A stretch of DNA of 64,000 nt from Kovacikia minuta CCNUW1 (lineage in GTDB: Bacteria; Cyanobacteriota; Cyanobacteriia; Leptolyngbyales; Leptolyngbyaceae), in NCBI RefSeq assembly GCF_020091585.1, contig NZ_CP083582.1:4722536-4786535 (forward strand), in the 5' to 3' direction. The notes beneath the pieces are model-generated. The model was not told the origin of the DNA. It was given only the letters and a program-made list of their open reading frames with translations, and did no database searches. Shown here piece by piece: positions 1 through 64,000 of this stretch. Every line of letters begins with the position of its first letter. Positions within the stretch are counted from its first letter, which is position 1. A program made the position numbers and the translations under genes.

Positions 1-270
1 TCCCGGATGGGCAGCCATCCAGAACTACCCACTCAGATTGCCAAACTGTTGAAGCACCAACGCGGCAAATGCGCTCACTGCAAATCGTACTTCAAGTCAG
101 AAGACCTTTGGGAAGTCCACCATCTGGACAAGAATCACCAAAACCACAAGTGGGATAATCTGACGTTGATCCACCAGCACTGCCACGACCAAGTTCATTC
201 AGGTATGCATGACAAGCACCCAGTTGTTGAGGAGCCGTGTGAGGTTAACGTCTCAAGCACGGTTCTGTAG
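1..270 (+). CDS. Group II intron reverse transcriptase/maturase, C-terminal HNH domain (5' partial)
   Basis: The frame is open to the left edge, so the true start lies outside the window; an in-frame ATG at 7 is just an internal methionine. The visible 87 residues carry an HNH endonuclease signature: a CAHC zinc pair, then HHLDKNHQNH, then NLTLIHQHCHDQ. In the family this DNA endonuclease domain follows the RT and X domains and helps cut the second strand of the target during retrohoming. The frame does not stop before the ribozyme core: it runs through domain V and ends at the TAG at 268-270, so the last dozen residues are encoded by ribozyme sequence. This is unusual and may mean the original stop was lost. 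Confidence 0.75.
   Translation, partial: SRMGSHPELPTQIAKLLKHQRGKCAHCKSYFKSEDLWEVHHLDKNHQNHKWDNLTLIHQHCHDQVHSGMHDKHPVVEEPCEVNVSSTVL
232..267 (+). ncRNA. Group II intron domain V
   Basis: The sequence starts GAGCCGTGTGAGG and closes CACGGTTCTG, giving the classic 34-36 nt domain V hairpin (GAGCCGTG pairing with CACGGTTC) with the catalytic AGC-type base region. Domain V is the ribozyme active-site element and the most conserved part of the intron. Confidence 0.8.
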
Positions 271-306
271 ACCAGCGGAGTGGGTGACTGCTCCGCTGAG
301 TTTAAC

Positions 307-721
307 TCGACCCCAAAGCAAGCATGGCGGGACTGGTTGCCTTGACAATCTCCCAACCTGTGTCCTGACCGCTGCTTCAATTGCTGTAGCTCTAATTCTC
401 GATTAGAGGGCGTTGGCGTAGCCTCTCCATAGAGGACTCGCTCTCCCTGTGCTGCCATTTCTACCAACTGAATTTGGTGGCGTTGCCTGTACCCGCTCTA
501 ATGATACGGCATCAGAGAAAGCTTGAGGATACACTCGCTCCGCCGATGCTTTAGGGTTGCAGGCTCAGTATGATGTTGAATTCCTGCTTTCCCTATACAT
601 TGAAATTTTTTATAAAACTTATAGAAGGGTTTCTCAAAGTCATAAGATTTGAACCCTAGGGTACATTATCGGTGCGAAAAAAGACTATAAATTCATAAGT
701 GTGGATAATTGTATAAGCTCC
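307..721. other. Gene-free stretch after the intron
   Basis: No convincing coding region was found. The segment at 408-450 (GGCGTTGGCGTAGCCTCTCC and following) resembles a dispersed cyanobacterial repeat motif. The rest shows no homology I can recognise. It probably represents debris of the sequence into which the intron inserted. Confidence 0.4.
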
Positions 722-723
722 TA

Positions 724-1082
724 AGAGGGTGTTTGAAAAGTCCTACTGTTGGTAGCAAAGATGCGATCCCCCTAAGTCCCCTTGATCAGGGGGACTTAAA
801 GCCTGTTTCCCTCCTTGTTAAGGCTACCGTGTACACACAAGTCGGAAATCTGTGAACACAAGTCCTGAAACCCTTGCTCTGCCTCAACTTTGGAAATTGG
901 CTGAAATCTCAATAATCTCGGCTTATTGAGAACCGGCAACGAGAAATCAAGGTTGTGGAGGATCAGGTTTTCGGAAAACGAATCAGCGATCGACTTGTGT
1001 GTACACCGTAGCCTTGTTAAGGGGGGTTAGGGGGGATCTCTGAGTGTTGCATCTTACAGTCCATACCTTTTCAAACATCCTC
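724..1082. mobile_element. 160-bp MITE, copy 1, interrupted by a second element
   Basis: Terminal inverted repeats are AGAGGGTGTTTGAAAAG on the left and the complement of CTTTTCAAACATCCTCT on the right, flanked by TA on both sides (722-723 and 1083-1084). After removing the nested 190-bp insert and one 9-bp target copy, 160 bp remain, exactly the length of the intact copy at 44188-44347. No ORF is inside, so it must have been mobilised in trans. The TA flanks and size suggest a MITE of an IS630/Tc1-type element (inference). Confidence 0.85.
823..1012. mobile_element. 190-bp MITE nested in the first MITE
   Basis: Ends are near-perfect inverted repeats: GCTACCGTGTACACACAAGT at the left against the complement of the right end, which differs at one base (GCTACG). 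The element is flanked by the direct repeat CTTGTTAAG at 814-822 and 1013-1021, a 9-bp target-site duplication. It has no coding capacity. TIR length and 9-bp duplication fit a derivative of an IS4/ISAs1-like element, but the parent is not in this window. Confidence 0.85.
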
Positions 1083-1109
1083 TAAGAGGAAAACCCAGAG
1101 TTTAATCTC

Positions 1110-3119
1110 ATGGTCAAGCGATCGCTCAAGGCATCATTTCCTGGGATTCAACAAGCAAAAAGAGCCTTTGCTTGTAAAGGGTGGACTCAAGAAAACCTGG
1201 CAGGGGAGGTAGGGTTAAAAACGCGCCAATCAGTCTGGCGTTTTTTTACGGGACAGCCTGTTGAGCGGCAGGTTTTTCAAGAGCTTTGCTTAATTCTGGA
1301 TTTAGACTGGCGTGAAATTGCGATCGATCCTCCCGCAGAATTTCCTGAACCCGGAGAGGTTGCCATTGATCCGGTTACAGACATCGATACGTTGGTACAA
1401 CAAGTGCGAGTACAGCGTCAGCACAAGGTTCAAGCCCAATGTGGCACCTTGCAGTTGTTGAACATTAGCCGTCCAGTCAAGATTGACGACCTTTACATTA
1501 ATGTCAATATCCTAGAAGAAATTCCGAGCCAGCAGTGGTTAGAGTTGGCGGATCTACAACGCTTTACGCCCCAAGCGTGCGATCGCTCTAGTTTGGAGGC
1601 GGTATCTCAGACTCAAATGGCGGGTGTGAAAGCGGTCGAAATCTACTCCAAGCTGCGAGTGTTGGGCAAACCAGGGACAGGTAAAACTACTTTCTTGCAA
1701 CATCTAGCGGTTCGGTGCAACCAAGGCAGCTTTGCAGCAAATCGAGTTCCAATTTTTGTCAGCTTGAGGGATTTTGCCGATGAGTTTAGAGCAGCCGGTG
1801 AGGTAAGCTTACTCAGCTATATTTTTGATGACTTTCACACTTCAGGTATTTCAAATCTATCGATGCTGGAAACGCTACTACAAGAAGGCAGAGTTTTGCT
1901 GTTGCTAGATGGACTAGATGAGGTGCTTGCTCAAGACTGTAAGGCAGTTATCAATGAAATTCGGCGACTTTCTGAAAAGTATGAAAAGAATTTGTTTGTC
2001 GTGACTTGCCGCACAGCGGCTAAAGCCCTTAACCTCAGACGCTTCACAGATGTGGAGATGGCTCCATTTGGGCAAGACCAAATTGTGGAGTTTGCTCAAA
2101 AGTGGTTTACAGTCCTGAAGAAGACCACATTTCAAGCGGGTCAAGAACAAGCCGTTCAATTCGTCCAGCAGCTAGGCTTGTCTGAAAACATCCCCTTTCG
2201 CAGACTCGCTGTCACGCCGCTGTTTCTCCACCTTATCTGCTGGATTTTTCATCATCAGGGCAAATTCCCCAGCAAACGGGCGGAGTTTTATAAGCAATGT
2301 TTAGAGCTTTTGCTCAGCAAATGGGATGAAACGAAAGGCATTGAGCGAGACGAGATGTATCACGGCTTTTTATTGCCCCAAAAGCTCAAGCTGTTAAGTC
2401 AAGTTGCGACAGTCACGTTTGAGCAAGGGAATTACTTTTTTGAACGGCAGGCCATTGAACAACACATTGGGGACTACATCCGTAGCTTACCCAATGCTGC
2501 AATTGAGCCAGAGGAGTTGCAATTAGACAGTGAAGAGATCCTCAAGGCGATCGAGCTACAGCATGGACTGTTAGCAGAACGGGTACAGGGAATTTTCTCC
2601 TTTGGGGATCAGATATTTCAAGAATATTTTACGGCTCGAAAGATCGTCGCTAATTACAACCTACACGCATCCGATCGCGCACTGGAGCAGCTAGTCAGCC
2701 ACGTCACTGAACCCCGCTGGCGAGAAATCTTTTTGTTGACGGTTGCCATGCTGCGAAGTGCAGATTCTCTCGTGCAGATGATGAAGCAAGAGATCGATGC
2801 GATCGTGGCACAAGATCCATACCTGCAAAAATTTCTAACCTGGGCAGCTCCCCAATCTCGTGCTGAGTCTCCTTATCTCACTGCCACCCAGCATCACAGC
2901 ACTCAGTCTGACTGGGACTTCAGCCCAGAGCAGCAAGAGATCTTGCAACGATACTATGATGCCAATCAATTATTGCTCGATTGCCTTAACAGCAACAGTG
3001 AAGTAACGGCAGCCGTGCGGCAGGAGATTGAAGCGGCTTTGTTATTGTCCCAAAAAGAACTTGAGGAGCGGGAATGGGGCGGAGAGACCCGGAACGATCG
3101 CACAGGCTCGGTAAATTGA
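1110..3119 (+). CDS. NACHT-domain NTPase with N-terminal helix-turn-helix-like module
   Basis: A 669-residue STAND-type NTPase. Residues about 5-70 form a predicted helical, HTH-like module often seen on cyanobacterial NACHT proteins. The NACHT core follows, with Walker A GKPGTGKTT (186-194) and Walker B RVLLLLDGLDEV (261-272). The C-terminus (about 590-650) looks like the NCH2 helical bundle. There are no WD40, TPR or LRR sensor repeats, so the sensor is probably the helical C-terminal region. Known bacterial NACHT proteins include anti-phage NLR-like defence proteins, but cyanobacteria also have many of unknown role. It starts at ATG 1110 just downstream of nested MITEs and is a stand-alone gene, which fits a defence or accessory locus; defence itself is inference. 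Confidence 0.8.
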   Translation: MVKRSLKASFPGIQQAKRAFACKGWTQENLAGEVGLKTRQSVWRFFTGQPVERQVFQELCLILDLDWREIAIDPPAEFPEPGEVAIDPVTDIDTLVQQVRVQRQHKVQAQCGTLQLLNISRPVKIDDLYINVNILEEIPSQQWLELADLQRFTPQACDRSSLEAVSQTQMAGVKAVEIYSKLRVLGKPGTGKTTFLQHLAVRCNQGSFAANRVPIFVSLRDFADEFRAAGEVSLLSYIFDDFHTSGISNLSMLETLLQEGRVLLLLDGLDEVLAQDCKAVINEIRRLSEKYEKNLFVVTCRTAAKALNLRRFTDVEMAPFGQDQIVEFAQKWFTVLKKTTFQAGQEQAVQFVQQLGLSENIPFRRLAVTPLFLHLICWIFHHQGKFPSKRAEFYKQCLELLLSKWDETKGIERDEMYHGFLLPQKLKLLSQVATVTFEQGNYFFERQAIEQHIGDYIRSLPNAAIEPEELQLDSEEILKAIELQHGLLAERVQGIFSFGDQIFQEYFTARKIVANYNLHASDRALEQLVSHVTEPRWREIFLLTVAMLRSADSLVQMMKQEIDAIVAQDPYLQKFLTWAAPQSRAESPYLTATQHHSTQSDWDFSPEQQEILQRYYDANQLLLDCLNSNSEVTAAVRQEIEAALLLSQKELEEREWGGETRNDRTGSVN

Positions 3120-3135
3120 GTGGTGCGTTCCACGT

Positions 3136-3993
3136 CTACTGAGTTGTTTCTGCTGGCAGGGGAGGCATCACTACTTTTTGGGCTAACCCTAGTATTTTCA
3201 AACTTTGAATTGCCCACCATGTAATATCTACTTGCCACCACTTCCAGCCCGCCTTTGCCACCCTGGGGTAAGCGTGATGGTTGTTATGCCACCCTTCACC
3301 AAAGGTCAGGAGTGCTGCCCACCAGAGATTGCGCGATCCATCTTCCGTTTCAAACGTTCGATCGCCAAACAAATGGGTGGCGGAGTTAATTAACCAGGTT
3401 GTGTGCCAGAGCAGTACCACTCGCACAAACACTCCGTAGACGACGAATGACCAACCTCCCAGTGCATACAGCAAAATTCCTAGCGGCAGTTGCAGCAGTA
3501 GAAAGTAGCGATCGAGCCAGGTGTAAAACGGGTTACGTGCTAAGTCAGGCGCATATTTACGATAGGTTGCGGTCGCAAAGAATTCTGCGCGGGGGTACAT
3601 AATCCAAAGCATGTGACTCCACCAAAATCCCCGTTGAGCGGAGTAAGGATCTTTATCAATATCTTCCGTAAAGGCATGATGCAAGCGATGACCAGCCACC
3701 CAGAAAATGGGACCACCTTGAAGCGCGAAGGCACCTAGAACCGCAAACGTGTATTCCAGTACCTTGGGAACTTGAAGGCTGCGATGGGTTAGCAATCGGT
3801 GATACCCCAAACAAATGCCAATACTGCCAAAAAGCCAATGAAGCGCGATCGTCACTCCCAGCGCTGACCAGGAGAAGAACCAGGGGGCAAGCAGTGCTAA
3901 AGCATGAACAGTGCTGAAAAAGGCAACATTCCTCCAGCTTAATACAAGCGGTTGCTTGCCTGTCGGGGCAGAGCTTAATGATTGAACAGTCAC
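3136..3993 (-). CDS. desC: Acyl-lipid desaturase, delta-9 (DesC) type
   Basis: A 285-residue membrane di-iron desaturase. All three histidine boxes are present: HRLLTH, HRLHH and HNNHH (in GEGWHNNHHAYP). Hydrophobic spans lie at the N-terminus and in the middle (around LLQLPLGILLYALGGW). The box spacing matches the acyl-CoA/acyl-lipid delta-9 family, which inserts the first double bond into stearoyl chains of membrane lipids. The start is GTG at 3993, with a GGAG Shine-Dalgarno element a few bases upstream. It converges on the NACHT gene, leaving 16 bp between the stops. Delta-9 specificity is from family resemblance only. Confidence 0.88.
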   Translation of the reverse strand: MTVQSLSSAPTGKQPLVLSWRNVAFFSTVHALALLAPWFFSWSALGVTIALHWLFGSIGICLGYHRLLTHRSLQVPKVLEYTFAVLGAFALQGGPIFWVAGHRLHHAFTEDIDKDPYSAQRGFWWSHMLWIMYPRAEFFATATYRKYAPDLARNPFYTWLDRYFLLLQLPLGILLYALGGWSFVVYGVFVRVVLLWHTTWLINSATHLFGDRTFETEDGSRNLWWAALLTFGEGWHNNHHAYPRVAKAGWKWWQVDITWWAIQSLKILGLAQKVVMPPLPAETTQ

Positions 3994-4047
3994 AAATTCT
4001 CCTTGGCTGATGCAACTAGAATTCCGGTTAACGGGTTTGATTTTGGA

Positions 4048-4257
4048 TTAGACTGCACGCAAATCTACCTCGTAGAGCAATACCATTGTTTCTGCACCCA
4101 CCCTGCCAAAAACAGGCTCCATACCCAATGGCATCTCGACAAGATATGCCCAAGTTCCATCATTAGGTTTATAGCTTCGCACAATTCCCTCTCCACCGAC
4201 AAAGCTAACCCATTGCATCCGACGGAATAAGGGTTGTTTAATCAAGGTTGCAGTCAT
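4048..4257 (-). CDS. Conserved cyanobacterial hypothetical protein (69 aa)
   Basis: A small soluble protein with a core reading QWVSFVGGEGIVRSYKP then TWAYLVEMPLG and GRVGAETMVLLYEVDL. I recognise this as a small family conserved in cyanobacteria with no established function. It lies upstream of, and on the same strand as, the desaturase, so the two may be cotranscribed. Confidence 0.7.
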   Translation of the reverse strand: MTATLIKQPLFRRMQWVSFVGGEGIVRSYKPNDGTWAYLVEMPLGMEPVFGRVGAETMVLLYEVDLRAV

Positions 4258-4285
4258 CAGTCAAACTCACTAATTCTTATCTGAC

Positions 4286-4411
4286 GCTTTCTACTAAAAC
4301 AGAAAGCATCAAATATGTTTTGTATCTTCTTGGGTAAAGAAATCAAACCCTATCTATTACTTCTGAATGTTTTAGCGGCATTTGTATAACATATACGCAA
4401 ATAAAACATTC
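4286..4411. promoter_or_regulatory. Two inverted repeats in the divergent promoter region
   Basis: The gap between the divergent 69-aa gene and the 4494 remnant holds a short hairpin (GCTTTCT at 4286-4292 with AGAAAGC at 4302-4308) and a larger palindrome with 10-bp perfect arms, GAATGTTTTA (4365-4374) and TAAAACATTC (4402-4411). These could be operator sites or leader structures. No factor can be assigned. Confidence 0.35.
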
Positions 4412-4493
4412 ACTCAGACCTGATCTCGAACTGTGAAGCGTCATACTTATTTTTGTAGAAATAAGAAGACATCAATGAGTACATCTGAAGATT

Positions 4494-4670
4494 ATGGAAA
4501 ATACTTTGTTCCATCGCATGTTTCGAGACAATGATGGCAACATTGTGATTGCTCAGAAGCCAAATCTACCGATTCTGGTCGAGCTTGCAGCAACTCTATT
4601 CGCATTCTTGCTTACCAGTGACAACATCCATAGAGATCATGACTCAAATTCTAGATCGCCTGCCTGCTGA
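4494..4670 (+). pseudogene. Truncated small cyanobacterial membrane protein
   Basis: A 58-codon frame beginning MENTLFHRMFRDNDGNIVIA and continuing QKPNLPILVELAATLFAFLL. This N-terminus matches my memory of a conserved cyanobacterial membrane protein (about 90 residues) with a cytoplasmic DGNIVIAQKPNLP motif and two membrane spans. Here the similarity ends after the first span (around residue 40), and the frame continues into DNA that codes the DUF1830 gene in another frame. This looks like a deletion fusion that removed the second half. Confidence 0.5.
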
Positions 4671-4932
4671 CTGTGCTGATGGCATTCTCTGCTGCTACGT
4701 GAATGACACTCAACAACTCAACATTGCTCGAATCACCAATATTTCAAATTGGTACTTTGAACGCGTTATTTTCCCAGGAGAAAAGCTGTTGTTTGAAGCA
4801 CTACCAGAGGCTCAGCTAGAGATCCATATGTCAAGGTTTTCTACTGTTGTTCTAGTCGAGGTTACGGCTTGCGATCGCTTGGCTGTCAGAAGTTCACAAG
4901 TTCAACAAGATTGCATGGTTCAGCACAACTAA
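4639..4932 (+). CDS. DUF1830 domain protein
   Basis: A 97-residue protein with the DUF1830 core: CCYVNDTQQLNIARITNI, then WYFERVIFPGEKLLFEAL and QLEIHMS. The family is small, cyanobacterial and of unknown function. The frame is open upstream to 4549, but the family usually starts just before the CCYVN motif, so ATG 4639 is preferred. The start lies inside the tail of the truncated membrane-protein frame (stop at 4670), so the two genes are fused head to tail. Confidence 0.75.
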   Translation: MTQILDRLPADCADGILCCYVNDTQQLNIARITNISNWYFERVIFPGEKLLFEALPEAQLEIHMSRFSTVVLVEVTACDRLAVRSSQVQQDCMVQHN

Positions 4933-4986
4933 AGCTTACGTCGTTCGGGTGCCTCTTACTTCAGCTAATTAGCAATTTCTGGCAAA

Positions 4987-5159
4987 TGCAGTTAATTAAT
5001 TTCGACCAGCAACACAGTCCTGCCAGTGAGCCAGCTAATGAGCCGTGGCAGCTAACCCTTACCTTTGAAGAAGCTCAAGTGGAGAGCAACTATGACTCTG
5101 CGAATCTGCTTGCTTTTCTGCTGCAACTTTATGGTGCAACAACCATTACATGCCACTAG
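4987..5159 (+). CDS. Unrecognised short ORF
   Basis: A possible 57-residue product starting [16 protein letters not shown] and containing [13 protein letters not shown]. No family recognised. It follows the DUF1830 gene by 54 bp and ends where the decayed cheB begins on the other strand, so it may itself be a gene remnant. Weakly supported. Confidence 0.25.
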
Positions 5160-5781
5160 TCTTTGCCAGCAGATTTTGAATGAAGATCGACATCATGGTG
5201 TATTGCCTGTAACCCTACTGTGCCGTCATTCAGGTAACCAGTCAGCACGACACCGACTACTCTAGGACCATAAGCACGGGCGGCGGAACGAAATAGCGTG
5301 TAGATCGCAGGTCGAAATCGATTTTCTTGAGGTCCACGTACCACGCGCATTACCCCTTGATTAACTAACAGGTGATGGTCGGGCGGCGCAACGTAGATTC
5401 TCGCTGATTGAAGGGTTCTCTATCTGACGGGTGAGTCGCTGGGAGAGCCGCTGCATCTCCCAGAATTTGAGGGAGAAGGCTGGGTTTATCAGCCGCGAGA
5501 TGCTGAACAATGAAGAGGGTAGCATCCAGGTTAGGCGGTAAGGCACCTAAAACCATACCTATTAACCCGGCAGCTTTTGTTCCTACATATTTTGGAATTG
5601 CGCCATGATTGCGTAGGGTGCTGTTAGCGACAGCGTAACGCACCGAGGCGTGGGTTAGCGGTGCGTTACGGCGATGCCTAACAGCACCCTACAGCTCATG
5701 CTAGATCAAATATTGCCAGGTTAATAGTGCCTGAAGCCCACCGGCTGAGGTGCCAATAACGATAACGTCGTGTCCAGGCAT
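5156..5781 (-). pseudogene. Decayed CheB-type methylesterase domain gene
   Basis: Fragments of a CheB methylesterase appear in order on the minus strand. The start is MPGHDVIVIGTSAGGLQAL with the active-site serine motif, beginning at 5781. The middle is VLGALPPNLDATLFIVQHLA with the catalytic-type His. After a frameshift near 5390 come [15 protein letters not shown] and [12 protein letters not shown]. The frame is broken by an 80-bp palindromic element (5613-5692), by the frameshift, and by loss of the 3' end after GLQAI. Intact relatives regulate chemoreceptor methylation or act in stress signalling. The neighbouring kinase and CheB-CheR fusion on the same strand suggest it was once part of that sensory cluster. 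Confidence 0.8.
5613..5692. repeat. 80-bp palindromic repeat element inserted in cheB
   Basis: Perfect 15-bp terminal inverted repeats, GTAGGGTGCTGTTAG at 5613-5627 and CTAACAGCACCCTAC at 5678-5692. The inside is also self-complementary (GTAACGCACCG against CGGTGCGTTAC). It matches a palindromic repeat type common in cyanobacterial genomes and introduces stops into the cheB frame. Confidence 0.8.
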
Positions 5782-5796
5782 AAGTTCCTGATTTGC

Positions 5797-7677
5797 TCAA
5801 CTTGGAAGGTTTAGTAAGGGAAATTTAAGCGTGAAGTGAAGCTGTCTTGCTGTGCTTGCAACGGCGATCGTACCGCCCAAATGTCCGATTAGTCTCTGTA
5901 CCAGTGCCAGTCCTAATCCGGTTCCACCTTGCTTCCAGGGATCAGCATTGGGAACGCGATAGAACTTATCAAAAATATGAGTGAGTTCATTGGCGGAAAT
6001 ATCTCCACTTGTGTTGCTGAGCTGAAGTTGCATCGCGCCTGGTTGAGCTTGGATGGTGACTGTAATTTGTCCGTTCTGGGGTGTATATTTGCAGGCGTTG
6101 TTGAATAGCTCTGCCAAAATTCGCTCTAAGGTTGCTGGATCGGAAATTAAAACAGGCAAATTGGGAGCCAGGTTTATCTGAAAGGTTTGCTGGCGATCGC
6201 GCGCCCGCTCCTGGAAGGGGGCAACGACTGGCGGCAACCAGTCATGTAGACAAATGGTTTCCATGTTTAGAGAATGCTCGCCTGCCTCAAGCCGTTGCAG
6301 ATCGAGCAAATCATTAATCAAGGTGATTTCCCGATCGCACTCTGTATCTAAAATATTGAGGTACCGATCGACCGCATTTCTTTTTGCTAATTGGGTAGAC
6401 TCTTCAGCAGCAGCCCGCTCTTGAGCCAGCGCAACTTTTAACATCCGGATTGCCATTCTCATATTAGTCACGGGGGAACGCAGTTCATGAGACGTAGTGC
6501 TGAGAAAACTATCTTTGAGCTGGTCAAGTTTTTTCATCTCCTGAATCTGAACTTGCGAAGCTAGATACAGTCGGGCTTGCCGAATTGCGATCGCACACTG
6601 ATTTGCAACCTGCTGCACCAGGCGAATTTCTGACCCACTAAATCCCTCTTGCTGCGGCTTAAATAACCATAGATCGCCCAAGACACCCTGATCATCAGCA
6701 ATGGGACAAGCTAGAATCGCGGAGAGACGTGAAGAGTTAACATCAATTTCACAAAACTGAAAATACTTACCTTGCAGAAGCTGACGATAGGCTTCAGGAA
6801 AGGTTGTCATGGGAACCAGTTGACCTTGCGAGGAGGGTGATACGGCTGTATTTACAGCAGCCGTAAACTCATAGCGAATGGTGGAAGTGGCTAAATCGAG
6901 GTCATATAACGCTGTATCGCAGCATATTAAACCGAGGACGATCGCTAATTCCTGCACCGCTGTTTGCAGAATTTGGCTCTCATCCAAACTGTCCCGCACT
7001 TTATCCGTAATTCGTTTGAGACCTGCTTCAAACTCAAGCGCTCGCTGTAGCTCAGCTGTGCGTTCTTGCACCTGCCGTTCTAGCTCTAAATTGAGGTTTG
7101 CTAGAAGCTGTTCGACTTGTTTGCGTTCGGTAATGTCGCGCAACAACCACCGCAAATTGACAATTTGACCTGACGTATTGCGGACGGCAGCCACCGTTAG
7201 GGCGGCATCGAACGGCGATCGCTGGAGTGAGCGCAAGCGGATTTGCAAATCTTGCAGGTTGTCTAGCTCCTGTAACCGATCCAGGGTGCGATGAAAGGTG
7301 ACATGATCGGGCTGATCAATAAAAACCAGCAACGGTTTGCCAACTAGAAACTCCTGAGAAACCTTGAGTAGCGTTGCGATCGCATGATTGGCTTCTAGAA
7401 TTCTGCCATTGGCATCTGTGACCAGATAGCCATCGGGTGCAAACTCAAACAGTTCGCGGTAGCGCTGGCGTTCCGACTCTACCGCTTGACGAGTGCTGAC
7501 TAACACTTCATTTTGAAGATGCAGTTCTGCCTCAGATGCCTGCAATTCTTCTAAAACCGCCTGAAGTTCTTCCAGTGCTTCTGATATGAGTGTTTGCTGT
7601 AATTCAGGCAGGTCGTCTGCCCGTTGTTGCAGTACCCATGCTCTTTGATACACCGCCTTCAACTGTGGGGATACCAT
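5797..7677 (-). CDS. PAS-GAF sensor histidine kinase
   Basis: A 626-residue soluble sensor kinase with no membrane span. An N-terminal helical segment (about 1-68) leads into a PAS domain (about 70-190, with FEFAPDGYLVTDANGRI), a coiled coil, and a GAF domain (about 225-375). The HisKA domain follows, with the phospho-acceptor H397 in TTSHELRSP, then HATPase_c with N box ELFNNACKYTP and G boxes GGTGLGLALVQRL. PAS and GAF suggest sensing of a small ligand, redox state or light through a chromophore; no clear bilin cysteine motif was found. It is followed by the decayed cheB and preceded, 82 bp away on the same strand, by the CheB-CheR hybrid. A separate response regulator is not visible. Confidence 0.88.
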   Translation of the reverse strand: MVSPQLKAVYQRAWVLQQRADDLPELQQTLISEALEELQAVLEELQASEAELHLQNEVLVSTRQAVESERQRYRELFEFAPDGYLVTDANGRILEANHAIATLLKVSQEFLVGKPLLVFIDQPDHVTFHRTLDRLQELDNLQDLQIRLRSLQRSPFDAALTVAAVRNTSGQIVNLRWLLRDITERKQVEQLLANLNLELERQVQERTAELQRALEFEAGLKRITDKVRDSLDESQILQTAVQELAIVLGLICCDTALYDLDLATSTIRYEFTAAVNTAVSPSSQGQLVPMTTFPEAYRQLLQGKYFQFCEIDVNSSRLSAILACPIADDQGVLGDLWLFKPQQEGFSGSEIRLVQQVANQCAIAIRQARLYLASQVQIQEMKKLDQLKDSFLSTTSHELRSPVTNMRMAIRMLKVALAQERAAAEESTQLAKRNAVDRYLNILDTECDREITLINDLLDLQRLEAGEHSLNMETICLHDWLPPVVAPFQERARDRQQTFQINLAPNLPVLISDPATLERILAELFNNACKYTPQNGQITVTIQAQPGAMQLQLSNTSGDISANELTHIFDKFYRVPNADPWKQGGTGLGLALVQRLIGHLGGTIAVASTARQLHFTLKFPLLNLPS

Positions 7678-7759
7678 ACCTGTTAACCCTAGCCTGCTTC
7701 ACTGGCGGTTGTTATCCATAGCCTTTTACGCAGCACAAACACGTTGTGTACCCATCGAT

Positions 7760-10700
7760 CTACTGATCTTGCCCCTGCAATTCCTCCACGCTTACTCGTC
7801 CACCTAGGTTTGCCACCATCCAAATCAATTGAGTTGGGTCAATCGGTTTAGCCATGTGCATTTGAAACCCAGCCTCGATCGCCTGCTGCCGCTCTCGATC
7901 GCTGACATACGCTGTAATTGCCGCTGCTGGAATCTGCCCTCCGACAGCCCCATCAAGTGCTCTCACTTGCCGAAGCAGAGAAAACCCATCTTCACCTGGC
8001 ATCCCGATGTCAGCCAGAAGCACGTCATATTTTCCAGGAGATTCAGTTAGAGCATTAATCGCCTCTCTAACTGAAGTAACCGTCACAACGCCTGCTCCGT
8101 CTGCTTCTAAAATATACCTCATCAAATCGAGGCTATCCACCTCGTCATCAACCACCAGAATGCGTAAGCCCGTCAGTGAGGGAACCTCCTGGTTTACAAC
8201 TTCTGAAAGCCCTTCTGCTGTGGATTCTAAGTCACTCAACAGCGTAAACTCTGGGGGCATCGAGCGGAGAGGGAGTCTCACGGTCATGGTAGTTCCTTGC
8301 CCTTCACCCAGACTTTCGGCTCGCACTGTGCCACCATGAAGTTCTACAATATGTCGGACAATCGCCAAACCTAAGCCTAACCCCTGCCTCGCTTTCGTGG
8401 TACTAGAGTCTCCTTGACGAAAGCGATCGAACACATAGGGCAATAACTCCGCCGGAATGCCTTGTCCAGTGTCGCTGACTCGAATTTCAGCATAACTCTG
8501 CACAGGTGCAACCGTGATTTCTATTTGTCCACCTGGAGGTGTGAACTTAATTGCGTTAGTTAGGAGATTCCAGATCCCTTGCTGTAAGCGATCGCTGTCA
8601 CCCACAACCATTGCAGCATCCAGGTGTGAAACAGGTTGAATCGTTTTTGCCTCAGCCGCAAGTTGCACCGATTCGATCGTGATATTCACAATGGAGGCCA
8701 GATCCAGCAGCCTTGTGTTGAGGCGCAGCTTGCCGCTGGTGATGCGCGAAAGATCCAGCATGTCTTCAATGAGTTGAGACTGTAACCTGGCACTCCGCTC
8801 GATCACTTCTAACGCACGATCGACGGCTGCCTCATCGAGTTGCCGTTTGCAAAGCAATTGCGACCAGCCCAGCATGGTATTGAGCGGGTTACGGAGTTGA
8901 TGGGAGAGATTCGACAAAAATTCATCTTTGGCACGGTTAGCAGATTCCGCTTCTTGACGGGCAGCCTGTTCCTGGCTCAGGAGGTGAGATCGCTCGGTTT
9001 CAAACTGCTTGCGCTCAGTAATGTCTTCGATCGCTAACAAAATTCGTTGAGTTCCTTCAGCTTGAACAATATTCCATCCATTCAGTAGCATCACTCTGTG
9101 CCCAATTCGCTCAAATTCATGCTCCACCTCAAAGTTTTGCAGGCTCGAATTATTAGTGAGAATTTCCTCCAGCCGCGATCGCAATCCAGGGATATTCCAC
9201 TGTCCGTTGCCCAAATCAAACAGCAGCGTCTGCATGGTTTCGAGAGGGGACACCTGAAACGTGACATAGAAGGCTTGGTTGGCGGTGTTCACCCGAAAAT
9301 CAGACTCCAGCACGAGCAGCGGCACTTGGACTGTTTCGACGATCGCTTCGGCATAATTCCGAGCTGCTTCGAGGGTGACAGCATTGCGCTTGAGGGCATC
9401 AATGTCCAGCAGCACCAGGACCACACCATCGATCTGATTTTCGGTGGTGCGATAGGGGCGTATCCGCAACGTATACCAATGCCCTCCCTGGGTTTGCACC
9501 TCCAGCTCTTTCACACTCAGGGTTTCCAGCACCTCCAACAGCAACGACTCTAAGTCTGGGACGTTGAGATTCGCTCTGATGTCACTCAAAGGTAGTCCGG
9601 TATCCCCCGGAATAAAGTTGAATAATCGCTGTGCCATCGGCGTGAAGCGGCGAATGCATAAATCGTTGGTCAACATCAAAATGGGGATGTTGATGCTGGC
9701 CAGCAGATTGGTCAAATCGTTATTGACCTGGTGCAATTCCCCATTCCGACTCCGAAGTTCTTCATTCGTCGTGTTCAGTTCTTCGTTGGTTGCCTGTATT
9801 TCTTCTTTGGCAGTTTCTAGCTCCTCATTCGTGCTTTGCAGTTCCTCATTGCTGGACAAAATTTCTTCATTGGCAACTTTGAGGTCTTGATTCGTATGCT
9901 CCTGCTCTTTAATAATCGCCTGCAAATATTCCTGAGTTGCGGCTCGTTCCTGACTGGCAGCGGCAAGTTCTTCCCTGAGTCGGGCGTTCTCTCGTTCTAA
10001 ATCTCCTTGAGGCAGATCTAAATAGATCGAACTAGGGCTACTAGCGGGGGGCGCGTCTTCAAACAGCACTAAAAAGCGGGACTCTTCAGTCATTGGAACT
10101 TTAAAGGGAATCACCTGAAGACTAACAATTCTCGAATGTTCACGTAGTGTCTCGGAACGAGAGTCACCCTCTTCCAGGTGGAGTCCGTGTTTGGTGACGG
10201 GCACCTCTTGCCGTTGGGCTTGATAAATAGCGGCGCGTACCTCGACCAGTAAGCCATCCCTTAATAAGTTGAATAGATTGAAGTTCGCAACTCCAGAGGT
10301 CAGTTTTAGATAGCGATCGACGTTTCCCCGAAATTGCAACACCTGCATTTTATCGTCGAGCACCACTCCCACTGGAGCGTAATGGTTGGCAATCAGGTGA
10401 TCAACCTTTTTCTGAAGATCAAACTCTTCGGCTGGAGGGGGCACTAATTGGCGATCTCTCACCTTCGTCAGCGGATAGCTACTTGGGATAAACGAAACTA
10501 TCGGACGAGTCGCATTAGAATTCTTGGTGTAAAGCCTGTACTTTTTCTCGACTAACGTAAACAAATCTGACGATTGACCAATGCTCTCGGCGGTGCCCAA
10601 CAGCAGAAAGCCGGTCGGATTGAGACTGTAATGAAAGATCGGCATAATCCGCTTTTGCAGCGCGTCTCCCAAATAGATCAGCACATTGCGGCAGCTAATT

Positions 10701-11986
10701 AAATCGAGATTAGAAAACGGGGGATCGCTGCCTAAATTTTGACGGGCAAATACACAGAGTTCACGCACCGCTTTATTAATTTGAAATCGCTCTCCCTCAA
10801 TGGCATGAAAAAACCGACGGCGGCGTGCCATTGACACTTCTACCATCTGATTCTCGGCATAAATGCCTGCTCTGGCTTTGTCGATCGCGACCTCACTGAT
10901 ATCGGTCGCAAAAATCTGGATTGGAAATTGGGTGGCTTGATCTTCCAAAAATTCCAGCAAACAGATGACGATCGAATACACTTCTTCGCCCGTCGAACAG
11001 CCCGCGACCCAGATCCGAATGGGCATGTCAGTAGACTTGTTTTGGGTAATTGTGGGAAAGACTTGCTCTTTCAACAGGTCAAATGCATCTGGGTCGCGGA
11101 AAAAACTAGTGACATGAATCAAAATTTCTTCATACAGCGCTTTGACTTCCGCCGGGTGCGCTTGTAGATAGGCAACATAGTCTTCCAACTGTTCTAGCTT
11201 ATACAGCAGCATCCGTCGCTGAATTCGCCGATCGATGGTGTTGGGCTTATAGCGGCTAAAGTCAACGCCCGTATTGGAGCGCAACAAAGCAAAAATTGTC
11301 GCCAAGGCATCCGCAGGTTGAGGCGATGCTTCTGTCACGATGGGTGGCAGTGGACGAGCCAGCATCGGATTGCGGCTCAGGTTTGCCAGTTCCTCAGCAA
11401 TTTTTGCTGGCGGTAGCACAAAATCAACATTTCCGGTGGCAACCGCCGTGTTAGGCATACTGTCAAACTGGGCGGTGTCTTCACATTGAGCAAATGTGAC
11501 TCCTCCAACTGCCTTAATCGCCTTCAGTCCCAGCGAACCATCACCATCCGATCCCGACAAAACGACGGCGATCGCTTTGTGCCCGCGATCGACTGCCAAC
11601 GAAGCAAAAAAGGCATCTCCTGGCATATATTTGCCCAACACCTTCTCACGCGGCGACAGTTGCAATACACCGTTTGAGAGCACCATTTTGGCGTTAGGCG
11701 GAATTACATAAATCTGGTTTGGTTCTACAGTTGTGTTGTTCTGCACTTCGCAGACTGACATTTGTGTCGTTCTAGCGAGAATCTCACTCAACAAACTCTC
11801 GTGATCTGGCGCTAAATGCTGAATCAGCACAAATGCCATGCCCGTATCAGTTGGGAGATGGCTGAGTAATTGTGTAAAGGCTTCTAAGCCACCCGCAGAA
11901 GCAGCTACTCCCACAATGGGAAAAGGGGACTCAATTGGCTCCCCAGCTAATTCAAACATCGGTGATTGCGAGGAGTCAGAAGTCAT
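7760..11986 (-). CDS. CheB-CheR-PAS-histidine kinase-receiver fusion protein
   Basis: A 1408-residue soluble signalling protein. CheB methylesterase comes first (about 20-205), with Ser30 in VAASAGGLEAF and His57 in IQHLAPDHES. A CheR methyltransferase follows (about 225-490), with the SAM-binding loop WVAGCSTGEEVYS. A long coiled coil with NEELQSTNEELETAKEE-type heptads precedes two PAS-like regions. The HisKA domain has H1029 in LSHQLRNP, HATPase_c has NLLTNAIKFTPPGG and GLGLGLAIVRH, and the C-terminal receiver has phospho-acceptor D1326 in LLADIGMPG and a conserved late Lys (MAKPID). The domain order matches a family of fused CheB/CheR hybrid kinases of largely unknown input. The receiver probably takes phosphate from the attached kinase. 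It is likely cotranscribed with the downstream PAS-GAF kinase. Confidence 0.92.
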   Translation of the reverse strand: MTSDSSQSPMFELAGEPIESPFPIVGVAASAGGLEAFTQLLSHLPTDTGMAFVLIQHLAPDHESLLSEILARTTQMSVCEVQNNTTVEPNQIYVIPPNAKMVLSNGVLQLSPREKVLGKYMPGDAFFASLAVDRGHKAIAVVLSGSDGDGSLGLKAIKAVGGVTFAQCEDTAQFDSMPNTAVATGNVDFVLPPAKIAEELANLSRNPMLARPLPPIVTEASPQPADALATIFALLRSNTGVDFSRYKPNTIDRRIQRRMLLYKLEQLEDYVAYLQAHPAEVKALYEEILIHVTSFFRDPDAFDLLKEQVFPTITQNKSTDMPIRIWVAGCSTGEEVYSIVICLLEFLEDQATQFPIQIFATDISEVAIDKARAGIYAENQMVEVSMARRRRFFHAIEGERFQINKAVRELCVFARQNLGSDPPFSNLDLISCRNVLIYLGDALQKRIMPIFHYSLNPTGFLLLGTAESIGQSSDLFTLVEKKYRLYTKNSNATRPIVSFIPSSYPLTKVRDRQLVPPPAEEFDLQKKVDHLIANHYAPVGVVLDDKMQVLQFRGNVDRYLKLTSGVANFNLFNLLRDGLLVEVRAAIYQAQRQEVPVTKHGLHLEEGDSRSETLREHSRIVSLQVIPFKVPMTEESRFLVLFEDAPPASSPSSIYLDLPQGDLERENARLREELAAASQERAATQEYLQAIIKEQEHTNQDLKVANEEILSSNEELQSTNEELETAKEEIQATNEELNTTNEELRSRNGELHQVNNDLTNLLASINIPILMLTNDLCIRRFTPMAQRLFNFIPGDTGLPLSDIRANLNVPDLESLLLEVLETLSVKELEVQTQGGHWYTLRIRPYRTTENQIDGVVLVLLDIDALKRNAVTLEAARNYAEAIVETVQVPLLVLESDFRVNTANQAFYVTFQVSPLETMQTLLFDLGNGQWNIPGLRSRLEEILTNNSSLQNFEVEHEFERIGHRVMLLNGWNIVQAEGTQRILLAIEDITERKQFETERSHLLSQEQAARQEAESANRAKDEFLSNLSHQLRNPLNTMLGWSQLLCKRQLDEAAVDRALEVIERSARLQSQLIEDMLDLSRITSGKLRLNTRLLDLASIVNITIESVQLAAEAKTIQPVSHLDAAMVVGDSDRLQQGIWNLLTNAIKFTPPGGQIEITVAPVQSYAEIRVSDTGQGIPAELLPYVFDRFRQGDSSTTKARQGLGLGLAIVRHIVELHGGTVRAESLGEGQGTTMTVRLPLRSMPPEFTLLSDLESTAEGLSEVVNQEVPSLTGLRILVVDDEVDSLDLMRYILEADGAGVVTVTSVREAINALTESPGKYDVLLADIGMPGEDGFSLLRQVRALDGAVGGQIPAAAITAYVSDRERQQAIEAGFQMHMAKPIDPTQLIWMVANLGGRVSVEELQGQDQ

Positions 11987-12277
11987 AGGCTAAAACCAGA
12001 CACCCTAACGAGGCAGTTCTCCTCTCTACTTTAAGACGGTTTACGCGATCGCGCTGTACTTAGAACCTATCCGAAAACCTAAGGATGTGTGAGAAGATGG
12101 AGATGACTCTATTACAGCGGTTAGGTTCCAATGAACTTCACAGAAATTGACCCTGGGTTTCTGCTGCCGGATGAGGTATGGGAACGGGTCAAAGCAGCCA
12201 TTCCCCCGAACCTTTGAAGCCGAAAGGAGGACGACCCAGAATGGATGACCGCAAAGCCTTAAATGCGATGTTTTAAG

Positions 12278-13707
12278 TACAATAGTCCGGTCAGAATTAG
12301 GCGGCTATAATGCCGTAGGAACGGAGGTTTTCATAGTTGGGATGGGATTTAATCAAAGTTGGGTCTAACTCTAATTGGCAAATAAATCGCTCCAGCAGAT
12401 GGTCATTGAAGGCAAAGCGCTTGTAGCTTGCCATCGAAAAGGGGACTGAAGACACAGTTGCATCGGGTTGAGTTGGACGTAATTGCTCTTGATATTTTGC
12501 CAGGTTCAACGTCGTTAGAGAGGCATTGAAATGGAACTCGAGTCTTTGAGGGTCGCGAGTTTGAGCATCACACAACCCTGTAAACTGTTTTGCGTCTCTA
12601 AAAATGAATTCAATTTGGAACCTCGCCTGGTAATATTGCACCATCAATTTGGCATCCAGTTCAACATCACTGGAAAACAGCAAGGCCACACCCGTTTTCC
12701 CGGCTTTACGAGTATCGACCAGGTAAGCAATGCGAATTTGCCGTTTCAGGGAGACATGCCAAACTACAGCAGTGTAAAGGGTTAAGCCAGCTTCAAGTTG
12801 TTCTACAAAGGTGAGACGACTGAGGTCTTTGAAGTCTACTTTGCCGTCGTATTTGCGTCTGGCACCCCGAGGTTTCTGCTCACCCGTGTAGAGGTAGCGC
12901 AGATTGGCATCACTGCGCAATTTGCTAATCAGGTGTAGGTCCAACGCCACGACTCCTGCAACAAACTTCTGCTTGCTATAGACGCCATCGGCAACACAAT
13001 ACTTCACTGCTGGCGGCAGAGACTGACGAGTGTGCTTGAGATGCTCCAGATAATGGTCAATCCGAGTCAAGGGGGCAGGTGTGGGAGGTTTCGGGGGCAA
13101 CTGTTGCAACCTCTGCTGTACTTGCTCAATCGTCTGCCAGCTAACAGTCTTGCTTTGTGCTTGAGTCTGCTTCCCTGGGTTGGTTGCCGGGGTTTGTTGC
13201 ACCGACAAGCTATACCCTCGGCGAGCTTCGACATCAATTACCGCAATCACCGAGATCTCTAAGCCCTTTTCGGTGCGATTGCGACTGCCGTTGTAGAACC
13301 AGTCCAAGCCGTAGGTCATTTTGCCACTTTTGGCGATAAACGAGCAGTCGATTGCGCCAATCTGAGTCGCGCTAGGCGGAACTGCCTCCTGAATCAACTG
13401 AGCATTGAGTCCTATGAAGTTGAACGCTTGAGTGTACTGACGGCGATAGGTTTTCTCTGACCATTCACTATACCGACTCAAGTTAGTGAAGTTGACTTTG
13501 CCTACCACCAAAAGAATCGTGGGAAACAAGCTCAACAGAAACTTTTGTTGGGGTTTGCTAAATGCCCCATTTTGGATAATAGGGCTTGTAGAATAGGTTG
13601 CATTGCTACCTCTTGGGTGTTCGATTGGTTATCTGCACCTTACAAATGGAGGTAGCCTTTTGTCTAGATGCTGATTTTTCTCCCTAAAAATTGTCCGAAC
13701 CATTGTA
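12278..13707 (-). mobile_element. IS4-type insertion sequence nested in the IS5 element
   Basis: Imperfect terminal inverted repeats are seen: TACAATAGTCCGGTCAGAAT at 12278 and, reversed from 13707, TACAATGGTTCGGACAATTT (15 of 20 match). The element carries one transposase gene on the minus strand. A further segment (13708-13840) lies between the right end and the point where the IS5 transposase resumes, so a second event probably occurred there. No target duplication was confirmed. Confidence 0.6.
12297..13603 (-). CDS. IS4-type DDE transposase, frame disrupted near the N-terminus
   Basis: The main frame gives 412 residues from a TTG at 13535. It contains AIDCSFIAKSGKMTYGLDWF (first Asp), YCVADGVYSKQKFVAGV (second Asp) and YYQARFQIEFIFRDAKQ, the Y-R-E-K signature of IS4-type enzymes. 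A more natural start is ATG 13603, which opens MQPILQALLSKMGHLANPNK in another frame. Joining the two needs one extra base in the AAAA run near 13548, after which KFLLSLFPTILL would read through. So the copy is either inactivated by a one-base deletion or uses frameshifting at the A run. Deletion seems simpler. Confidence 0.75.
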
Positions 13708-13840
13708 AGTAGGTAGTTGCAATAAAAGTAGCAATAAAAGTAGGATGGGTCAGCGATAGTGTAACCCATGCGGGCGTTGGATTTCGTGCGTGCCTCAACC
13801 CAACCGACACGGGTCTTATATTTAATGGCACCCTCCCACT
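13708..13840. repeat. Dispersed repeat fragment between the two ISs
   Basis: Contains a tandem 12-mer GCAATAAAAGTA (twice, 13719-13742) and then a segment (GTAGGATGGGTCAGCGATAG ... CAACCCAACCGACACG) that resembles a dispersed cyanobacterial palindromic repeat with GTGGGTTA/CAACCCAACC arms. It is not part of either transposase. Confidence 0.45.
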
Positions 13841-14520
13841 TATGTGCTGCGAACCGGATGTCAGTGGAATGCTTTACCTCGTTGTTTAGGAGCCTCCAGT
13901 ACCGTGCATGATCGGTTTCAGTTGTGGGTTGAGCAGGGAGTGTTTGAACGCATGTGGGAATTGGGGTTGGAACAGTATGCCGAAATAGTTGGGATCGATT
14001 GGGAATGGATGGCAATGGATGGGGCGATGCTCAAAGCGCCCTTGGGGGGGAAAAGCAACGGGTGCCAATCCCACAGATAGAGGGAAGTCTGGCACTAAAC
14101 GGAGTGTCTTAAGCGATGGTAAAGGCATCCCGATTGCCATCGCCATTGAAGGAGCGAATCGCCATGACATGAAACTGACTGAGGCAACCTTAGCAGCGCA
14201 ACGAATCATTCCTTCGGACGCTGAAGTTCGCAATCTTTGTTTAGACAAAGGATATGACGATGAGGAAGTACGGGAAATTCTCAAAGCTTGGGGATAGGTG
14301 GGACATATTCCACCGCGAGATGAAGGGAAACGAATCATTCATGACATTCCCAACTACCGAGCAAGGAGATGGGTAGTAGAACGAACGCATGCATGGATGA
14401 ATCGATTTCGGCGATTGTTGATTCGTTGGGAAAAACATAAAGAAAACTATCTTGGCATGATCCACTTAGCCTGTGCATACATTGTGGTAAGGGCGATTCG
14501 GGTTTTCGGATAGGCTCTAA

Positions 14521-14619
14521 AGGCAGGTGCTCTAACAAGCACTCCAAGGCTGCTTCCAGGGTTGCTTCATCACTCAAGGCAGGGGTGGAAGATAATGAGG
14601 AAGATGGGTAGGTCGTCAT
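14521..14619 (-). pseudogene. N-terminal gene fragment cut by the IS5 element
   Basis: A minus-strand frame starts at ATG 14619 (MTTYPSSSLSSTPALSDEAT) and continues LEAALECLLEHLPL before running into the IS5 right end at 14520. No matching continuation was recognised at the left end of the IS. The family is unknown. Confidence 0.35.
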
Positions 14620-14905
14620 GGTTTGATTTCAATTGCTTTTAACCTTGACCCTACCCCTTTCCTATTCTCCTTGGCTAGAAAATTTTTTGATCTACTGAGA
14701 CGTTTTGAGACACCGGGGCAAAACTGCTGAAACCATTCATTTTCGGCAATGTGTTAGGATGATACTCTGCAACTTACTTCCGGTCTGTTGTTGCATATTG
14801 GATCTTGTTTGTTCAAGCCATCTATAGAAACAATCAACTTACTGCTCTTAGGCTGGTCCCAGTGCTGCATTGGGGATAGGGGCACAACTAGGAGCAATCT
14901 AATTC
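14620..14905. other. Upstream region of the helicase gene
   Basis: No gene seen. The roughly 280 bp ahead of the helicase probably hold its promoter and a long leader; cyanobacterial cold-shock helicase genes often have long leaders. A GGAG element lies about 12 bases before ATG 14906. No convincing -35/-10 pair at standard spacing was found by eye. Confidence 0.35.
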
Positions 14906-16198
14906 ATGACATTTCAAACTCTCGGTCTTTCGACCGAATTGCTGCGTGCTATTAATGACGAAGGCTACACTACAGCAACGCCAATTCAGCAGCAAGCTAT
15001 TCCTGCAATTTTGCAGGGACACGATATTTTTGCGAGTGCCCAAACTGGAACTGGTAAGACTGCCGGTTTTACGCTGCCATTACTGCAACGCCTGAACCTC
15101 TCATCCTCCAGAAAAGGCTATCGCAATCCGCGTGCCTTGATTCTGACCCCAACTCGTGAACTAGCTGCTCAGGTCGGTGATAGCGTCAAAACCTATGGCA
15201 AATATCTGGCTCCTAAGTCGGCGGTGATTTATGGCGGTGTTGGCTTTGTGCCGCAAGTACAAGCGTTGAAACGGGGCGTAGATATTGTCGTCGCGACTCC
15301 CGGACGGTTACTAGACCACATAACACAGAAGACCGTCGATCTGTCCCAAATTGAGATTTTGGTTCTAGATGAGTGTGATCGCATGTTAGACATGGGGTTC
15401 ATCCACGACATTCGCAAACTATTGGTAAAACTGCCCGCCTCTCGGCAAACGTTAATGTTCTCTGCCACCTTTTCGCCCGCGATTCGGCAACTCGCTAGCA
15501 CCTTGCTCAAACAGCCTGTGCACATTGAAGTGGCACCTCGTAATACAGCAGCTGAACAAGTTGAACAAATCGTGCATCCCGTTGATCGCGCCCGCAAACG
15601 AGAATTGCTATCTTACCTAATTGGCTTTAATAACTGGAAACAGGTCCTGGTTTTTACCCGGACCAAACACGGGGCGAATCGTCTGGCTGAGCAATTGGCT
15701 CAAGATGGGCTGAAAACTGCTGCAATTCATGGGAATAAAACCCAAGCTGCCCGGACTCGGGCCTTGGCTGACTTTAAGCAAGGGAAGGTGCGCGTTCTTG
15801 TTGCCACCGATGTTGCCTCGCGAGGGTTAGACATTGATCAGCTTCCTCATGTAGTGAATTTTGAACTGCCCAATGTACCGGAAGACTATGTGCACCGGAT
15901 TGGTCGAACGGGTCGTGCGGGACATGTAGGACAGGCAATTTCTCTGGTCTCGCAGGATGAGAACTCCCTGTTAAAGGGGATCGAGCAGCTATTAAACCGA
16001 AATCTAACAACAGATGTCATTTCGGGCTATGAACCGACGGCTTCTTCTCGGTTACAGTCAGAGGCGAAACCGGCTCAACCACGATCAAAACAGCGCCGAG
16101 GGGGACAGCGCCAAACGCACGTTGCTCCATCCCCTTCCCGTGGAAAAAAATCTGATGCTACTGGCAGCCGGAAGCGCAAACAGCTTCGCGCGATTTAA
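14906..16198 (+). CDS. DEAD-box-type ATP-dependent RNA helicase (RhlE-like, DECD variant)
   Basis: A 430-residue helicase with all core motifs: Q motif [10 protein letters not shown], motif [18 protein letters not shown], motif II, SAT (FSATFSP), then in the second lobe [29 protein letters not shown] and [11 protein letters not shown]. Motif II reads [13 protein letters not shown], so the family-naming DEAD box is DECD here. The C-terminal tail (about 370-430) is basic and probably binds RNA. It resembles RhlE-type proteins and cyanobacterial cold- or redox-inducible Crh helicases, which remodel RNA duplexes in ribosome assembly and mRNA turnover. It stands alone behind a long upstream region. 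Confidence 0.9.
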
Positions 16199-16261
16199 TT
16201 CTATTTTTTCTCGTCGGTCACTTATAAGGGCAGCAGGTTGATATTCACAGGTACGCTCTTG

Positions 16262-16446
16262 TCGGTCCGCTGCTGTGATTGAGCAAAATATATTGCGCAG
16301 TTTGCGAATGAGTTGTGTAATCCGTGTCACCAGTGCCAGGTCAGCTTCAAGGACACCAACAGCCTTTACAGTTCCAACTCATAAATGGCGGCGATTTCAT
16401 TGGACTGAACGCCGAGATAGGCCAATAAGCTTGTCAGATTACTGGA
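16262..16446 (-). pseudogene. Possible decayed gene fragment
   Basis: On the minus strand two adjoining frames read like protein: [19 protein letters not shown] then AAIYELEL followed by a stop, and just past it in another frame KAVGVLEADLALVTRITQLI then RKLRN. This could be one gene broken by a frameshift near 16372. No family recognised. Very tentative. Confidence 0.2.
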
Positions 16447-16812
16447 GCCGATGATTTTATTAGCGAGTTGCCCTACAAATACCAAACTGTATTGGGTGAG
16501 TTTGGCACCAATCTTTCTGGTGGGCAGAGGCAACGATTGGCGATCGCCCGTGCGATTGTTACCAATCCTCCCATATTAATTCTAGATGAATCCACGGGAT
16601 CGCTCGATCCAATAGCAGAAACCAAACTACTCGATCGGTTGTTGAAGAAACACCGACAGGGAAAAACGACGATTCTGATTAGTCATCGCCCAAGGGTGAT
16701 TTTGCGATCTGACTGGATTGTTCTACTTGACCAGGGAAAGTTAAAGTTGCAGGGTAGCCCAAAAGAATTATGTCAAGGTCCTGGTGAGCACCTAGATTTC
16801 TTATCTCCATAA
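16429..16812 (+). pseudogene. C-terminal fragment of an ABC exporter ATPase domain
   Basis: The frame opens after a stop at 16426 and reads [20 protein letters not shown], the ABC signature [17 protein letters not shown], Walker [14 protein letters not shown] and the H-loop [11 protein letters not shown]. This is the last 120 or so residues of the nucleotide-binding domain typical of type I secretion/peptidase ABC exporters (HlyB/C39 group). The Walker A half and the membrane domain are missing, so it cannot function alone. A TTG at 16468 could start a shorter product, but there is no reason to expect one. Confidence 0.75.
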
Positions 16813-17089
16813 GGTTCTGAGCAAAGTTAGATCGACAATTTACTGCTTTACTGCAACCTCAGCAGCAGATCGAGTTTTTTACAATTGAGTCTTCTCAGCA
16901 GTTTTAAGTAAGCGTCTCAAAACCCATTAACATAGGTCGATTGTGAGAAGTTGATTTTGAGACAAATTTTGAGAATCCAGTAGCTCGATTCTGCTGTCTA
17001 AATATGCGAGTTCTGACGGATTGTGTGAGCTTTTGTAGGTAGTCGCTTCAAATGCTTTCCAGACTTACATCGTAGACTAATCGCTCCTA
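16813..17089. other. Intergenic, nothing recognised
   Basis: AT-rich spacer after the ABC fragment and before the 3' end of the DUF1574 gene. No ORF, no clear terminator hairpin and no repeat array seen. Confidence 0.4.
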
Positions 17090-19279
17090 TTACCGTGCTT
17101 TCTGCCAGGGAATCAGGACATCTTTGGCGAGCCGATGGGAGACTTCGTAGGCACCATAGCGGTTGAGGTGGCTGGGGTCTGAGAAGTAGTCGGTTTGATC
17201 GGCAAATGCCAGTCCCAGGTCACGATAGGTAAAACCAAGTTCTGTAGACAGGCGCAACATATGCTGCTGAAACTCTTCTTCGTGGCGTTTGCGAATGGGG
17301 TCAAGGTAGTCGTTGGTGAGGGGCAAATTGACGAAGACAAGGGGGATTTGATGCGCCTGGGTAAACTGAACCAACTCCAGCATGGCATCGGTTTGTTTAC
17401 CATTCAGGCTAAAGGAGTCATAGTCAGAATCGTAGTCGCCAGAAACCCTGGAGTACTTTTGATAGTAGGTGACTGGGTTAAAGCGATTGGGCAACGCCAG
17501 GAAGCCATCGCCATCGACTACGCCCCCTTCAGAGAGCACAGGTGATGCCGCATTCAGGGCGGAAGCCGCTGGACTGGTGGCATCACTCAGGTCGGTGGGT
17601 GTAATTCCCATTCCCAGGGCAAGCAGGGGATTTCCGGTGGATAGCAATACGACAAACCGATCGCGCATCAAAGATTTGAGCTGATCACGATGGGTGTAAG
17701 CCAGGGAAATGGCCCCCAAACGCTGATTCAGCTCCCGGTTCAAGATCTGGTAACTATTGGAGAGCGACGTGGGGGCTTCTTCAGTAACAGAGGTAGGTTC
17801 CTCAGATGTGCTGGTCGCCGCTGGTTTTGTTGCCTGGGCAACCACGGTAGTACCAGGAATGGGAGGTCTACCGGCAACCATTGTTCTGTAACCTTCGGAG
17901 GCAACAATTCCGTTGTAGGTGATATCGATGCGACCACTGTTAAACGCACGGGCACCATCGGCAAACAGAATCAGCTTGGGTAGTTTTTCCTGGGGCAACA
18001 TCTGACGGATGATCAGATCCACAACCTGGGCAGTTGCCCCGTTAATTCCAAAGTTGTAAACCGACACGCCCGCTGTAGCCCTGTGCTGCCAGGAAGTTTT
18101 TGAGGGCGATCGGGTCAACCCCCCGGAGTGCCCTGGAGCTACCAATTACTAATACGTCCGGTGGTCCGTACTGGGATAGATAGCGTTGATAGAGGGCAAT
18201 CTTTTCATCCAGTTGACGGCTGTTGAAGGTGGGAAAGGGGTTCGCACTGCGGGCAGAAACCAGATCAGCTTTTGCTTGCAAGGGAGAGGCTGGGAGCGTT
18301 GCAGGGGTAGCTGCAACGCCCTCATCCCCAGGATTCCCCCCCTTATTTGCAGGTAAATCCGTCAGTTCGGTTGTTCCGGGTTGGGTAAACCCCGATGGGT
18401 TGAAGGCAGATTTATCGGTCGGTTTCGTTTTCTTGAGGGATAGGGGAGGCAACTGGGGGTCAGCCGATGGACGGGCAACAGGCGCATCCGTTTCAGAGGA
18501 GGCAGCAGGCTTCGGAGAAGAAGCGGGTTGGGCGGCGGGTACAGGTGGGGGCGGGGCGGGTTGAAGTACCTGTCCCAGGAGCCATTCCGATTGCACAACC
18601 AGCAACACTCCAACGGTTCCCCAAACCAGGGCAACTCTGGCACTTCGGTGATTCACCTGTTCTGCCAGTCTGTCTGAAAACTTGACCAAACCCGGAGTCA
18701 GGTCTTCTGATTCGGATGGAATGAACAGCTGAGATCCAATCAGCGATCGCTGTACTTTCTCAATTGCACCTTCTAACCAGCGATTGAGCACCGATCGCCA
18801 GTCATTGGGCGGCAGATCTTTGTAGAGAACCAGTGCCCCTGGGGGAGCCAACAAATCCTCCACGTAGAGGTCAGAGGCAGCAAAATCGGGTGTTGCTTCC
18901 GGCACCAGGCGAGCGCGGTTGCTAACAAAATCGCTCCCATAGCTCCAGAGGGGACGTTTTTGTCCTGCCCGCCGCCCATAGACCCGAATGCCTGCTACCC
19001 CAGACACTTCCAATGGCTTCAAGAAGCGGGTGATCGACAGACCCACCTGGCTTTGTTGGGGGCAGGTCGGCGCTTCGGTCATAATGTGCAACAAGTCTGC
19101 TCTTTTGCGAACCTGAACCCGAATGCCACCCGTTGCTAAGGTTTGTTCCAAATCCGGATTCAGTAGCCGGGTCAACAAAAACTCGATCGCCTCCAAACTT
19201 CCCTTCTGAGCCAACTCCAGCGTCGTCAACGCCAGCATCGATTGTGTTTTTGCTGGCAGGTTGAGCCAGTGAACCCAGG

Positions 19280-19405
19280 AGGGGGAGTGGGGAGTGGGGT
19301 GTGGGGTGTGGGGAGGATTTTGAATTTTGAATTTTGAATTTTGAATTGAATCTGATTCCTGACTCCTGGCTTCTGGCTTCTGGCTTCTGCCCTCTGATTC
19401 CTGGC
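19280..19405. repeat. Composite heptamer cassette inside the DUF1574 gene (1)
   Basis: Three blocks run in order: GGGGAGT/GGGGTGT units, TTTTGAA units (four), then CTTCTGG-like units. All have a 7-bp period. The cassette is read in frame on the minus strand, giving peptides like NSKFKIQNPPHTPHPTPH. Known as STRR-type repeats in cyanobacteria. Confidence 0.85.
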
Positions 19406-19832
19406 TGCCAACGCCATAAATCGTCACCGCCTGAATTCCCCTGGGTGCGAGGAATTCCAGGGTTGGGGCCAGGGTCGTGATTGCCGTTCGTTTGTCCGGC
19501 ACCGTGGATTGAATTCCCTGACAGGTCAGGTGCAACGTCACATCCTTCAAAATGGCAGAAACCTGCATTTCCGCCGAACTCAATAATCGATTCAGCAAGC
19601 GGGTGATCGCCTGCACATCTCCCCAGTGTGCCCACTGCTTCAAAATATCGCTGGTTGGAGTCAGGTCTACCCGCAGCAGCCATTCCCGTCTTGCCTCCCC
19701 CCGCACCTGCCCACAAACGATCGCATCACGAAACCCCTGTAGCTCCAATTCTCGCAACCGCTGGGCGATCGGTTCCGCCAGCATCAGCGGATCGGGGCTG
19801 TAGGCAGATTCACAAACGACGAAGAGGCGGTA

Positions 19833-19983
19833 AGAGGGTGTGGGGTGTGGGGTGTGGGGTGTGGGGTGAAGAGAATTTTGAGTTTTAAGTTTTGAGTTTT
19901 GAGTTACTTCTGACTCCTGGCTTCTGACTTCTGGCTTTTCCCCTGACCCCTGACCCCTAACCCCTGACCCCTGCTCTTCTGCC
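19833..19983. repeat. Composite heptamer cassette inside the DUF1574 gene (2)
   Basis: GGGGTGT units, then GAGTTTT units, then TGACTCCTGGCTTCTGACTT and CCCCTGA units. Same order and period as the first cassette in this gene. Read in frame without stops on the minus strand. Confidence 0.85.
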
Positions 19984-20644
19984 TTCTCAATCTCCTCTAC
20001 CCTGGCTCGAACTGCGATTCCTAAATCACTGAAAACGCTGCTTAAATAGCGGGCGATCGCATCCGGCTGCCCCAGACGGGCCAGTTGCAGCGTTGGAACA
20101 ATGGAAGTGGTCGGGTTTCCTTCCAGGGAAGTAGTCGGAGCCGCAGCCACAGGTTGCTTGCTCCCAGAAGATGCCCGCTCCGGTTCAGGTGGAACAGATA
20201 CGGGGGACTGATTCAGGTAAAGGGACTCGGTCCAGTTCGGGGTTTTCTGGCTAATTTGCCGACCGTAGACGACAACCCGATAGATGGGAGGAGTATCGGA
20301 GGGAAGCAGCCGATCGAGGGGAGCCGCCACAAATGCTTGGCTTAACCCTGACACCACCTGGGCACGGTCAGGGCAGGGCATGCTCTCGACCAAAATATGC
20401 AGGGTATTTCCCCGCACCTGGCTTTTCACTCTTCCTTGCTCAAGCCCAGTGTTGCGATGAATCCACCGGTTCAGGGAATCATCGTTCATCTTCTGAGGTG
20501 GGATTCCACCTTTAGAAGAATGGGTTTGTCCATGTAGATCCGACATGAGAGCCTTGACACCTAATGTCTAAATTCAGACGATACAATTCAAAATGACGAG
20601 TCTGCTCGGTTTTGATTACGGTAGAGGGTTGAGTGGGACGATAT

Positions 20645-20675
20645 TTTTTTGAGGTTCCAAAGATGCCTCAAAAAA
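20645..20675. promoter_or_regulatory. Hairpin with 10-bp perfect stem
   Basis: TTTTTTGAGG (20645-20654) pairs with CCTCAAAAAA (20666-20675) around an 11-base loop. It looks like a bidirectional intrinsic terminator, but it lies between two divergent genes, upstream of both. It may therefore insulate the two promoters or belong to a lost gene. Confidence 0.4.
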
Positions 20676-20805
20676 CTTTTTGACGGGCTACTGGGGTTCA
20701 AACAATTCATTGAATCCGGCTATATTGCCCCATAGAGATAACACACCCTGGAAAGATTGAGCATAATTAACGATTCTATTCACAAAATTTAGGAATGCCG
20801 AATCC

Positions 20806-21051
20806 ATGAATTCATCTGATAAAGTATCTCCCAAAACCAGTCTTCCTTTGACTGATTTAATCGTGCCAGAGTTCCTGTTGGGTCTTGCCACCGCTCCTTT
20901 GCTGGTTGGGCTAGTGGGTACGAAGGTTGTAACACAGGCACTTCGAGAACTTGGCGAATTAAGTGAGGAAGTTTTTCGGGGCGATCGATTGCCAACGCTA
21001 AACTTCCCATCTCCCGCTGATCCCCACGGCGACAAAAGCGCATCTCCCTGA
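20806..21051 (+). CDS. Conserved cyanobacterial small membrane protein (81 aa)
   Basis: One membrane span near the N-terminal half (VPEFLLGLATAPLLVGLVG) followed by a soluble tail with ELGELSEEVFRGDRLPTLNF. I recognise the VPEFLLGL and SEEVFRGDRLP motifs from small cyanobacterial proteins without known function. It starts at ATG 20806, ends 101 bp before the ppc start on the same strand, and may be cotranscribed with ppc. Confidence 0.6.
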   Translation: MNSSDKVSPKTSLPLTDLIVPEFLLGLATAPLLVGLVGTKVVTQALRELGELSEEVFRGDRLPTLNFPSPADPHGDKSASP

Positions 21052-21152
21052 ACTAAGCGGCGATTGGCGATCAGATTTGGTGCGTCCTGTGACGCCAAAA
21101 TGGGAGATTAGCCCATAGAATTATTGAAATATCTTTGGAAAGAGCAGACTCC

Positions 21153-24100
21153 ATGAGTTCGACACGACCTTCGTCAGAAGATGGACCAGGCTTCGGAGCG
21201 GCAACAGAATCCAGAGCATCTGAGGCAATGACTATTACTTCCACCACTCCTTCTTCAACCTCATCTGATTTATTTCTCCGCCATCGTCTCAAGATTATTG
21301 AGGATCTGTGGGAAGCGGTTCTGCGGCAGGAATGTGGTCAAGCCCTGGTTGATCTTCTTAACCAATTGCGGGACATGTGCTCTCCAGAGGGGCAGGCACC
21401 CACGTTTATAGAATCAGAAGTGCTGAAGGTGATCGAGCGACTGGATCTGAATGAAGCCATTCGGGCTGCCCGTGCCTTTGCGCTCTACTTCCAATTAATC
21501 AACATTGTTGAGCAACACTACGAACAACGGGATCAACAATTACACTACCGGGTTGCCCGCGACACCGCCTCATCGGCATTGATTTCCCGGAGTCGAACCA
21601 ACTACAACCAGGCGATGGAAATTAATGGGGAATCGTCTACCCCCAGTGGCAGGCTAGAAGCGGATTTGCTGGAAAAGAGTCTGCAAGACCCCGATTCCCG
21701 CAAAGAAATGGGAACCTTTCACTGGCTATTTCCAAAGCTCCATACCCTGAATGTACCGCCCCAACAAATTCAGCAGCTCATCAACAACCTTGATATTCGG
21801 CTGGTATTTACGGCTCACCCTACGGAAATTGTTCGCCACACCATTCGAGATAAGCAGCGTCGAATTGCTAAAATTTTGCGCCAGCTAGACCAGGTGGAAG
21901 AGCGGTTGCTCGGATTGGGTTTGCCCACGGCTTCCTGGGATGCCGATCTCCTGCGCGACCAGTTAACCGAAGAAATTCGTCTCTGGTGGCGAACCGACGA
22001 GTTGCACCAGTTCAAACCCACCGTGCTGGATGAGGTGGACTACGCCCTCCACTATTTCCAGGAAGTTTTGTTTGATGCCATTCCTCAGCTTTACCAGCGC
22101 CTCAAACAGTCGATGCAGGCATCTTTTCCGGGCATGCAGCCCCCCAGCTATAACTTTTGCAAGTTTGGTTCCTGGGTGGGTTCCGATCGGGATGGCAACC
22201 CCTCTGTTACCCCCCAAATCACCTGGCAGACCGCCTGTTACCAGCGTGGCATGGTGTTGGAGAAGTACATTCATTCCGTGCGTCGCCTCACCGATCTGTT
22301 GAGTCTGTCGCTGCACTGGAGTGACGTGCTCCCCGACCTGCTGGAATCGCTGGAGCAAGACCAGCTTCAGATGCCAGAAATTTATGACCAACTGGCAATT
22401 CGCTATCGCCAGGAACCCTACCGCTTAAAGCTGGCATACATTCAAAAGCGATTGGAAAATACCCGCGATCGCAACAACCAGCTTTACAATACCGACCACC
22501 TACAGCGGGAAGTGACCGACCCCAACCCCAATATCGTCTATCGCTCCGGAGCAGATTTCCTGGCTGAGTTGCGGTTGATTCAACGCAATCTTCAGGAAAC
22601 GGGGCTTGCCTGTCGTGATATGGATGCGCTCATTTGTCAGGTCGAAATTTATGGGTTCAATCTAGCCCACTTGGATATTCGGCAAGAAAGCACCCGCCAC
22701 TCCGACGCCTTCAGCGAAATTGCTGATTATCTGCAAGTTCTGCCTAAGTCCTACAACGAAATGTCCGAATCGGAACGATCGATCTGGTTAGCAACGGAAC
22801 TACAAACCCGTCGTCCCTTGATTCCAGCCGAGATTCCCTTTTCCGACAAGACCCGCGAGACGATCGAAACCTTCCGCACCGTTCGTAGACTCCAGCAGGA
22901 ATTTGGCAGCGAAATCTGCTCAACCTACGTCATCAGCATGAGCCATGATGTCAGCGACCTGCTGGAAGTGCTGCTTCTGGCAAAGGAAGCCGGACTCTAT
23001 GACCCGGCAACGGGCGTCAGTTCACTCCACGTCGTCCCCCTGTTTGAAACGGTAGACGACCTGCAACGGGCACCCACGGTCCTCACCAGCCTGTTTGAGC
23101 TACCCTTCTATCGGGCCATGCTGGCAGGCGGCTTCATGGAGAACGGAAGGATGAGGGATGAGAACGGAAATGATTCATCCCCCCTCCCTCCTCCCTCCTC
23201 CCTGCAAGAGGTGATGCTGGGTTACTCCGACAGCAACAAAGATTCTGGCTTCCTGAGTAGCAACTGGGAAATCCATAAGGCCCAACAAGCCCTGCAACGG
23301 ATTGCAGAACGCTATGGCGTTGAGCTCCGCATCTTCCACGGACGGGGGGGATCGGTGGGACGGGGCGGCGGACCTGCCTACGAAGCCATCCTGGCGCAAC
23401 CGGGACGCAGTGTGAACGGACGGATCAAGATTACCGAACAGGGGGAAGTGCTGGCCTCTAAATACTCCCTGCCAGAATTAGCGCTCTACAACCTGGAAAC
23501 TGTAACCACTGCGGTGATTCAAACCAGCTTGCTGCGAACCGGATTTGATGACATCCAGCCCTGGCACGAGATTATGGAGGAACTGGCAGCCAGATCGCGC
23601 ACCCACTATCGCGCCCTGATTTATGAACAGCCAGATTTTCTGGATTTCTTTATGCAGGTGACGCCGATCGAAGAAATTAGCCAGCTTCAGATTAGCTCCC
23701 GTCCTGCCCGTCGCAGTGGCAAGCGGGATCTGAGCAACCTGCGGGCAATTCCCTGGGTCTTTAGCTGGACCCAAAGCCGCTTTCTGCTGCCCGCCTGGTA
23801 TGGGGTGGGCACAGCCCTGCGTGACTTTCTGAATGAGCATCCCGAAGAGCATCTGAAGCTATTGCGCTATTTCTACTTCAAGTGGCCCTTTTTTAAGGTG
23901 GTCATTTCCAAGGTAGAAATGACCCTATCCAAGGTCGATCTGCAAATTGCGGGGCACTATGTTCGGGAACTGGCGCATCCAGAAGACCGGGAACGGTTTG
24001 AGCCGCTGTTGGAACAAATCTCTAACGAGTATTACCTGACTCGCGATATCGTGCTGACGATTACCGGCAACAAAAAACTGCTGGATGGCGACCCGGATTT

Positions 24101-24302
24101 GCAGCGATCGGTTCAACTGCGGAATGGCACGATCGTTCCGTTGGGCTTCCTGCAAGTATCTCTGCTCAAGCGCCTGCGTCAGCACAAAACTGAGGCAGCC
24201 GTTACCGGAGCGGTGCGATCGCGCTATAGCAAAGGAGAACTCCTCCGTGGTGCCCTGCTCACGATCAACGGTATCGCCGCTGGTATGCGGAATACAGGCT
24301 GA
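21153..24302 (+). CDS. ppc: Phosphoenolpyruvate carboxylase
   Basis: A 1049-residue anaplerotic enzyme that carboxylates PEP with bicarbonate to oxaloacetate, feeding the TCA-derived pathways. Signature regions: [19 protein letters not shown] with catalytic His222, [45 protein letters not shown], the [11 protein letters not shown] loop, and the C-terminus [10 protein letters not shown]. The start is set at ATG 21153; an upstream TTG at 21135 is in frame but less likely. A short insertion at about residues 663-686 ([20 protein letters not shown]), just before [14 protein letters not shown], has the base pattern of the intergenic repeat arrays. Homologs vary in length here, so the enzyme is probably active. 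Confidence 0.95.
23139..23211. repeat. Short repeat-derived insertion in ppc
   Basis: GGATGAGGGATGAG-type purine repeats followed by CCTCCCTCCTCCCTCCTCCC. It has the same composition and order (purine arm, then pyrimidine arm) as intergenic heptamer cassettes. It keeps the reading frame and lies in a loop that is variable among cyanobacterial PEP carboxylases. Confidence 0.6.
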
Positions 24303-24402
24303 GGGAAAGGATAAAGGATAAGGGATAAAGGATAGAAAAATTCCTTTTTTAGCCTTCGTCCTTTATCCTTTAGCCTTCATCCCTTATCCTTATCCTCTGT
24401 TG
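24303..24402. repeat. Heptamer inverted-repeat cassette after ppc
   Basis: AAAGGAT units (24306-24334), a short AT spacer, then complementary TCCTTTA/CCTTATC units (24358-24400). Transcribed, it would fold into a long imperfect hairpin just past the ppc stop, so it may act as a terminator or 3' stabiliser. Confidence 0.7.
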
Positions 24403-24483
24403 GTATTCTGGCTTACCTATTTCGCCACTGTTCCGTATGATGGGAAATAGTGATTTGCCTATCGTAAAATCGGACTTAAAAAT

Positions 24484-24825
24484 ATGGTGGCTCGAATTCA
24501 ATTTTCTATTGGTATTGATGAGGAAGTAGTACCCGACGTTCGCATTACTCGCTCTCGCGACGGCAGCAACGGCACTGCAACCTTTTATTTTCAAAGCCCG
24601 AAGGCATTAAGCGAAAGCCGAACTGAAGATATCACAGGGATGTATTTGATTGACGATGAGGGCGAAATTGTCACAAGAGATGTCAACGCCAAATTCGTGA
24701 ATGGTCAGCCTGAGGCGATCGAAGCTTTGCTCCTGATGAAGTCAGCGGAGGACTTTGAACGCTTTATCCGGTTCATGAATCGGTATGCAGAAGAGCATGA
24801 CCTTGGGTTTAGCAAGTCCTCTTAG
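24484..24825 (+). CDS. psb28: Photosystem II assembly protein Psb28
   Basis: A 113-residue soluble protein on the cytosolic face of thylakoids that binds assembly intermediates (CP43-less PSII) and supports biogenesis and repair. Recognised by [34 protein letters not shown], the [13 protein letters not shown] segment and [17 protein letters not shown]. Length matches the family. The next gene, moaB, starts 7 bp after the stop on the same strand, so the two are probably one transcript. Confidence 0.95.
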
Positions 24826-24832
24826 ATTGCCG

Positions 24833-25333
24833 ATGCCACCAACTCCCCATCCTGATGCAGCCGAGTTTGTGGTTACCTGTGCGGTCATCACCGTCAGTGA
24901 TACGCGCACAGTCGAAACCGACAAGAGCGGTTTACGAATTCGTCAGCTTTTAGAGGAGGCAGGGCATCGGGTTGGAGCCTACGCCATTGTTAAAGATGAG
25001 CCCGACCAAATTCGTTCTCAAATTGCATCCTTGAGCCAGCAGGACGAGTTAGATGCCCTGATCTTCAATGGTGGTACGGGCATTGCTCCCAGAGATACCA
25101 CCTATGATGCGATCGAAGGTCTGTTGGAGAAAACCTTACCTGGTTTTGGTGAATTGTTTCGCGGGTTGAGCTATCAGGAAATTGGCTCACGGGCGATCGC
25201 ATCTCGCGCCGTTGCCGGAGTTTTTCGTACCAAACTGGTCTTCTCCATCCCCGGTTCCACCAACGCGGTTACCCTCGCGATGCAAAAGCTGATCCTGCCA
25301 GAATTGCGGCATTTGGTGAGCCAGCTAAAGTAG
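24833..25333 (+). CDS. moaB: Molybdenum cofactor biosynthesis protein MoaB/MogA family
   Basis: A 166-residue protein of the MoaB/Mog fold that binds molybdopterin and adenylylates it or supports that step. Family motifs: [17 protein letters not shown], the [15 protein letters not shown] loop that binds the pterin phosphate, and [10 protein letters not shown]. The frame is open upstream to 24785 inside psb28, but ATG 24833, 7 bp after the psb28 stop, gives the usual N-terminus. Confidence 0.9.
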
Positions 25334-25374
25334 GTATCAGGCTTTCTCAATAACCACAGTTCGTATCCTACTGC

Positions 25375-26313
25375 CTATCGGGTTGTCGCCAAAATCTGCT
25401 CATCCGCTGAAAAATCGATTTCGGCTTTATCCCGTCCAGTGGTGAGGTAATCGTTGTGGAACGCATCCTTTAGACCAGAAATCAGATCGTATTCCGGTTG
25501 CCACTTCAAATCGGTCTTCACTTTTTGTACCGACGCAAAGAAGTGCTGGGTGCGCATCGGGAAAGCTTTGCGTTTGCCAAAGTCAAATTGTTTCGGGTCG
25601 TAATGCACCAGTTGCACAGCTTCGGGGGATTTTCCCGCCGCGATCGCACAGGCACGGGCAAGCCCATCAAAGGTGACATAGCGATCGCCCGATACGTTGT
25701 AGATCTGCTGGATCGAAGCAGCATTATTCAACACCAGAGTCATTGCCAGCGCCAGATCTTTGACATGCCCCAGTTGGGTGATGTGTTGCCCGTGGGCAGG
25801 AATGGGAATCGGGCGATCGCGCACAATCCGGTCAAAGAACCAGGCTTCCAGATCGTTATAGTTCTGGGGACCGTAAATGTAGGTGGGACGAATGGAGGTG
25901 AAAGGAAGCCCCTGTTCTGCTAAATAAGCTTCCGTTTCATGTTTGCCCTTGTGTCTGCTTTTGGGGTCAACCGGGTCGCCTTCCCGGTGGGGCATCTGAT
26001 CAGATTTGAGGTAAACCCCAGCGGAACTCATATACACAAAGTGCTGTATCCGATCTTTGAAAATTTCTGCCAGCGGTTGGGTATCACTCAATTCCCGCCC
26101 ATTGTTGTCAAAGATGGCATCGAAGTTCTCACCTGCCAGTTTGGCTTTCAGATCCTCAGCCTGGGTGCGATCGCCCTGAATCTGTTTGATTCCTGAAACG
26201 GGAGCGGGCTTGTTTCCCCGGTTAAATAGCACCACCTCGTGCCCCTGCTCCACCAGAATCCGAGTCAGGTAAACCCCAATAAATCGGGTTCCCCCGATAA
26301 TCAAAACGCGCAT
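25375..26313 (-). CDS. NAD-dependent epimerase/dehydratase family protein (CSP41-like)
   Basis: A 312-residue extended short-chain dehydrogenase-like protein. It has a Rossmann start MRVLIIGGTRFIGVYLTRIL, an altered active-site region (YMSSAGVYLKS with SIRPTYIYGPQNYND) and a late substrate-domain segment (DRYVTFDGLARACAIA). The sequence resembles cyanobacterial relatives of chloroplast CSP41, which bind RNA and stabilise transcripts instead of acting on sugars. Sugar-nucleotide activity is therefore uncertain. The start at ATG 26313 is preferred over 26328 because the Rossmann strand begins there. It converges with moaB. Confidence 0.85.
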   Translation of the reverse strand: MRVLIIGGTRFIGVYLTRILVEQGHEVVLFNRGNKPAPVSGIKQIQGDRTQAEDLKAKLAGENFDAIFDNNGRELSDTQPLAEIFKDRIQHFVYMSSAGVYLKSDQMPHREGDPVDPKSRHKGKHETEAYLAEQGLPFTSIRPTYIYGPQNYNDLEAWFFDRIVRDRPIPIPAHGQHITQLGHVKDLALAMTLVLNNAASIQQIYNVSGDRYVTFDGLARACAIAAGKSPEAVQLVHYDPKQFDFGKRKAFPMRTQHFFASVQKVKTDLKWQPEYDLISGLKDAFHNDYLTTGRDKAEIDFSADEQILATTR

Positions 26314-26354
26314 CGCTTCCCATCCCAACGGTTGACCACTGTTTATCTTACTAC

Positions 26355-26605
26355 CGTGCAGGGAGCAGGGGGTAGGGGGTAGGTTTCAGGGGTAAGCACT
26401 TTCAGCAATAGCAAGATGTCTTAACCTTGAGGGCGATAGCGGTACAATCTAGAATCTGCGATCGAAGATTTACAATCTAAAATCTACAATCGGATTTATG
26501 CCCAAGCCATGCAGGTGAGGACATTCTTATACCACTGAAACTCTTTGTCACTGGCTGCTGCTTCCCTAACACCTGTCCCCTAACACCTGACACCTGCTTT
26601 AGTTG
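26355..26605. repeat. Two heptamer-type repeat patches upstream of the Rieske gene
   Basis: GGGGGTA units at about 26360-26396 and CCTAACACCTG/ACACCTG units at about 26568-26600, with an AATCTA-rich repeat (TACAATCTAAAATCTACAAT) between. No gene in this interval. The second patch ends 15 bp before the Rieske oxygenase start. Confidence 0.6.
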
Positions 26606-26616
26606 CCCTTCAATCT

Positions 26617-27738
26617 ATGACTACGATTTCCTCACCTGTTGCCCGGTTCGATATTCGTCAACAAGCCATCAATCCGAACCATTGGTATGTCGTTGCTGGC
26701 AGCAGTGAAGTTAAGGATCAGCCGATCGGGGTGGTGTTGTGGAATCAGGCGATCGTGCTCTATCGCGACAGCCACCACCAAATTCATGCCCTGGAGGATT
26801 CCTGCCCCCATCGGTTTGTTAGACTCAGCCGGGGTAGCGTCGTGGGGGATGAGTTGGAATGTGCTTATCATGGATGGCGGATCAATGCGGCAGGTGGATG
26901 TGCTGCGGTGCCCTATTTGGCGGAAAATCAGAAGCTGCCCACCTGCCAACTTCGATGTTACCCAGTGCGGGAGCAGGACGGTTTTATCTGGCTGTTTGCG
27001 GGTGATCCGGTGCTGGCAGAAAAAATCATGCCCATGAGCATTCCAGAGTGGGATCACCTGAACTACATCGGGTCCGTTACAACCATTGATGCCCAGGCGC
27101 ACTTCTCCTACCTGATTGAGAACCTGATGGATATGTACCACGGGCATCTACACCAGGACTGGCAGGCGTGGACGGGAGCCATTCTGGAAGATTTGGAAGA
27201 GACGGACGATCGGGTTGATGCCCACTACCAGGCGCAAAACTATTACCGCATCGACAAAATCTGGTCGATTTCCCAGTTGTTCTTGCCTCGCTTGCGGCGA
27301 CTCCATCCCGATCCACTGGATGTTAGTTACATTTACCCCCACTGGAAATCTCGCCTGGGTGAGGACTTTAGGATCTACTGTTTATTTTGTCCCGTCAGCC
27401 CCACCCATACCCGCGCCTACCTGCTGCACTTTACGTCGCTAGAAGCTTTTCCCAAACTGCATAAACTGTCTGTTCGCTTTCGTCGCTTCCTCAAAACCTG
27501 GCTGACCAATTCCGCTAAAGGGCTTCTGGACGGCCTGGTGAAGCAGGATGTGGCAATGATTGAAGATGAGCAGCAGGCATACCTGAACCACCCGGAACGC
27601 CGCCCGCACGAACTCAACCGTGCCCTGATCAGCGTTCAACGATTAATTCGGACTCAAGCCGCACAGGTTGCAAAGGCAGACCTGATGGGTACCCTAACTC
27701 AGGGCTACTCCATTGGGAATGGAAATGAAACTCAGTAA
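26617..27738 (+). CDS. Rieske [2Fe-2S] non-heme iron oxygenase
   Basis: A 373-residue oxygenase alpha-type subunit. The Rieske cluster ligands are C63-x-H65 (SCPHRF) and C82-x2-H85 (CAYHGW). The mononuclear iron site is in ENLMDMYHGHLHQ, with N169, D172, H175 and a following His. The C-terminal half has helical, basic segments. It belongs to the plant/cyanobacterial group that includes pheophorbide a oxygenase, TIC55 and choline-type oxygenases. The substrate cannot be told from sequence. ATG 26617 is a few bases after a repeat patch. It overlaps the next gene by about 20 bp, suggesting translational coupling. Confidence 0.88.
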   Translation: MTTISSPVARFDIRQQAINPNHWYVVAGSSEVKDQPIGVVLWNQAIVLYRDSHHQIHALEDSCPHRFVRLSRGSVVGDELECAYHGWRINAAGGCAAVPYLAENQKLPTCQLRCYPVREQDGFIWLFAGDPVLAEKIMPMSIPEWDHLNYIGSVTTIDAQAHFSYLIENLMDMYHGHLHQDWQAWTGAILEDLEETDDRVDAHYQAQNYYRIDKIWSISQLFLPRLRRLHPDPLDVSYIYPHWKSRLGEDFRIYCLFCPVSPTHTRAYLLHFTSLEAFPKLHKLSVRFRRFLKTWLTNSAKGLLDGLVKQDVAMIEDEQQAYLNHPERRPHELNRALISVQRLIRTQAAQVAKADLMGTLTQGYSIGNGNETQ

Positions 27739-28543
27739 GGGTGTCGAAAATTTCTGGACACAAATTGGACTTATCTTTCTGCATGGGGCTGTTGCTGCGC
27801 TAATTGCGTTTGCCCTATTCGGATGGATCGCTGCTAGTTTGGCGGCTGCGATCGGAGTCCTATGGATTGGTTGGTTTCTGCACGAAACGAAATCCAAGTT
27901 AGTTCAAGGACATTCGGGTGAATGGAACATAAAGACTGTAAACCTGGAGGATGTTCCATCGATCGATCTGGGTTGGATACAACGGCAAACCACCGTACTG
28001 GAGTCACTTGGATTTGTCTGGTTGATGGATTACGAGCTTCTGGAGTACCCTCAGACATTTGGGCGATGCTTTGCCCATCCTCAGCAATACTGTTTTGCTG
28101 AAATCGGTCACTTGCCCGAAGGTTCTGGCACTGAGTCTTTGAAAAATCTCTCAATTTTCAGCCTCCTGGATGAAAGCTGGAGGTTGGCTGTCACCAATCG
28201 TCAACCAAGGATAGGGGATAGCTTGGTACTGCTCTGGCACAATCCAAAGTCGATCGCAATCTGTGATCCGAATCCGAGTCTGGAACAGGTGTTTCAAAAT
28301 CATTTGAGATCTCGGCAGCAAGTTCTAACAGATCTCGGCATAACCCTATCTACAGATGTTTCGTGGGATGCCTATGCAAAATTAATGCAGCATCTCATGA
28401 TCCAAATTAAACAATCTCTGAGACAGAGAAATCTCTTAGTAGGAATGATCAAAGCCACTCTCTATGAACTGAGTCTTAAGCCCGACTGGTTTTTGGGCGA
28501 CTATCCAACGTTGGCAGCAAAAAGACGTACCAGAAACCGATAA
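27719..28543 (+). CDS. Hypothetical protein with N-terminal membrane segment
   Basis: About 274 residues. Residues about 12-50 form one or two hydrophobic spans (GLIFLHGAVAALIAFALFGW, then ASLAAAIGVLWIGWFL). The rest is soluble, with SLGFVWLMDYELLEY, FAEIGHLPEG and VLTDLGITLSTDVSWDAYAK. No family recognised. It overlaps the Rieske oxygenase gene, so it may be an accessory partner of that enzyme (inference). ATG 27719 was chosen; 27725 is an equal alternative. Confidence 0.7.
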   Translation: MEMKLSKGVENFWTQIGLIFLHGAVAALIAFALFGWIAASLAAAIGVLWIGWFLHETKSKLVQGHSGEWNIKTVNLEDVPSIDLGWIQRQTTVLESLGFVWLMDYELLEYPQTFGRCFAHPQQYCFAEIGHLPEGSGTESLKNLSIFSLLDESWRLAVTNRQPRIGDSLVLLWHNPKSIAICDPNPSLEQVFQNHLRSRQQVLTDLGITLSTDVSWDAYAKLMQHLMIQIKQSLRQRNLLVGMIKATLYELSLKPDWFLGDYPTLAAKRRTRNR

Positions 28544-28711
28544 GCCAGTGATGCTTCGCCGTTGCCTGGTTGCTGTCGTCGCAAATCCGTCAACTCGCGC
28601 AGAATGTTGCGAACTGAGGTCTGTAGCCCCATCATCGTCGTTAAATTCTGCCCAGGCTTGAAGTTCGGCTGCCAGATTGGCAGCCGATTGAGCAATTACG
28701 AATTTTTCCAA
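28501..28711 (-). pseudogene. Possible frameshifted small gene downstream of hemA
   Basis: Two minus-strand frames join well: MEKFVIAQSAANLAAELQAW, then AEFNDDDG from 28711, and in another frame GLQTSVRNILRELTDLRRQQ, then ASLAYRFLVRLFAANVG to 28501. One indel near 28628 would give a protein of about 70 residues. It starts 5 bp after the hemA stop and overlaps the end of the plus-strand gene. No family recognised. Confidence 0.3.
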
Positions 28712-28716
28712 ATTTT

Positions 28717-30009
28717 CTAACCGAACTGTTTTTTGGAACCTGGCTCCAGATTGAACAGCAGCGTGAGAGTTTCCATTGCATGCCGACGGGCTTCGATGTC
28801 TTGCTGTGCCCGTAGTTGCACCATCGGATCGTGCAGAATTTTGTTGACGATGCCACGGGTGAGGGCTTCGATCACTTCCTGGTGCTTTTCAGCAAATTCG
28901 GTGCCGAGACGGGACAGTGCTTTTTCTAGCTCCTGGGTGCGAATGGTTTCCACTTTATCGCGCAGGCTACTAATGGTGGAAACGGTTTCCAGCGATCGCC
29001 ACCACAGCTCAAACGCCTCCACTTCCTCATCCAACAGGGCTTCCGCTTCCATTGCCATTTGCCGTCGGGCTTCCTGGTTCTGGGCAACGACAGCCTTCAG
29101 GTCATCTACGTTGAATACTTGCACATGGGATAGATCGTTGACATCGGCATCCACATTCCGGGGTACGGAGATGTCGAACAGCATCAGCGGTTGACCGGGA
29201 GCCAAAATCATTTCCAATTTTGCCCGATCGAGGAGGGGTTCCGTCGAAGCGGTACTGGTGAAGACCAGATCGGAGTTGGCAATCACGTTCATCATGTCTG
29301 AGATCGGATGCAATTGCAGGTTTGCCTCCGGGAACTGGTTAGACAGTTCCTGTGCCCGTTCCAGCGAGCGATTTAAAATCGAGACATTGGCGGCTCCCTT
29401 GGAAACCAGGTGTTGCACCAGCAGGCGGGACATTTTCCCGGCACCGACGATCGCCACCCGGTAAGCTGCCAGGTTTTGCACCTTCATCTGGGCTAGTTCT
29501 ACCGCTGCCGAGCTGATAGAAACGGCTCCCGTGCCAATACTGGTTTCGGTTCGCACTCGTTTTCCAGCAGTCAGGGCTTGCTTAAACAGTTGGTTGAGGC
29601 TGCGTCCAATCCCCTGGTGTTGTTGACCCAGTTTGTGGCAATGTTTAACCTGTGCCAGAATTTGTCCCTCTCCTAACACCAAACTGTCTAACCCAGCGGA
29701 AACCCGCATCAAATGCATAACCGCATCCTGATGCAGGAGAGTAAACAGGTAGGGACGTAAGCTCGCAACGGGTAATTTGCTATGGTCTGACAAAAACTGA
29801 CACACTTCTCGAATGCCGTGTTCCGTCTCACTGGTGACCAGGTAGATTTCCAGACGGTTACAGGTACTCAAAACCGCAACTTCTTCAATGTGGGGATAGC
29901 TACAGAGCTGAGCGATCGCTTTTTCGCAGGAGGTTTCTGGGATACTTAACTTCTCCCGAACTTCGACCGGAGCGGTCTTGTGGCTCAGTCCCACAACGGC
30001 AATGTTCAT
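28717..30009 (-). CDS. hemA: Glutamyl-tRNA reductase
   Basis: A 430-residue enzyme that reduces glutamyl-tRNA to glutamate-1-semialdehyde with NADPH, the first committed step of tetrapyrrole (chlorophyll, heme, bilin) synthesis. The N-terminus [20 protein letters not shown] and the catalytic Cys50 in STCNRLEIY are intact. A substrate segment [10 protein letters not shown], the NADPH-binding [13 protein letters not shown] and a C-terminal dimerisation helix region ([20 protein letters not shown]) follow. Full length. It lies downstream of glpX on the same strand, an arrangement found in several cyanobacteria. Confidence 0.96.
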
Positions 30010-30054
30010 ATTTAACCTTGGATTTCTTAAATAGCTTTTAGCAGTTAGCTTTGA

Positions 30055-30114
30055 GTGGTCAGCGTTCAGCTATCAGCTTAAATGAACCGACTGCTGAGCG
30101 TTGACCACTGATAG
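30055..30114. terminator. Inverted repeat between glpX and hemA
   Basis: GTGGTCAGCGTTCAGCTATC on the left and its near complement around GCTGAGCGTTGACCACTGAT on the right form a long imperfect hairpin. It lies after the glpX stop and ahead of hemA, so it could terminate or attenuate transcription between them. It is made from heptamer-like repeat units, so function is uncertain. Confidence 0.4.
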
Positions 30115-30118
30115 CACG

Positions 30119-31162
30119 TTACCTCAATTGGACGTACTTCGGATTTTCAGCCATATGAATCGTATCCACGAAACGAGCCGTTTTGGATTGGCTGGAAATA
30201 ACCAGAGATTGGGTTCTGGCTCCACCGTGGAAGAATCGGACGCCCTGCATCAAGTTACCGGAGGTAATGCCACAGGCAGCAAATAGAACCGTTTCCCCGG
30301 AAGCAAGCTCGTGGGCGTCATAGACCTTATCCGGGTCGGTAATGCCCATTTCCTTGAGGCGTTTAATATTCCCTTCCTTCGTCCATTTTTCGCTTTCAGG
30401 GGTTTTTACCGCATCAGGGTCATAGATCAGTTGTCCCTGGAAGTGACCACCCAAACAGCGCATCGCAGCAGCCGAAATGACCCCTTCGGGAGCGGCTCCA
30501 ATCCCCATCAGGGCATGGATGTTGGTTCCAGCAAAGCCACAGGAAATGGCAGCCGAAACATCTCCATCAGAGATTAGCGCCACCCGCGCACCGGCATTAC
30601 GGATCTCTTTAATTAATTCATTATGGCGATCGCGTTTCATCACCACCACAACCAATTCTTCGATCGAGCGATCAAGACATTCTGCCAGGATTTTGAGGTT
30701 TTCTGTAGCAGATTTATTAATGTCAACCTTACCCTTGGCAGCGGGAGGAGCCGCCAGCTTCTTCATATAGAAATCAGGAGCAGCAAACAAACCACCTTTT
30801 TCAGAAATCGCCAGAACCGCCATCGAACCGGGTTGCCCATAGGCGACCAGATTGGTGCCTTCACAGGGATCAACGGCAATATCAATTTCAACCAGTTCGT
30901 CCGGGTTGCAATAGGCTTTCGCGTCTTCGCGGGTACAAATCCCAACTTCCTCGCCAATGTAGAGCATGGGAGCCTCATCCCGCTCTCCTTCCCCAATCAC
31001 AATCCGACCCCGCATGTAAATTCTGTTCATGCGCTCCCGCATGGCTTCTACTGCAACCTGGTCGGCGGTGTTTTTTTCACCCTTGCCCATCCAGCGAGCG
31101 GAGGCGATCGCAGCCTGTTCCACAACTTCAATAATTTCTAAACCGAGCGTATTCTCAACCAA
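30119..31162 (-). CDS. glpX: Class II fructose-1,6-/sedoheptulose-1,7-bisphosphatase
   Basis: A 347-residue GlpX-type bifunctional phosphatase of the Calvin cycle. In cyanobacteria this enzyme hydrolyses both FBP and SBP to regenerate ribulose bisphosphate. Seen are [39 protein letters not shown] (metal-binding acidic residues), [20 protein letters not shown] and [20 protein letters not shown]. Length and motifs are complete. The start is ATG 31162. Confidence 0.95.
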
Positions 31163-31285
31163 GTGAAACCTCCCAACTGCTCTTTATACGCGATTTGCTA
31201 ATCTTGACCTCAGTTAACAAGTCTACCAAAAGGCGGAGTCGCCCTTGCAGACGATTCCTGAATTCTCCTGTGTTAAGTTTTTTGT

Positions 31286-31419
31286 TAGTCAGTGATAGGT
31301 GATAGAGCATCGGTACAGTATTTCGAGAAACCGGGTTTCTGGTGAGGATATTCAACAAAACTTGAGCATCTCACAGAAGAAACCCGGTTTCTGTACCGGC
31401 GTTATAGTCAGTGATAGGT
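31286..31419. repeat. Palindromic element with direct-repeat flanks
   Basis: GGTACAG (31312-31318) and CTGTACC (31391-31397) bound a segment containing two oppositely oriented palindromes, AGAAACCGGGTTTCT and AGAAACCCGGTTTCT. The whole is flanked by the 15-bp direct repeat TAGTCAGTGATAGGT at 31286-31300 and 31405-31419. The direct repeats could be a target duplication or simply heptamer-array sequence. Further heptamer units, able to form a hairpin, follow to about 31480. Confidence 0.6.
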
Positions 31420-31496
31420 AGTAGGGGGTAGGTATCAGATGCAATTTCTATACCTATCACCTACTACCTACCGCCTAATAGCAATCACCAAATACA

Positions 31497-31751
31497 ATGC
31501 ATCAATTTCTTTGGATCGCGATCGCCTGGTTGGGAGGAATCGCCGCAATTTTAGGCAGCCTAATGACTTTGGGCAGTTTACTGCTCTGGATTGCGCCAAT
31601 AAAATCAACCAGGTCTCAAAAAGCAGATGAAGCGTTTGCTCAGACTACTCCGCCCATTTGGCAAGGTCGATTAAAGATAACTGGCTTTTCGGTGGCGATC
31701 GCCCTGGGCGGACTCAGCCTTCTCATTGCCGTTCCTTTCCCACAGAATTGA
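31497..31751 (+). CDS. Small membrane protein, hypothetical
   Basis: 84 residues with two hydrophobic spans: WIAIAWLGGIAAILGSLMTL (extending to LLLWIAPI) and TGFSVAIALGGLSLLIAVPF. The segment between is short and hydrophilic. No family recognised. It starts at ATG 31497 right after a repeat-rich spacer. Confidence 0.55.
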   Translation: MHQFLWIAIAWLGGIAAILGSLMTLGSLLLWIAPIKSTRSQKADEAFAQTTPPIWQGRLKITGFSVAIALGGLSLLIAVPFPQN

Positions 31752-31858
31752 TTTCAAGCGATCAACAGTCAACGGTTCGATCTGAGCTTTATTGAGGGCT
31801 TTTGGCTAATAGCTGACTGCCCATAGCTACCCCTAAACAAGCGTTGCTGACATTTACC

Positions 31859-32419
31859 ATGTTTCATCTTGATGTTCCCCATTTTGAGGAAGAAGGGCGA
31901 GTCAATCCCATCACCCCAGAGGACAAATTGCCCACCAGGGAATATGGGATGGCACTGGATTATTTGGTGTTTACCTGTGTTGATCTCGCTTTTACTTATC
32001 GTAGCCAGATTCTATTGGCACGCAGAACCCAGTACCCTCGAAAATCCTGGTGGATGATGGGGGGCAGAATGGTTGCTGGGGAAAGCCCGATCGCGGCTGC
32101 CCAAAGAAAAGCATCTGAGGAAGCGGGGCTAAGCAATTTGAACCCTGAGCGGTTTGGGTATGTAGGCGTCTACTCAACTTGCTTCGCCTTCCGCCAGCAA
32201 GAACCGATGCACCACGGCTCCCATAGCGTCAATTTGACCTATCAAGTTGTCTTAACGGAAGCCGAAAAAAAGCAGATGAAGTTAAATCAGGAATATTCTG
32301 ATTGGCAATGGATCGAATTTGATGCGGTGGAGCAATTGCTGGATTTCAACAATATCCTCGATCGGGCGCTATTTACCGTTGTTCAAATGATGTCATTTGA
32401 ACGTGAAGCAGGCATATAA
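31859..32419 (+). CDS. NUDIX hydrolase
   Basis: A 186-residue protein. The Nudix box reads GRMVAGESPIAAAQRKASEE followed by AGL. The glutamates of the metal site (E in GES, and EE in SEEAG) are present, while the usual RE pair is RK. The box is preceded by QILLARRTQYPRKSWWMMGG. These enzymes hydrolyse nucleoside diphosphates linked to other groups; the substrate is unknown. ATG 31859 (MFHLDVPHF) was chosen over the TTG at 31844. Confidence 0.85.
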   Translation: MFHLDVPHFEEEGRVNPITPEDKLPTREYGMALDYLVFTCVDLAFTYRSQILLARRTQYPRKSWWMMGGRMVAGESPIAAAQRKASEEAGLSNLNPERFGYVGVYSTCFAFRQQEPMHHGSHSVNLTYQVVLTEAEKKQMKLNQEYSDWQWIEFDAVEQLLDFNNILDRALFTVVQMMSFEREAGI

Positions 32420-32505
32420 GAGTCTTTCAGCAATCGACTAAAATAGGATGGAGGTTCAGGAGTTAACGATGTTGAGCCAAATTCCTTTTACAAGCTCACC
32501 CTTCA

Positions 32506-32784
32506 ATGGCTAGACTCACTGTTGAGATTCCAGATGCAATGATGTCCAATCTCATACCCACAGGACAGCCTCTAGAGGATATCGTTCTAACGGCTTTAGA
32601 ACAGTACATTGATACTGAAAAGGATTTCTCAATTACTCAAACTAAAACCTGGCAGTTGTGTGGATCGCTAGAAGTTTCCGACCGGGAAACTCAATACATG
32701 GCTGGACAAGATGAAGCAGGCAAAATCATTACCACCTATGCTGAACATATCGATGATGTAGTTTATTATGCAGTTCCCTATTAG
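32506..32784 (+). CDS. Small antitoxin-like or hypothetical protein
   Basis: 92 residues starting MARLTVEIPDAMMSNLIPTG, a ribbon-like opening followed by a helical QPLEDIVLTALEQYI. This resembles N-termini of small antitoxin-type proteins, but no toxin is intact beside it. A 14-codon ORF with a good GGAG site (ATG 32469 to TAG 32513) overlaps the start and could couple translation. A decayed piece of coding sequence follows at 32802. Confidence 0.4.
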   Translation: MARLTVEIPDAMMSNLIPTGQPLEDIVLTALEQYIDTEKDFSITQTKTWQLCGSLEVSDRETQYMAGQDEAGKIITTYAEHIDDVVYYAVPY

Positions 32785-32801
32785 TTGTGGCACATTGATT
32801 G

Positions 32802-32876
32802 GGTGTATTTGATGTGGTCGCGTTTGATGAGCATATTCGTCAGATGGCTGGTTTGGGAATTGTGTGTTTGCCTTAA
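32802..32876 (+). pseudogene. C-terminal gene remnant
   Basis: An open stretch reads GVFDVVAFDEHIRQMAGLGI then VCLP and a stop, preceded by an in-frame stop at 32796. It looks like the last 24 codons of a small protein whose upstream part has decayed, possibly once continuous with the 32506 gene. Weak. Confidence 0.25.
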
Positions 32877-32887
32877 AAATTTATCGG

Positions 32888-33691
32888 TTACGAGAATTCT
32901 TCGGGTCTGGAGTCTTGATGCTGGTATGCCAAATAAACAGCCTCCAGGAAGTGATCGGAGACGGTGTTGGGGGGGATGGTTTCCAGATTAATCAAGGTTC
33001 GTAGTTGGCGGGCCAGTTTCAAACTGAGTTCCTTACGGGCATCCGGTGCCAGTGTTGCCCGTCGCTCTAGATAGGTACGAATCACCACAAAGTCATCGGG
33101 GAGAAGCTGACTCAGCTCTGCCATCGCAGGTAATTGGGTTGCCAGATCTTTTGCCTGATCCGAAATCACGATCGCTTCTTTGACACTGGGGCGCTGTTCC
33201 TGAATCACTAACGTGCCTGCTGCCCAGTCACCCAGGCGTTTTTCCCGTTTGCCAAACAGAATAAAAAAAGCACCTAAAAACATCAGATCATCGATCGGGC
33301 GCAGCAATGCACGTAAAGCTGCCTGGGAAAGACCAATCGGTTTACCATCATCGCGAATGACCCGAATTTTAGTCAGCCGTTTGCCAGGAGTTTGCCCCTG
33401 CCAGATGACTTCAAAGAAGGCAAAATAACCCGTGAAAATCACAAAGCTGACAATGACCGCGATCGCCGTTAACCAGATGGGCACGCCCGTATAGTTTTGG
33501 CTGGTGCCACTCAGATAACTCAATAGTCCGAGGGAAAACGTTCCCCACAGAATCCAGAAGCCGAATAGCAACAACCCCATGACATGGTAGTCGATCAACA
33601 GCGCCAGGGTTCGATTCCCAATCCCTGCCAGGGTGAACTCCAATTCAACGCTTTCTGGAGTGGCAAGAAAAACCCGATTGAAGAACCGCAT
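32888..33691 (-). CDS. RDD family membrane protein
   Basis: A 267-residue protein with the RDD domain: FTLAGIGNRTLALLIDYHVM in the first span, more spans around GLLLFGFWILWGTFSLGLLS and IAVIVSFVIFTGYFAFF, then the cytoplasmic segment GQTPGKRLTKIRVIRDDGKP. RDD proteins are membrane proteins proposed as transporters; the substrate is unknown. It lies 5 bp after the next membrane-protein gene on the same strand, and a SpoIIM-type gene diverges upstream. The RDD-SpoIIM grouping is a recurring neighbourhood in bacteria. Confidence 0.85.
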   Translation of the reverse strand: MRFFNRVFLATPESVELEFTLAGIGNRTLALLIDYHVMGLLLFGFWILWGTFSLGLLSYLSGTSQNYTGVPIWLTAIAVIVSFVIFTGYFAFFEVIWQGQTPGKRLTKIRVIRDDGKPIGLSQAALRALLRPIDDLMFLGAFFILFGKREKRLGDWAAGTLVIQEQRPSVKEAIVISDQAKDLATQLPAMAELSQLLPDDFVVIRTYLERRATLAPDARKELSLKLARQLRTLINLETIPPNTVSDHFLEAVYLAYQHQDSRPEEFS

Positions 33692-33696
33692 AAACG

Positions 33697-34623
33697 CTAC
33701 ACCTGGGGTTCGTTGCGATCTCGCAACTGTAAACCTAACCCTTCCTTGCGGCTCCTTAGATCAAGGTAGATTAGTGCCTTTGTCGTTTGCCAGAAGGGGG
33801 CGATAAAGATGCTAATTCCAAACAGAATCAAAAAGAAAATCGCAAACGCATTAAAGATTGGCTGTAGGAATGCTGGATCAGGGATACCACCCTGCAATGC
33901 TAGAGGAATAACAGCCAGCACAATGGGTAACCCCGCCAGAATATAAAAAGGCAGCGTTATCAGGCTGGCAACCAGAAGCACGACCAAAACTTTTCCAGCA
34001 TAACCTTTTGATAATTCCCAACTTCGCCCGATCGCGCGCGTACTGTCCACTCCATCTTCGACTGCCAGAACCACTTCTGGAATATACCAGCGAGCGACAA
34101 ACCAAAGGTAAATCCCTAATCCTACTAATTGCACAATCAGCGCAACCAGACTTGCAATAACGGAGCCTCTACCAAAAACCCCAGAAACAATTCCAACCAA
34201 TATACCTTGAACAATACCCACCCCTAAATTAACCGCAACCAGAAGTAGGTAAACCAAAACTCCGACGATCAAAAATCCCCACATTTTTTTATTGACTTCA
34301 CTGCGAGCCGCCTCTATTGTTTCTGGCTGCTCTGCCAATTCACCAAAAGCGAGCCGTGAAATGAGCGCCATATTCGTTAATGTTTTTGCCACACAATAGA
34401 GAAGCAATCCAATCCAGGGAATCAGGAGCAGCCAGGTGACTCGTCCTGCTAGAGCCGCCACGATAATAATCAAGACCATGGCGACAAAGGGGAGCAACCC
34501 CCAGAGAACTGCAATGCCTGCTATTTTCAAATATGACTTCAAGTTTGCACCATAGAGTCGCAAACTTGCACTGACTACATTTCCGGCACCGAGAGGTTGA
34601 TTTGAACCAGAGTTGCGAACCAT
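33697..34623 (-). CDS. Multi-span membrane protein (hypothetical)
   Basis: A 308-residue protein with about six hydrophobic spans (for example AVLWGLLPFVAMVLIIIVAA and FLIVGVLVYLLLVAVNLGVG) and a soluble patch EVVLAVEDGVDSTRAIGRSW. The arrangement resembles glycerophosphodiester phosphodiesterase-type membrane domains or YciC-like proteins. The function is unknown. It ends 5 bp before the RDD gene start and probably forms an operon with it. Confidence 0.7.
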   Translation of the reverse strand: MVRNSGSNQPLGAGNVVSASLRLYGANLKSYLKIAGIAVLWGLLPFVAMVLIIIVAALAGRVTWLLLIPWIGLLLYCVAKTLTNMALISRLAFGELAEQPETIEAARSEVNKKMWGFLIVGVLVYLLLVAVNLGVGIVQGILVGIVSGVFGRGSVIASLVALIVQLVGLGIYLWFVARWYIPEVVLAVEDGVDSTRAIGRSWELSKGYAGKVLVVLLVASLITLPFYILAGLPIVLAVIPLALQGGIPDPAFLQPIFNAFAIFFLILFGISIFIAPFWQTTKALIYLDLRSRKEGLGLQLRDRNEPQV

Positions 34624-34707
34624 ACCCTGAACTCCTACTTGTTGGGTTGCAAAGGCTGAGGCTATCCTAGATCAAACTTCCCAGACTTCAGAGAAATATC
34701 ACAGTTT

Positions 34708-35668
34708 ATGAACATCCAGCGCTGGATTGCCCGCCGACAGCCCCGTTGGAATGAGTTGAATGCCCTCCTGAAAAAGGCCGAGCGGCAGGGATTGAAATCA
34801 CTAAAAGCAGAGGAAATCCGGCAACTTGCCAGTCTGTACCGTTCCGTTTCCGCTGATCTGGCACGCGCCCGCACCAACCAGGTCGGCGAGGTGATCATTC
34901 ACGATTTACAAACCCTTACAACCCGTGGCTATTCCCAGATTTATCAAGGATCACGGCGGCAGGAATGGCAGGCAGTGCTGGAGTTTTACCAGTGGGGCTT
35001 TCCAGCAGCCGTCCAGCAAGCAAGCGGTTACATTGCGCTAGCAGTAGCATTGTTTATATTTGCAGGAGTGGTTTCCTGGTGGTTGGCATGGCGCGACCCC
35101 ACCTCTCATGGCATTGATGGTGCCGGATGAGTTGATTGAGCAGGTGCGCGATCGCGGTGAACTGTGGATGGGGTCGATCGTGGGGATTGAACCCTTTGCC
35201 TCCAGCAAAATCATGACCAATAATATCAAGGTGTCGTTAGCTGCTACCGCAGGCGGCATGACGGGAGGCGTACTCACAACCTACAGTATGCTGCTCAACG
35301 GCATGGTGATGGGAACGATCGGTGCTCTGGTGGGACAAAACAATCTTGCCTTTCCCTTTTGGGCGTTCGTCTTCCCCCACGGCTCCCTGGAGCTACCCTC
35401 CATTTTTCTGGCAGGAGGAGCAGGCTTTATGCTGGCCAGAGCGCTCCTGTTTCCAGGGCAATACCGTCGGGTCGATGCGCTCAAACTCGCTGGTGCCAGC
35501 GCAGTTCAGTTGGTCTATGGACTCATTCCCCTGCTGGTGATTGCAGGGATCATTGAAGGCTTCTTTTCTCCTAACCCCGCCATTCCAGACCTGGTAAAGT
35601 ATGTCACGGGTACTGTGTTGTTTGCCCTTCTGGTCGCCTACCTCAGGCGCTCCCTAACTTCCCACTAA
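34708..35668 (+). pseudogene. SpoIIM-family (DUF95) membrane protein, one frameshift
   Basis: Two overlapping frames give one protein. The first (34708-35130) starts MNIQRWIARRQPRWNELNAL, has a helical soluble part and a first span (YIALAVALFIFAGVVSWWLA). The second continues LMALMVPDELIEQVRDRGEL, then SSKIMTNNIKVSLAATAGGM and the conserved LVGQNNLAFPFWAFVFPHGS region, with three or more spans to 35668. The crossing lies near 35090-35110 (CGACCCCACCTCTC), where one base is lost or gained. SpoIIM-like proteins outside spore formers are common and of unknown function. The rest is well conserved, so this may be a recent mutation or a sequencing error. Confidence 0.8.
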
Positions 35669-36408
35669 ATTGTATCCGGATCAACCCCAAGCTCTCGCAG
35701 TTTTGCCGCTAATTGTTTTGCCCTTTGAGCTTCTCGCTCTGCCCTTTGAGCTTCTCGCTCTAACTGCTCCTGGGCAAATTCTTTCTGGCGAGACTCGTTT
35801 TCTGCGGCTTCTCTGGGACTGGGAATCAGTTCTCCTTCTGGTGTAAAAAAGCGAAGTTTGCGATCGTGAACGCCCAAAAACAATTGCAGTTGTTGACTCC
35901 ACAAATGTCCCTGAGCATTCGGTTGTAACGGCTGGTATTGTCCGTCGAGGAGATGGAACCCAGCAAACTCTAAGCTATTTGGATCAAACCAAAAGTAGTC
36001 CGGTGTGCGAAAGGTATCCTGGTAAAGCTGTTTCTTCAAGCCTTTGTCAACGGTGGCAGTGCTGTTCGACAAAATTTCTACGATGACATTTGGATATTTA
36101 CCGTCCTCATCCCAGACCACCCAACTTTTGCGGGGTTTGCATTCCGTTTCCAGAACCACAAAGAAATCTGGTCCCCTAAAATCCTGTGATTTAATCTTCT
36201 TCTGGCTGTAATAGATGGTTAAATTCCCACTGGCATAGAAGTTGCCTCTGTCCCGCCACCACCAGTTCAAACATTCGAGAAACAAAATGATTTGTTGGAG
36301 ATGGAGATCACTTTCCACAGGTGGTTCATCACTGTATAGGTCTGTCGGTGGAATGGCAATTTCTTCATCCACGGAGTCCAGGGTTTCGAGATCGGGTGAT
36401 GAAGACAT
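35665..36408 (-). CDS. Uma2-family endonuclease-like protein (DUF820)
   Basis: A 247-residue protein with the PD-(D/E)xK-like Uma2 fold: SQDFRGPDFFVVLE, then YPNVIVEILSNSTATVDKGL and KKQLYQDTFRTPDYFWFDPN. The C-terminal tail (about 200-240) is a charged coiled coil with a tandem EAQRAEREAQRAK segment, encoded by a 21-bp direct duplication around 35719-35760. Uma2 proteins are greatly expanded in cyanobacteria and their role is unknown. The gene overlaps the SpoIIM stop by 4 bp on the opposite strand. Confidence 0.88.
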   Translation of the reverse strand: MSSSPDLETLDSVDEEIAIPPTDLYSDEPPVESDLHLQQIILFLECLNWWWRDRGNFYASGNLTIYYSQKKIKSQDFRGPDFFVVLETECKPRKSWVVWDEDGKYPNVIVEILSNSTATVDKGLKKQLYQDTFRTPDYFWFDPNSLEFAGFHLLDGQYQPLQPNAQGHLWSQQLQLFLGVHDRKLRFFTPEGELIPSPREAAENESRQKEFAQEQLEREAQRAEREAQRAKQLAAKLRELGVDPDTI

Positions 36409-36444
36409 AGGGTAAGGGGGAGGGAGTCAGGGGTCAGAGGTAAG

Positions 36445-36471
36445 CCTCGGAGGTTTAGAAAACCTCCGAGG
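36445..36471 (-). terminator. Perfect hairpin downstream of pgk
   Basis: CCTCGGAGGTTT (36445-36456) pairs with AAACCTCCGAGG (36460-36471) around a three-base loop. It lies just past the pgk stop and ahead of the Uma2 gene, both on the minus strand, so it may end the pgk transcript. There is no U run, and the same palindrome type is a dispersed repeat in cyanobacteria. Confidence 0.5.
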
Positions 36472-36503
36472 TTTGGGTCAGTTCGATTGAGAAGAACGGT
36501 CAA

Positions 36504-37724
36504 TTAAGCCTCATCTAATGCGGCAACACCGGGAAGCTCTTTGCCCTCCAGCAGTTCCAGGCTGGCACCACCCCCGGTAGAGATGTGGCTCATTTGGTCA
36601 GCAACGCCAACTTTTTCGACGGCTGCAACAGAGTCGCCCCCACCAATGATGGTAATGGTTCCGGTCTTGGTCAGGTCTGCCAGGGTACGGGCGATCGCTT
36701 CTGTGCCAACGGCAAACTTATCAAACTCAAATACGCCCATAGGTCCGTTCCAAATCGCGGATTTGCAGGTAGACAGAGCTTCCTGGAACACCTTGACGGA
36801 ATCGGGGCCGATATCCAGCCCCATCCAGCCATCGGGAATGTTGTTAATGCTGACGGTCTGGGAGTTGGCATTTGCAGCAAAATTGTCGGCAACCACCACA
36901 TCAGTAGGCAGAAGGAGTTCAACACCTTTTTCCTTGGCTTTTGCTTCTAAAGACTTGGCCAATTCCAGCTTGTCTTCTTCTACGAGAGATTTTCCAACAT
37001 TTAAGCCACGGGCTTTGTAGAAAGTGAAGATCATGCCACCGCCGATCAGCAGCTTATCAACTTTTTCTAAAAGAGTTTCAATCACACCAATTTTGCTGGA
37101 TACCTTGGAACCACCCACGATCGCCGCTAGAGGACGCTGGGGATTTTCGATCGCATTCTGGAGATACTGCAACTCCTTCTCCATCAAAAACCCGGCAACG
37201 CTAGGCTTCAGGTAGTGGGTCACGCCCTCCGTCGAAGCGTGGGCGCGGTGAGCCGTACCAAATGCATCATTCACATATAGATCCGCATTTGCCGCCAGTT
37301 GTTTGGCAAACTCCGGATCGTTCTTTTCTTCACCGGGATAGAAACGAACATTTTCCAGCAACAACACATCGCCATTTTGCAAATTGCCCACCGCAGCGGC
37401 AACCTCATCCCCGATCGAATTCTCGGTTTTCGCAACATTTTTGCCCAAAAGCTCCGAAAGCCTTTTGGCCACTGGAGTCAGACGAAACTTATCTGAAACC
37501 CGGGCGGCATAATCATCTCCCTTCGGACGCCCAAAGTGACTGGCAAGAATCACCTTAGCCCCTTTGGAGGCAAGATCTTGAATGGTTGGCAATGCTGCCC
37601 GAATCCGGGTGTCATCGGTAATATTGCCCTGATCATCCAGTGGTACATTGAAATCGGCTCTTACGAGAACCCGCTTACCTGACAAATCAGAGGACGATAA
37701 ATTTGCTACAGTCTTTTTGGGCAC
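36504..37724 (-). CDS. pgk: Phosphoglycerate kinase
   Basis: A 406-residue cytosolic enzyme converting 3-phosphoglycerate and ATP to 1,3-bisphosphoglycerate in the Calvin cycle, and the reverse in glycolysis. The substrate-binding start [20 protein letters not shown], the hinge region, [20 protein letters not shown] and the nucleotide loop [13 protein letters not shown]...[13 protein letters not shown] are all intact. The start is GTG 37724, preceded by a strong TAGGAGG Shine-Dalgarno eight bases upstream. It appears monocistronic. Confidence 0.96.
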
Positions 37725-37799
37725 CGGACCAACCTCCTAAAGTTCGACTTAATAGGTCTTTATACTTATTCACATTTTCTCATAATTTGGGAAAAGTTT

Positions 37800-37980
37800 G
37801 TCATGGGTCATCGGTCATTTGTCATTAACGGGGAAATGAGGAATTGGGAAATTGGGAAATTGGTAATGGGGAATCGGTAATGGAAAATGGCAAGAGATGA
37901 GCACTGCTGACGATGAACCCACCATTGATGACCAGGAGCCAGTGATTAATGACCCGTGACCATTGCCAGAGGAGATAACG
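37800..37980. repeat. Repeat cassette between pgk and the stress protein gene
   Basis: Units of TCATGGG/TCATCGG/TCATTTG on the left, AATTGGGA repeats in the middle, and complementary TTAATGACCCGTGACC units on the right give an imperfect inverted repeat. It lies in the divergent promoter region of both genes. Confidence 0.65.
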
Positions 37981-37983
37981 ACC

Positions 37984-38385
37984 ATGTTTGAGATAGTTCT
38001 TTTTCCGATCGACCAGAGTAGAGAGTCGCGGCAGGCAGCAGAAACGGTTGCAGGATTGGTAAAAACCCACAAGAGCCGCCTGATTCTTCTGTCGGTTGTG
38101 GAACCCCCAGAGGAAGCAACGACTGAAGCGATGGCGTCACCAGAAGCGATCGCCGAACTCCTGCAAACCGCCAAAACACTTTTCTCTCAACAGGGAATTG
38201 AAGCCGAAGTGATTGAACGGGAAGGCAAACCCGCTTTTACCATTTGCGACGTGGCAGACGAAATTGAAGCCGACCTGATCATCATGGGCTGTCGTGGCTT
38301 GGGCCTGACTGAAGAGGGAGTTTCAGACAGCGTAACCAATCGGGTCATTAACCTATCGCCCTGTCCGGTGCTGATTGTGCCGTAA
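37984..38385 (+). CDS. Universal stress protein (UspA family)
   Basis: A 133-residue single-domain protein: MFEIVLFPIDQSRESRQAAE, central ADLIIMGCRGLGLTEEGVSD and the terminal SPCPVLIVP strand. The G-x2-G...G-S/T ATP-loop is partly present. The role is in stress tolerance; the partner is unknown. ATG 37984 was chosen over an upstream codon at 37963. rbgA follows after 5 bp, suggesting one transcript. Confidence 0.9.
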   Translation: MFEIVLFPIDQSRESRQAAETVAGLVKTHKSRLILLSVVEPPEEATTEAMASPEAIAELLQTAKTLFSQQGIEAEVIEREGKPAFTICDVADEIEADLIIMGCRGLGLTEEGVSDSVTNRVINLSPCPVLIVP

Positions 38386-38390
38386 TAATT

Positions 38391-39245
38391 ATGACCACAC
38401 CTTCGATTCAGTGGTATCCGGGGCACATTGCCAAAGCGGAGAAAGCCCTGCGCGAGCAACTTAAGCTGGTGGATGTGGTGCTGGAGGTGCGGGATGCGCG
38501 GATTCCCCTCTCGACTCAGCATCCTCAAGTGCAGCAGTGGACAAGCAGTAAGGAGCGAGTATTAATTCTAAACCGGCTCGATATGATCCCTGCGGAAACC
38601 CGAGATCAGTGGGTGAAATGGTTTAGAGAGCAGGAAGAGGAGCCTTATTTTACCGATGCCCAGCATGGAAAAGGAATTGAAGCGGTGACCAAAGCTGCCC
38701 AACTTGCAGGGGCAAAAATGAACCAGCGGAGACACGATCGCGGCATGCTGCCCCGTCCCGTCCGGGCAGTGGTAATTGGCTTTCCTAATGTCGGCAAATC
38801 TGCATTGATCAATCGACTGCTAAAGCGGCGAGTGGTCGAAAGTGCCCGTCGTGCCGGAGTCACCCGCCAACTCCGGTGGGTCAGAATTTCCGATCAGATT
38901 GAATTGCTGGATGCCCCCGGTGTTTTACCCTCTCGCCTGAATGACCAAACCGCAGCCCTCAAACTGGCAATCTGTGATGATATTGGAGAAGCCGCTTACG
39001 ACAACCAACGTGTGGCGGCTGTTCTAGTGGACTTATTAAAACAACTCCAAACTGAATCCGTATTGCAAACCCGTTATGCCCTGGATGCCGGATCAATTAC
39101 TGGCGAAGAGTACATCCATTATCTAGCAGAGCAACGCTACCAGGGCGATCGAGAACGGGTAGCCCGTCAACTGTTGAATGACTTCCGCAAAGGGGTGTTG
39201 GGAGCGATCGCCCTGGAGCTACCACCAGCAAAGGATAAAGGGTGA
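38391..39245 (+). CDS. rbgA: Ribosome biogenesis GTPase (YlqF/RbgA)
   Basis: A 284-residue circularly permuted GTPase that acts in late assembly of the large ribosomal subunit. The N-terminus IQWYPGHIAKAEKALREQL is typical. The motif order is permuted: G4 (NRLD) comes before G1 (GFPNVGKSALINRLL), then G3 (DAPGVL). The C-terminal helical RNA-contact domain is present. The last codons and stop fall in a purine repeat array (AAGGATAAAGGGTGA), so the array supplies the C-terminus. Confidence 0.93.
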   Translation: MTTPSIQWYPGHIAKAEKALREQLKLVDVVLEVRDARIPLSTQHPQVQQWTSSKERVLILNRLDMIPAETRDQWVKWFREQEEEPYFTDAQHGKGIEAVTKAAQLAGAKMNQRRHDRGMLPRPVRAVVIGFPNVGKSALINRLLKRRVVESARRAGVTRQLRWVRISDQIELLDAPGVLPSRLNDQTAALKLAICDDIGEAAYDNQRVAAVLVDLLKQLQTESVLQTRYALDAGSITGEEYIHYLAEQRYQGDRERVARQLLNDFRKGVLGAIALELPPAKDKG

Positions 39246-39414
39246 GGGATGAGGGATGAAGGATGAGGGATGAAGGATGAAGGATGAAGGATGAGGGATG
39301 AGGGATGAGAAAATAGAGGAGATAGGGAAGATGAGGGATTTAGGAGTTTCGAGTTAAGAAGACTTCTGACACCTACCACCTACCACCTACCACCTACCAC
39401 CTACCACCTAGCCC
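39245..39414. repeat. Heptamer array between rbgA and the TPR gene
   Basis: GGGATGA/AGGATGA units (about 39245-39310) followed, after a short spacer, by ACCACCT units (about 39366-39407, at least five). The array ends 7 bp before the next start codon. Confidence 0.85.
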
Positions 39415-40428
39415 ATGAGTGCATCCGGTAAACACGTTGGTTGGCTCAACAAAGCCAATTCCTTTATTAAGTGGAAACAGTATAAGCAAGCTGTCGATGC
39501 CTATGATAAAGCGATCAAGCTCAAGCCCAATCTGCTGGAAGCCTGGATGGGTAAGGGCAAGGCATTAATGGAAATGGACGACTATGAAGGGGCGATCGTT
39601 GCGTTTGACAAAGCCACCAAAATCAAACCGGATGAGTTTGAAGGCTGGTTCATGAAAACCATCGCGTTGGACGAAGCCAAGCACGTGGATGAAGCGATCT
39701 CCTGTATGGAACAGGCGATCGCGGCGATTCCCGACGATCCCCGTTGCTGGTTCTTCAAAGGGATGGAACTCTCACGGGCAGAACGCTATGAAGAAGCGAT
39801 TGCCGCCTATGACAAAGTTCTGGAAATGGCTCCCGACCCCGTAAGCTGGATGACCCGCAGCTTTGCGCTGGAAAAATTGGAGCGCTACGAAGACGCGATC
39901 GCCTCCCTCGACAAGGGGCTTTTAATTGAAAGTAGCGCGGTTGGCTGGACGAATCGCGGCGAACTACTGGAAAAACTGGGACGGGACGAAGAAGCGTTGC
40001 GATCGTATGATCAGGCAATTGAAACCGAGCCTGATCATCTTCAAGCCTGGCAATATCGGGGGGCGTTGCTGGAAAAACTGGAACGCTACGAAGATGCACT
40101 AAGAAACTATAGCGAAGCCGTTGAATGGCTTAGCGATTGGCAATTTTTCCATCGGGAAGGACGCATGTATGCCCGCTTACAACGGTATGAAGAAGCCCTT
40201 TCTAGCTACAACGATGCTTTCTCAGAAGCCCCCGACGAACCCAAAATCCATTACGACAAAGCCGGTTCCCATGCCCTGTTAGGTCAAACCGAGTTGGCAC
40301 TGGAACACCTCCAAAAAGCGATCACACTCAGCCCCGATCTTTACAAAGATCTGGCAACAACCAATCCAGAATTTGAGTCCCTCCGAGAGAACCCCCAGTT
40401 TCAAGAATTGATTCACGGAGGCGAATAG
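39415..40428 (+). CDS. Tetratricopeptide repeat protein
   Basis: A 337-residue soluble protein built almost wholly of TPR units of about 34 residues (for example AVDAYDKAIKLKPNLLEAWM and EEAIAAYDKVLEMAPDP), roughly eight in number. TPR proteins act as protein-binding scaffolds; the partner is unknown. There is no signal peptide. It lies between repeat arrays with no clear operon. Confidence 0.88.
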   Translation: MSASGKHVGWLNKANSFIKWKQYKQAVDAYDKAIKLKPNLLEAWMGKGKALMEMDDYEGAIVAFDKATKIKPDEFEGWFMKTIALDEAKHVDEAISCMEQAIAAIPDDPRCWFFKGMELSRAERYEEAIAAYDKVLEMAPDPVSWMTRSFALEKLERYEDAIASLDKGLLIESSAVGWTNRGELLEKLGRDEEALRSYDQAIETEPDHLQAWQYRGALLEKLERYEDALRNYSEAVEWLSDWQFFHREGRMYARLQRYEEALSSYNDAFSEAPDEPKIHYDKAGSHALLGQTELALEHLQKAITLSPDLYKDLATTNPEFESLRENPQFQELIHGGE

Positions 40429-40849
40429 GCCAATCCCATTAAGCCAGGGGAGAAAGCCGAGTACAAACCCTTCGAGACCAATTATCAGCCAATTTTGCAT
40501 CAGCCCTTAATTTCTATCTATCCTGAACCAAGCCTCATTTATTCCATCACCTTGACTCATGCGATTACTCTGCCTTAGCAATGGTCACGGCGAAGACGCG
40601 ATCGCCCTCCGCATCCTGCACGCCCTCCAACAGCAACCCAATGCCCCATCGATCGAAGCATTGCCGATCGTCGGTGAAGGTCACGCCTATACCCACGCCA
40701 AGATTCCCCTCATCGGTTCCGTCAAAACCATGCCCTCCGGTGGCTTCATCTACATGGATGGGAAGCAATTGGCACGGGATATTGGGGGAGGGTTAGTGCA
40801 GTTGACACTGGCGCAGTTAAAGGCAATTCAGGATTGGGCAAGAGATGCG

Positions 40850-41060
40850 GAAGGCAGAGGGCAGGGGGCAGAGGGCAGAAGGGAAGAGGGGGAGGTAGGG
40901 GAGGTGAGGAAGAGGGGGGAGAAAATCCATACCCCACACCCCACACCCCACACCCCACACCCCACACCCCACACCCCACACCCCACACCCCATTTCAAAA
41001 CTTAAAACTCAAAACTCAAAACTCTCCCCCCTCCCCCCCTCCCCTCCCCCATCCCTCATC
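40850..41060. repeat. Composite heptamer cassette 1 in the LpxB-related gene
   Basis: Purine units (GGCAGAG/GGGAGGT types), then nine ACCCCAC-type units (40931-40993, the last one ACCCCAT), then AAACTCA units, then CCCCTCC-type pyrimidine units. A TAA at 41003 stops frame 1, while the frame needed downstream is open throughout the array. Confidence 0.9.
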
Positions 41061-41364
41061 CTCGCCGTTGGCGACATCGTTCCCCTCCTATTCGCCTGGC
41101 TCAGTGGAGTGCCCTACGCCTTTGTCGGAACCGCAAAATCGGAATACTACCTGCGGGATGAAGCGGGATGGTTACCGCGTGACTCGTGGTGGAGCGATCG
41201 CCTGGAACGCTGGACGGGTTGTGTCTATCACCCCTGGGAACGCTGGCTCATGAGCCGCCCCAACTGCAAAGCTGTTTTCCCCAGAGACAGCCTCACCGCA
41301 AAGGTTTTGAGACAATACGGCATTCCCGCATTTGACCTCGGCAATCCGATGATGGATGGGCTGG

Positions 41365-41545
41365 AGGGGAGGGATGGGGGATGGGGGATGGGGGATGAAA
41401 AGGAGGCAGAAAGCAGAAGGCAGAAGGCAGAAGAAGACGCGGAGACGCGGGGATATGGGGACGTGGAGAATTCAAAATTAACTCAAAACTCAAAACTCAA
41501 AACTCAAAACTCTCCCTCCTCCATCCCCCCTCCTTCCTCCCTCCG
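41365..41545. repeat. Composite heptamer cassette 2 in the LpxB-related gene
   Basis: ATGGGGG units, GGCAGAA units, a short GACGCGG repeat, four full AACTCAA units (41480-41507), then CTCCCTC pyrimidine units. Same block order as cassette 1. The upstream frame reads through without a stop. Confidence 0.9.
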
Positions 41546-42227
41546 CCCTCTCGATCGCCCTTCTCCCCGGTTCCCGTCCACCGGAGGCTTACGCCAACTG
41601 GGAGACAATTTTGTTGGCGGTAAATGGGTTGATCGCAAATCTGGGACGTCCGTTGGAGTTGCTGGCGGCGATCGCTCCCACGCTGGAGATCGAAGTGCTC
41701 CGGCAAACGCTGTTGGGATTTCGCTGGCAGCAGGTTTCAGAAACGACCTACTCCGTGGGACTAGGAGAAAAACAAGCAAGGCTGGAACTGGCCCCCAATC
41801 GCTTTGTGGAGTTTGTGCAGCGGGCAGATGTGGCGATCGCCATGACCGGAACGGGCACTGAACAGTTTGTGGGCTTGGGTAAGCCTGTGATTACGATTCC
41901 TGGTAAAGGACCCCAATTTACCCCTGCTTTTGCCGAAGCACAGACGCGTCTATTGGGTCCGTCCGTGACCGTCGTTGCAGAACCTGCCCAGGTTGCAGGC
42001 GCGATTCAATCCCTATTCAATCATCCCGATCGGCTCCAGTTAATTGCCGAAAATGGTCGTCGTCGTTTGGGAAAACCAGGGGCAGCCGATCGAATTGCAC
42101 AATGCTTGGTAAATCTAACCCACCCTCACCCTTCAAATAGGATTGCATAACTGCTTCAACTTTAGCTTTAGCGAATACAATATCGGCAAGTCAGTCAAGC
42201 TGGGAGCATCTGGGTGCCAGTCCTGAT

Positions 42228-44081
42228 ATGGGAATAAGACCGTTCCACCGATTTCACCGTGTTCGACAATTGCGGCTGCGCGATCGCGCCAGCCACTTGG
42301 CGAAAGCAACCCTATCTGTCGGCAAATGGATTCGCCCAGCGTTGGTTCCTGCTTTGTGGTTGGGGCTATTGTCCCTGTCAGGAGGAATCCTGGTGGGTGC
42401 ATTCCTGTGGCTGGCGTCAATTCCTCCCCTACCCGATTGCAAAAAACTCCCAGCGTTGGCGTCAGATTCGGATAGATTGTATTGCGCCGAGCGGGCAGCC
42501 CGATCGGGTAAGGTGGAGTCTTTGCTGGCAGGCTTTTCTCTGGTGAGAGGGTGGACGGCTAGCCATCCCCTTCATAACCGAGCGAATCGCGCCCTGAAGG
42601 AATGGTCAAAATCAACGCTGGCGATTGCCCAGGGAAAAGCCACGAAAGGGGACTTTGAAGGCGCGATTGAACTGGCACGTAAAATCCCAACCAATAGCCC
42701 CACGCAAAAAGAGGTCAAAACAGCCATTGCTAGTTGGCAAAAGAGCCAAAATCAAGTGCCAATTCTGGAGAAAGGATTTGAATTAGCACTCAAGCGTCAG
42801 GAATGGCAAACTGCCGAAGACAAAACGCGAGCACTCTTCCGGCTGAAAACCGATGAGAAGGGGCAGCAACGCATCAACCGCCTAAGACAGCGGCTTGTAG
42901 CCGAACAAAGTGCCCGTGAGCAATTGCAGTCAGCCCGGTTCCTGGTTGAAACTGCGCCCCAAGATGCTGATACGCTGGCACAGGCGATCGCCCAAATAGA
43001 AGCAATTCCCCCTGGCTCCTATGCCAGTGCCGAGGCGCAAGCAGACGTTGCATTGTGGGGGCAATCGTTGCTGAGCATTGCCCTGGAGCGGTTAACCAAT
43101 GCCGATCGGGTAGGGGCGATCGCGGCTGCGCGGGCAGTTCCATTTAGTGTGACGCCTCCTATTGGTGTGCGTGACCTGATCTGGTTTACCCGTGCCCATA
43201 CTCTGGTAACTGATAAAATTCCAAAGGCTTCCTTAAATCAACAACTCTGGCGGGTGTGGAATGTCCTGCTGCATGTTCGGCAAATTCAGGCGAATAGTCC
43301 GTTCTATCAACCAGGGCAGGCACTCATCCCACAGTTGGAAGCGCAAATTCAAGACCTGACTCAACTGCAAGCAGCCCATTCTGCTGCCAGTCTGGGGCAG
43401 ATTCCATCCCTTCAACTTGCGATTCAGATTGCCCAAACAATCCAACCCGATCGTCCCCAACGGCTGCTTGCCCAAACTCTGATTGCTGGTTGGCAGAAAG
43501 ACCTGCAACAGGTACAGGATCGTCCAACTTTGGCTAAAGCGCACCAACTGGCAGCACCCCAAAAGATTGCCGATTTAAAGGCTGCGATCGCCCAGGCAAC
43601 GTTGATTGCACCTGGACGACCACTCCGAGTAGATGCCCAAAATCACATCAAACAGTGGCAGGGGCAGATTCAGGCAATCGAAGATCGCCCGCTGCTTAAT
43701 CAGGCAAAAGCACTGTCAAAGCAAAAGAAACTGCAAGCCGCAATTCAGACCGCTAACAAAATTCGCCCCAATCGCTCTCTTTATAGAGATGCCCAGGTAT
43801 CCATCAAGGGCTGGACTGAGCAGATCCAAATTACAGCAGATCGCCCCATCCTCAACAAGGCAAAGACGCTGGCAGATGGCGGCAATCTTTCGGCAGCCAT
43901 TGATATGGCATCTCAGATTAGTTCCGATCGGGCACTTCACCCTGAGGCACAGGCAGCGATCGCAGGCTGGATTGCCCAACAGGAAGTCTCCTATCAGCGA
44001 CTTCGCCGGTTCCCCCCACGCTATGGGCGCTACGAGTCTGCGCCTTCGTTTGGGTTCAGACCTCCTCGTCGCCCTTTCTAG
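42228..44081 (+). CDS. Membrane-anchored protein with degenerate alpha-helical repeats
   Basis: A 617-residue protein. A basic N-terminus precedes one strong membrane span (about 37-65, LVPALWLGLLSLSGGILVGAF). The rest is helical, with repeats of about 45 residues ending in IKQWQGQIQAIEDRPLLNQA-like segments (at least four similar copies between about 410 and 590), ending in a Pro/Arg-rich tail. I recognise this type as cyanobacterial hypothetical proteins with TPR-like repeats; no function is known. ATG 42228 was chosen; it starts 77 bp after the LpxB-related stop. Confidence 0.75.
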   Translation: MGIRPFHRFHRVRQLRLRDRASHLAKATLSVGKWIRPALVPALWLGLLSLSGGILVGAFLWLASIPPLPDCKKLPALASDSDRLYCAERAARSGKVESLLAGFSLVRGWTASHPLHNRANRALKEWSKSTLAIAQGKATKGDFEGAIELARKIPTNSPTQKEVKTAIASWQKSQNQVPILEKGFELALKRQEWQTAEDKTRALFRLKTDEKGQQRINRLRQRLVAEQSAREQLQSARFLVETAPQDADTLAQAIAQIEAIPPGSYASAEAQADVALWGQSLLSIALERLTNADRVGAIAAARAVPFSVTPPIGVRDLIWFTRAHTLVTDKIPKASLNQQLWRVWNVLLHVRQIQANSPFYQPGQALIPQLEAQIQDLTQLQAAHSAASLGQIPSLQLAIQIAQTIQPDRPQRLLAQTLIAGWQKDLQQVQDRPTLAKAHQLAAPQKIADLKAAIAQATLIAPGRPLRVDAQNHIKQWQGQIQAIEDRPLLNQAKALSKQKKLQAAIQTANKIRPNRSLYRDAQVSIKGWTEQIQITADRPILNKAKTLADGGNLSAAIDMASQISSDRALHPEAQAAIAGWIAQQEVSYQRLRRFPPRYGRYESAPSFGFRPPRRPF

Positions 44082-44187
44082 GGAGATCAGGGAAAAAATC
44101 TCGAAAATGATCTGGGATTGCCGGAAACAGACTGAAGATTTTAATACGGCAAAGACTGAAGATTACCAATCAAGGACTTAGGTCTTA

Positions 44188-44347
44188 GAGGGTGTTTGAA
44201 AAGTCCTACTGTCGGTAGCAAAGATGCGATCCCCTAAGTCCCCCTTAATCAGGGGGACTTTAAGCCTGTTTTCCCCCTTTTTAAGGGGGGTTAGGGGGGA
44301 TCTCTGAGTGTTACATCTTACAGTCCATACCTTTTCAAACATCCTCT
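44188..44347. mobile_element. 160-bp MITE, copy 2 (intact)
   Basis: Begins GAGGGTGTTTGAAAAGTCCT and ends CCTTTTCAAACATCCTCT, with TA on each side (44186-44187 and 44348-44349). It aligns along its length with the element at 724-1082 once the nested insert is removed; both are 160 bp. It carries an internal GGGGGACTT/AAGTCCCCCT inverted repeat. Confidence 0.88.
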
Positions 44348-44450
44348 TATACCAAATTAAATAGTCTTTGCGGCACATCAACATCCTGTAAGGGCGTTTG
44401 GCCAAACGCCCCTACCCGATCTGTCGCGGTTTCAATTCAAATTGGTATTA
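44348..44450. mobile_element. Second MITE abutting the 160-bp element
   Basis: Inverted ends TATACCAAATTAAA and, reversed, TAATACCAATTTGAATTGAA. At its centre is the perfect 20-bp palindrome GGGCGTTTGGCCAAACGCCC (44392-44411). This is a familiar dispersed cyanobacterial repeat. It starts at the very TA where the 160-bp element ends. Confidence 0.7.
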
Positions 44451-44657
44451 GAACTGGGTACTAACCCCATCACCTACTGAATTCCTATATTGTCTTAGCG
44501 CGAAATAGTCTTCTGCCGTAGACTTTTATAGAAACCGCTGTAGAGTGGAGTTATAGCCTTTTGGAAGAGGACAGGCAGCGAATCACCTGAGTCAGCCAAG
44601 TACCAAGATGAGCGAGGGCTTTTAGCCTGACTTTGGCAGGTCTTGCGGAGGGGAGTA
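44451..44657. other. Spacer ahead of the CHAT gene
   Basis: No gene recognised. The promoter of the CHAT gene should lie here. No repeat array is seen in this piece. Confidence 0.35.
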
Positions 44658-46463
44658 GTGGGTAAGTTGGTGGTTTTAAGGTTGGGAGATGGCAACTTCG
44701 AGCAAGGCTTTTCAGTCACTTTGCAGATCGGAGACGAATCCGCCCGCCCCTCTACAGAAGTTACCGGCGTTTTACCTGCCAACGTCGAAATTCTCCAAAT
44801 TTATCACCAGTGGCAGTCGGCTTATCGTCAGTTAGGGTTGCGATCGCGTCTGTCTGCTCCCAGTGAGCAGGTCACCAACATTTCGATGGTGGCAGAATGC
44901 AACCGGGCTGCCCAAATCCTGAAGGATTATCTGAATCGCTGGCTGAGTACGGAACCCTTTCGAATCATTCGGGAAAAATTGCTGGAGAAACTCAGCCCCT
45001 CCAATCAAATTCGTGTGGTTCTGCAAACAAAAGATTTGCAACTCCAGCGCCTACCCTGGCACCTCTGGGACTTTTTTGAACGCTACCCCAAAGCTGAAGC
45101 GGCATTGAGTGCTCCCGTATACGAATGGTCAGAACAACCCAGACGTGCCCACAACAAAGTCAAAATCCTGGCAATTTTGGGTAACAGCAGCGGCATTGAT
45201 GTACAGGCCGATCGAACTTTGTTGGAACACTTATCGGGCGCTGAAGTCAACTTTTTAGTAGAGCCAACCCGGCGCACCCTGACGGAGCAGTTCTGGCGTC
45301 AAAGCTGGGATATTCTCTTTTTTGCTGGGCACAGTTCCACCCAGGTTGATAGTGAAACGGGTTGGATAGAAATCAATTCCACCGAACAATTAAGCATTGC
45401 CCAGTTAAAATACGCCCTCAGAAAAGGGGTTGAACGGGGTTTAAGGATCGCTATTTTTAACTCCTGCGATGGTTTGGGACTGGCACAAAATCTAGCTGAC
45501 TTACGCATTCCCCAAATCATTGTCATGCGCGACCCCGTGCCCGACCAGATTGCGCAGGAATTTTTGAAAAACTTTCTGGACGCCTACGCCCGAGGTGAGT
45601 CGTTTTACCTGTCAGTAAGGGAAGCACGAGAACGGTTAGAAGGGTTGGAGGATGTGTTTCCTTGCGCAACCTGGTTGCCCATCATCTTCCAAAATCCAGC
45701 GGAGGTGCCTCCCAGTTGGGAAGACCTGTGTGGTGGCATCGTGACAACTTCCTTCCTGCTTAACACAGCTGATGTAACGGAGCGATCGCACCCGACAGAA
45801 AAACCCAGACCGTCTCCCCCCACCAAACCTGAAAACCGCTCTGGAGCGCCCCCCATCGTTACATCCGCTGCGCCCAGGGCAGAACCAGTCGCGCCGCCCC
45901 CACCCCTAGAACCGATTTCAAAACCCATTCCTGCTGCGCCACCGCTCCAACTTGAAACGGAAACCCCTGCACCGAAGGCACCGTTTTTAGAGCAATGCCA
46001 GCGGGAATTGAGTCATTATGTGGGGCCGATCGCCCATTTTCTCTTGAAAGACGCACTTTCCAAGCACCCACAGGCATCCTCCCAGCAATTGATTGAAATT
46101 CTGTCCGCCAAAATTCCCAACCCACACCAGGCTGAGGCATTTCAGCACCAATTAAAAGCCACGTTAGCCGTCAAACAGCCCTATTCATCCCCAGAACCAC
46201 AGAGTAGTTCCGCCCAAAATCGGGCCTCCGGATTCACGCCCACCCCCCAATCTGCACCAGCACCTGCGCTGGAACCCGCCTTTCTGGAGCACTGTCGGCA
46301 GGAATTGGCAAAGTGTATTGGACCGATCGCCAACCATATCCTCAAAACTGCCTTGGCTCGTCATCCTCATTCCACCCCCCAACAATTGGTCGAAATCCTG
46401 TCAGCCAGCATTCCCCATCCCCAGCAGGCGGAAGAATTCAGGCGACACCTGACGAGAAAATAG
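44658..46463 (+). CDS. CHAT-domain caspase-like protein with duplicated C-terminal module
   Basis: A 601-residue protein. The CHAT peptidase domain (about 125-345) has the His in LFFAGHSSTQ (H225) and the Cys in AIFNSCDGLGL (C270), the dyad of caspase-like proteases. A Pro-rich linker follows, then two copies of a 55-residue module, FLEQCQRELSHYVGPIAHFL... and FLEHCRQELAKCIGPIANHI..., which I have seen at the end of cyanobacterial protein kinases and effectors. CHAT proteins are often effector proteases in bacterial immune or stress pathways, but many cyanobacterial ones are uncharacterised. The start is GTG 44658, with GGAGGGG just upstream; the TTG at 44643 would overlap that site. Confidence 0.85.
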   Translation: MGKLVVLRLGDGNFEQGFSVTLQIGDESARPSTEVTGVLPANVEILQIYHQWQSAYRQLGLRSRLSAPSEQVTNISMVAECNRAAQILKDYLNRWLSTEPFRIIREKLLEKLSPSNQIRVVLQTKDLQLQRLPWHLWDFFERYPKAEAALSAPVYEWSEQPRRAHNKVKILAILGNSSGIDVQADRTLLEHLSGAEVNFLVEPTRRTLTEQFWRQSWDILFFAGHSSTQVDSETGWIEINSTEQLSIAQLKYALRKGVERGLRIAIFNSCDGLGLAQNLADLRIPQIIVMRDPVPDQIAQEFLKNFLDAYARGESFYLSVREARERLEGLEDVFPCATWLPIIFQNPAEVPPSWEDLCGGIVTTSFLLNTADVTERSHPTEKPRPSPPTKPENRSGAPPIVTSAAPRAEPVAPPPPLEPISKPIPAAPPLQLETETPAPKAPFLEQCQRELSHYVGPIAHFLLKDALSKHPQASSQQLIEILSAKIPNPHQAEAFQHQLKATLAVKQPYSSPEPQSSSAQNRASGFTPTPQSAPAPALEPAFLEHCRQELAKCIGPIANHILKTALARHPHSTPQQLVEILSASIPHPQQAEEFRRHLTRK

Positions 46464-46467
46464 GGAG

Positions 46468-46660
46468 GAGAGAGTAGGGAGTGGGGAAGAGTGCGGAGTG
46501 CGGGGTGAGGAGAAACGATGAATTATGAATTTGGTCATTTGGTCATGGGCTGTTGACCCTACCACCTGACACCTACCACCTGACACCTACCACCTGACAC
46601 CTACCACCTGACACCTACCACCTGACACCTACCACCTGACACCTACCACCTAATTTCCAA
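46468..46660. repeat. Heptamer array between the CHAT gene and obgE
   Basis: GGGGAGT-type units first, then alternating ACCACCT and GACACCT heptamers (14-bp period, about 46556-46650, thirteen or so units). It lies about 50 bp upstream of obgE. Confidence 0.9.
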
Positions 46661-46702
46661 TGCTGTCACCTATGATCAAAGAAGAATACTTTTCTAATTG
46701 CC

Positions 46703-47752
46703 ATGCAATTCATTGATCAGGCAGAAGTTCAAGTTCAAGCGGGAGACGGGGGGGATGGGCTGGTTGCTTTTCGGCGGGAGAAATATGTCCCAGCGGGAGG
46801 ACCGTCGGGTGGCAATGGCGGCAGGGGTGGTTCCGTAATTTTGCAGACTGTGGAAAACCTGCAAACCCTACTGGATTTTCGCTATAACCACCTGTTCAAA
46901 GCCGAGAATGGCCAACGGGGTGGTCCCAATAATCGGACGGGGGCATCCGGGAGCGATCGCATCATCGAAGTTCCTTGCGGCACAATGGTTTACGATGCAG
47001 ATACGGATGAACTTTTGGGCGACCTGGTTGAACCCGGACAAACCCTCTGTGTTGCCCAGGGGGGAAAAGGCGGACTGGGAAACCAGCATTTTCTCAGTAA
47101 TCGTAACCGCGCACCTGAAAGAGCATTGCCCGGACTACCAGGAGAAAGCCGCTTTCTGCGGCTGGAATTGAAATTGCTGGCGGAAGTTGGCATTATCGGT
47201 TTGCCCAATGCTGGAAAGTCCACTCTGATTGCAGCCCTATCTGCCGCGCGACCCAAAATTGCGGATTATCCCTTTACAACGCTGGTGCCGAACCTGGGAG
47301 TGGTGCGTAAACCAACCGGAGACGGTACCGTCTTTGCCGATATTCCAGGATTGATTGAAGGCGCACACCAGGGTACCGGCTTAGGACACGACTTTCTGCG
47401 TCATGTGGAACGAACCCGTCTGCTGTTGCATCTGGTAGATGCCACCAGTGCCGACCCGATCGCTGACTACACCATTATTCAACAGGAACTTCAAGCCTAT
47501 GGACATGGATTGGCAGAGCGGCGTCAAATCCTTGCCCTGAATAAATTGGATGCCGCTTCCTGGGATGCCCAAACCCTGGATGAAATCGTTGCCCAACTGG
47601 AAAAACTGAGCCAGGAACCCGTTTTTCTGATCTCAGCCGTCACCCGATCGGGACTGGATGCGCTCATGAACCAGGTCTGGCAATTCCTGGAGCAGATGCA
47701 GGTGGACGAAGAGATGTTGCCCATCTCAATCGGGAGTGGGAGTAGGGAGTAG
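46703..47752 (+). CDS. obgE: GTPase Obg (ribosome assembly, stress response)
   Basis: A 349-residue GTPase. The glycine-rich Obg fold (1-157, [20 protein letters not shown] and [12 protein letters not shown]) precedes the G domain with G1 GLPNAGKST (166-174), G3 [20 protein letters not shown] and G4 NKLD. It binds the large ribosomal subunit and links assembly to nucleotide levels. The last codons (SGSRE) and the stop lie in a GGGAGTG repeat array that takes over the 3' end. Confidence 0.95.
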
Positions 47753-47885
47753 GGATCAGGTGTCAGAGAAAGGATAAAGGCTGAAGGCTGAAGGATAAAG
47801 GATAAAGCAATCTCATTATCCCCTCATCTCACCAATTCCTTACCTCCCCATCTTCTTCATCCCCCATCCCCATCCCTTATCCTTA
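47745..47885. repeat. Heptamer cassette after obgE
   Basis: GGGAGTA/AAAGGAT/GGCTGAA units, then complementary CATCCCC/CCTTATC units. The arms can pair into a long imperfect hairpin between two convergent genes, so it could work as a bidirectional terminator. Confidence 0.8.
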
Positions 47886-47886
47886 T

Positions 47887-48387
47887 TTAGAGGGCGATCG
47901 CCTCAATATCCCCAATCCTGACCTCCAGATTCCAGCTTTGGATTGGAACTCCCTTATTTTCATTGGAGCTGGTGTCTTTCCTGGAGGTTAGATGGTGGAG
48001 TTTTTCCAAAAAGATCGCGCCCGTTTTCCCACCTGCAAATCGACAGCCATGCAGAAACAAGTCAATCACAGCTAATAGGGGAGACCAATTTGAGAGTTTG
48101 GGAGAGTAATGCGCCGGATGCAGGTTAAATTGAGTATTGCTGACGTACAGATGACCCGGCGAGTTCTGGGAGAAGACATGAACCGCCTTGATTTCTGGTC
48201 TTGCCGCTAACGTCGCAGCAATCTGCTCAAACTGATCCCGTTGCGGGTCAAGAATTGCAATTTCAGTTCCTCTCGCAATTCGCCTGACAATCGCATCGTA
48301 GTGGCTGATTGCCGGATCGATAAAAGCGATGACTTGAACCAGTTTTTGACCTTTACGGTTGGAAACGACTTGATTTGCCTGAGTCAT
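47887..48387 (-). CDS. Stand-alone DUF4347 domain protein
   Basis: 166 residues. The core IAFIDPAISHYDAIVRRIA, then TEIAILDPQRDQFEQIAATL, the IKAVHVFSQNSPGHLYVSNT strand and LFLHGCRFAGGKTGAIFLEK match DUF4347, normally the N-terminal domain of very large cyanobacterial surface or calcium-binding repeat proteins. Here the protein ends right after the domain, so it is either a stand-alone form or a truncated gene. The usual SHGSPG motif reads SQNSPG. ATG 48387 is preceded by GGAG; an in-frame codon at 48432 is less likely. Confidence 0.7.
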   Translation of the reverse strand: MTQANQVVSNRKGQKLVQVIAFIDPAISHYDAIVRRIARGTEIAILDPQRDQFEQIAATLAARPEIKAVHVFSQNSPGHLYVSNTQFNLHPAHYSPKLSNWSPLLAVIDLFLHGCRFAGGKTGAIFLEKLHHLTSRKDTSSNENKGVPIQSWNLEVRIGDIEAIAL

Positions 48388-48826
48388 GATAGGAAGTTCT
48401 CCAAAATCTGTACTGCTGGTAGGCACCTTCACAGGAACACTCGACGTTAAGCACAGTCATTGGTAGAAGCCCTTCACTGTTGAGTTGTGAATAGCTTAGG
48501 GGGAGCCGATCGGATTTTCTAGCGCAAGATTGCCAGTTTTTTGTCTGTCCACTAATAAAGGGGAGTGGGGAGTAGGGAGTGGGGAATGGGGTGAAGAAGG
48601 TTTTGAGGTTTAAGTTTTGAATTTTGAGTCAGGTAATCGGTAATTGGCTTTCCTTCGCTGCTTCCTTACCTTTCTTACCCGCTTCATTTTTACCATCTCC
48701 GCTGTCTCATTACTTTCAACTCAGAACTTAGAATTTGGAACTTAATACTTTATCTCCCCTACCACCTAACACCCAAACGCCCTATACTTCTGGCAGTTCT
48801 AATACAGTGCTGATTGCGTGTGAGTT
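48388..48826. repeat. Gene-free spacer with heptamer cassette
   Basis: Promoter region for the DUF4347 gene on one side and the glycosyltransferase on the other. From about 48555 to 48775 it carries GGGGAGT/GGGAGTG units, TTTTGAA-type units and later CAACTCAGAACTTAG and CCTACCACCTAACACC units. Confidence 0.75.
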
Positions 48827-50050
48827 GTGAGTGTGAGTGGATTAAAAAAAGCTTCCAGCTTCGGTATCGGCAATTCTTCGATAGAAGAATCATCAATCAC
48901 TGGCTTAAAATTTGCCCTGGTTCACGAATGGTTGACCCCCAAGGCGACAGGTGGTTCAGAACTGGTTGTGGCGGAAATTCTGCGCGGTATTGAAGCAGAT
49001 CTCTACGCATTAATTGATTTTGAGTCCACCAATCCAGATAGCTATCTCTATAAACGCAAGATTGGAACCACGTTTTTACAGCACTTTCCCTTTGCCCGCA
49101 ATGGGGTACAGAAATATCTGCCGTTTCTGCCTCTGGCGATCGAACAATTAGATCTGCGCGGCTATGACGTGATACTTTCTTCCTCCCATGCGGTTGCCAA
49201 GGGCGTTTTAACTGGCCCCCAACAACTCCATATCTGTTACTGCCATGCCCCCATGCGCTACGCCTGGGATTTAACCTTCGACTACCTCAACAGTAGTGCC
49301 CTGGGAAAAGGGCTTCCCGGTTTTTTCACCCGTCATTTGCTCTATCGCCTGCGCCAATGGGATGTGTTGACCGCAAATCGGGTCGATTATTTCATCGCCA
49401 ATTCCAAAACTACAGCCCGGCGCATCTGGCGTTGTTACCGCCGTCCGGCTGAGGTGATTTATCCGCCTGTAAATACGGAGCGGTTTTGCTACCAATCCCA
49501 AAAACAGGATTTCTACCTGACCGTATCTCGATTAGTGAGCTACAAAAAAATCTCGTTAATCGTTAAAGCGTTTAACCAACTGGGGCGATCGCTGGTCGTG
49601 ATTGGCAGTGGTCCTGAACTGCAACCACTCCGTCAGCTTGCCAAGCCAAATGTCCAAATCCTGGGATGGCAACCCGATGCCGTCGTCGAAGAGTACATGG
49701 CTCAGGCAAAGGCATTCGTCTACGCTGCCTACGAGGATTTTGGGATTGCCCCCGTAGAAGCCCAGGCTTGCGGAACTCCCGTAATTGCCTACGGACAGGG
49801 GGGCACTTTAGAAACGGTTCGGGATCTGCGGCAATACGGTGAGCAGGGAACGGGATTGCTGTTCAACCAGCAAACAGAGACTGCATTAATCGAAGCAATC
49901 AGAACATTTGAACAGTATCAGAAGACCCTGAATTCTGAGGTGGTACGATCGCATGCCCTTGCCTTCAGTCCTGACGTTTTTCGCGATCGTTACCTGTCCT
50001 TTGTCAACCAGTGCTATCAGGAATTTCAACGAACAACCCTGGTTTTTTGA
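48827..50050 (+). CDS. Glycosyltransferase family 4 protein
   Basis: A 407-residue GT-B glycosyltransferase. The N-terminal domain has ALVHEWLTPKATGGSELVVA and YDVILSSSHAVAKGVLTGPQ, then CYCHAPMRYAWDL. The C-terminal nucleotide-sugar domain has FYLTVSRLVSYKKISLIVKA, VIGSGPELQPLRQLA and the EDFGIAPVEAQACGTPVIAY donor-site motif with the E-x7-E pattern. It probably transfers a hexose such as mannose during exopolysaccharide or glycolipid synthesis; the acceptor is unknown. The start is GTG 48827. A sugar transferase 230 bp downstream suggests a shared polysaccharide pathway. Confidence 0.9.
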   Translation: MSVSGLKKASSFGIGNSSIEESSITGLKFALVHEWLTPKATGGSELVVAEILRGIEADLYALIDFESTNPDSYLYKRKIGTTFLQHFPFARNGVQKYLPFLPLAIEQLDLRGYDVILSSSHAVAKGVLTGPQQLHICYCHAPMRYAWDLTFDYLNSSALGKGLPGFFTRHLLYRLRQWDVLTANRVDYFIANSKTTARRIWRCYRRPAEVIYPPVNTERFCYQSQKQDFYLTVSRLVSYKKISLIVKAFNQLGRSLVVIGSGPELQPLRQLAKPNVQILGWQPDAVVEEYMAQAKAFVYAAYEDFGIAPVEAQACGTPVIAYGQGGTLETVRDLRQYGEQGTGLLFNQQTETALIEAIRTFEQYQKTLNSEVVRSHALAFSPDVFRDRYLSFVNQCYQEFQRTTLVF

Positions 50051-50054
50051 AGGG

Positions 50055-50135
50055 ATTAGGGGCTAGGAGCTAGGAACTAGGGGTTAGGGGTCAGAAGGAA
50101 AGTACATTCTGGCTCCTGGCTTCTGACTTCCTAAG
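50055..50135. repeat. Heptamer array between the two glycan genes
   Basis: GGGGCTAGGAGCTAGGAACT and GGGGTTA/GGGGTCA units followed by CTGGCTTCTGACTTC units. A short cassette in the 229-bp gap, no gene. Confidence 0.7.
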
Positions 50136-50279
50136 ACTACCTGAACTTGATCAGAACCTCTATCAGTAAGCATTTCTACGTTTGAAATAATTTTTTAACC
50201 AAATTGGAATCAATTTCTGCTTGAAAGTGGTCAGTGGCTTTATGATGAGGACTGTGTGGTGTGGATGTGAAGGAGTAAA

Positions 50280-50984
50280 ATGACTGCCGAAAGCCAACTC
50301 ATCTCCGGCAAGACCCTTCGTGCATTCTTTAAGCGGGGAATTATCCCAGCTCTGTTGAATGCTTTGGATGGAGGATTTTTCAAGCGGCTGTTTGATGTCC
50401 TGTTTTCTCTGACTGTTCTGATTGTTTTTTCTCCGGTTTACCTGCTACTCATTCTGCTGATTGCCCTTAGTTCACCCGGTCCCATCTTCTACGTGCAGGA
50501 AAGGGTCGGGAAGAATTTCAAGCCCTTTGGCTGCATTAAATTCAGAACGATGGTCAGTAATGCGGATGAAGTTCTGATGGAAATGATGGAAACTTCACCG
50601 CGTCTGCGACAGGAATTTCGGGACAATTTCAAGTTGAGACGTGATCCCCGAATTACCTGGATTGGTCGTTTTCTGCGGATTACCAGCCTGGATGAATTCC
50701 CCCAGTTTCTAAATGTCCTGAAAGGCGACATGAGTGTCGTTGGTCCCCGTCCCGTGATCACAGAAGAATTGGAGCGGTACGGTAAACATGCAGAAAAAGT
50801 ATTTAGCATCAGACCAGGGATTACAGGTCTCTGGCAGGTCTCCGGTCGGAACGATATTCCCTATCCAAGGCGGGTTCAAATTGATGTTTACTATGTCAAT
50901 TTCCGCAACTTCATCATGGATTTGTGGATCATCTTTAGAACCATTGGGGTTGTCCTCTTTCCCAAAGACAACGGTGCTTATTGA
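50280..50984 (+). CDS. Polyprenyl-phosphate sugar-1-phosphate transferase
   Basis: A 234-residue membrane enzyme of the WcaJ/RfbP/EpsL type that places the first sugar-1-phosphate on undecaprenyl phosphate. One membrane helix (VLFSLTVLIVFSPVYLLLIL) precedes the catalytic domain: PGPIFYVQERVGKNFKPF, IKFRTMVSNADEVL, the SLDEFPQFLNVLKGDMSVVG motif, PRPVITEE and GITGLWQVSGRNDIPYPRRV. It lacks the long N-terminal region of larger homologs, so it is the short form. It follows the glycosyltransferase, fitting an exopolysaccharide pathway. Confidence 0.93.
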   Translation: MTAESQLISGKTLRAFFKRGIIPALLNALDGGFFKRLFDVLFSLTVLIVFSPVYLLLILLIALSSPGPIFYVQERVGKNFKPFGCIKFRTMVSNADEVLMEMMETSPRLRQEFRDNFKLRRDPRITWIGRFLRITSLDEFPQFLNVLKGDMSVVGPRPVITEELERYGKHAEKVFSIRPGITGLWQVSGRNDIPYPRRVQIDVYYVNFRNFIMDLWIIFRTIGVVLFPKDNGAY

Positions 50985-51031
50985 AGCCTACGTCTGTCTG
51001 TAAAGGGTGATTTTCTGCTAGTTAGTTTTCT

Positions 51032-53683
51032 ATGCAACCGTCACCCCTTTTTAGATCCCTTTATCAACTGCTGACACCAAAGCGGCTGGCAATCCTTGAG
51101 GCTGTCCTGATTGGTTTGGTTGCTGCTCTGGCAGCGGTTTTCTTAAAACGAAGTGTGCAGTGGTTAGGGGAATGGCGGCTGAATGAGACTTTGCCGCTGG
51201 CAATCTGGCTATTGTTGCCCGTTGTAGGTTTGGGAGGCGGGTTTGCGGCAGGATTGCTGGTGGAACGATTTGCCCCAGAAGCAGCCGGAGGTGGAATCCC
51301 GCAGGTCAAGGCGGCTCTTGCCTATGTTCCGATTCTCCTGAACCTGAGGGTGGCTGTAGTGAAGTTGATCAGCACCTCACTAACCCTCAGTTCTGGTTTT
51401 GTTTTGGGACGGGAAGGTCCAACAATTCAAATTGGGGCAGCGCTGGCAGCTCAGTTGAGCCGCTGGGTACCCGCTTCTCCTGAGCATCAACGGCAGTTAA
51501 TTGCCGCGGGAGCAGCAGCGGGCTTAGCGGCAAGTTTTGATGCCCCGATCGCAGGCATTATGTTTGTGATTGAAGAATTACTCCAGGATGTTTCCAGTCT
51601 GACCCTGGGAACCGCCATCCTGGCGTCTTTTACAGGCGGCGTAATTTCCCATGTTCTGGGCGGGCCTGGTCTGAAATTGGGGTTCAACCCACTGACACAA
51701 GAGATTACTTTTTCCCCAGATCAAATCCCCTTTTTCCTCCTGTTGGGGCTACTGGCAGGGTTATTGGCAGCATTTTTCAATCGCAGTATCCTCTGGGGGC
51801 TTCAGTTTAGCCGTCGTCATGTGCGGCTAGGTCTGCCGTTTCGGATTGGGTTAGCGGGGCTGATTTCTGGGATCGCGGCTTCTTTATTACCCGCTTTATT
51901 TCGATCGCACTCCAGTCTGGAATATTATCTGACCGGAGGTGAGGCAACCTGGCAGATGGCGATCGGGATATTTGTGTTCCAATTTGTCCTATCAGTGGTT
52001 GCCAGCAGTGCCGAAGCACCCGGAGGATTGCTGGTTCCCGGTCTAATTCTGGGGGCAGCCCTGGGAAATTTGATTGGCATTCTAGAAAGTTCTTTACTGG
52101 GTGGCGACCCGCTAATTTATGCTCTGACAGGCATGGGCGCATTTTTAGGGGCGTCGGCAAAGGTGCCTGTGACAGCGATCGTGATTGTGTTTGAAATTAC
52201 GACCGATTTCAACCTGGTGTTGCCTCTGATGATCAGCGCCGTTACGGCGTACCTGATTGCCGATCGATTTGCTCCTGGTTCACTTTATACCCATATGTTG
52301 GAGCTAAAGGGTATTCGCCTGGAGCCAGAAACGACCAACGATGCCCTATGGACTCGGCTGACAGCGGCAGATGTGATGCAGAAGAAAGTAGAAACTCTGA
52401 CCAGCCAGATCAGCCTGGATGAAGCCGTGCAAGCATTTTCCCGCTCCCACCACCGAGGGTTCCCAGTTGTGGACGATGGCAAACTGGTGGGGATCGTGAC
52501 CCTGACAGATCTGGATAAAGTCGCTCAACGCAAGCTACCGGGAAACCATTTGTTAAAGGAGATTATGACTCCTCGCCCGATTACGGTGCGTCCAGGAGAC
52601 ACTCTCAGCCAGGTGCTTTTTTTGCTCTCCCGCTACAAGCTGTCCCGTTTGCCAGTGGTAGATCGGCGCAAGCTGGTGGGAATCATCACCCGGAGCGATA
52701 TTCTGCGGGTGGAGTCGGACAAACTGCGGGGTGGAAGTGACCAGTTAGGACCGCAGCCAGAACCTTCCTATGTGGTTTATCAAACCCGATCGCCCACCCG
52801 TGGCAAAGGGCGCTTGCTGCTGCCACTCAGCAACCCCCACACTGCCCCTGGGCTGCTGAAACTGGCACTGGCGATCGCCCGCGAGCGAAACTATGAAGTC
52901 GAATGTCTTCAGATTGTCCTGGTGCCGCGCCACAGTTCCCCTTCAGAATGTACCGTCAATACCACCCTGAGTCGGCGACTCTTGGCTCAGGCAGCCCGAC
53001 AGGCAAAAACCTGGCAAATTCCAATTCACACCCAAATTCGGGCAACCCATAGCGTCACCCAGGCAATTCTAGAAGCAATCAGGGATGGCCACATTGACCT
53101 GCTTGTGATGGGTTGGAAAGGCAAAACCTCCACACCTGGCCGCATTTTCGGTGATGTGGTTGATACGGTCATTCGGCAGGCTGCTTGTGATGTGGTGCTG
53201 GTGAAACCAGGAGAAGGGTTTGCAGAGGAAAGGATTCCTCCCTCAGATGCCGTACAGGACCCAGTTCAGACGTTACTCCATTTGATTGGACTGCGACGCT
53301 GGTTAGTACCCGTAGCAGGCGGACCAAATTCCCAATACGCCATTACCCTGCTACCCGCCCTGCTTTCCCTGACCCAACAGCCCGATGTGCGCCTTTGCCA
53401 GGTTTTTCCGCCTTCAGACAAAATATACGACACCACGCTGCTAGAAAAAGATGCTGCTTTTCTTCGTCAGCGACTTCACAAACCCGTTACAACCATTCCC
53501 GTTTGTGCCAATTCGGTTTCTGAAGCAGTTATTGACATGGCTCAAAAGGATCAGTGTGATGTGATTGTAGTTGGAGCCAGCCGCGAAGGTTTGTTGCAAC
53601 AAGCGATTCATGGCAACATTCCAGAAGCGATCGCCCGCAACTGCAACTGCACAGTGATCCTGGTGAGAAAAGCGAGCAATTAA
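51032..53683 (+). CDS. ClC-type chloride/proton antiporter with CBS and two USP domains
   Basis: An 883-residue membrane protein. The ClC core (about 10-420) has AAGGGIPQVKAAL, GREGPTIQIGAAL with the gating Glu128, the EEL motif (FVIEELLQDV) holding the internal proton glutamate, and APGGLLVPGLILG. Two CBS domains follow (about 445-560, TAADVMQKKVETL and IMTPRPITVRPGDTL). Two universal-stress-protein-like domains end it (about 590-730 and 750-880, with VMGWKGKTSTPGRIFGDVVD). The presence of both glutamates argues for exchange, not a channel. Nucleotide-binding CBS and USP domains suggest gating by adenine nucleotides. Confidence 0.92.
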   Translation: MQPSPLFRSLYQLLTPKRLAILEAVLIGLVAALAAVFLKRSVQWLGEWRLNETLPLAIWLLLPVVGLGGGFAAGLLVERFAPEAAGGGIPQVKAALAYVPILLNLRVAVVKLISTSLTLSSGFVLGREGPTIQIGAALAAQLSRWVPASPEHQRQLIAAGAAAGLAASFDAPIAGIMFVIEELLQDVSSLTLGTAILASFTGGVISHVLGGPGLKLGFNPLTQEITFSPDQIPFFLLLGLLAGLLAAFFNRSILWGLQFSRRHVRLGLPFRIGLAGLISGIAASLLPALFRSHSSLEYYLTGGEATWQMAIGIFVFQFVLSVVASSAEAPGGLLVPGLILGAALGNLIGILESSLLGGDPLIYALTGMGAFLGASAKVPVTAIVIVFEITTDFNLVLPLMISAVTAYLIADRFAPGSLYTHMLELKGIRLEPETTNDALWTRLTAADVMQKKVETLTSQISLDEAVQAFSRSHHRGFPVVDDGKLVGIVTLTDLDKVAQRKLPGNHLLKEIMTPRPITVRPGDTLSQVLFLLSRYKLSRLPVVDRRKLVGIITRSDILRVESDKLRGGSDQLGPQPEPSYVVYQTRSPTRGKGRLLLPLSNPHTAPGLLKLALAIARERNYEVECLQIVLVPRHSSPSECTVNTTLSRRLLAQAARQAKTWQIPIHTQIRATHSVTQAILEAIRDGHIDLLVMGWKGKTSTPGRIFGDVVDTVIRQAACDVVLVKPGEGFAEERIPPSDAVQDPVQTLLHLIGLRRWLVPVAGGPNSQYAITLLPALLSLTQQPDVRLCQVFPPSDKIYDTTLLEKDAAFLRQRLHKPVTTIPVCANSVSEAVIDMAQKDQCDVIVVGASREGLLQQAIHGNIPEAIARNCNCTVILVRKASN

Positions 53684-53716
53684 GACGGAGGGAGTCAGGT
53701 AGGACCCACTCCGGTT

Positions 53717-54166
53717 CTACACCGCACTCTCAGTATTGCGATAGCCGTAGAAGTCAATATGGTAGTCAGTAATTCGAACCCCTGTTTGTTGCTCGATTTG
53801 CTGAATTAGAAAGTCGGGCAGTTCAATGTGAATATCCAGGATTTGATTCGTATCCAGACAATTGATGTGGCTGTGAGAATCACTAATATTGCCATACAAC
53901 CGCCCATCTGAACGCTCAATACACTCAATAATTCCCTGACTGGAGAGAGCTTCCAGGTTTTGATAGACCGACGTATGCCCAATTTCCTTACCCTGATGGT
54001 TAAGCCGGTCATAAATTTCCCTGGCAGACAGGTGCTCTTTCTCCTGCCAAAGCAATTCCAGAATGAAGCGACGCTGACGGCTTAACCGCATTCCCAGTAC
54101 TTGACACCGATCCAACGCATCATCGAGGGAACGAATGGGCTTTAAAGTGGCTACGTCGTTTTGCAT
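53717..54166 (-). CDS. Fur-family transcriptional regulator (PerR/FurC-like)
   Basis: A 149-residue metalloregulator. A winged helix (LSRQRRFILELLWQEKEHLS, AREIYDRLNHQGKEIGHTSV with the YQNLEAL recognition helix) precedes a dimerisation part with DSHSHINCLDTNQILDIHIE. It resembles the cyanobacterial FurC/PerR branch, which responds to peroxide. The usual CxxC zinc pair is absent: only three cysteines (C21 region, IIEC and INC) are seen. Targets are unknown. The neighbouring ClC gene is convergent and not an obvious target. Confidence 0.85.
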   Translation of the reverse strand: MQNDVATLKPIRSLDDALDRCQVLGMRLSRQRRFILELLWQEKEHLSAREIYDRLNHQGKEIGHTSVYQNLEALSSQGIIECIERSDGRLYGNISDSHSHINCLDTNQILDIHIELPDFLIQQIEQQTGVRITDYHIDFYGYRNTESAV

Positions 54167-54546
54167 ACTTTCCGGAGGTTTTGCTGATACCTCAATAATT
54201 AACTCTTAAAAGTCATCGAAATCTTTTATACCTAATACAGTTTTACCACACGCTAACACAAACTCGCTACAACTTTGTTTTAGTGGAGGGAGGAGCAGAA
54301 GGCAGAAGGCAGAAGGCAGAAGGCAGGTGGCAGGTGGCAGGTGGCAGGTGGCAGGTGGCAGGTGCTAATTAAGAGCCTTGAACAACCAGTAACAAAAGCC
54401 AAATGACAAAAACCAAATGACAAAAGTCAAATGCCTCACCCCGCTTACCCATTACCTAACTCAAAACTCAAAACTTAGAACTCAAAACTCTTATTCAAAG
54501 GTTCTCGGTTCCGACTAAATTGAGGATAGGTAATTACACGTTTGTG
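54167..54546. repeat. Gene-free spacer with heptamer cassette
   Basis: From about 54290: GGCAGAA units (four), GGCAGGT units (six or so), then an ATGACAAAAGTCAAATG 14-bp repeat and CAAAACTCAAAACTTAGAAC units to 54490. The rest should hold promoters of the divergent fur and photosystem genes. Confidence 0.85.
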
Positions 54547-55170
54547 ATGAATTTTATGACCTTTCTTCAGCCCCACCTCTCGAAACTGGCGATTTCTGCT
54601 GCCAATTGGCTTGCCTGGGGAAGGCGTGGGTGGCGATCGCTCTCAGCGCTTTTGGTGATTCTAACTTGTCTACTTTTGGTTAACACGGCTCCAGCACTGG
54701 CAGGGCTAAACGACGATCGCTATGATGGGGATATTTTTCCTCTGTATGCTGGAAACGGCTCTTTGATTCCTCCCAGGGTTTCTCTGGCAGAAGCGCTTAA
54801 GAGCCATCGTCCTAGCCTTCTGGTTCTCTACATTGATGACAGCAGCGATTGTAAGCAATACGCCCTGGTTATTTCTCGACTCCAGGAATTTTATGGCAAG
54901 CCAGCGGATTTCATTGCGCTTCGGACTGATGCCTTGCCTCAAAAAGCTGCATTTGACCCTACGGAACCTGGCTATTACTACAAAGGTGTTGTTCCCCAGA
55001 CCGTTTTGTTTGATGCCTCTGGTAAAGCCGTCTTGAATGAAAAAGGGGTACTTTCCTATGAGCAAATTGATGATAAGTTCCGGGAAGTGTTTAATCTGCT
55101 ACCGCGTTCAGAGTCGGTGCAGCTAAAACGCCGTCAGGTGAATGAGGTTACCACCGAGTTGGCTCAGTAG
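54547..55170 (+). CDS. Thylakoid photosystem I accumulation factor, thioredoxin-like
   Basis: 207 residues from ATG 54547. A signal peptide with a basic start and a core ALLVILTCLLLVNTAPALA ends near ALA, then the mature part begins GLNDDRYDGDIFPLYAGNGS. It has a thioredoxin-like fold (RPSLLVLYIDDSSDCKQYAL) without a CxxC: a single Cys is in DDSSDCK. GYYYKGVVPQTVLFDASGKA and RSESVQLKRRQVNE are typical of cyanobacterial proteins annotated as photosystem I accumulation factors. It probably acts in the lumen or at the thylakoid membrane in PSI biogenesis. An upstream TTG at 54520 is less likely as the start. Confidence 0.85.
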   Translation: MNFMTFLQPHLSKLAISAANWLAWGRRGWRSLSALLVILTCLLLVNTAPALAGLNDDRYDGDIFPLYAGNGSLIPPRVSLAEALKSHRPSLLVLYIDDSSDCKQYALVISRLQEFYGKPADFIALRTDALPQKAAFDPTEPGYYYKGVVPQTVLFDASGKAVLNEKGVLSYEQIDDKFREVFNLLPRSESVQLKRRQVNEVTTELAQ

Positions 55171-55189
55171 GCGCACGGGGTAATCGGAT

Positions 55190-55231
55190 TGATAAGTTTT
55201 GAGTTTTGAGTTTTGGTTTTGAGTTTTGAGT
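55190..55231. repeat. Short heptamer array before the DUF3493 gene
   Basis: GAGTTTT units (about five, some imperfect) fill the gap between the stop at 55170 and the start at 55232, so the array is the immediate leader of the next gene. Confidence 0.7.
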
Positions 55232-55495
55232 ATGGAAAAGAGAGGGGATTCCCTGCGCAAGTCAGACCCTGAGAAGTATGCCCGCCTGAAATCGGAGGTG
55301 GCGGCTCCGTATCGGGGCTTGCGCAAGTTTGTCTATGGAGCGTTTGCCGTTTCGGGGGCGATCGGTGGATTTGTCTTTTTAACTCAGATGCTTGCGGGGC
55401 AAGATGTGGGTGAAGCTTTGCCCAATTTTGCCCTTCAGGCGGGTGTCGTTGCTTTGATGATTTGGCTGTTTCGCTTAGAAGGTCGGCGCAGTTAG
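55232..55495 (+). CDS. DUF3493 protein (LPA2-like)
   Basis: 87 residues with LKSEVAAPYRGLRKFVYGAF followed by two membrane spans (AVSGAIGGFVFLTQMLAGQD and NFALQAGVVALMIWLFRLEG). DUF3493 is found in cyanobacteria and chloroplasts, where a plant relative has been linked to photosystem II accumulation. It sits beside a photosystem I factor, so a photosynthetic assembly role is plausible. Confidence 0.82.
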   Translation: MEKRGDSLRKSDPEKYARLKSEVAAPYRGLRKFVYGAFAVSGAIGGFVFLTQMLAGQDVGEALPNFALQAGVVALMIWLFRLEGRRS

Positions 55496-55583
55496 TTCTT
55501 GAGCTGCGCCATGTGGTCTAAGTAGGTAGATAATGGTTAAACTTCCAGGGGAACTCTGAATAAGTGCATCCAGAGTAAATTCA

Positions 55584-57839
55584 ATGACAGCCAGCCTTCC
55601 CTCCATCACTGAAACCGATTTTGCCTCCCTAGAGCAGGCTTTAAAGCATTACTTTGGTTACGACAGCTTTCGTCTGGGACAGCGCCAAATTATTCAAGAA
55701 GCGCTGCAAAACCGGGATCTGCTGGTGGTCATGCCCACGGGTGGGGGAAAGTCCCTTTGTTTTCAACTGCCCGCATTGCTGAAGCCTGGTTTGATGATTG
55801 TCGTCTCACCCCTGATTGCCCTGATGCAGGATCAGGTGCAGTTGCTTCAGGATAATGGGATTGCGGCAACGTTTCTCAACAGCAGTTTAGGGCTGGCAGA
55901 GGTGCGGGAGCGCACCCAGACAGTTCTTAGCGGACAGGTAAAGCTGCTTTACGTCGCGCCCGAACGGTTATTAAGTGAAGATTTTCTGCGGGGATTTTTG
56001 CCCCAGGTGCAGCAGCGGGTTGGCATCTCAGCGATCGCCATTGATGAAGCCCACTGCGTTTCTGAATGGGGACACGACTTTCGTCCGGAGTATCGCCAGT
56101 TAATTCAACTGCGGCAGCACTGCCCCGACGTTCCCTTCCTGGCATTGACGGCAACAGCAACGGAACGGGTTCGACAGGATATTATCCACCAGCTTGATCT
56201 CCGCCAGCCAGGAATTCATATTGCCAGCTTTAACCGTCCCAACCTATTTTATGAGGTCAAAGCGAAGCACAAAAACTCTTACCGGGAATTATTTCAGCAG
56301 ATTCGTCAAACGAAAGGATCGGGAATTGTTTATTGTCTCAGCCGCAAGCGGGTGGATGAACTGACCTACAAATTGCAAAAAGATGGGATTCCTGCCCTTC
56401 CCTACCATGCTGGGCTGGACAACAAAACCCGCGCCGAAAACCAGAACCGCTTCATCCGGGATGATGTGCAGGTCATGGTGGCAACGATCGCCTTTGGCAT
56501 GGGCATTAACAAACCGGATGTGCGCTTCGTTATCCATTACGACCTGCCCCGCAATATCGAAGGCTACTACCAGGAGTCGGGTCGATCGGGACGAGACGGC
56601 GAACCTGCCCACTGCACCCTGTACTATGGCGCAGGTGATATCAAAACCGTTGAATTTTTGATTGGTCAGAAGGTAGACCCCGCGACGGGTGCCCCCCTGG
56701 AAGACGAACAGCGGATTGCCCTGCAACAACTTCGACGGGTGATTAACTACGCGGAAGCCACCGAGTGCCGTCGGATTATCCAGCTTGGCTATTTTGGTGA
56801 AACCTTTCCGGGCAACTGTGACAACTGTGACAACTGCCGTCATCCCAAACCTGTGGAAGACTGGACGATCGAAGCCCAAAAATTTCTCTCCTGTATTGCC
56901 CGCTTTGCCCAACGGGGCCAGAACTTTGGCACGGGACACACGATCGATGTGTTGCGCGGCTCTAAGAACGAAAGGGTATTGAAAAACGGTCACGACAAGC
57001 TGTCTACCTACGGCATCGGCAAGGATAGAAGTGCAGAGGAGTGGCGGATGCTGGCCCGATCGCTGATTCATCAACAGCTTGTCGATGAAACCAGCGATGG
57101 CTACTCGGTCTTGAAGCTAAATGAGCTGAGTTGGGAGGTATTACGGAAACAGCGGACTGTGGCGATCGCCGTCACCCCCACCCAATTGGAGAACAGCGCC
57201 CTATCTGCTGCCGATATCGATACGGCAGAGGCAGAAGCCCTACTGGAACGCCTACAAAAACTCCGGAAACGATTGGCAGATCAACAATTTGTGCCACCCT
57301 ACGTGGTTTTTGCCAATGCCAGTTTGCGGTCGATGGCCCAGCTTCAACCCCAAACCTTTGCCCAGTTTGCCCAAATTTCTGGGGTTGGCAGCCGCAAGCT
57401 ATCCCAATATGGGGATGCTTTCATTGACGAAATTCGAGCATTCCGGCAGGAACGGGGATTGCCCCTCCAGGAAAAAGATGACCCTGAAGCCATTCCGATT
57501 CCGCCCCCAGACCCTGAACCTTCATCCGCCTCCTTCACCCAACTCCAAACCCTGGAGCTTTACCAGCAAGGTCTGAGACCAGCGGAAATTGCTGAGCGGC
57601 GTGGTTTTCGCCTCAGTACAATTTCCAGTCACCTGGCAGAATTGCTGGAAATGGGCTACCCAATTGACCTGGACAGATTGGTCGCCGTCGATCGCCAACA
57701 AAAAATCCTGGAAGCCATCCAGACCGTTGGCGAAGATTCCCTGACGAATATTCGTGAGTATCTTGGCGAAGTCTATGGCTATGATGAAATCAAATTTATG
57801 CGGGCAAAGTGGCGCAGAAGCCATGCTGACCCGTTCTGA
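55584..57839 (+). CDS. recQ: ATP-dependent DNA helicase RecQ
   Basis: A 751-residue 3'-5' DNA helicase of recombination and repair. It has motif 0 FRLGQRQIIQEAL, Walker A MPTGGGKS with Lys56, the DEAH box in AIDEAHCVSEWGHDFRPEY, the aromatic loop, QESGRSGRDGEPAHCTLYY (motif VI) and the zinc cluster (ECRR, NCDNCDNC). An RQC winged helix follows (about 450-530), then an HRDC domain (about 555-625, FVPPYVVFANASLRSMAQLQ) and an extra C-terminal HTH-like segment (AEIAERRGFRLSTISSHLAE). Complete. Confidence 0.96.
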   Translation: MTASLPSITETDFASLEQALKHYFGYDSFRLGQRQIIQEALQNRDLLVVMPTGGGKSLCFQLPALLKPGLMIVVSPLIALMQDQVQLLQDNGIAATFLNSSLGLAEVRERTQTVLSGQVKLLYVAPERLLSEDFLRGFLPQVQQRVGISAIAIDEAHCVSEWGHDFRPEYRQLIQLRQHCPDVPFLALTATATERVRQDIIHQLDLRQPGIHIASFNRPNLFYEVKAKHKNSYRELFQQIRQTKGSGIVYCLSRKRVDELTYKLQKDGIPALPYHAGLDNKTRAENQNRFIRDDVQVMVATIAFGMGINKPDVRFVIHYDLPRNIEGYYQESGRSGRDGEPAHCTLYYGAGDIKTVEFLIGQKVDPATGAPLEDEQRIALQQLRRVINYAEATECRRIIQLGYFGETFPGNCDNCDNCRHPKPVEDWTIEAQKFLSCIARFAQRGQNFGTGHTIDVLRGSKNERVLKNGHDKLSTYGIGKDRSAEEWRMLARSLIHQQLVDETSDGYSVLKLNELSWEVLRKQRTVAIAVTPTQLENSALSAADIDTAEAEALLERLQKLRKRLADQQFVPPYVVFANASLRSMAQLQPQTFAQFAQISGVGSRKLSQYGDAFIDEIRAFRQERGLPLQEKDDPEAIPIPPPDPEPSSASFTQLQTLELYQQGLRPAEIAERRGFRLSTISSHLAELLEMGYPIDLDRLVAVDRQQKILEAIQTVGEDSLTNIREYLGEVYGYDEIKFMRAKWRRSHADPF

Positions 57840-57881
57840 ACCGCTATAGTTTAGAATCCAGAGTCTCAGCTTGGGTGTGGC

Positions 57882-58274
57882 ATGGTAAACGCTGAAAAAA
57901 TCACCGCTGAATCCCATCCGCTTCGATACGGGCAGGTTTTCTTCAGCCCTGGATGTCACTTCAGCTACCGGGTGCTGGGTCCATGCTGCCGCCTGTTCGA
58001 TCGCGAACAACTTCCCTGGCCCTGTTGCAGAATTCAGTGGCGGGGCAAAGAACCCAGCTGGCGGCGAATTGGCAAACGCTTTACGGTTGACCTTGCCACC
58101 CGTAACCACCCCTCCTACAGCGTTGAAATCCTGGGGCAGGGAACCACAGAACCGATTGTGATTACGCTCTATTCCGTTAACCTACCCCAGCCTGTGAGAG
58201 ATTGGTGGCATTCCGATCGGCTGAAGCAAATTCCCACAGCCCTTCCGGCGAAAGAAACTGCATCTCCTGTTTGA
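57882..58274 (+). CDS. Hypothetical protein (130 aa)
   Basis: A soluble, Trp/Cys-rich small protein: FFSPGCHFSYRVLGPCCRLF, then LPWPCCRIQWRGKEP and RRIGKRFTVDLATRNHPSYS. No known family recognised. The CC pairs might bind a metal. It follows recQ by 42 bp and its last 98 bp overlap the convergent gene. Confidence 0.55.
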   Translation: MVNAEKITAESHPLRYGQVFFSPGCHFSYRVLGPCCRLFDREQLPWPCCRIQWRGKEPSWRRIGKRFTVDLATRNHPSYSVEILGQGTTEPIVITLYSVNLPQPVRDWWHSDRLKQIPTALPAKETASPV

Positions 58275-58722
58275 TGATTGTACTGAGTGTTTCTACTAAT
58301 GCGGGTTCGGCTGACGATAGCAAGGTCGAAGGATAAACGGAACTTCCCCAAACCGGATGCAGAATAACCTGGCATCCATATCGCTCGACCGTGGGATAGC
58401 CTAAACACGATCGCACGATCGCCACATCATCCAACCGTAGTTGACCCGGTTGAGAAAGCAGCGGAAACCCCGTGCGAGGATCAAAAACTTCTGCGAGGTG
58501 CCCCTGATGCTGGAGTTGAGCCGCAACTTTAGACCCGAACTGAAGGAAATTCTGGCGCAGTTGTTGCTTCTGTTCCTCCGTTGCAGGCGTCCTTTCAATC
58601 AAATCACAGGGGCAGGGTTGTAACACGACCAAAACGGACAAAACCGGACGCGACCAGTCAGGCAACAACCTGTCTAGATAGGCATCAATAAATTGGTTGG
58701 GCGCATGAATGGAATATTGCAT
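58177..58722 (-). CDS. MMADHC-like protein (cobalamin trafficking homolog)
   Basis: A 181-residue protein. The middle VFDPRTGFPLLSQPGQLRLD and the C-terminal CQVILHPVWGSSVYPSTLLS recall cyanobacterial proteins annotated as methylmalonic aciduria and homocystinuria type D homologs. In mammals MMADHC routes cobalamin to its enzymes; whether this homolog does so is unknown. The 3' end overlaps the plus-strand gene by 98 bp, unusual for compact bacterial pairs. Confidence 0.6.
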   Translation of the reverse strand: MQYSIHAPNQFIDAYLDRLLPDWSRPVLSVLVVLQPCPCDLIERTPATEEQKQQLRQNFLQFGSKVAAQLQHQGHLAEVFDPRTGFPLLSQPGQLRLDDVAIVRSCLGYPTVERYGCQVILHPVWGSSVYPSTLLSSAEPALVETLSTIIKQEMQFLSPEGLWEFASADRNATNLSQAGVG

Positions 58723-58789
58723 GTAGAGCTTTGAGCGATCGCCTCCCTCACTACTATTAATACGAAATCGTCATAAATGGTGAAAATAG

Positions 58790-58990
58790 GAGATGGGAGA
58801 TAGGGAGATAGGGAATGGGGAGTGGGGAGTGGGGAGAATTACAAATTTTGAATTTTCTCCTTCCCTATCTCCCCCATCTTCCTGACCTTCTTCGCCCTCC
58901 ACCCTCCGTCTTTCTCTCCGATCTCCGTGTCTCCGCGTCTCTGCGTCCTCCCTCTCTGCCTCCTGACTCCTGCCTTCTGACTCCTGCTTT
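58790..58990. repeat. Heptamer cassette before the aminopeptidase gene
   Basis: GGGAGATAGGGAGATAGGGA and GGGGAGT units, an AATTTTGAATTTT centre, then the complementary TTCCCTATCTCCC arm and CTCCGTGTCTCCGCGTCTCT and CTGACTCCTG units. The arms can pair. It is open in one plus-strand frame, which would wrongly extend the next gene by about 60 codons. Confidence 0.88.
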
Positions 58991-59006
58991 ATGTTGGATG
59001 ATTCCT

Positions 59007-60389
59007 ATGCAAACCCGCGATCGCCAGATTTCCCTTGCAGATACCCTCAAAGTTCGTCGTCAAAAATTAGCCGCACTGGTTGATTTTCCAGTCCTCCTCT
59101 GGTCAGGGCAGGCGAGTTCACGCAATTTTCCAGCAAACAAATTTCCGTTTCGGGCAAGTAGCCATTTCCTCTATTTCGCGGGACTGCCACTGGAACAGGC
59201 GGTGATCCGGTTGGAAGCAGGGAAACTGCTATTATTTATGGACGAAGCGGATGCAGCGAGCGCGTTGTGGCACGGAGCGTCCCCAAACCGGGACGAGATC
59301 GCGGAAAAAATCGGAGCAGACGCAGCCTACCCCTTAGCTGAGCTTAAATCCTGGACTGCGGCAGCAGCGACGATCACAGTCCAGGATTCTGCCACCCGTC
59401 AGCACCAATCCCACAGCTTAAATCGGACGATGGTACCGATCGATCAATTTCAGGAGCTTGACCTGAAACTGGCACGGGCGATCGTGATCCTGCGATTGAG
59501 CCAGGACGAATTGGCTCTGGCAGAGATCCGAAAAGCGATCGCCGTTAGCATCGCAGCCCACCAGGCTGGAATGGCAGCAACCCCCACTGCCCGCACGGAA
59601 GCTCAGGTACGGGCAGCGGTAGAAAGCGTCATGCTTGTCAATAACATGACCTGCGCCTACGCCAGTATTGTCACCGTCCACGGGGAAGTGCTGCACAACG
59701 AGCAGTATCACCATCCCCTTAACCCAGGAGATTTACTGCTGGTCGATGCCGGGGCAGAGGCTGCTTCCGGTTGGGCATCCGATATTACCCGCACCTGGGC
59801 GGTTTCTGGCAAGTTTTCCCCAACCCAACGGGCAATTTACGATGTCGTTCTGGCAGCCCATGATGCCTCTATTGCAGCGATGCGTCCAGGGATGGAATAT
59901 GGAGACATTCATCTACTGGCAGCAAAAACGATCGCTGAAGGGCTGGTGGATTTAGGTATTTTGCTGGGATCACCGGAGGATCTGGTTGAAATGGATGCCC
60001 ATGCCCTGTTCTTCCCCCACGGCATTGGGCACTTGTTGGGATTAGATGTGCACGATATGGAGGATTTGGGCGATCTGGCAGGTTATGCGGAAGGCAGGCG
60101 GAGGAGTGATCGGTTTGGCTTAAACTACCTGCGCCTCAACCGTCCCCTAAAGCCCGGTATGCTCGTGACGATCGAACCAGGCTTCTACCAGGTTCCTGCG
60201 ATTTTGAACGACCCGGAGCGCAGAACCCGCTACCACCATCAGGTTGACTGGGAGCGTCTAGCCCAATTTGCAGATGTGCAGGGCATCCGGATCGAAGATG
60301 ATGTGCTGGTCACAGCGACGGGGGCAGAAATTTTGACCGCTGCCTTGCCCACCCAGGCAGGGGCGATCGAACAGTTGGTTCAGGGCTAA
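59007..60389 (+). CDS. pepP: Xaa-Pro aminopeptidase (M24 family)
   Basis: A 460-residue metallopeptidase that removes N-terminal residues before proline. The N-terminal domain (about 1-165) has QASSRNFPANKFPFRASSHF. The pita-bread catalytic domain has all five metal ligands: VDAGAEAASGWASDITRTW (two Asp), HGIGHLLGLDVHD (His), TIEPGFY (Glu) and IRIEDDVLVT (Glu). The start is set at ATG 59007 (58998 is possible), since the frame upstream is only repeat-array sequence. The pepP symbol is by family only. Confidence 0.9.
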   Translation: MQTRDRQISLADTLKVRRQKLAALVDFPVLLWSGQASSRNFPANKFPFRASSHFLYFAGLPLEQAVIRLEAGKLLLFMDEADAASALWHGASPNRDEIAEKIGADAAYPLAELKSWTAAAATITVQDSATRQHQSHSLNRTMVPIDQFQELDLKLARAIVILRLSQDELALAEIRKAIAVSIAAHQAGMAATPTARTEAQVRAAVESVMLVNNMTCAYASIVTVHGEVLHNEQYHHPLNPGDLLLVDAGAEAASGWASDITRTWAVSGKFSPTQRAIYDVVLAAHDASIAAMRPGMEYGDIHLLAAKTIAEGLVDLGILLGSPEDLVEMDAHALFFPHGIGHLLGLDVHDMEDLGDLAGYAEGRRRSDRFGLNYLRLNRPLKPGMLVTIEPGFYQVPAILNDPERRTRYHHQVDWERLAQFADVQGIRIEDDVLVTATGAEILTAALPTQAGAIEQLVQG

Positions 60390-60437
60390 TTCGGTTAAAC
60401 TTTGGATATCATCAGCCCGTTAACCAAACACCCATTC

Positions 60438-61767
60438 ATGACTGGTTCACCTGCTACCCTTTCCACCCCATCTACTGGTTCTTCGTTGGTCACAACTGCC
60501 CAACGGACTCGCGAGCAGGCACGTCATCTCGCAACCCTGCCCACCGCAGCCAAAAACATGGCTCTGGAGGCGATCGCCCAATCCCTGGAAGCCGCCACTG
60601 CCGATATCCTGGCTGCTAATGCGGCAGATTGTGAGACAGGCACAGGCAAACGGGATTTCAGCCTCGCTTTACGCCCGTCTCAAGCTAGATGAGACCAAGT
60701 TAAAAGGGGCGATCTCCGGGGTGCGCGACGTTTCCCGCTTACCTGACCCCATCGGAGATATTCAGATCCACCGGGAACTGGATGAGGGATTGGTGTTAAA
60801 GCGAATAACTTGCCCTCTGGGGGTTTTGGGAGTCATCTTTGAAGCCCGTCCCGATGCGGTCGTACAAATTTCCAGTCTGGCAGTTAAATCAGGTAATGGC
60901 GTAATTCTTAAGGGGGGGCAGGAAGCCATCCGCTCCTGTGAAGCGCTGGTCAAAGCCATTCATAGGGGACTCACGCAAGCTGGTATTGATCCAGCTATCG
61001 TACAGCTATTGACAACCCGGCAAGAAACCCTGGAGCTGCTCAAGCTTGACCAATCCGTTGATTTAATTATTCCACGCGGGTCTAATTCCTTCGTTCGTTT
61101 TGTCCAGGAGAATACCCGCATTCCCGTTTTAGGGCATGCTGAGGGCATCTGCCATCTCTATGTGGACAAAGCAGCCAACGTTCAGAAAGCAGTCGCGATC
61201 GCCCTGGATGCCAAAACCCAATACCCCGCTGCCTGCAATGCGATTGAGACACTTCTGGTGCATCGGACAATTGCCTCCGAGTTTTTGCTAGAAGCCGTTG
61301 TGCCCCTACAAATGAAAAACGTTGAACTGCGGGGCGACCAACCGACCCGCGAGATTCTCAACATTCCAGCAGCCACTGAAACTGACTGGTCTACGGAATA
61401 CAGTGATCTAATTTTGGCAATTAAAATCGTCGATTCATTAGAGGACGCGATCGCTCACATTAATACCTACGGTTCCCGTCACACGGAGGCGATCGCCACC
61501 GAAGACCCCCAGGCAGCCACAACCTTCCTGGCACAAGTCGATGCCGCAGGCGTTTACCACAACTGCTCTACCCGCTTCGCTGATGGCTTCCGCTATGGCT
61601 TCGGTGCAGAAGTCGGCATCAGCACCCAGAAAATGCCTCCCCGCGGTCCCGTCGGGCTAGAAGGATTAGTCACCTACAAATATCAATTAGTTGGCAATGG
61701 ACATATTGCCGCCACCTATGCAGGCACAAATGCGAAATCCTTTAGTCATAGGGATTTAGGGGAGTAG
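60438..61767 (+). pseudogene. proA: Gamma-glutamyl phosphate reductase, single-base frameshift
   Basis: One gene in two frames. The N-terminal part (ATG 60438) reads [20 protein letters not shown] and ends in AANAADCET. The rest continues in the next frame as [20 protein letters not shown], then [40 protein letters not shown] with the conserved active-site Cys in [12 protein letters not shown], and [10 protein letters not shown], to 61767. An extra G in ACAGGCACAG (about 60639-60640) explains the shift. The enzyme makes glutamate semialdehyde for proline synthesis and is normally needed for prototrophy, so a sequencing error is as likely as a true mutation. Confidence 0.85.
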
Positions 61768-61890
61768 GAAGTGGGGAGTAGGGAGTAGGGAGTAGGGAGT
61801 AGGGAATTAAGAATTAAGAATTAAAAATAATGAGTTACGAATTAACCTTAGCCCCTAACTCCTAGCCCCTAGCCCCTAATCCCTGAGACC
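61768..61890. repeat. Heptamer cassette after proA
   Basis: GGGAGTA units (four or more), GAATTAA units (three), then CCTAGCCCCTAGCCCCTAAT pyrimidine units. The purine and pyrimidine arms can partly pair. It runs to within 10 bp of the next start codon. Confidence 0.88.
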
Positions 61891-61899
61891 TACTCATCA

Positions 61900-62289
61900 A
61901 TGGATATCCAAAGCCTGATCACAACTCCCGTTCAAAATTGGATTGCTGCCCATCCAGTCGTTGCCTGGATTGTCGAGCATCCCATCTGGACAATCGGCCT
62001 GATTGTGCTGGGAATTTTTCTGTTCTGGGGATTGTTGAAGGCGATCGCTAGCCTGTCCGAAAAAATCTGGCTGGCGCTGCTTGCCGCACCGTTGAAACTG
62101 GGACGCTGGTTATTTCAACTCGGTTTCAGCTTGTTTAGGATTAGCAGTTCGACCCCAACCGCAGATCCCCCTCCCCAAACCGACAACCAGACCCAATTGA
62201 TCGCCCTTCTAAACAAACTGGAAGCGCTCAAGCAAGAGCAGGATGAGATCGTCAAGGAAATAAAAGCGATTCTCGCGATCGAAAACTAA
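61900..62289 (+). CDS. Hypothetical membrane protein with C-terminal coiled coil
   Basis: 129 residues. One strong membrane span (IWTIGLIVLGIFLFWGLLKA), an amphipathic segment (SEKIWLALLAAPLKLGRWLF), a short Pro-rich linker and a charged coiled coil (LLNKLEALKQEQDEIVKEIK). No named family recognised. It stands alone and converges on the kinase gene. Confidence 0.6.
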   Translation: MDIQSLITTPVQNWIAAHPVVAWIVEHPIWTIGLIVLGIFLFWGLLKAIASLSEKIWLALLAAPLKLGRWLFQLGFSLFRISSSTPTADPPPQTDNQTQLIALLNKLEALKQEQDEIVKEIKAILAIEN

Positions 62290-62338
62290 AAACCTTCTTC
62301 CCCTACACCCTATACCCCACACCCCACACCCTTTTTCT
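62290..62338. repeat. Short heptamer array between convergent genes
   Basis: ACACCCTATACCCCACACCC units, with period 7, lie between the stop of the membrane protein and the stop of the kinase gene. Confidence 0.6.
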
Positions 62339-62339
62339 T

Positions 62340-63965
62340 CTACCACATTCCTCGTTTGCCACTGGGACGGATCGTCATCCAATTCGTCCGGGCCATAGCT
62401 AACTGGTCTTCCGTCAGCTTGGCATTGGTTAAATTTGCGCCACAAAGGTTAGCTCCCCGCAGGTTTGCATTCAGCAAATAGGCAGAAGTAAGATCCGCCC
62501 CTCGCAAATCGGCACCTTCCAAATCCGCATTGCTCATATAGGCTTTGATCAGATTTGCATCCCGCAGGTTTGCCCGACTCAAATTTGCCCGACCAAAATC
62601 TGTACTGAATAAATTTGCCCCCTGGAGGTTAATTTTGCTTAAATTTGCCTGATGGAAACTGGCACTGGAGAGATTGACTTTGGGGAGACTCAAAGAGTTT
62701 AAATCATGGGAAGCAAAATCTCGCTTTCCTTTTAAATAGTAATTCTGCAATCCCTCTGCATCCAGACGCACAGGAACTTTGCTCTTTTCACCCGTAAACT
62801 CCCTACCCCGTCCGCCGGAGATATCCCTGCTCCTGACGGATGTATTGCTACTCGCTCTAGAGTCAAACAAGTTATTCCGATTCGCCCCAGACGGAAGACT
62901 AATGGACTCAGGTCGAATCTGCCGCGCCCGGATCGCCATCGCAGCACGGGCAGCCGGAGAAGACGGAACGCCCCCCCCCGTGGAGTCGGGATCGGAACGC
63001 TGACCATTAGGCTTGCGACTGGCGTTACCCGTTTGGTTGGTCATGCCACTTTCCAGGCTCTTAAGGTAGGGTTCCAGATCTAGCGCCCGAAAGATATCAT
63101 TGGCAGACTGGTAGCGATGCCGAACTGAAACCTCCAGCATTTTCTTCAAAACGCTGACAAAGTGATCGCTGATATGGACATGCCGCTGCCAGAGCAGTTC
63201 CCCGGTGGTTGGGTCATAATCCAGATCCTTCGGAGATTTACCCGTCAGCAAGTAAATACAGGTCACACCCAAAGCATAGATATCGCTGGCAGGAACCGGA
63301 CGCATTGCCATCTGCTCTGGAGGGGCAAACCCAGGGGTACCAATGGCGTAGGACGTGAAAGCCGTTTGTTCTGAAGCATTCGCTGCCTGTTGCTGGTTTT
63401 GGTACTTAACTGCTCCAAAGTCAATGAGAACTAGCTTGAGATCCTGGGCCCGACGAATTATATTGGCTGGTTTAATATCCCGGTGAATCACACGATTGCT
63501 GTGGATATATTCCAGAACGGGCAGAATCTCGCTGAGAAATTGCTTGACTCCGTGTTCAATCAAAGGTCCGTCCCGCTTCACAATTTGCTGGAGGGTGGAG
63601 CCACTGACGTACTCTTGTACCAGAAAGAATTCCTGATTCGCCTCAAAATAGTCGAGGAGGCGGGGCACCTGGGGATGATTACCGATTTTGCCGAGGGTTT
63701 CAGCTTCTCGCCTGAATAATTCTCGCGCCATTTCCAATACGTGGGGAGCCGTTGCCGTCGGACGAAGCTGCTTGATCACACTGTTAGGTTGACCCGGAAG
63801 CGCTTCATCTATGGCAAGAAAGGTGGCACCAAAGCCACCTTGCCCCAGAGTCTGGATGACCCGGTAGCGATCGCGCAAGAGCAACTTTGTCCCACACGCC
63901 TGGCACACGCTGGTCTGGGTAGAGTTTTGAGGATTGGGACAGCTTGGGTTTAAGCAGTAGCTCAT
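62340..63965 (-). CDS. spkB: Serine/threonine protein kinase with zinc ribbon and pentapeptide repeats (SpkB-like)
   Basis: A 541-residue soluble kinase. The N-terminus has a cysteine-rich ribbon (C4, C9, C21, C24). The Hanks-type kinase domain (about 33-300) has the Gly loop GQGGFGATF, Lys65 in SVIKQL, catalytic Asp163 in VIHRDIKPANI, DFG Asp182 in IDFGAVKY and GTPGFAPPEQ. A low-complexity linker leads to about twelve pentapeptide repeats (A-N/D-L-x-x, about 425-525), which form a right-handed beta helix for protein contacts. The layout matches Synechocystis SpkB, linked to motility and oxidative stress; the name is by architecture. The gene is complete, starting 35 bp from the window end. 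Confidence 0.88.
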   Translation of the reverse strand: MSYCLNPSCPNPQNSTQTSVCQACGTKLLLRDRYRVIQTLGQGGFGATFLAIDEALPGQPNSVIKQLRPTATAPHVLEMARELFRREAETLGKIGNHPQVPRLLDYFEANQEFFLVQEYVSGSTLQQIVKRDGPLIEHGVKQFLSEILPVLEYIHSNRVIHRDIKPANIIRRAQDLKLVLIDFGAVKYQNQQQAANASEQTAFTSYAIGTPGFAPPEQMAMRPVPASDIYALGVTCIYLLTGKSPKDLDYDPTTGELLWQRHVHISDHFVSVLKKMLEVSVRHRYQSANDIFRALDLEPYLKSLESGMTNQTGNASRKPNGQRSDPDSTGGGVPSSPAARAAMAIRARQIRPESISLPSGANRNNLFDSRASSNTSVRSRDISGGRGREFTGEKSKVPVRLDAEGLQNYYLKGKRDFASHDLNSLSLPKVNLSSASFHQANLSKINLQGANLFSTDFGRANLSRANLRDANLIKAYMSNADLEGADLRGADLTSAYLLNANLRGANLCGANLTNAKLTEDQLAMARTNWMTIRPSGKRGMW

Positions 63966-64000
63966 TTAGCACCACTCGCTTGATTGTTCGACTACTGGGA

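Follow-up and report, generated by a model that had tools for sequence, protein, structure and literature searches.

The gene on the minus strand at positions 17,090 to 20,546 of the window (the whole 64,000-nucleotide stretch of DNA analysed here) carries two heptamer cassettes, which are likely to be copies of a spreading tandem-repeat DNA that selection has filtered to stop-free, in-frame and loop-sited copies. Related arrays recur throughout the genome, many of them inside conserved protein genes whose reading frame they leave intact, and heptamer arrays are also found at the same loops in cyanobacteria of other genera. The gene itself consists of two overlapping open reading frames, ORF N and ORF C, which lie in different frames (Table 1).

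Table 1. Features of the gene, in window coordinates. Units are given on the coding strand.
Feature	Position	Strand	Description
ORF N, 834 aa	18042..20546	minus	first (N-terminal) two thirds of the gene, with the presumed Ser motif at its end
Cassette 1	19833..19974	minus	CAGGGGT-like, CCAGAAG-like, CTCAAAA and CACACCC units; residues 191-238
Cassette 2	19280..19397	minus	GCCAGAA-like, TTCAAAA and CACACCC/CACTCCC units; residues 384-423
GSSRALRG, presumed Ser motif of the SGNH-like domain	18120..18143	minus	end of ORF N
One-base frame change between ORF N and ORF C	18068..18073	minus	unbroken here in 40/40 fetched orthologs
ORF C, 351 aa	17090..18145	minus	C-terminal SGNH/GDSL-like part
DPSH, presumed Asp-His motif of the SGNH-like domain	17168..17179	minus	in ORF C; invariant in 13/13 aligned sequences

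Both cassettes are stop-free stretches of lag-7 periodicity inside ORF N. The original prediction of two in-frame, stop-free cassettes of 51 and about 42 codons was borne out, the lengths being about 48 and 40 codons when the limits are set by lag-7 periodicity; seven TRF rows with scores of 53-66 fall between 19278 and 19973. The cassettes are mosaics of several heptamers, not uniform arrays, and their unit order is the same: on the coding strand, CAGGGGT and/or CCAGAAG-like units precede (C/T)TCAAAA, which in turn precedes CACACCC. None of their units contains a stop in any of the three frames of the coding strand, so a sense copy is translatable in any phase; on the opposite strand the CAAAA unit has a stop in every frame. 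Translation of the units shows that a heptamer array gives an identical peptide from all three frames. Consequently, an array is open or closed according to its strand, and it is the total insert length modulo 3 that must match.

ORF N was modelled with AlphaFold from 11 sequences (mean pLDDT 60.9), and the model contains confident domains. In it, cassette 1 lies between predicted strands 178-186 and 238-247 and cassette 2 between predicted strands 373-379 and 424-429, with pLDDT below 50 at residues 189-234 and 384-418, respectively. The cassettes thus occupy predicted inter-strand loops of a repeated N-terminal domain. The model of ORF C is of low confidence (mean pLDDT 48.4) and was set aside. 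Foldseek gave a single match at E<=0.001, a FliF model (E 2.7e-4, TM 0.08-0.11), followed by GerM and FliF entries; this possible structural resemblance to FliF/GerM is a lead only. Searches with ORF N found neither a Pfam family (E<=0.001) nor an NCBIfam one. The original prediction had named the gene DUF1574, a label that proved borderline: ORF C matches this family (PF07611, E 2.3e-4) with 21.1 bits against a gathering cut-off of 29.1, while the scores of four orthologs are 31.2, 17.0, 24.1 and 29.0 bits, one of which passes. The match of ORF C to Lipase_GDSL_2 (E 5.3e-4) is likewise under the curated cut-off. A search of PDB sequences with the alignment of the C-terminal part found no match, and a literature search for DUF1574 together with cyanobacteria found none. 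The Rfam scan of the window had as its sole match a group II intron close to the window start.

A protein search with the C-terminal part gave matches in 61 of 77 genomes, own genome included, and the loci of 40 of the 60 others were fetched. In all 40, a single open frame of 996-1279 residues covers both the N- and the C-terminal part; in the 20 unfetched genomes the best match lies in a frame of at least 976 aa in 14 and of 378-861 aa in six. The similarity of the fetched orthologs to ORF N stops at residues 819-834, most often at 826 (nt 18069), and that to ORF C begins at residues 25-27 (about nt 18070) in 33 and at residues 9-29 in the other seven, which narrows the frame change to about 18069-18071. 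The original prediction had put an extra G at this place, away from the arrays, and the frame change does lie there. The break had also been expected to part the Ser motif from the Asp-His motif, which we take to be GSSRALRG and DPSH, and this is what is seen: the two are split in the window, whereas GSSRA(L/M)RG and DPSH share a frame in each of 12 orthologous chains. The ORF N/ORF C junction is in one frame in all 12 named orthologous loci as well, from genomes partly shared with the 40. The names of these relatives point to a cyanobacterium, probably a filamentous one, as the source of the window. In three of the loci (L086, L087 and L088), all from metagenome assemblies whose titles give a coverage of 1.8-3.4, the N-terminal part is broken; L089 is truncated by the end of its stretch. 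A break at the junction is thus seen in the window alone, while breaks as such are seen in weak assemblies. The break near 18070 would be an event unrelated to the cassettes, either a recent mutation or an assembly indel.

A codon-usage frameshift scan of the window and 48 stretches of the same genome (270 kb) found nine frame changes in 274 gene calls, a rate that is a lower bound because the scan missed both the ORF N/ORF C break and the one at locus L127; four of the nine (window 41526, L109, L112 and L132) lie at or near heptamer cassettes. The frequency of these changes is compatible with some indel errors, the break in our gene is a single base, and the three broken loci named above come from low-coverage assemblies and are broken at other places. 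It is nevertheless very improbable that the arrays and the break are all sequencing or assembly errors: the arrays keep frame in many genes and recur in other assemblies, so that such a reading is applicable to the break alone. Heptamer linkers in gene models of this kind should probably not be dismissed as sequencing noise, although in a few genes the frame does break at such a linker.

The alignment with the 40 orthologs places cassette 1 in a variable stretch between AVRAR and RLFVVCES (loop 1) and cassette 2 in one between IYG and WVHWL (loop 2). Loop 1 has 101 residues in the window gene and 53-85 in the orthologs, and loop 2 has 86 and 49-73, respectively. Both loops are therefore longer than in all 40 orthologs, in agreement with the proposal that the cassettes are extra sequence in variable linkers. 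The contrary case named by the original prediction, orthologs with linkers of similar length unrelated to repeats, was found in part: repeat-unrelated linkers do exist in orthologs, but the linkers of the window gene are the longest of the set. Five orthologs, all of genus g4 (L041, L043, L044, L046 and L047), have their own in-frame array in loop 1, built of CCCCACT or CCCCACA units. By the lag-7 measure no loop-1 array is present in the other two g4 genomes fetched (L042 and L045) or in the remaining 33 orthologs; over 21 bp, lag-7 identity peaks at 0.90-1.00 in the five array-bearing orthologs and at 0.52-0.67 in the other 35. As judged from these sequences, loop 1 is a recurrent site for heptamer arrays. 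The relatives matched in the protein search include no genome of the same genus, hence there is no DNA-level empty site for comparison.

The genome contains 296 overlapping matches to three TTTTGAR units. The first 100 of these (C1:1-3.31 Mb, about 39% of the genome), fetched with their flanks, yielded 57 (YTCAAAA)n arrays. An array was counted as inside a frame when an open frame on the CAAAA strand extended for at least 90 codons before and at least 80 codons after it, a criterion that misses short-sided cases. One of these is L113, which has 51 codons before the array and, as judged by eye, ABC-type sequence on either side of it; it is uncounted. By this definition, 30 of the 57 arrays lie inside one open frame, in 27 ORFs. 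A Pfam match (E<=0.001) is present in 25 of the 27 and absent from L115 and L109:2229-3746, and in 16, with the tables read by eye, the matches flank the cassette on both sides or enclose it. L109:2229-3746, which is counted in frame, is doubtful also for a possible frameshift just upstream. The matched hosts include DnaG primase, a transcription-repair coupling factor, CobN/Mg-chelatase and an SbcC-like AAA protein, as well as a penicillin-binding protein, histidine kinases and ABC ATPases. In the genes of DnaG and of an AIR-synthase-like protein, presumably ThiL-like, orthologs align on either side of the cassette. A fixed-threshold codon-usage call of coding beside the arrays gave 11 INFRAME and 2 FRAME DIFFERS of 57; it was too weak, and open frames and Pfam matches were used instead.

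Three more sampled arrays lie at frame changes. At L112, HisKA is in one frame and HATPase_c in another; at L127, ABC_membrane is followed by ABC_tran with the frame change at the array; at L132, DHH-CBS-PolyA_pol is followed by an ORF that has no Pfam match and a coding-like codon use. The frame is thus kept in 30 of 33 genic arrays (27 of 30 ORFs) against the one third expected were frame irrelevant (p 8e-12 and 2e-10, respectively); since out-of-frame copies are harder to recognise, 30/33 is an upper figure, and the true out-of-frame share is probably above 3/33. A further case is a lipid-A-disaccharide-synthase-like (TIGR03492) gene at 40559-42150 of the window, whose three pieces each use a different frame, with a cassette wherever the frame shifts; the pieces correspond to model positions 1-94, 115-197 and 237-394, each alone being under the whole-protein cut-off.

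These counts bear on the suggestion, also made in the original prediction, that the gene could vary in frame. Taken further, it would make this a phase-variable contingency gene, with the C-terminal SGNH-like domain lost and regained as slippage of the heptamers moves the reading frame. In principle, short perfect arrays are prone to slippage, and out-of-frame cassettes exist elsewhere, namely in the three arrays just described and, at two cassettes, in the TIGR03492 gene. In our gene, however, cassettes 1 and 2 and the five g4 arrays are all in frame, its sole break is away from the arrays, and most of the sampled genic arrays are in frame too. The suggestion is unsupported by these observations, and phase variation is an unlikely explanation of the cassettes. 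The hosts include CobN/Mg-chelatase and DnaG, which are expected to be essential and hence make poor switch candidates. Where a cassette does break the frame of a gene, as in TIGR03492 and the three sampled genes, an on/off role could be an explanation too.

The composition around the arrays is ordered. For 35 genic arrays (the 33 sampled and the two of the window gene), modules picked after reading the sequences were counted within 170 bp on the CAAAA strand. GGCAGAR lies 5' of the array in 20 and 3' in 2, and the 5':3' counts are 18:1 for CAGRAGY, 17:0 for the GGGGACAC-like module and 2:20 for the C-rich, CCCCACM-like module (p 1e-5 to 1e-4 for the four); a fifth, CTCAGTC-like module showed no significant order (8:3) among the same 35. 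In the 24 other arrays the counts are lower and lean the same way (8:1, 3:0 and 3:8), CAGRAGY excepted (2:2), which makes module order more than a coding effect. The left flanks of the arrays are G-richer and the right flanks C-richer. A palindrome or hairpin as a general property was considered and rejected, because neither arms nor folding are better than controls: the arms of one cassette pair no better than swapped ones (mean -48.4 vs -47.8; 2 of 35 among the best 5% of swaps), and the folding of the 35 cassettes is not above that of shuffles (mean z -0.11; 2 of 35 below -2). Only one exact non-tandem match of at least 22 nt was found in 1711 pairs of flanked arrays, with within-locus pairs skipped. 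The cassettes accordingly share vocabulary and order but not long identical stretches, and copying of whole cassettes, with almost no long non-tandem stretch in common, is unproven.

The type of the core distinguishes the arrays further. TTCAAAA-only arrays are in genes in 22 of 22 cases, the out-of-frame L112 and L132 included, and CTCAAAA-only arrays in 6 of 21 (Fisher p 3.6e-7); for mixed arrays the figure is 5 of 14. Three TTCAAAA units are present in 16 of 115 genomes, own genome included, and absent from 99, with 133 overlapping matches in this genome and 98 in another, G008. Controls in which the patterns were read backward are not clean, as they mostly read similar tracts (551 vs 296 matches for three TTTTGAR units); for TTCAAAA in this genome, the backward control gave 41 matches vs 133, from a related heptamer. 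Such a distribution speaks against a purely local origin, in which slippage would have lengthened a chance heptamer at each linker separately and repeats would not have moved from locus to locus. The scarcity of long exact identity between cassettes would suit this explanation, as would the arrays of G008 and of G013, a genome of another genus, which are mostly short TTCAAAA runs without the composite. Yet unrelated genes share the same few units in the same order, and three TTCAAAA units in a row are missing from most genomes but abundant in this one and in G008; we give a local origin only a slight probability.

The preference for genes varies between genomes. In G013 (one contig), frames are spanned by 13 of 14 TTCAAAA-only arrays, by both mixed arrays and by 5 of 10 CTCAAAA-only arrays (Fisher p 0.05 for TTCAAAA-only vs CTCAAAA-only). 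In G008, 7 of 8 arrays are in frames in a first sample and 3 of 7 in a second, with two cut by contig edges. Among 35 arrays from 14 genomes, the second G008 sample included, 17 span frames, 4 are cut by contig edges and 14 do not span. None of five arrays in G076 spans an open frame, and the numbers in G035 are 1 of 3 for TTCAAAA-only and 2 of 10 for CTCAAAA-only arrays. The preference is therefore strong in our genome and G013, fair in G008, and not universal.

In three further genes the same loops were compared between genomes. The ABC ATPase loop (L119) has 61 residues here and 59, without periodicity, in G015; the 15 remaining aligned segments have 29-41. In DnaG the loop has 86 residues here against 48-91 in 29 others, and it is longer (91 and 87) in two orthologs; a perfect lag-7 array occupies it in L186 (G013), and weaker periodicity is seen in L187 and L185. 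In the AIR-synthase-like gene, different heptamer cassettes stand at the site in two g4 species (L168 and L169), and L170 has a related peptide there. These comparisons fit gain, turnover and decay of repeats at permissive loops.

The coding preference might alternatively reflect a positively selected protein module, in which a useful QNSKFKI/PTPHTPHP peptide, acting as a spacer or in an interaction, maintains a coding-specialised subfamily. Random insertion followed by loss of harmful copies predicts about half of the arrays outside genes (an estimate, with 85% coding assumed), and in both this genome and G013 TTCAAAA-only arrays are in genes more often than CTCAAAA-only ones. On the other hand, unrelated sequence fills the same loops in most orthologs, the host genes have no evident function in common, and open frames are spanned by 1 of 3 TTCAAAA-only arrays in G035 and by none of the five arrays in G076. 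We consider this explanation, which overlaps in part with the one preferred here, rather unlikely. In a bolder reading, the element could be specialised for coding sequence: in some lineages the TTCAAAA array, alone or in an ordered composite, would spread or persist almost only at sense, in-frame, translated sites, perhaps by a route tied to transcription or RNA. Many cyanobacterial proteins would gain QNSKFKI-type loops in this way, and the element would be a continuing source of new protein segments. This is a tentative possibility, and the likelihoods attached to the preferred explanation and its rivals overlap in part.

From these results, a scheme for the preferred explanation, repeat spread filtered by selection, may be proposed. 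A composite heptamer repeat family would have spread through this cyanobacterial genome, presumably by copying between repeat tracts, with many copies arriving in genes. Selection would then retain copies sited in loops whose total length keeps the downstream frame. The translated product would be disordered loops rich in Pro, His, Ser, Gln and Asn, probably functionless and with no switch role. Slippage would alter the number of units, and decay by substitution may later leave ordinary hydrophilic linkers.

A literature search limited to titles and abstract openings, with most subscription papers outside it, found no in-frame heptamers in cyanobacterial proteins. Several known systems resemble parts of what is described here. 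Like phase-variable contingency loci, the cassettes have a tandem unit not divisible by three inside coding sequence; unlike those loci, they keep the frame in nearly all sampled arrays, a comparison drawn from frame counts in one isolate. The STRR heptamers of filamentous cyanobacteria, reportedly described by Mazel et al. in 1990 and by Vioque in 1997 inside the RNase P RNA gene, are said to be intergenic or in RNA genes. Our arrays are likened to them by unit length and dispersal, both being tandem heptamer units dispersed in a genome, but differ from STRR sequences, as reported in outline, in that many cassettes are in frame in protein genes and form ordered composites. The heptamers GGGGA(C/T)T of Nostoc and GGGAATC of Xanthomonas form dispersed arrays of variable unit number and are reported to be under-represented in coding regions, with 11% and 7% intragenic in two Xanthomonas (PMC4692102). 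Our arrays are similarly dispersed but, with more than half of the sample inside open frames, do not avoid coding sequence as those G-rich repeats are reported to do.

Rickettsia and its relatives are perhaps the best-known carriers of in-frame repeat inserts in core genes, and the inserts are usually attributed to selection being relaxed in small genomes. The genome described here is that of a cyanobacterium and has 8.6 Mb, yet enzymes of replication and repair and of the chelatase type contain such inserts; the same loops hold different ones in other genera, so that protein tolerance and later absorption of repeat-derived segments become testable. Rickettsia palindromic elements are reported to be about 105-150 bp long, to stand in frame in unrelated conserved genes and to be translated (PMC10969869, PMC2229807). 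The cassettes are, like these elements, in-frame inserts in unrelated protein genes. Unlike these elements, which are palindromic with predicted long stem-loops, the cassettes have unmatched arms and fold no more strongly than shuffled sequences, and they consist of tandem heptamers in a mosaic, in cyanobacteria.

Within the window, the TIGR03492 gene is read in three frames, and each change of frame is marked by a heptamer cassette. Its three pieces cover positions 1-94, 115-197 and 237-394 of the family model. Elsewhere in the genome of K. minuta, on contig C1, the frame also shifts at a heptamer cassette in the genes for a histidine kinase (locus L112, near 1.07 Mb), an ABC exporter-like protein (L127, near 2.29 Mb) and a DHH-CBS-PolyA_pol protein (L132, near 2.63 Mb). 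Another ORF of the window (114 aa) is perhaps a gene remnant.

Features of the window, with the basis of each assignment
Feature	Position (nt)	Strand	Basis or remark
Lipid-A-disaccharide-synthase-related gene (TIGR03492)	40559-42150	+	Family model match in three pieces
Heptamer cassettes of this gene	about 40850-41060 and 41366-41550	+	
Group II intron	230-306	+	Rfam match, near the window's start
Transposase-like ORFs	13844-14513	+	Overlapping frames, which may reflect a programmed shift or decay; likeness by eye
ORF of 114 aa	16468-16812	+	By eye, similar to an ABC ATPase C terminus

The location of the arrays was related to their type in an own-genome sample of 57 arrays among the matches listed: all those composed of TTCAAAA only were genic (22/22), and 15 of the 21 composed of CTCAAAA only lay outside genes. 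At two own-genome loci, L137 and L111, apparent start codons of genes, identified by eye, were seen a few bases 3' of the ends of CTCAAAA arrays, and a 5' untranslated position of these arrays is possible.

As for the minus-strand gene under study, three metagenome assemblies of low coverage contain orthologs of it (L086, L087 and L088) that are broken within their N-terminal portion, which may reflect error or decay. The structural model of ORF N of the gene shows repeated alpha/beta domains, and a Foldseek comparison revealed a weak resemblance to GerM and FliF entries.
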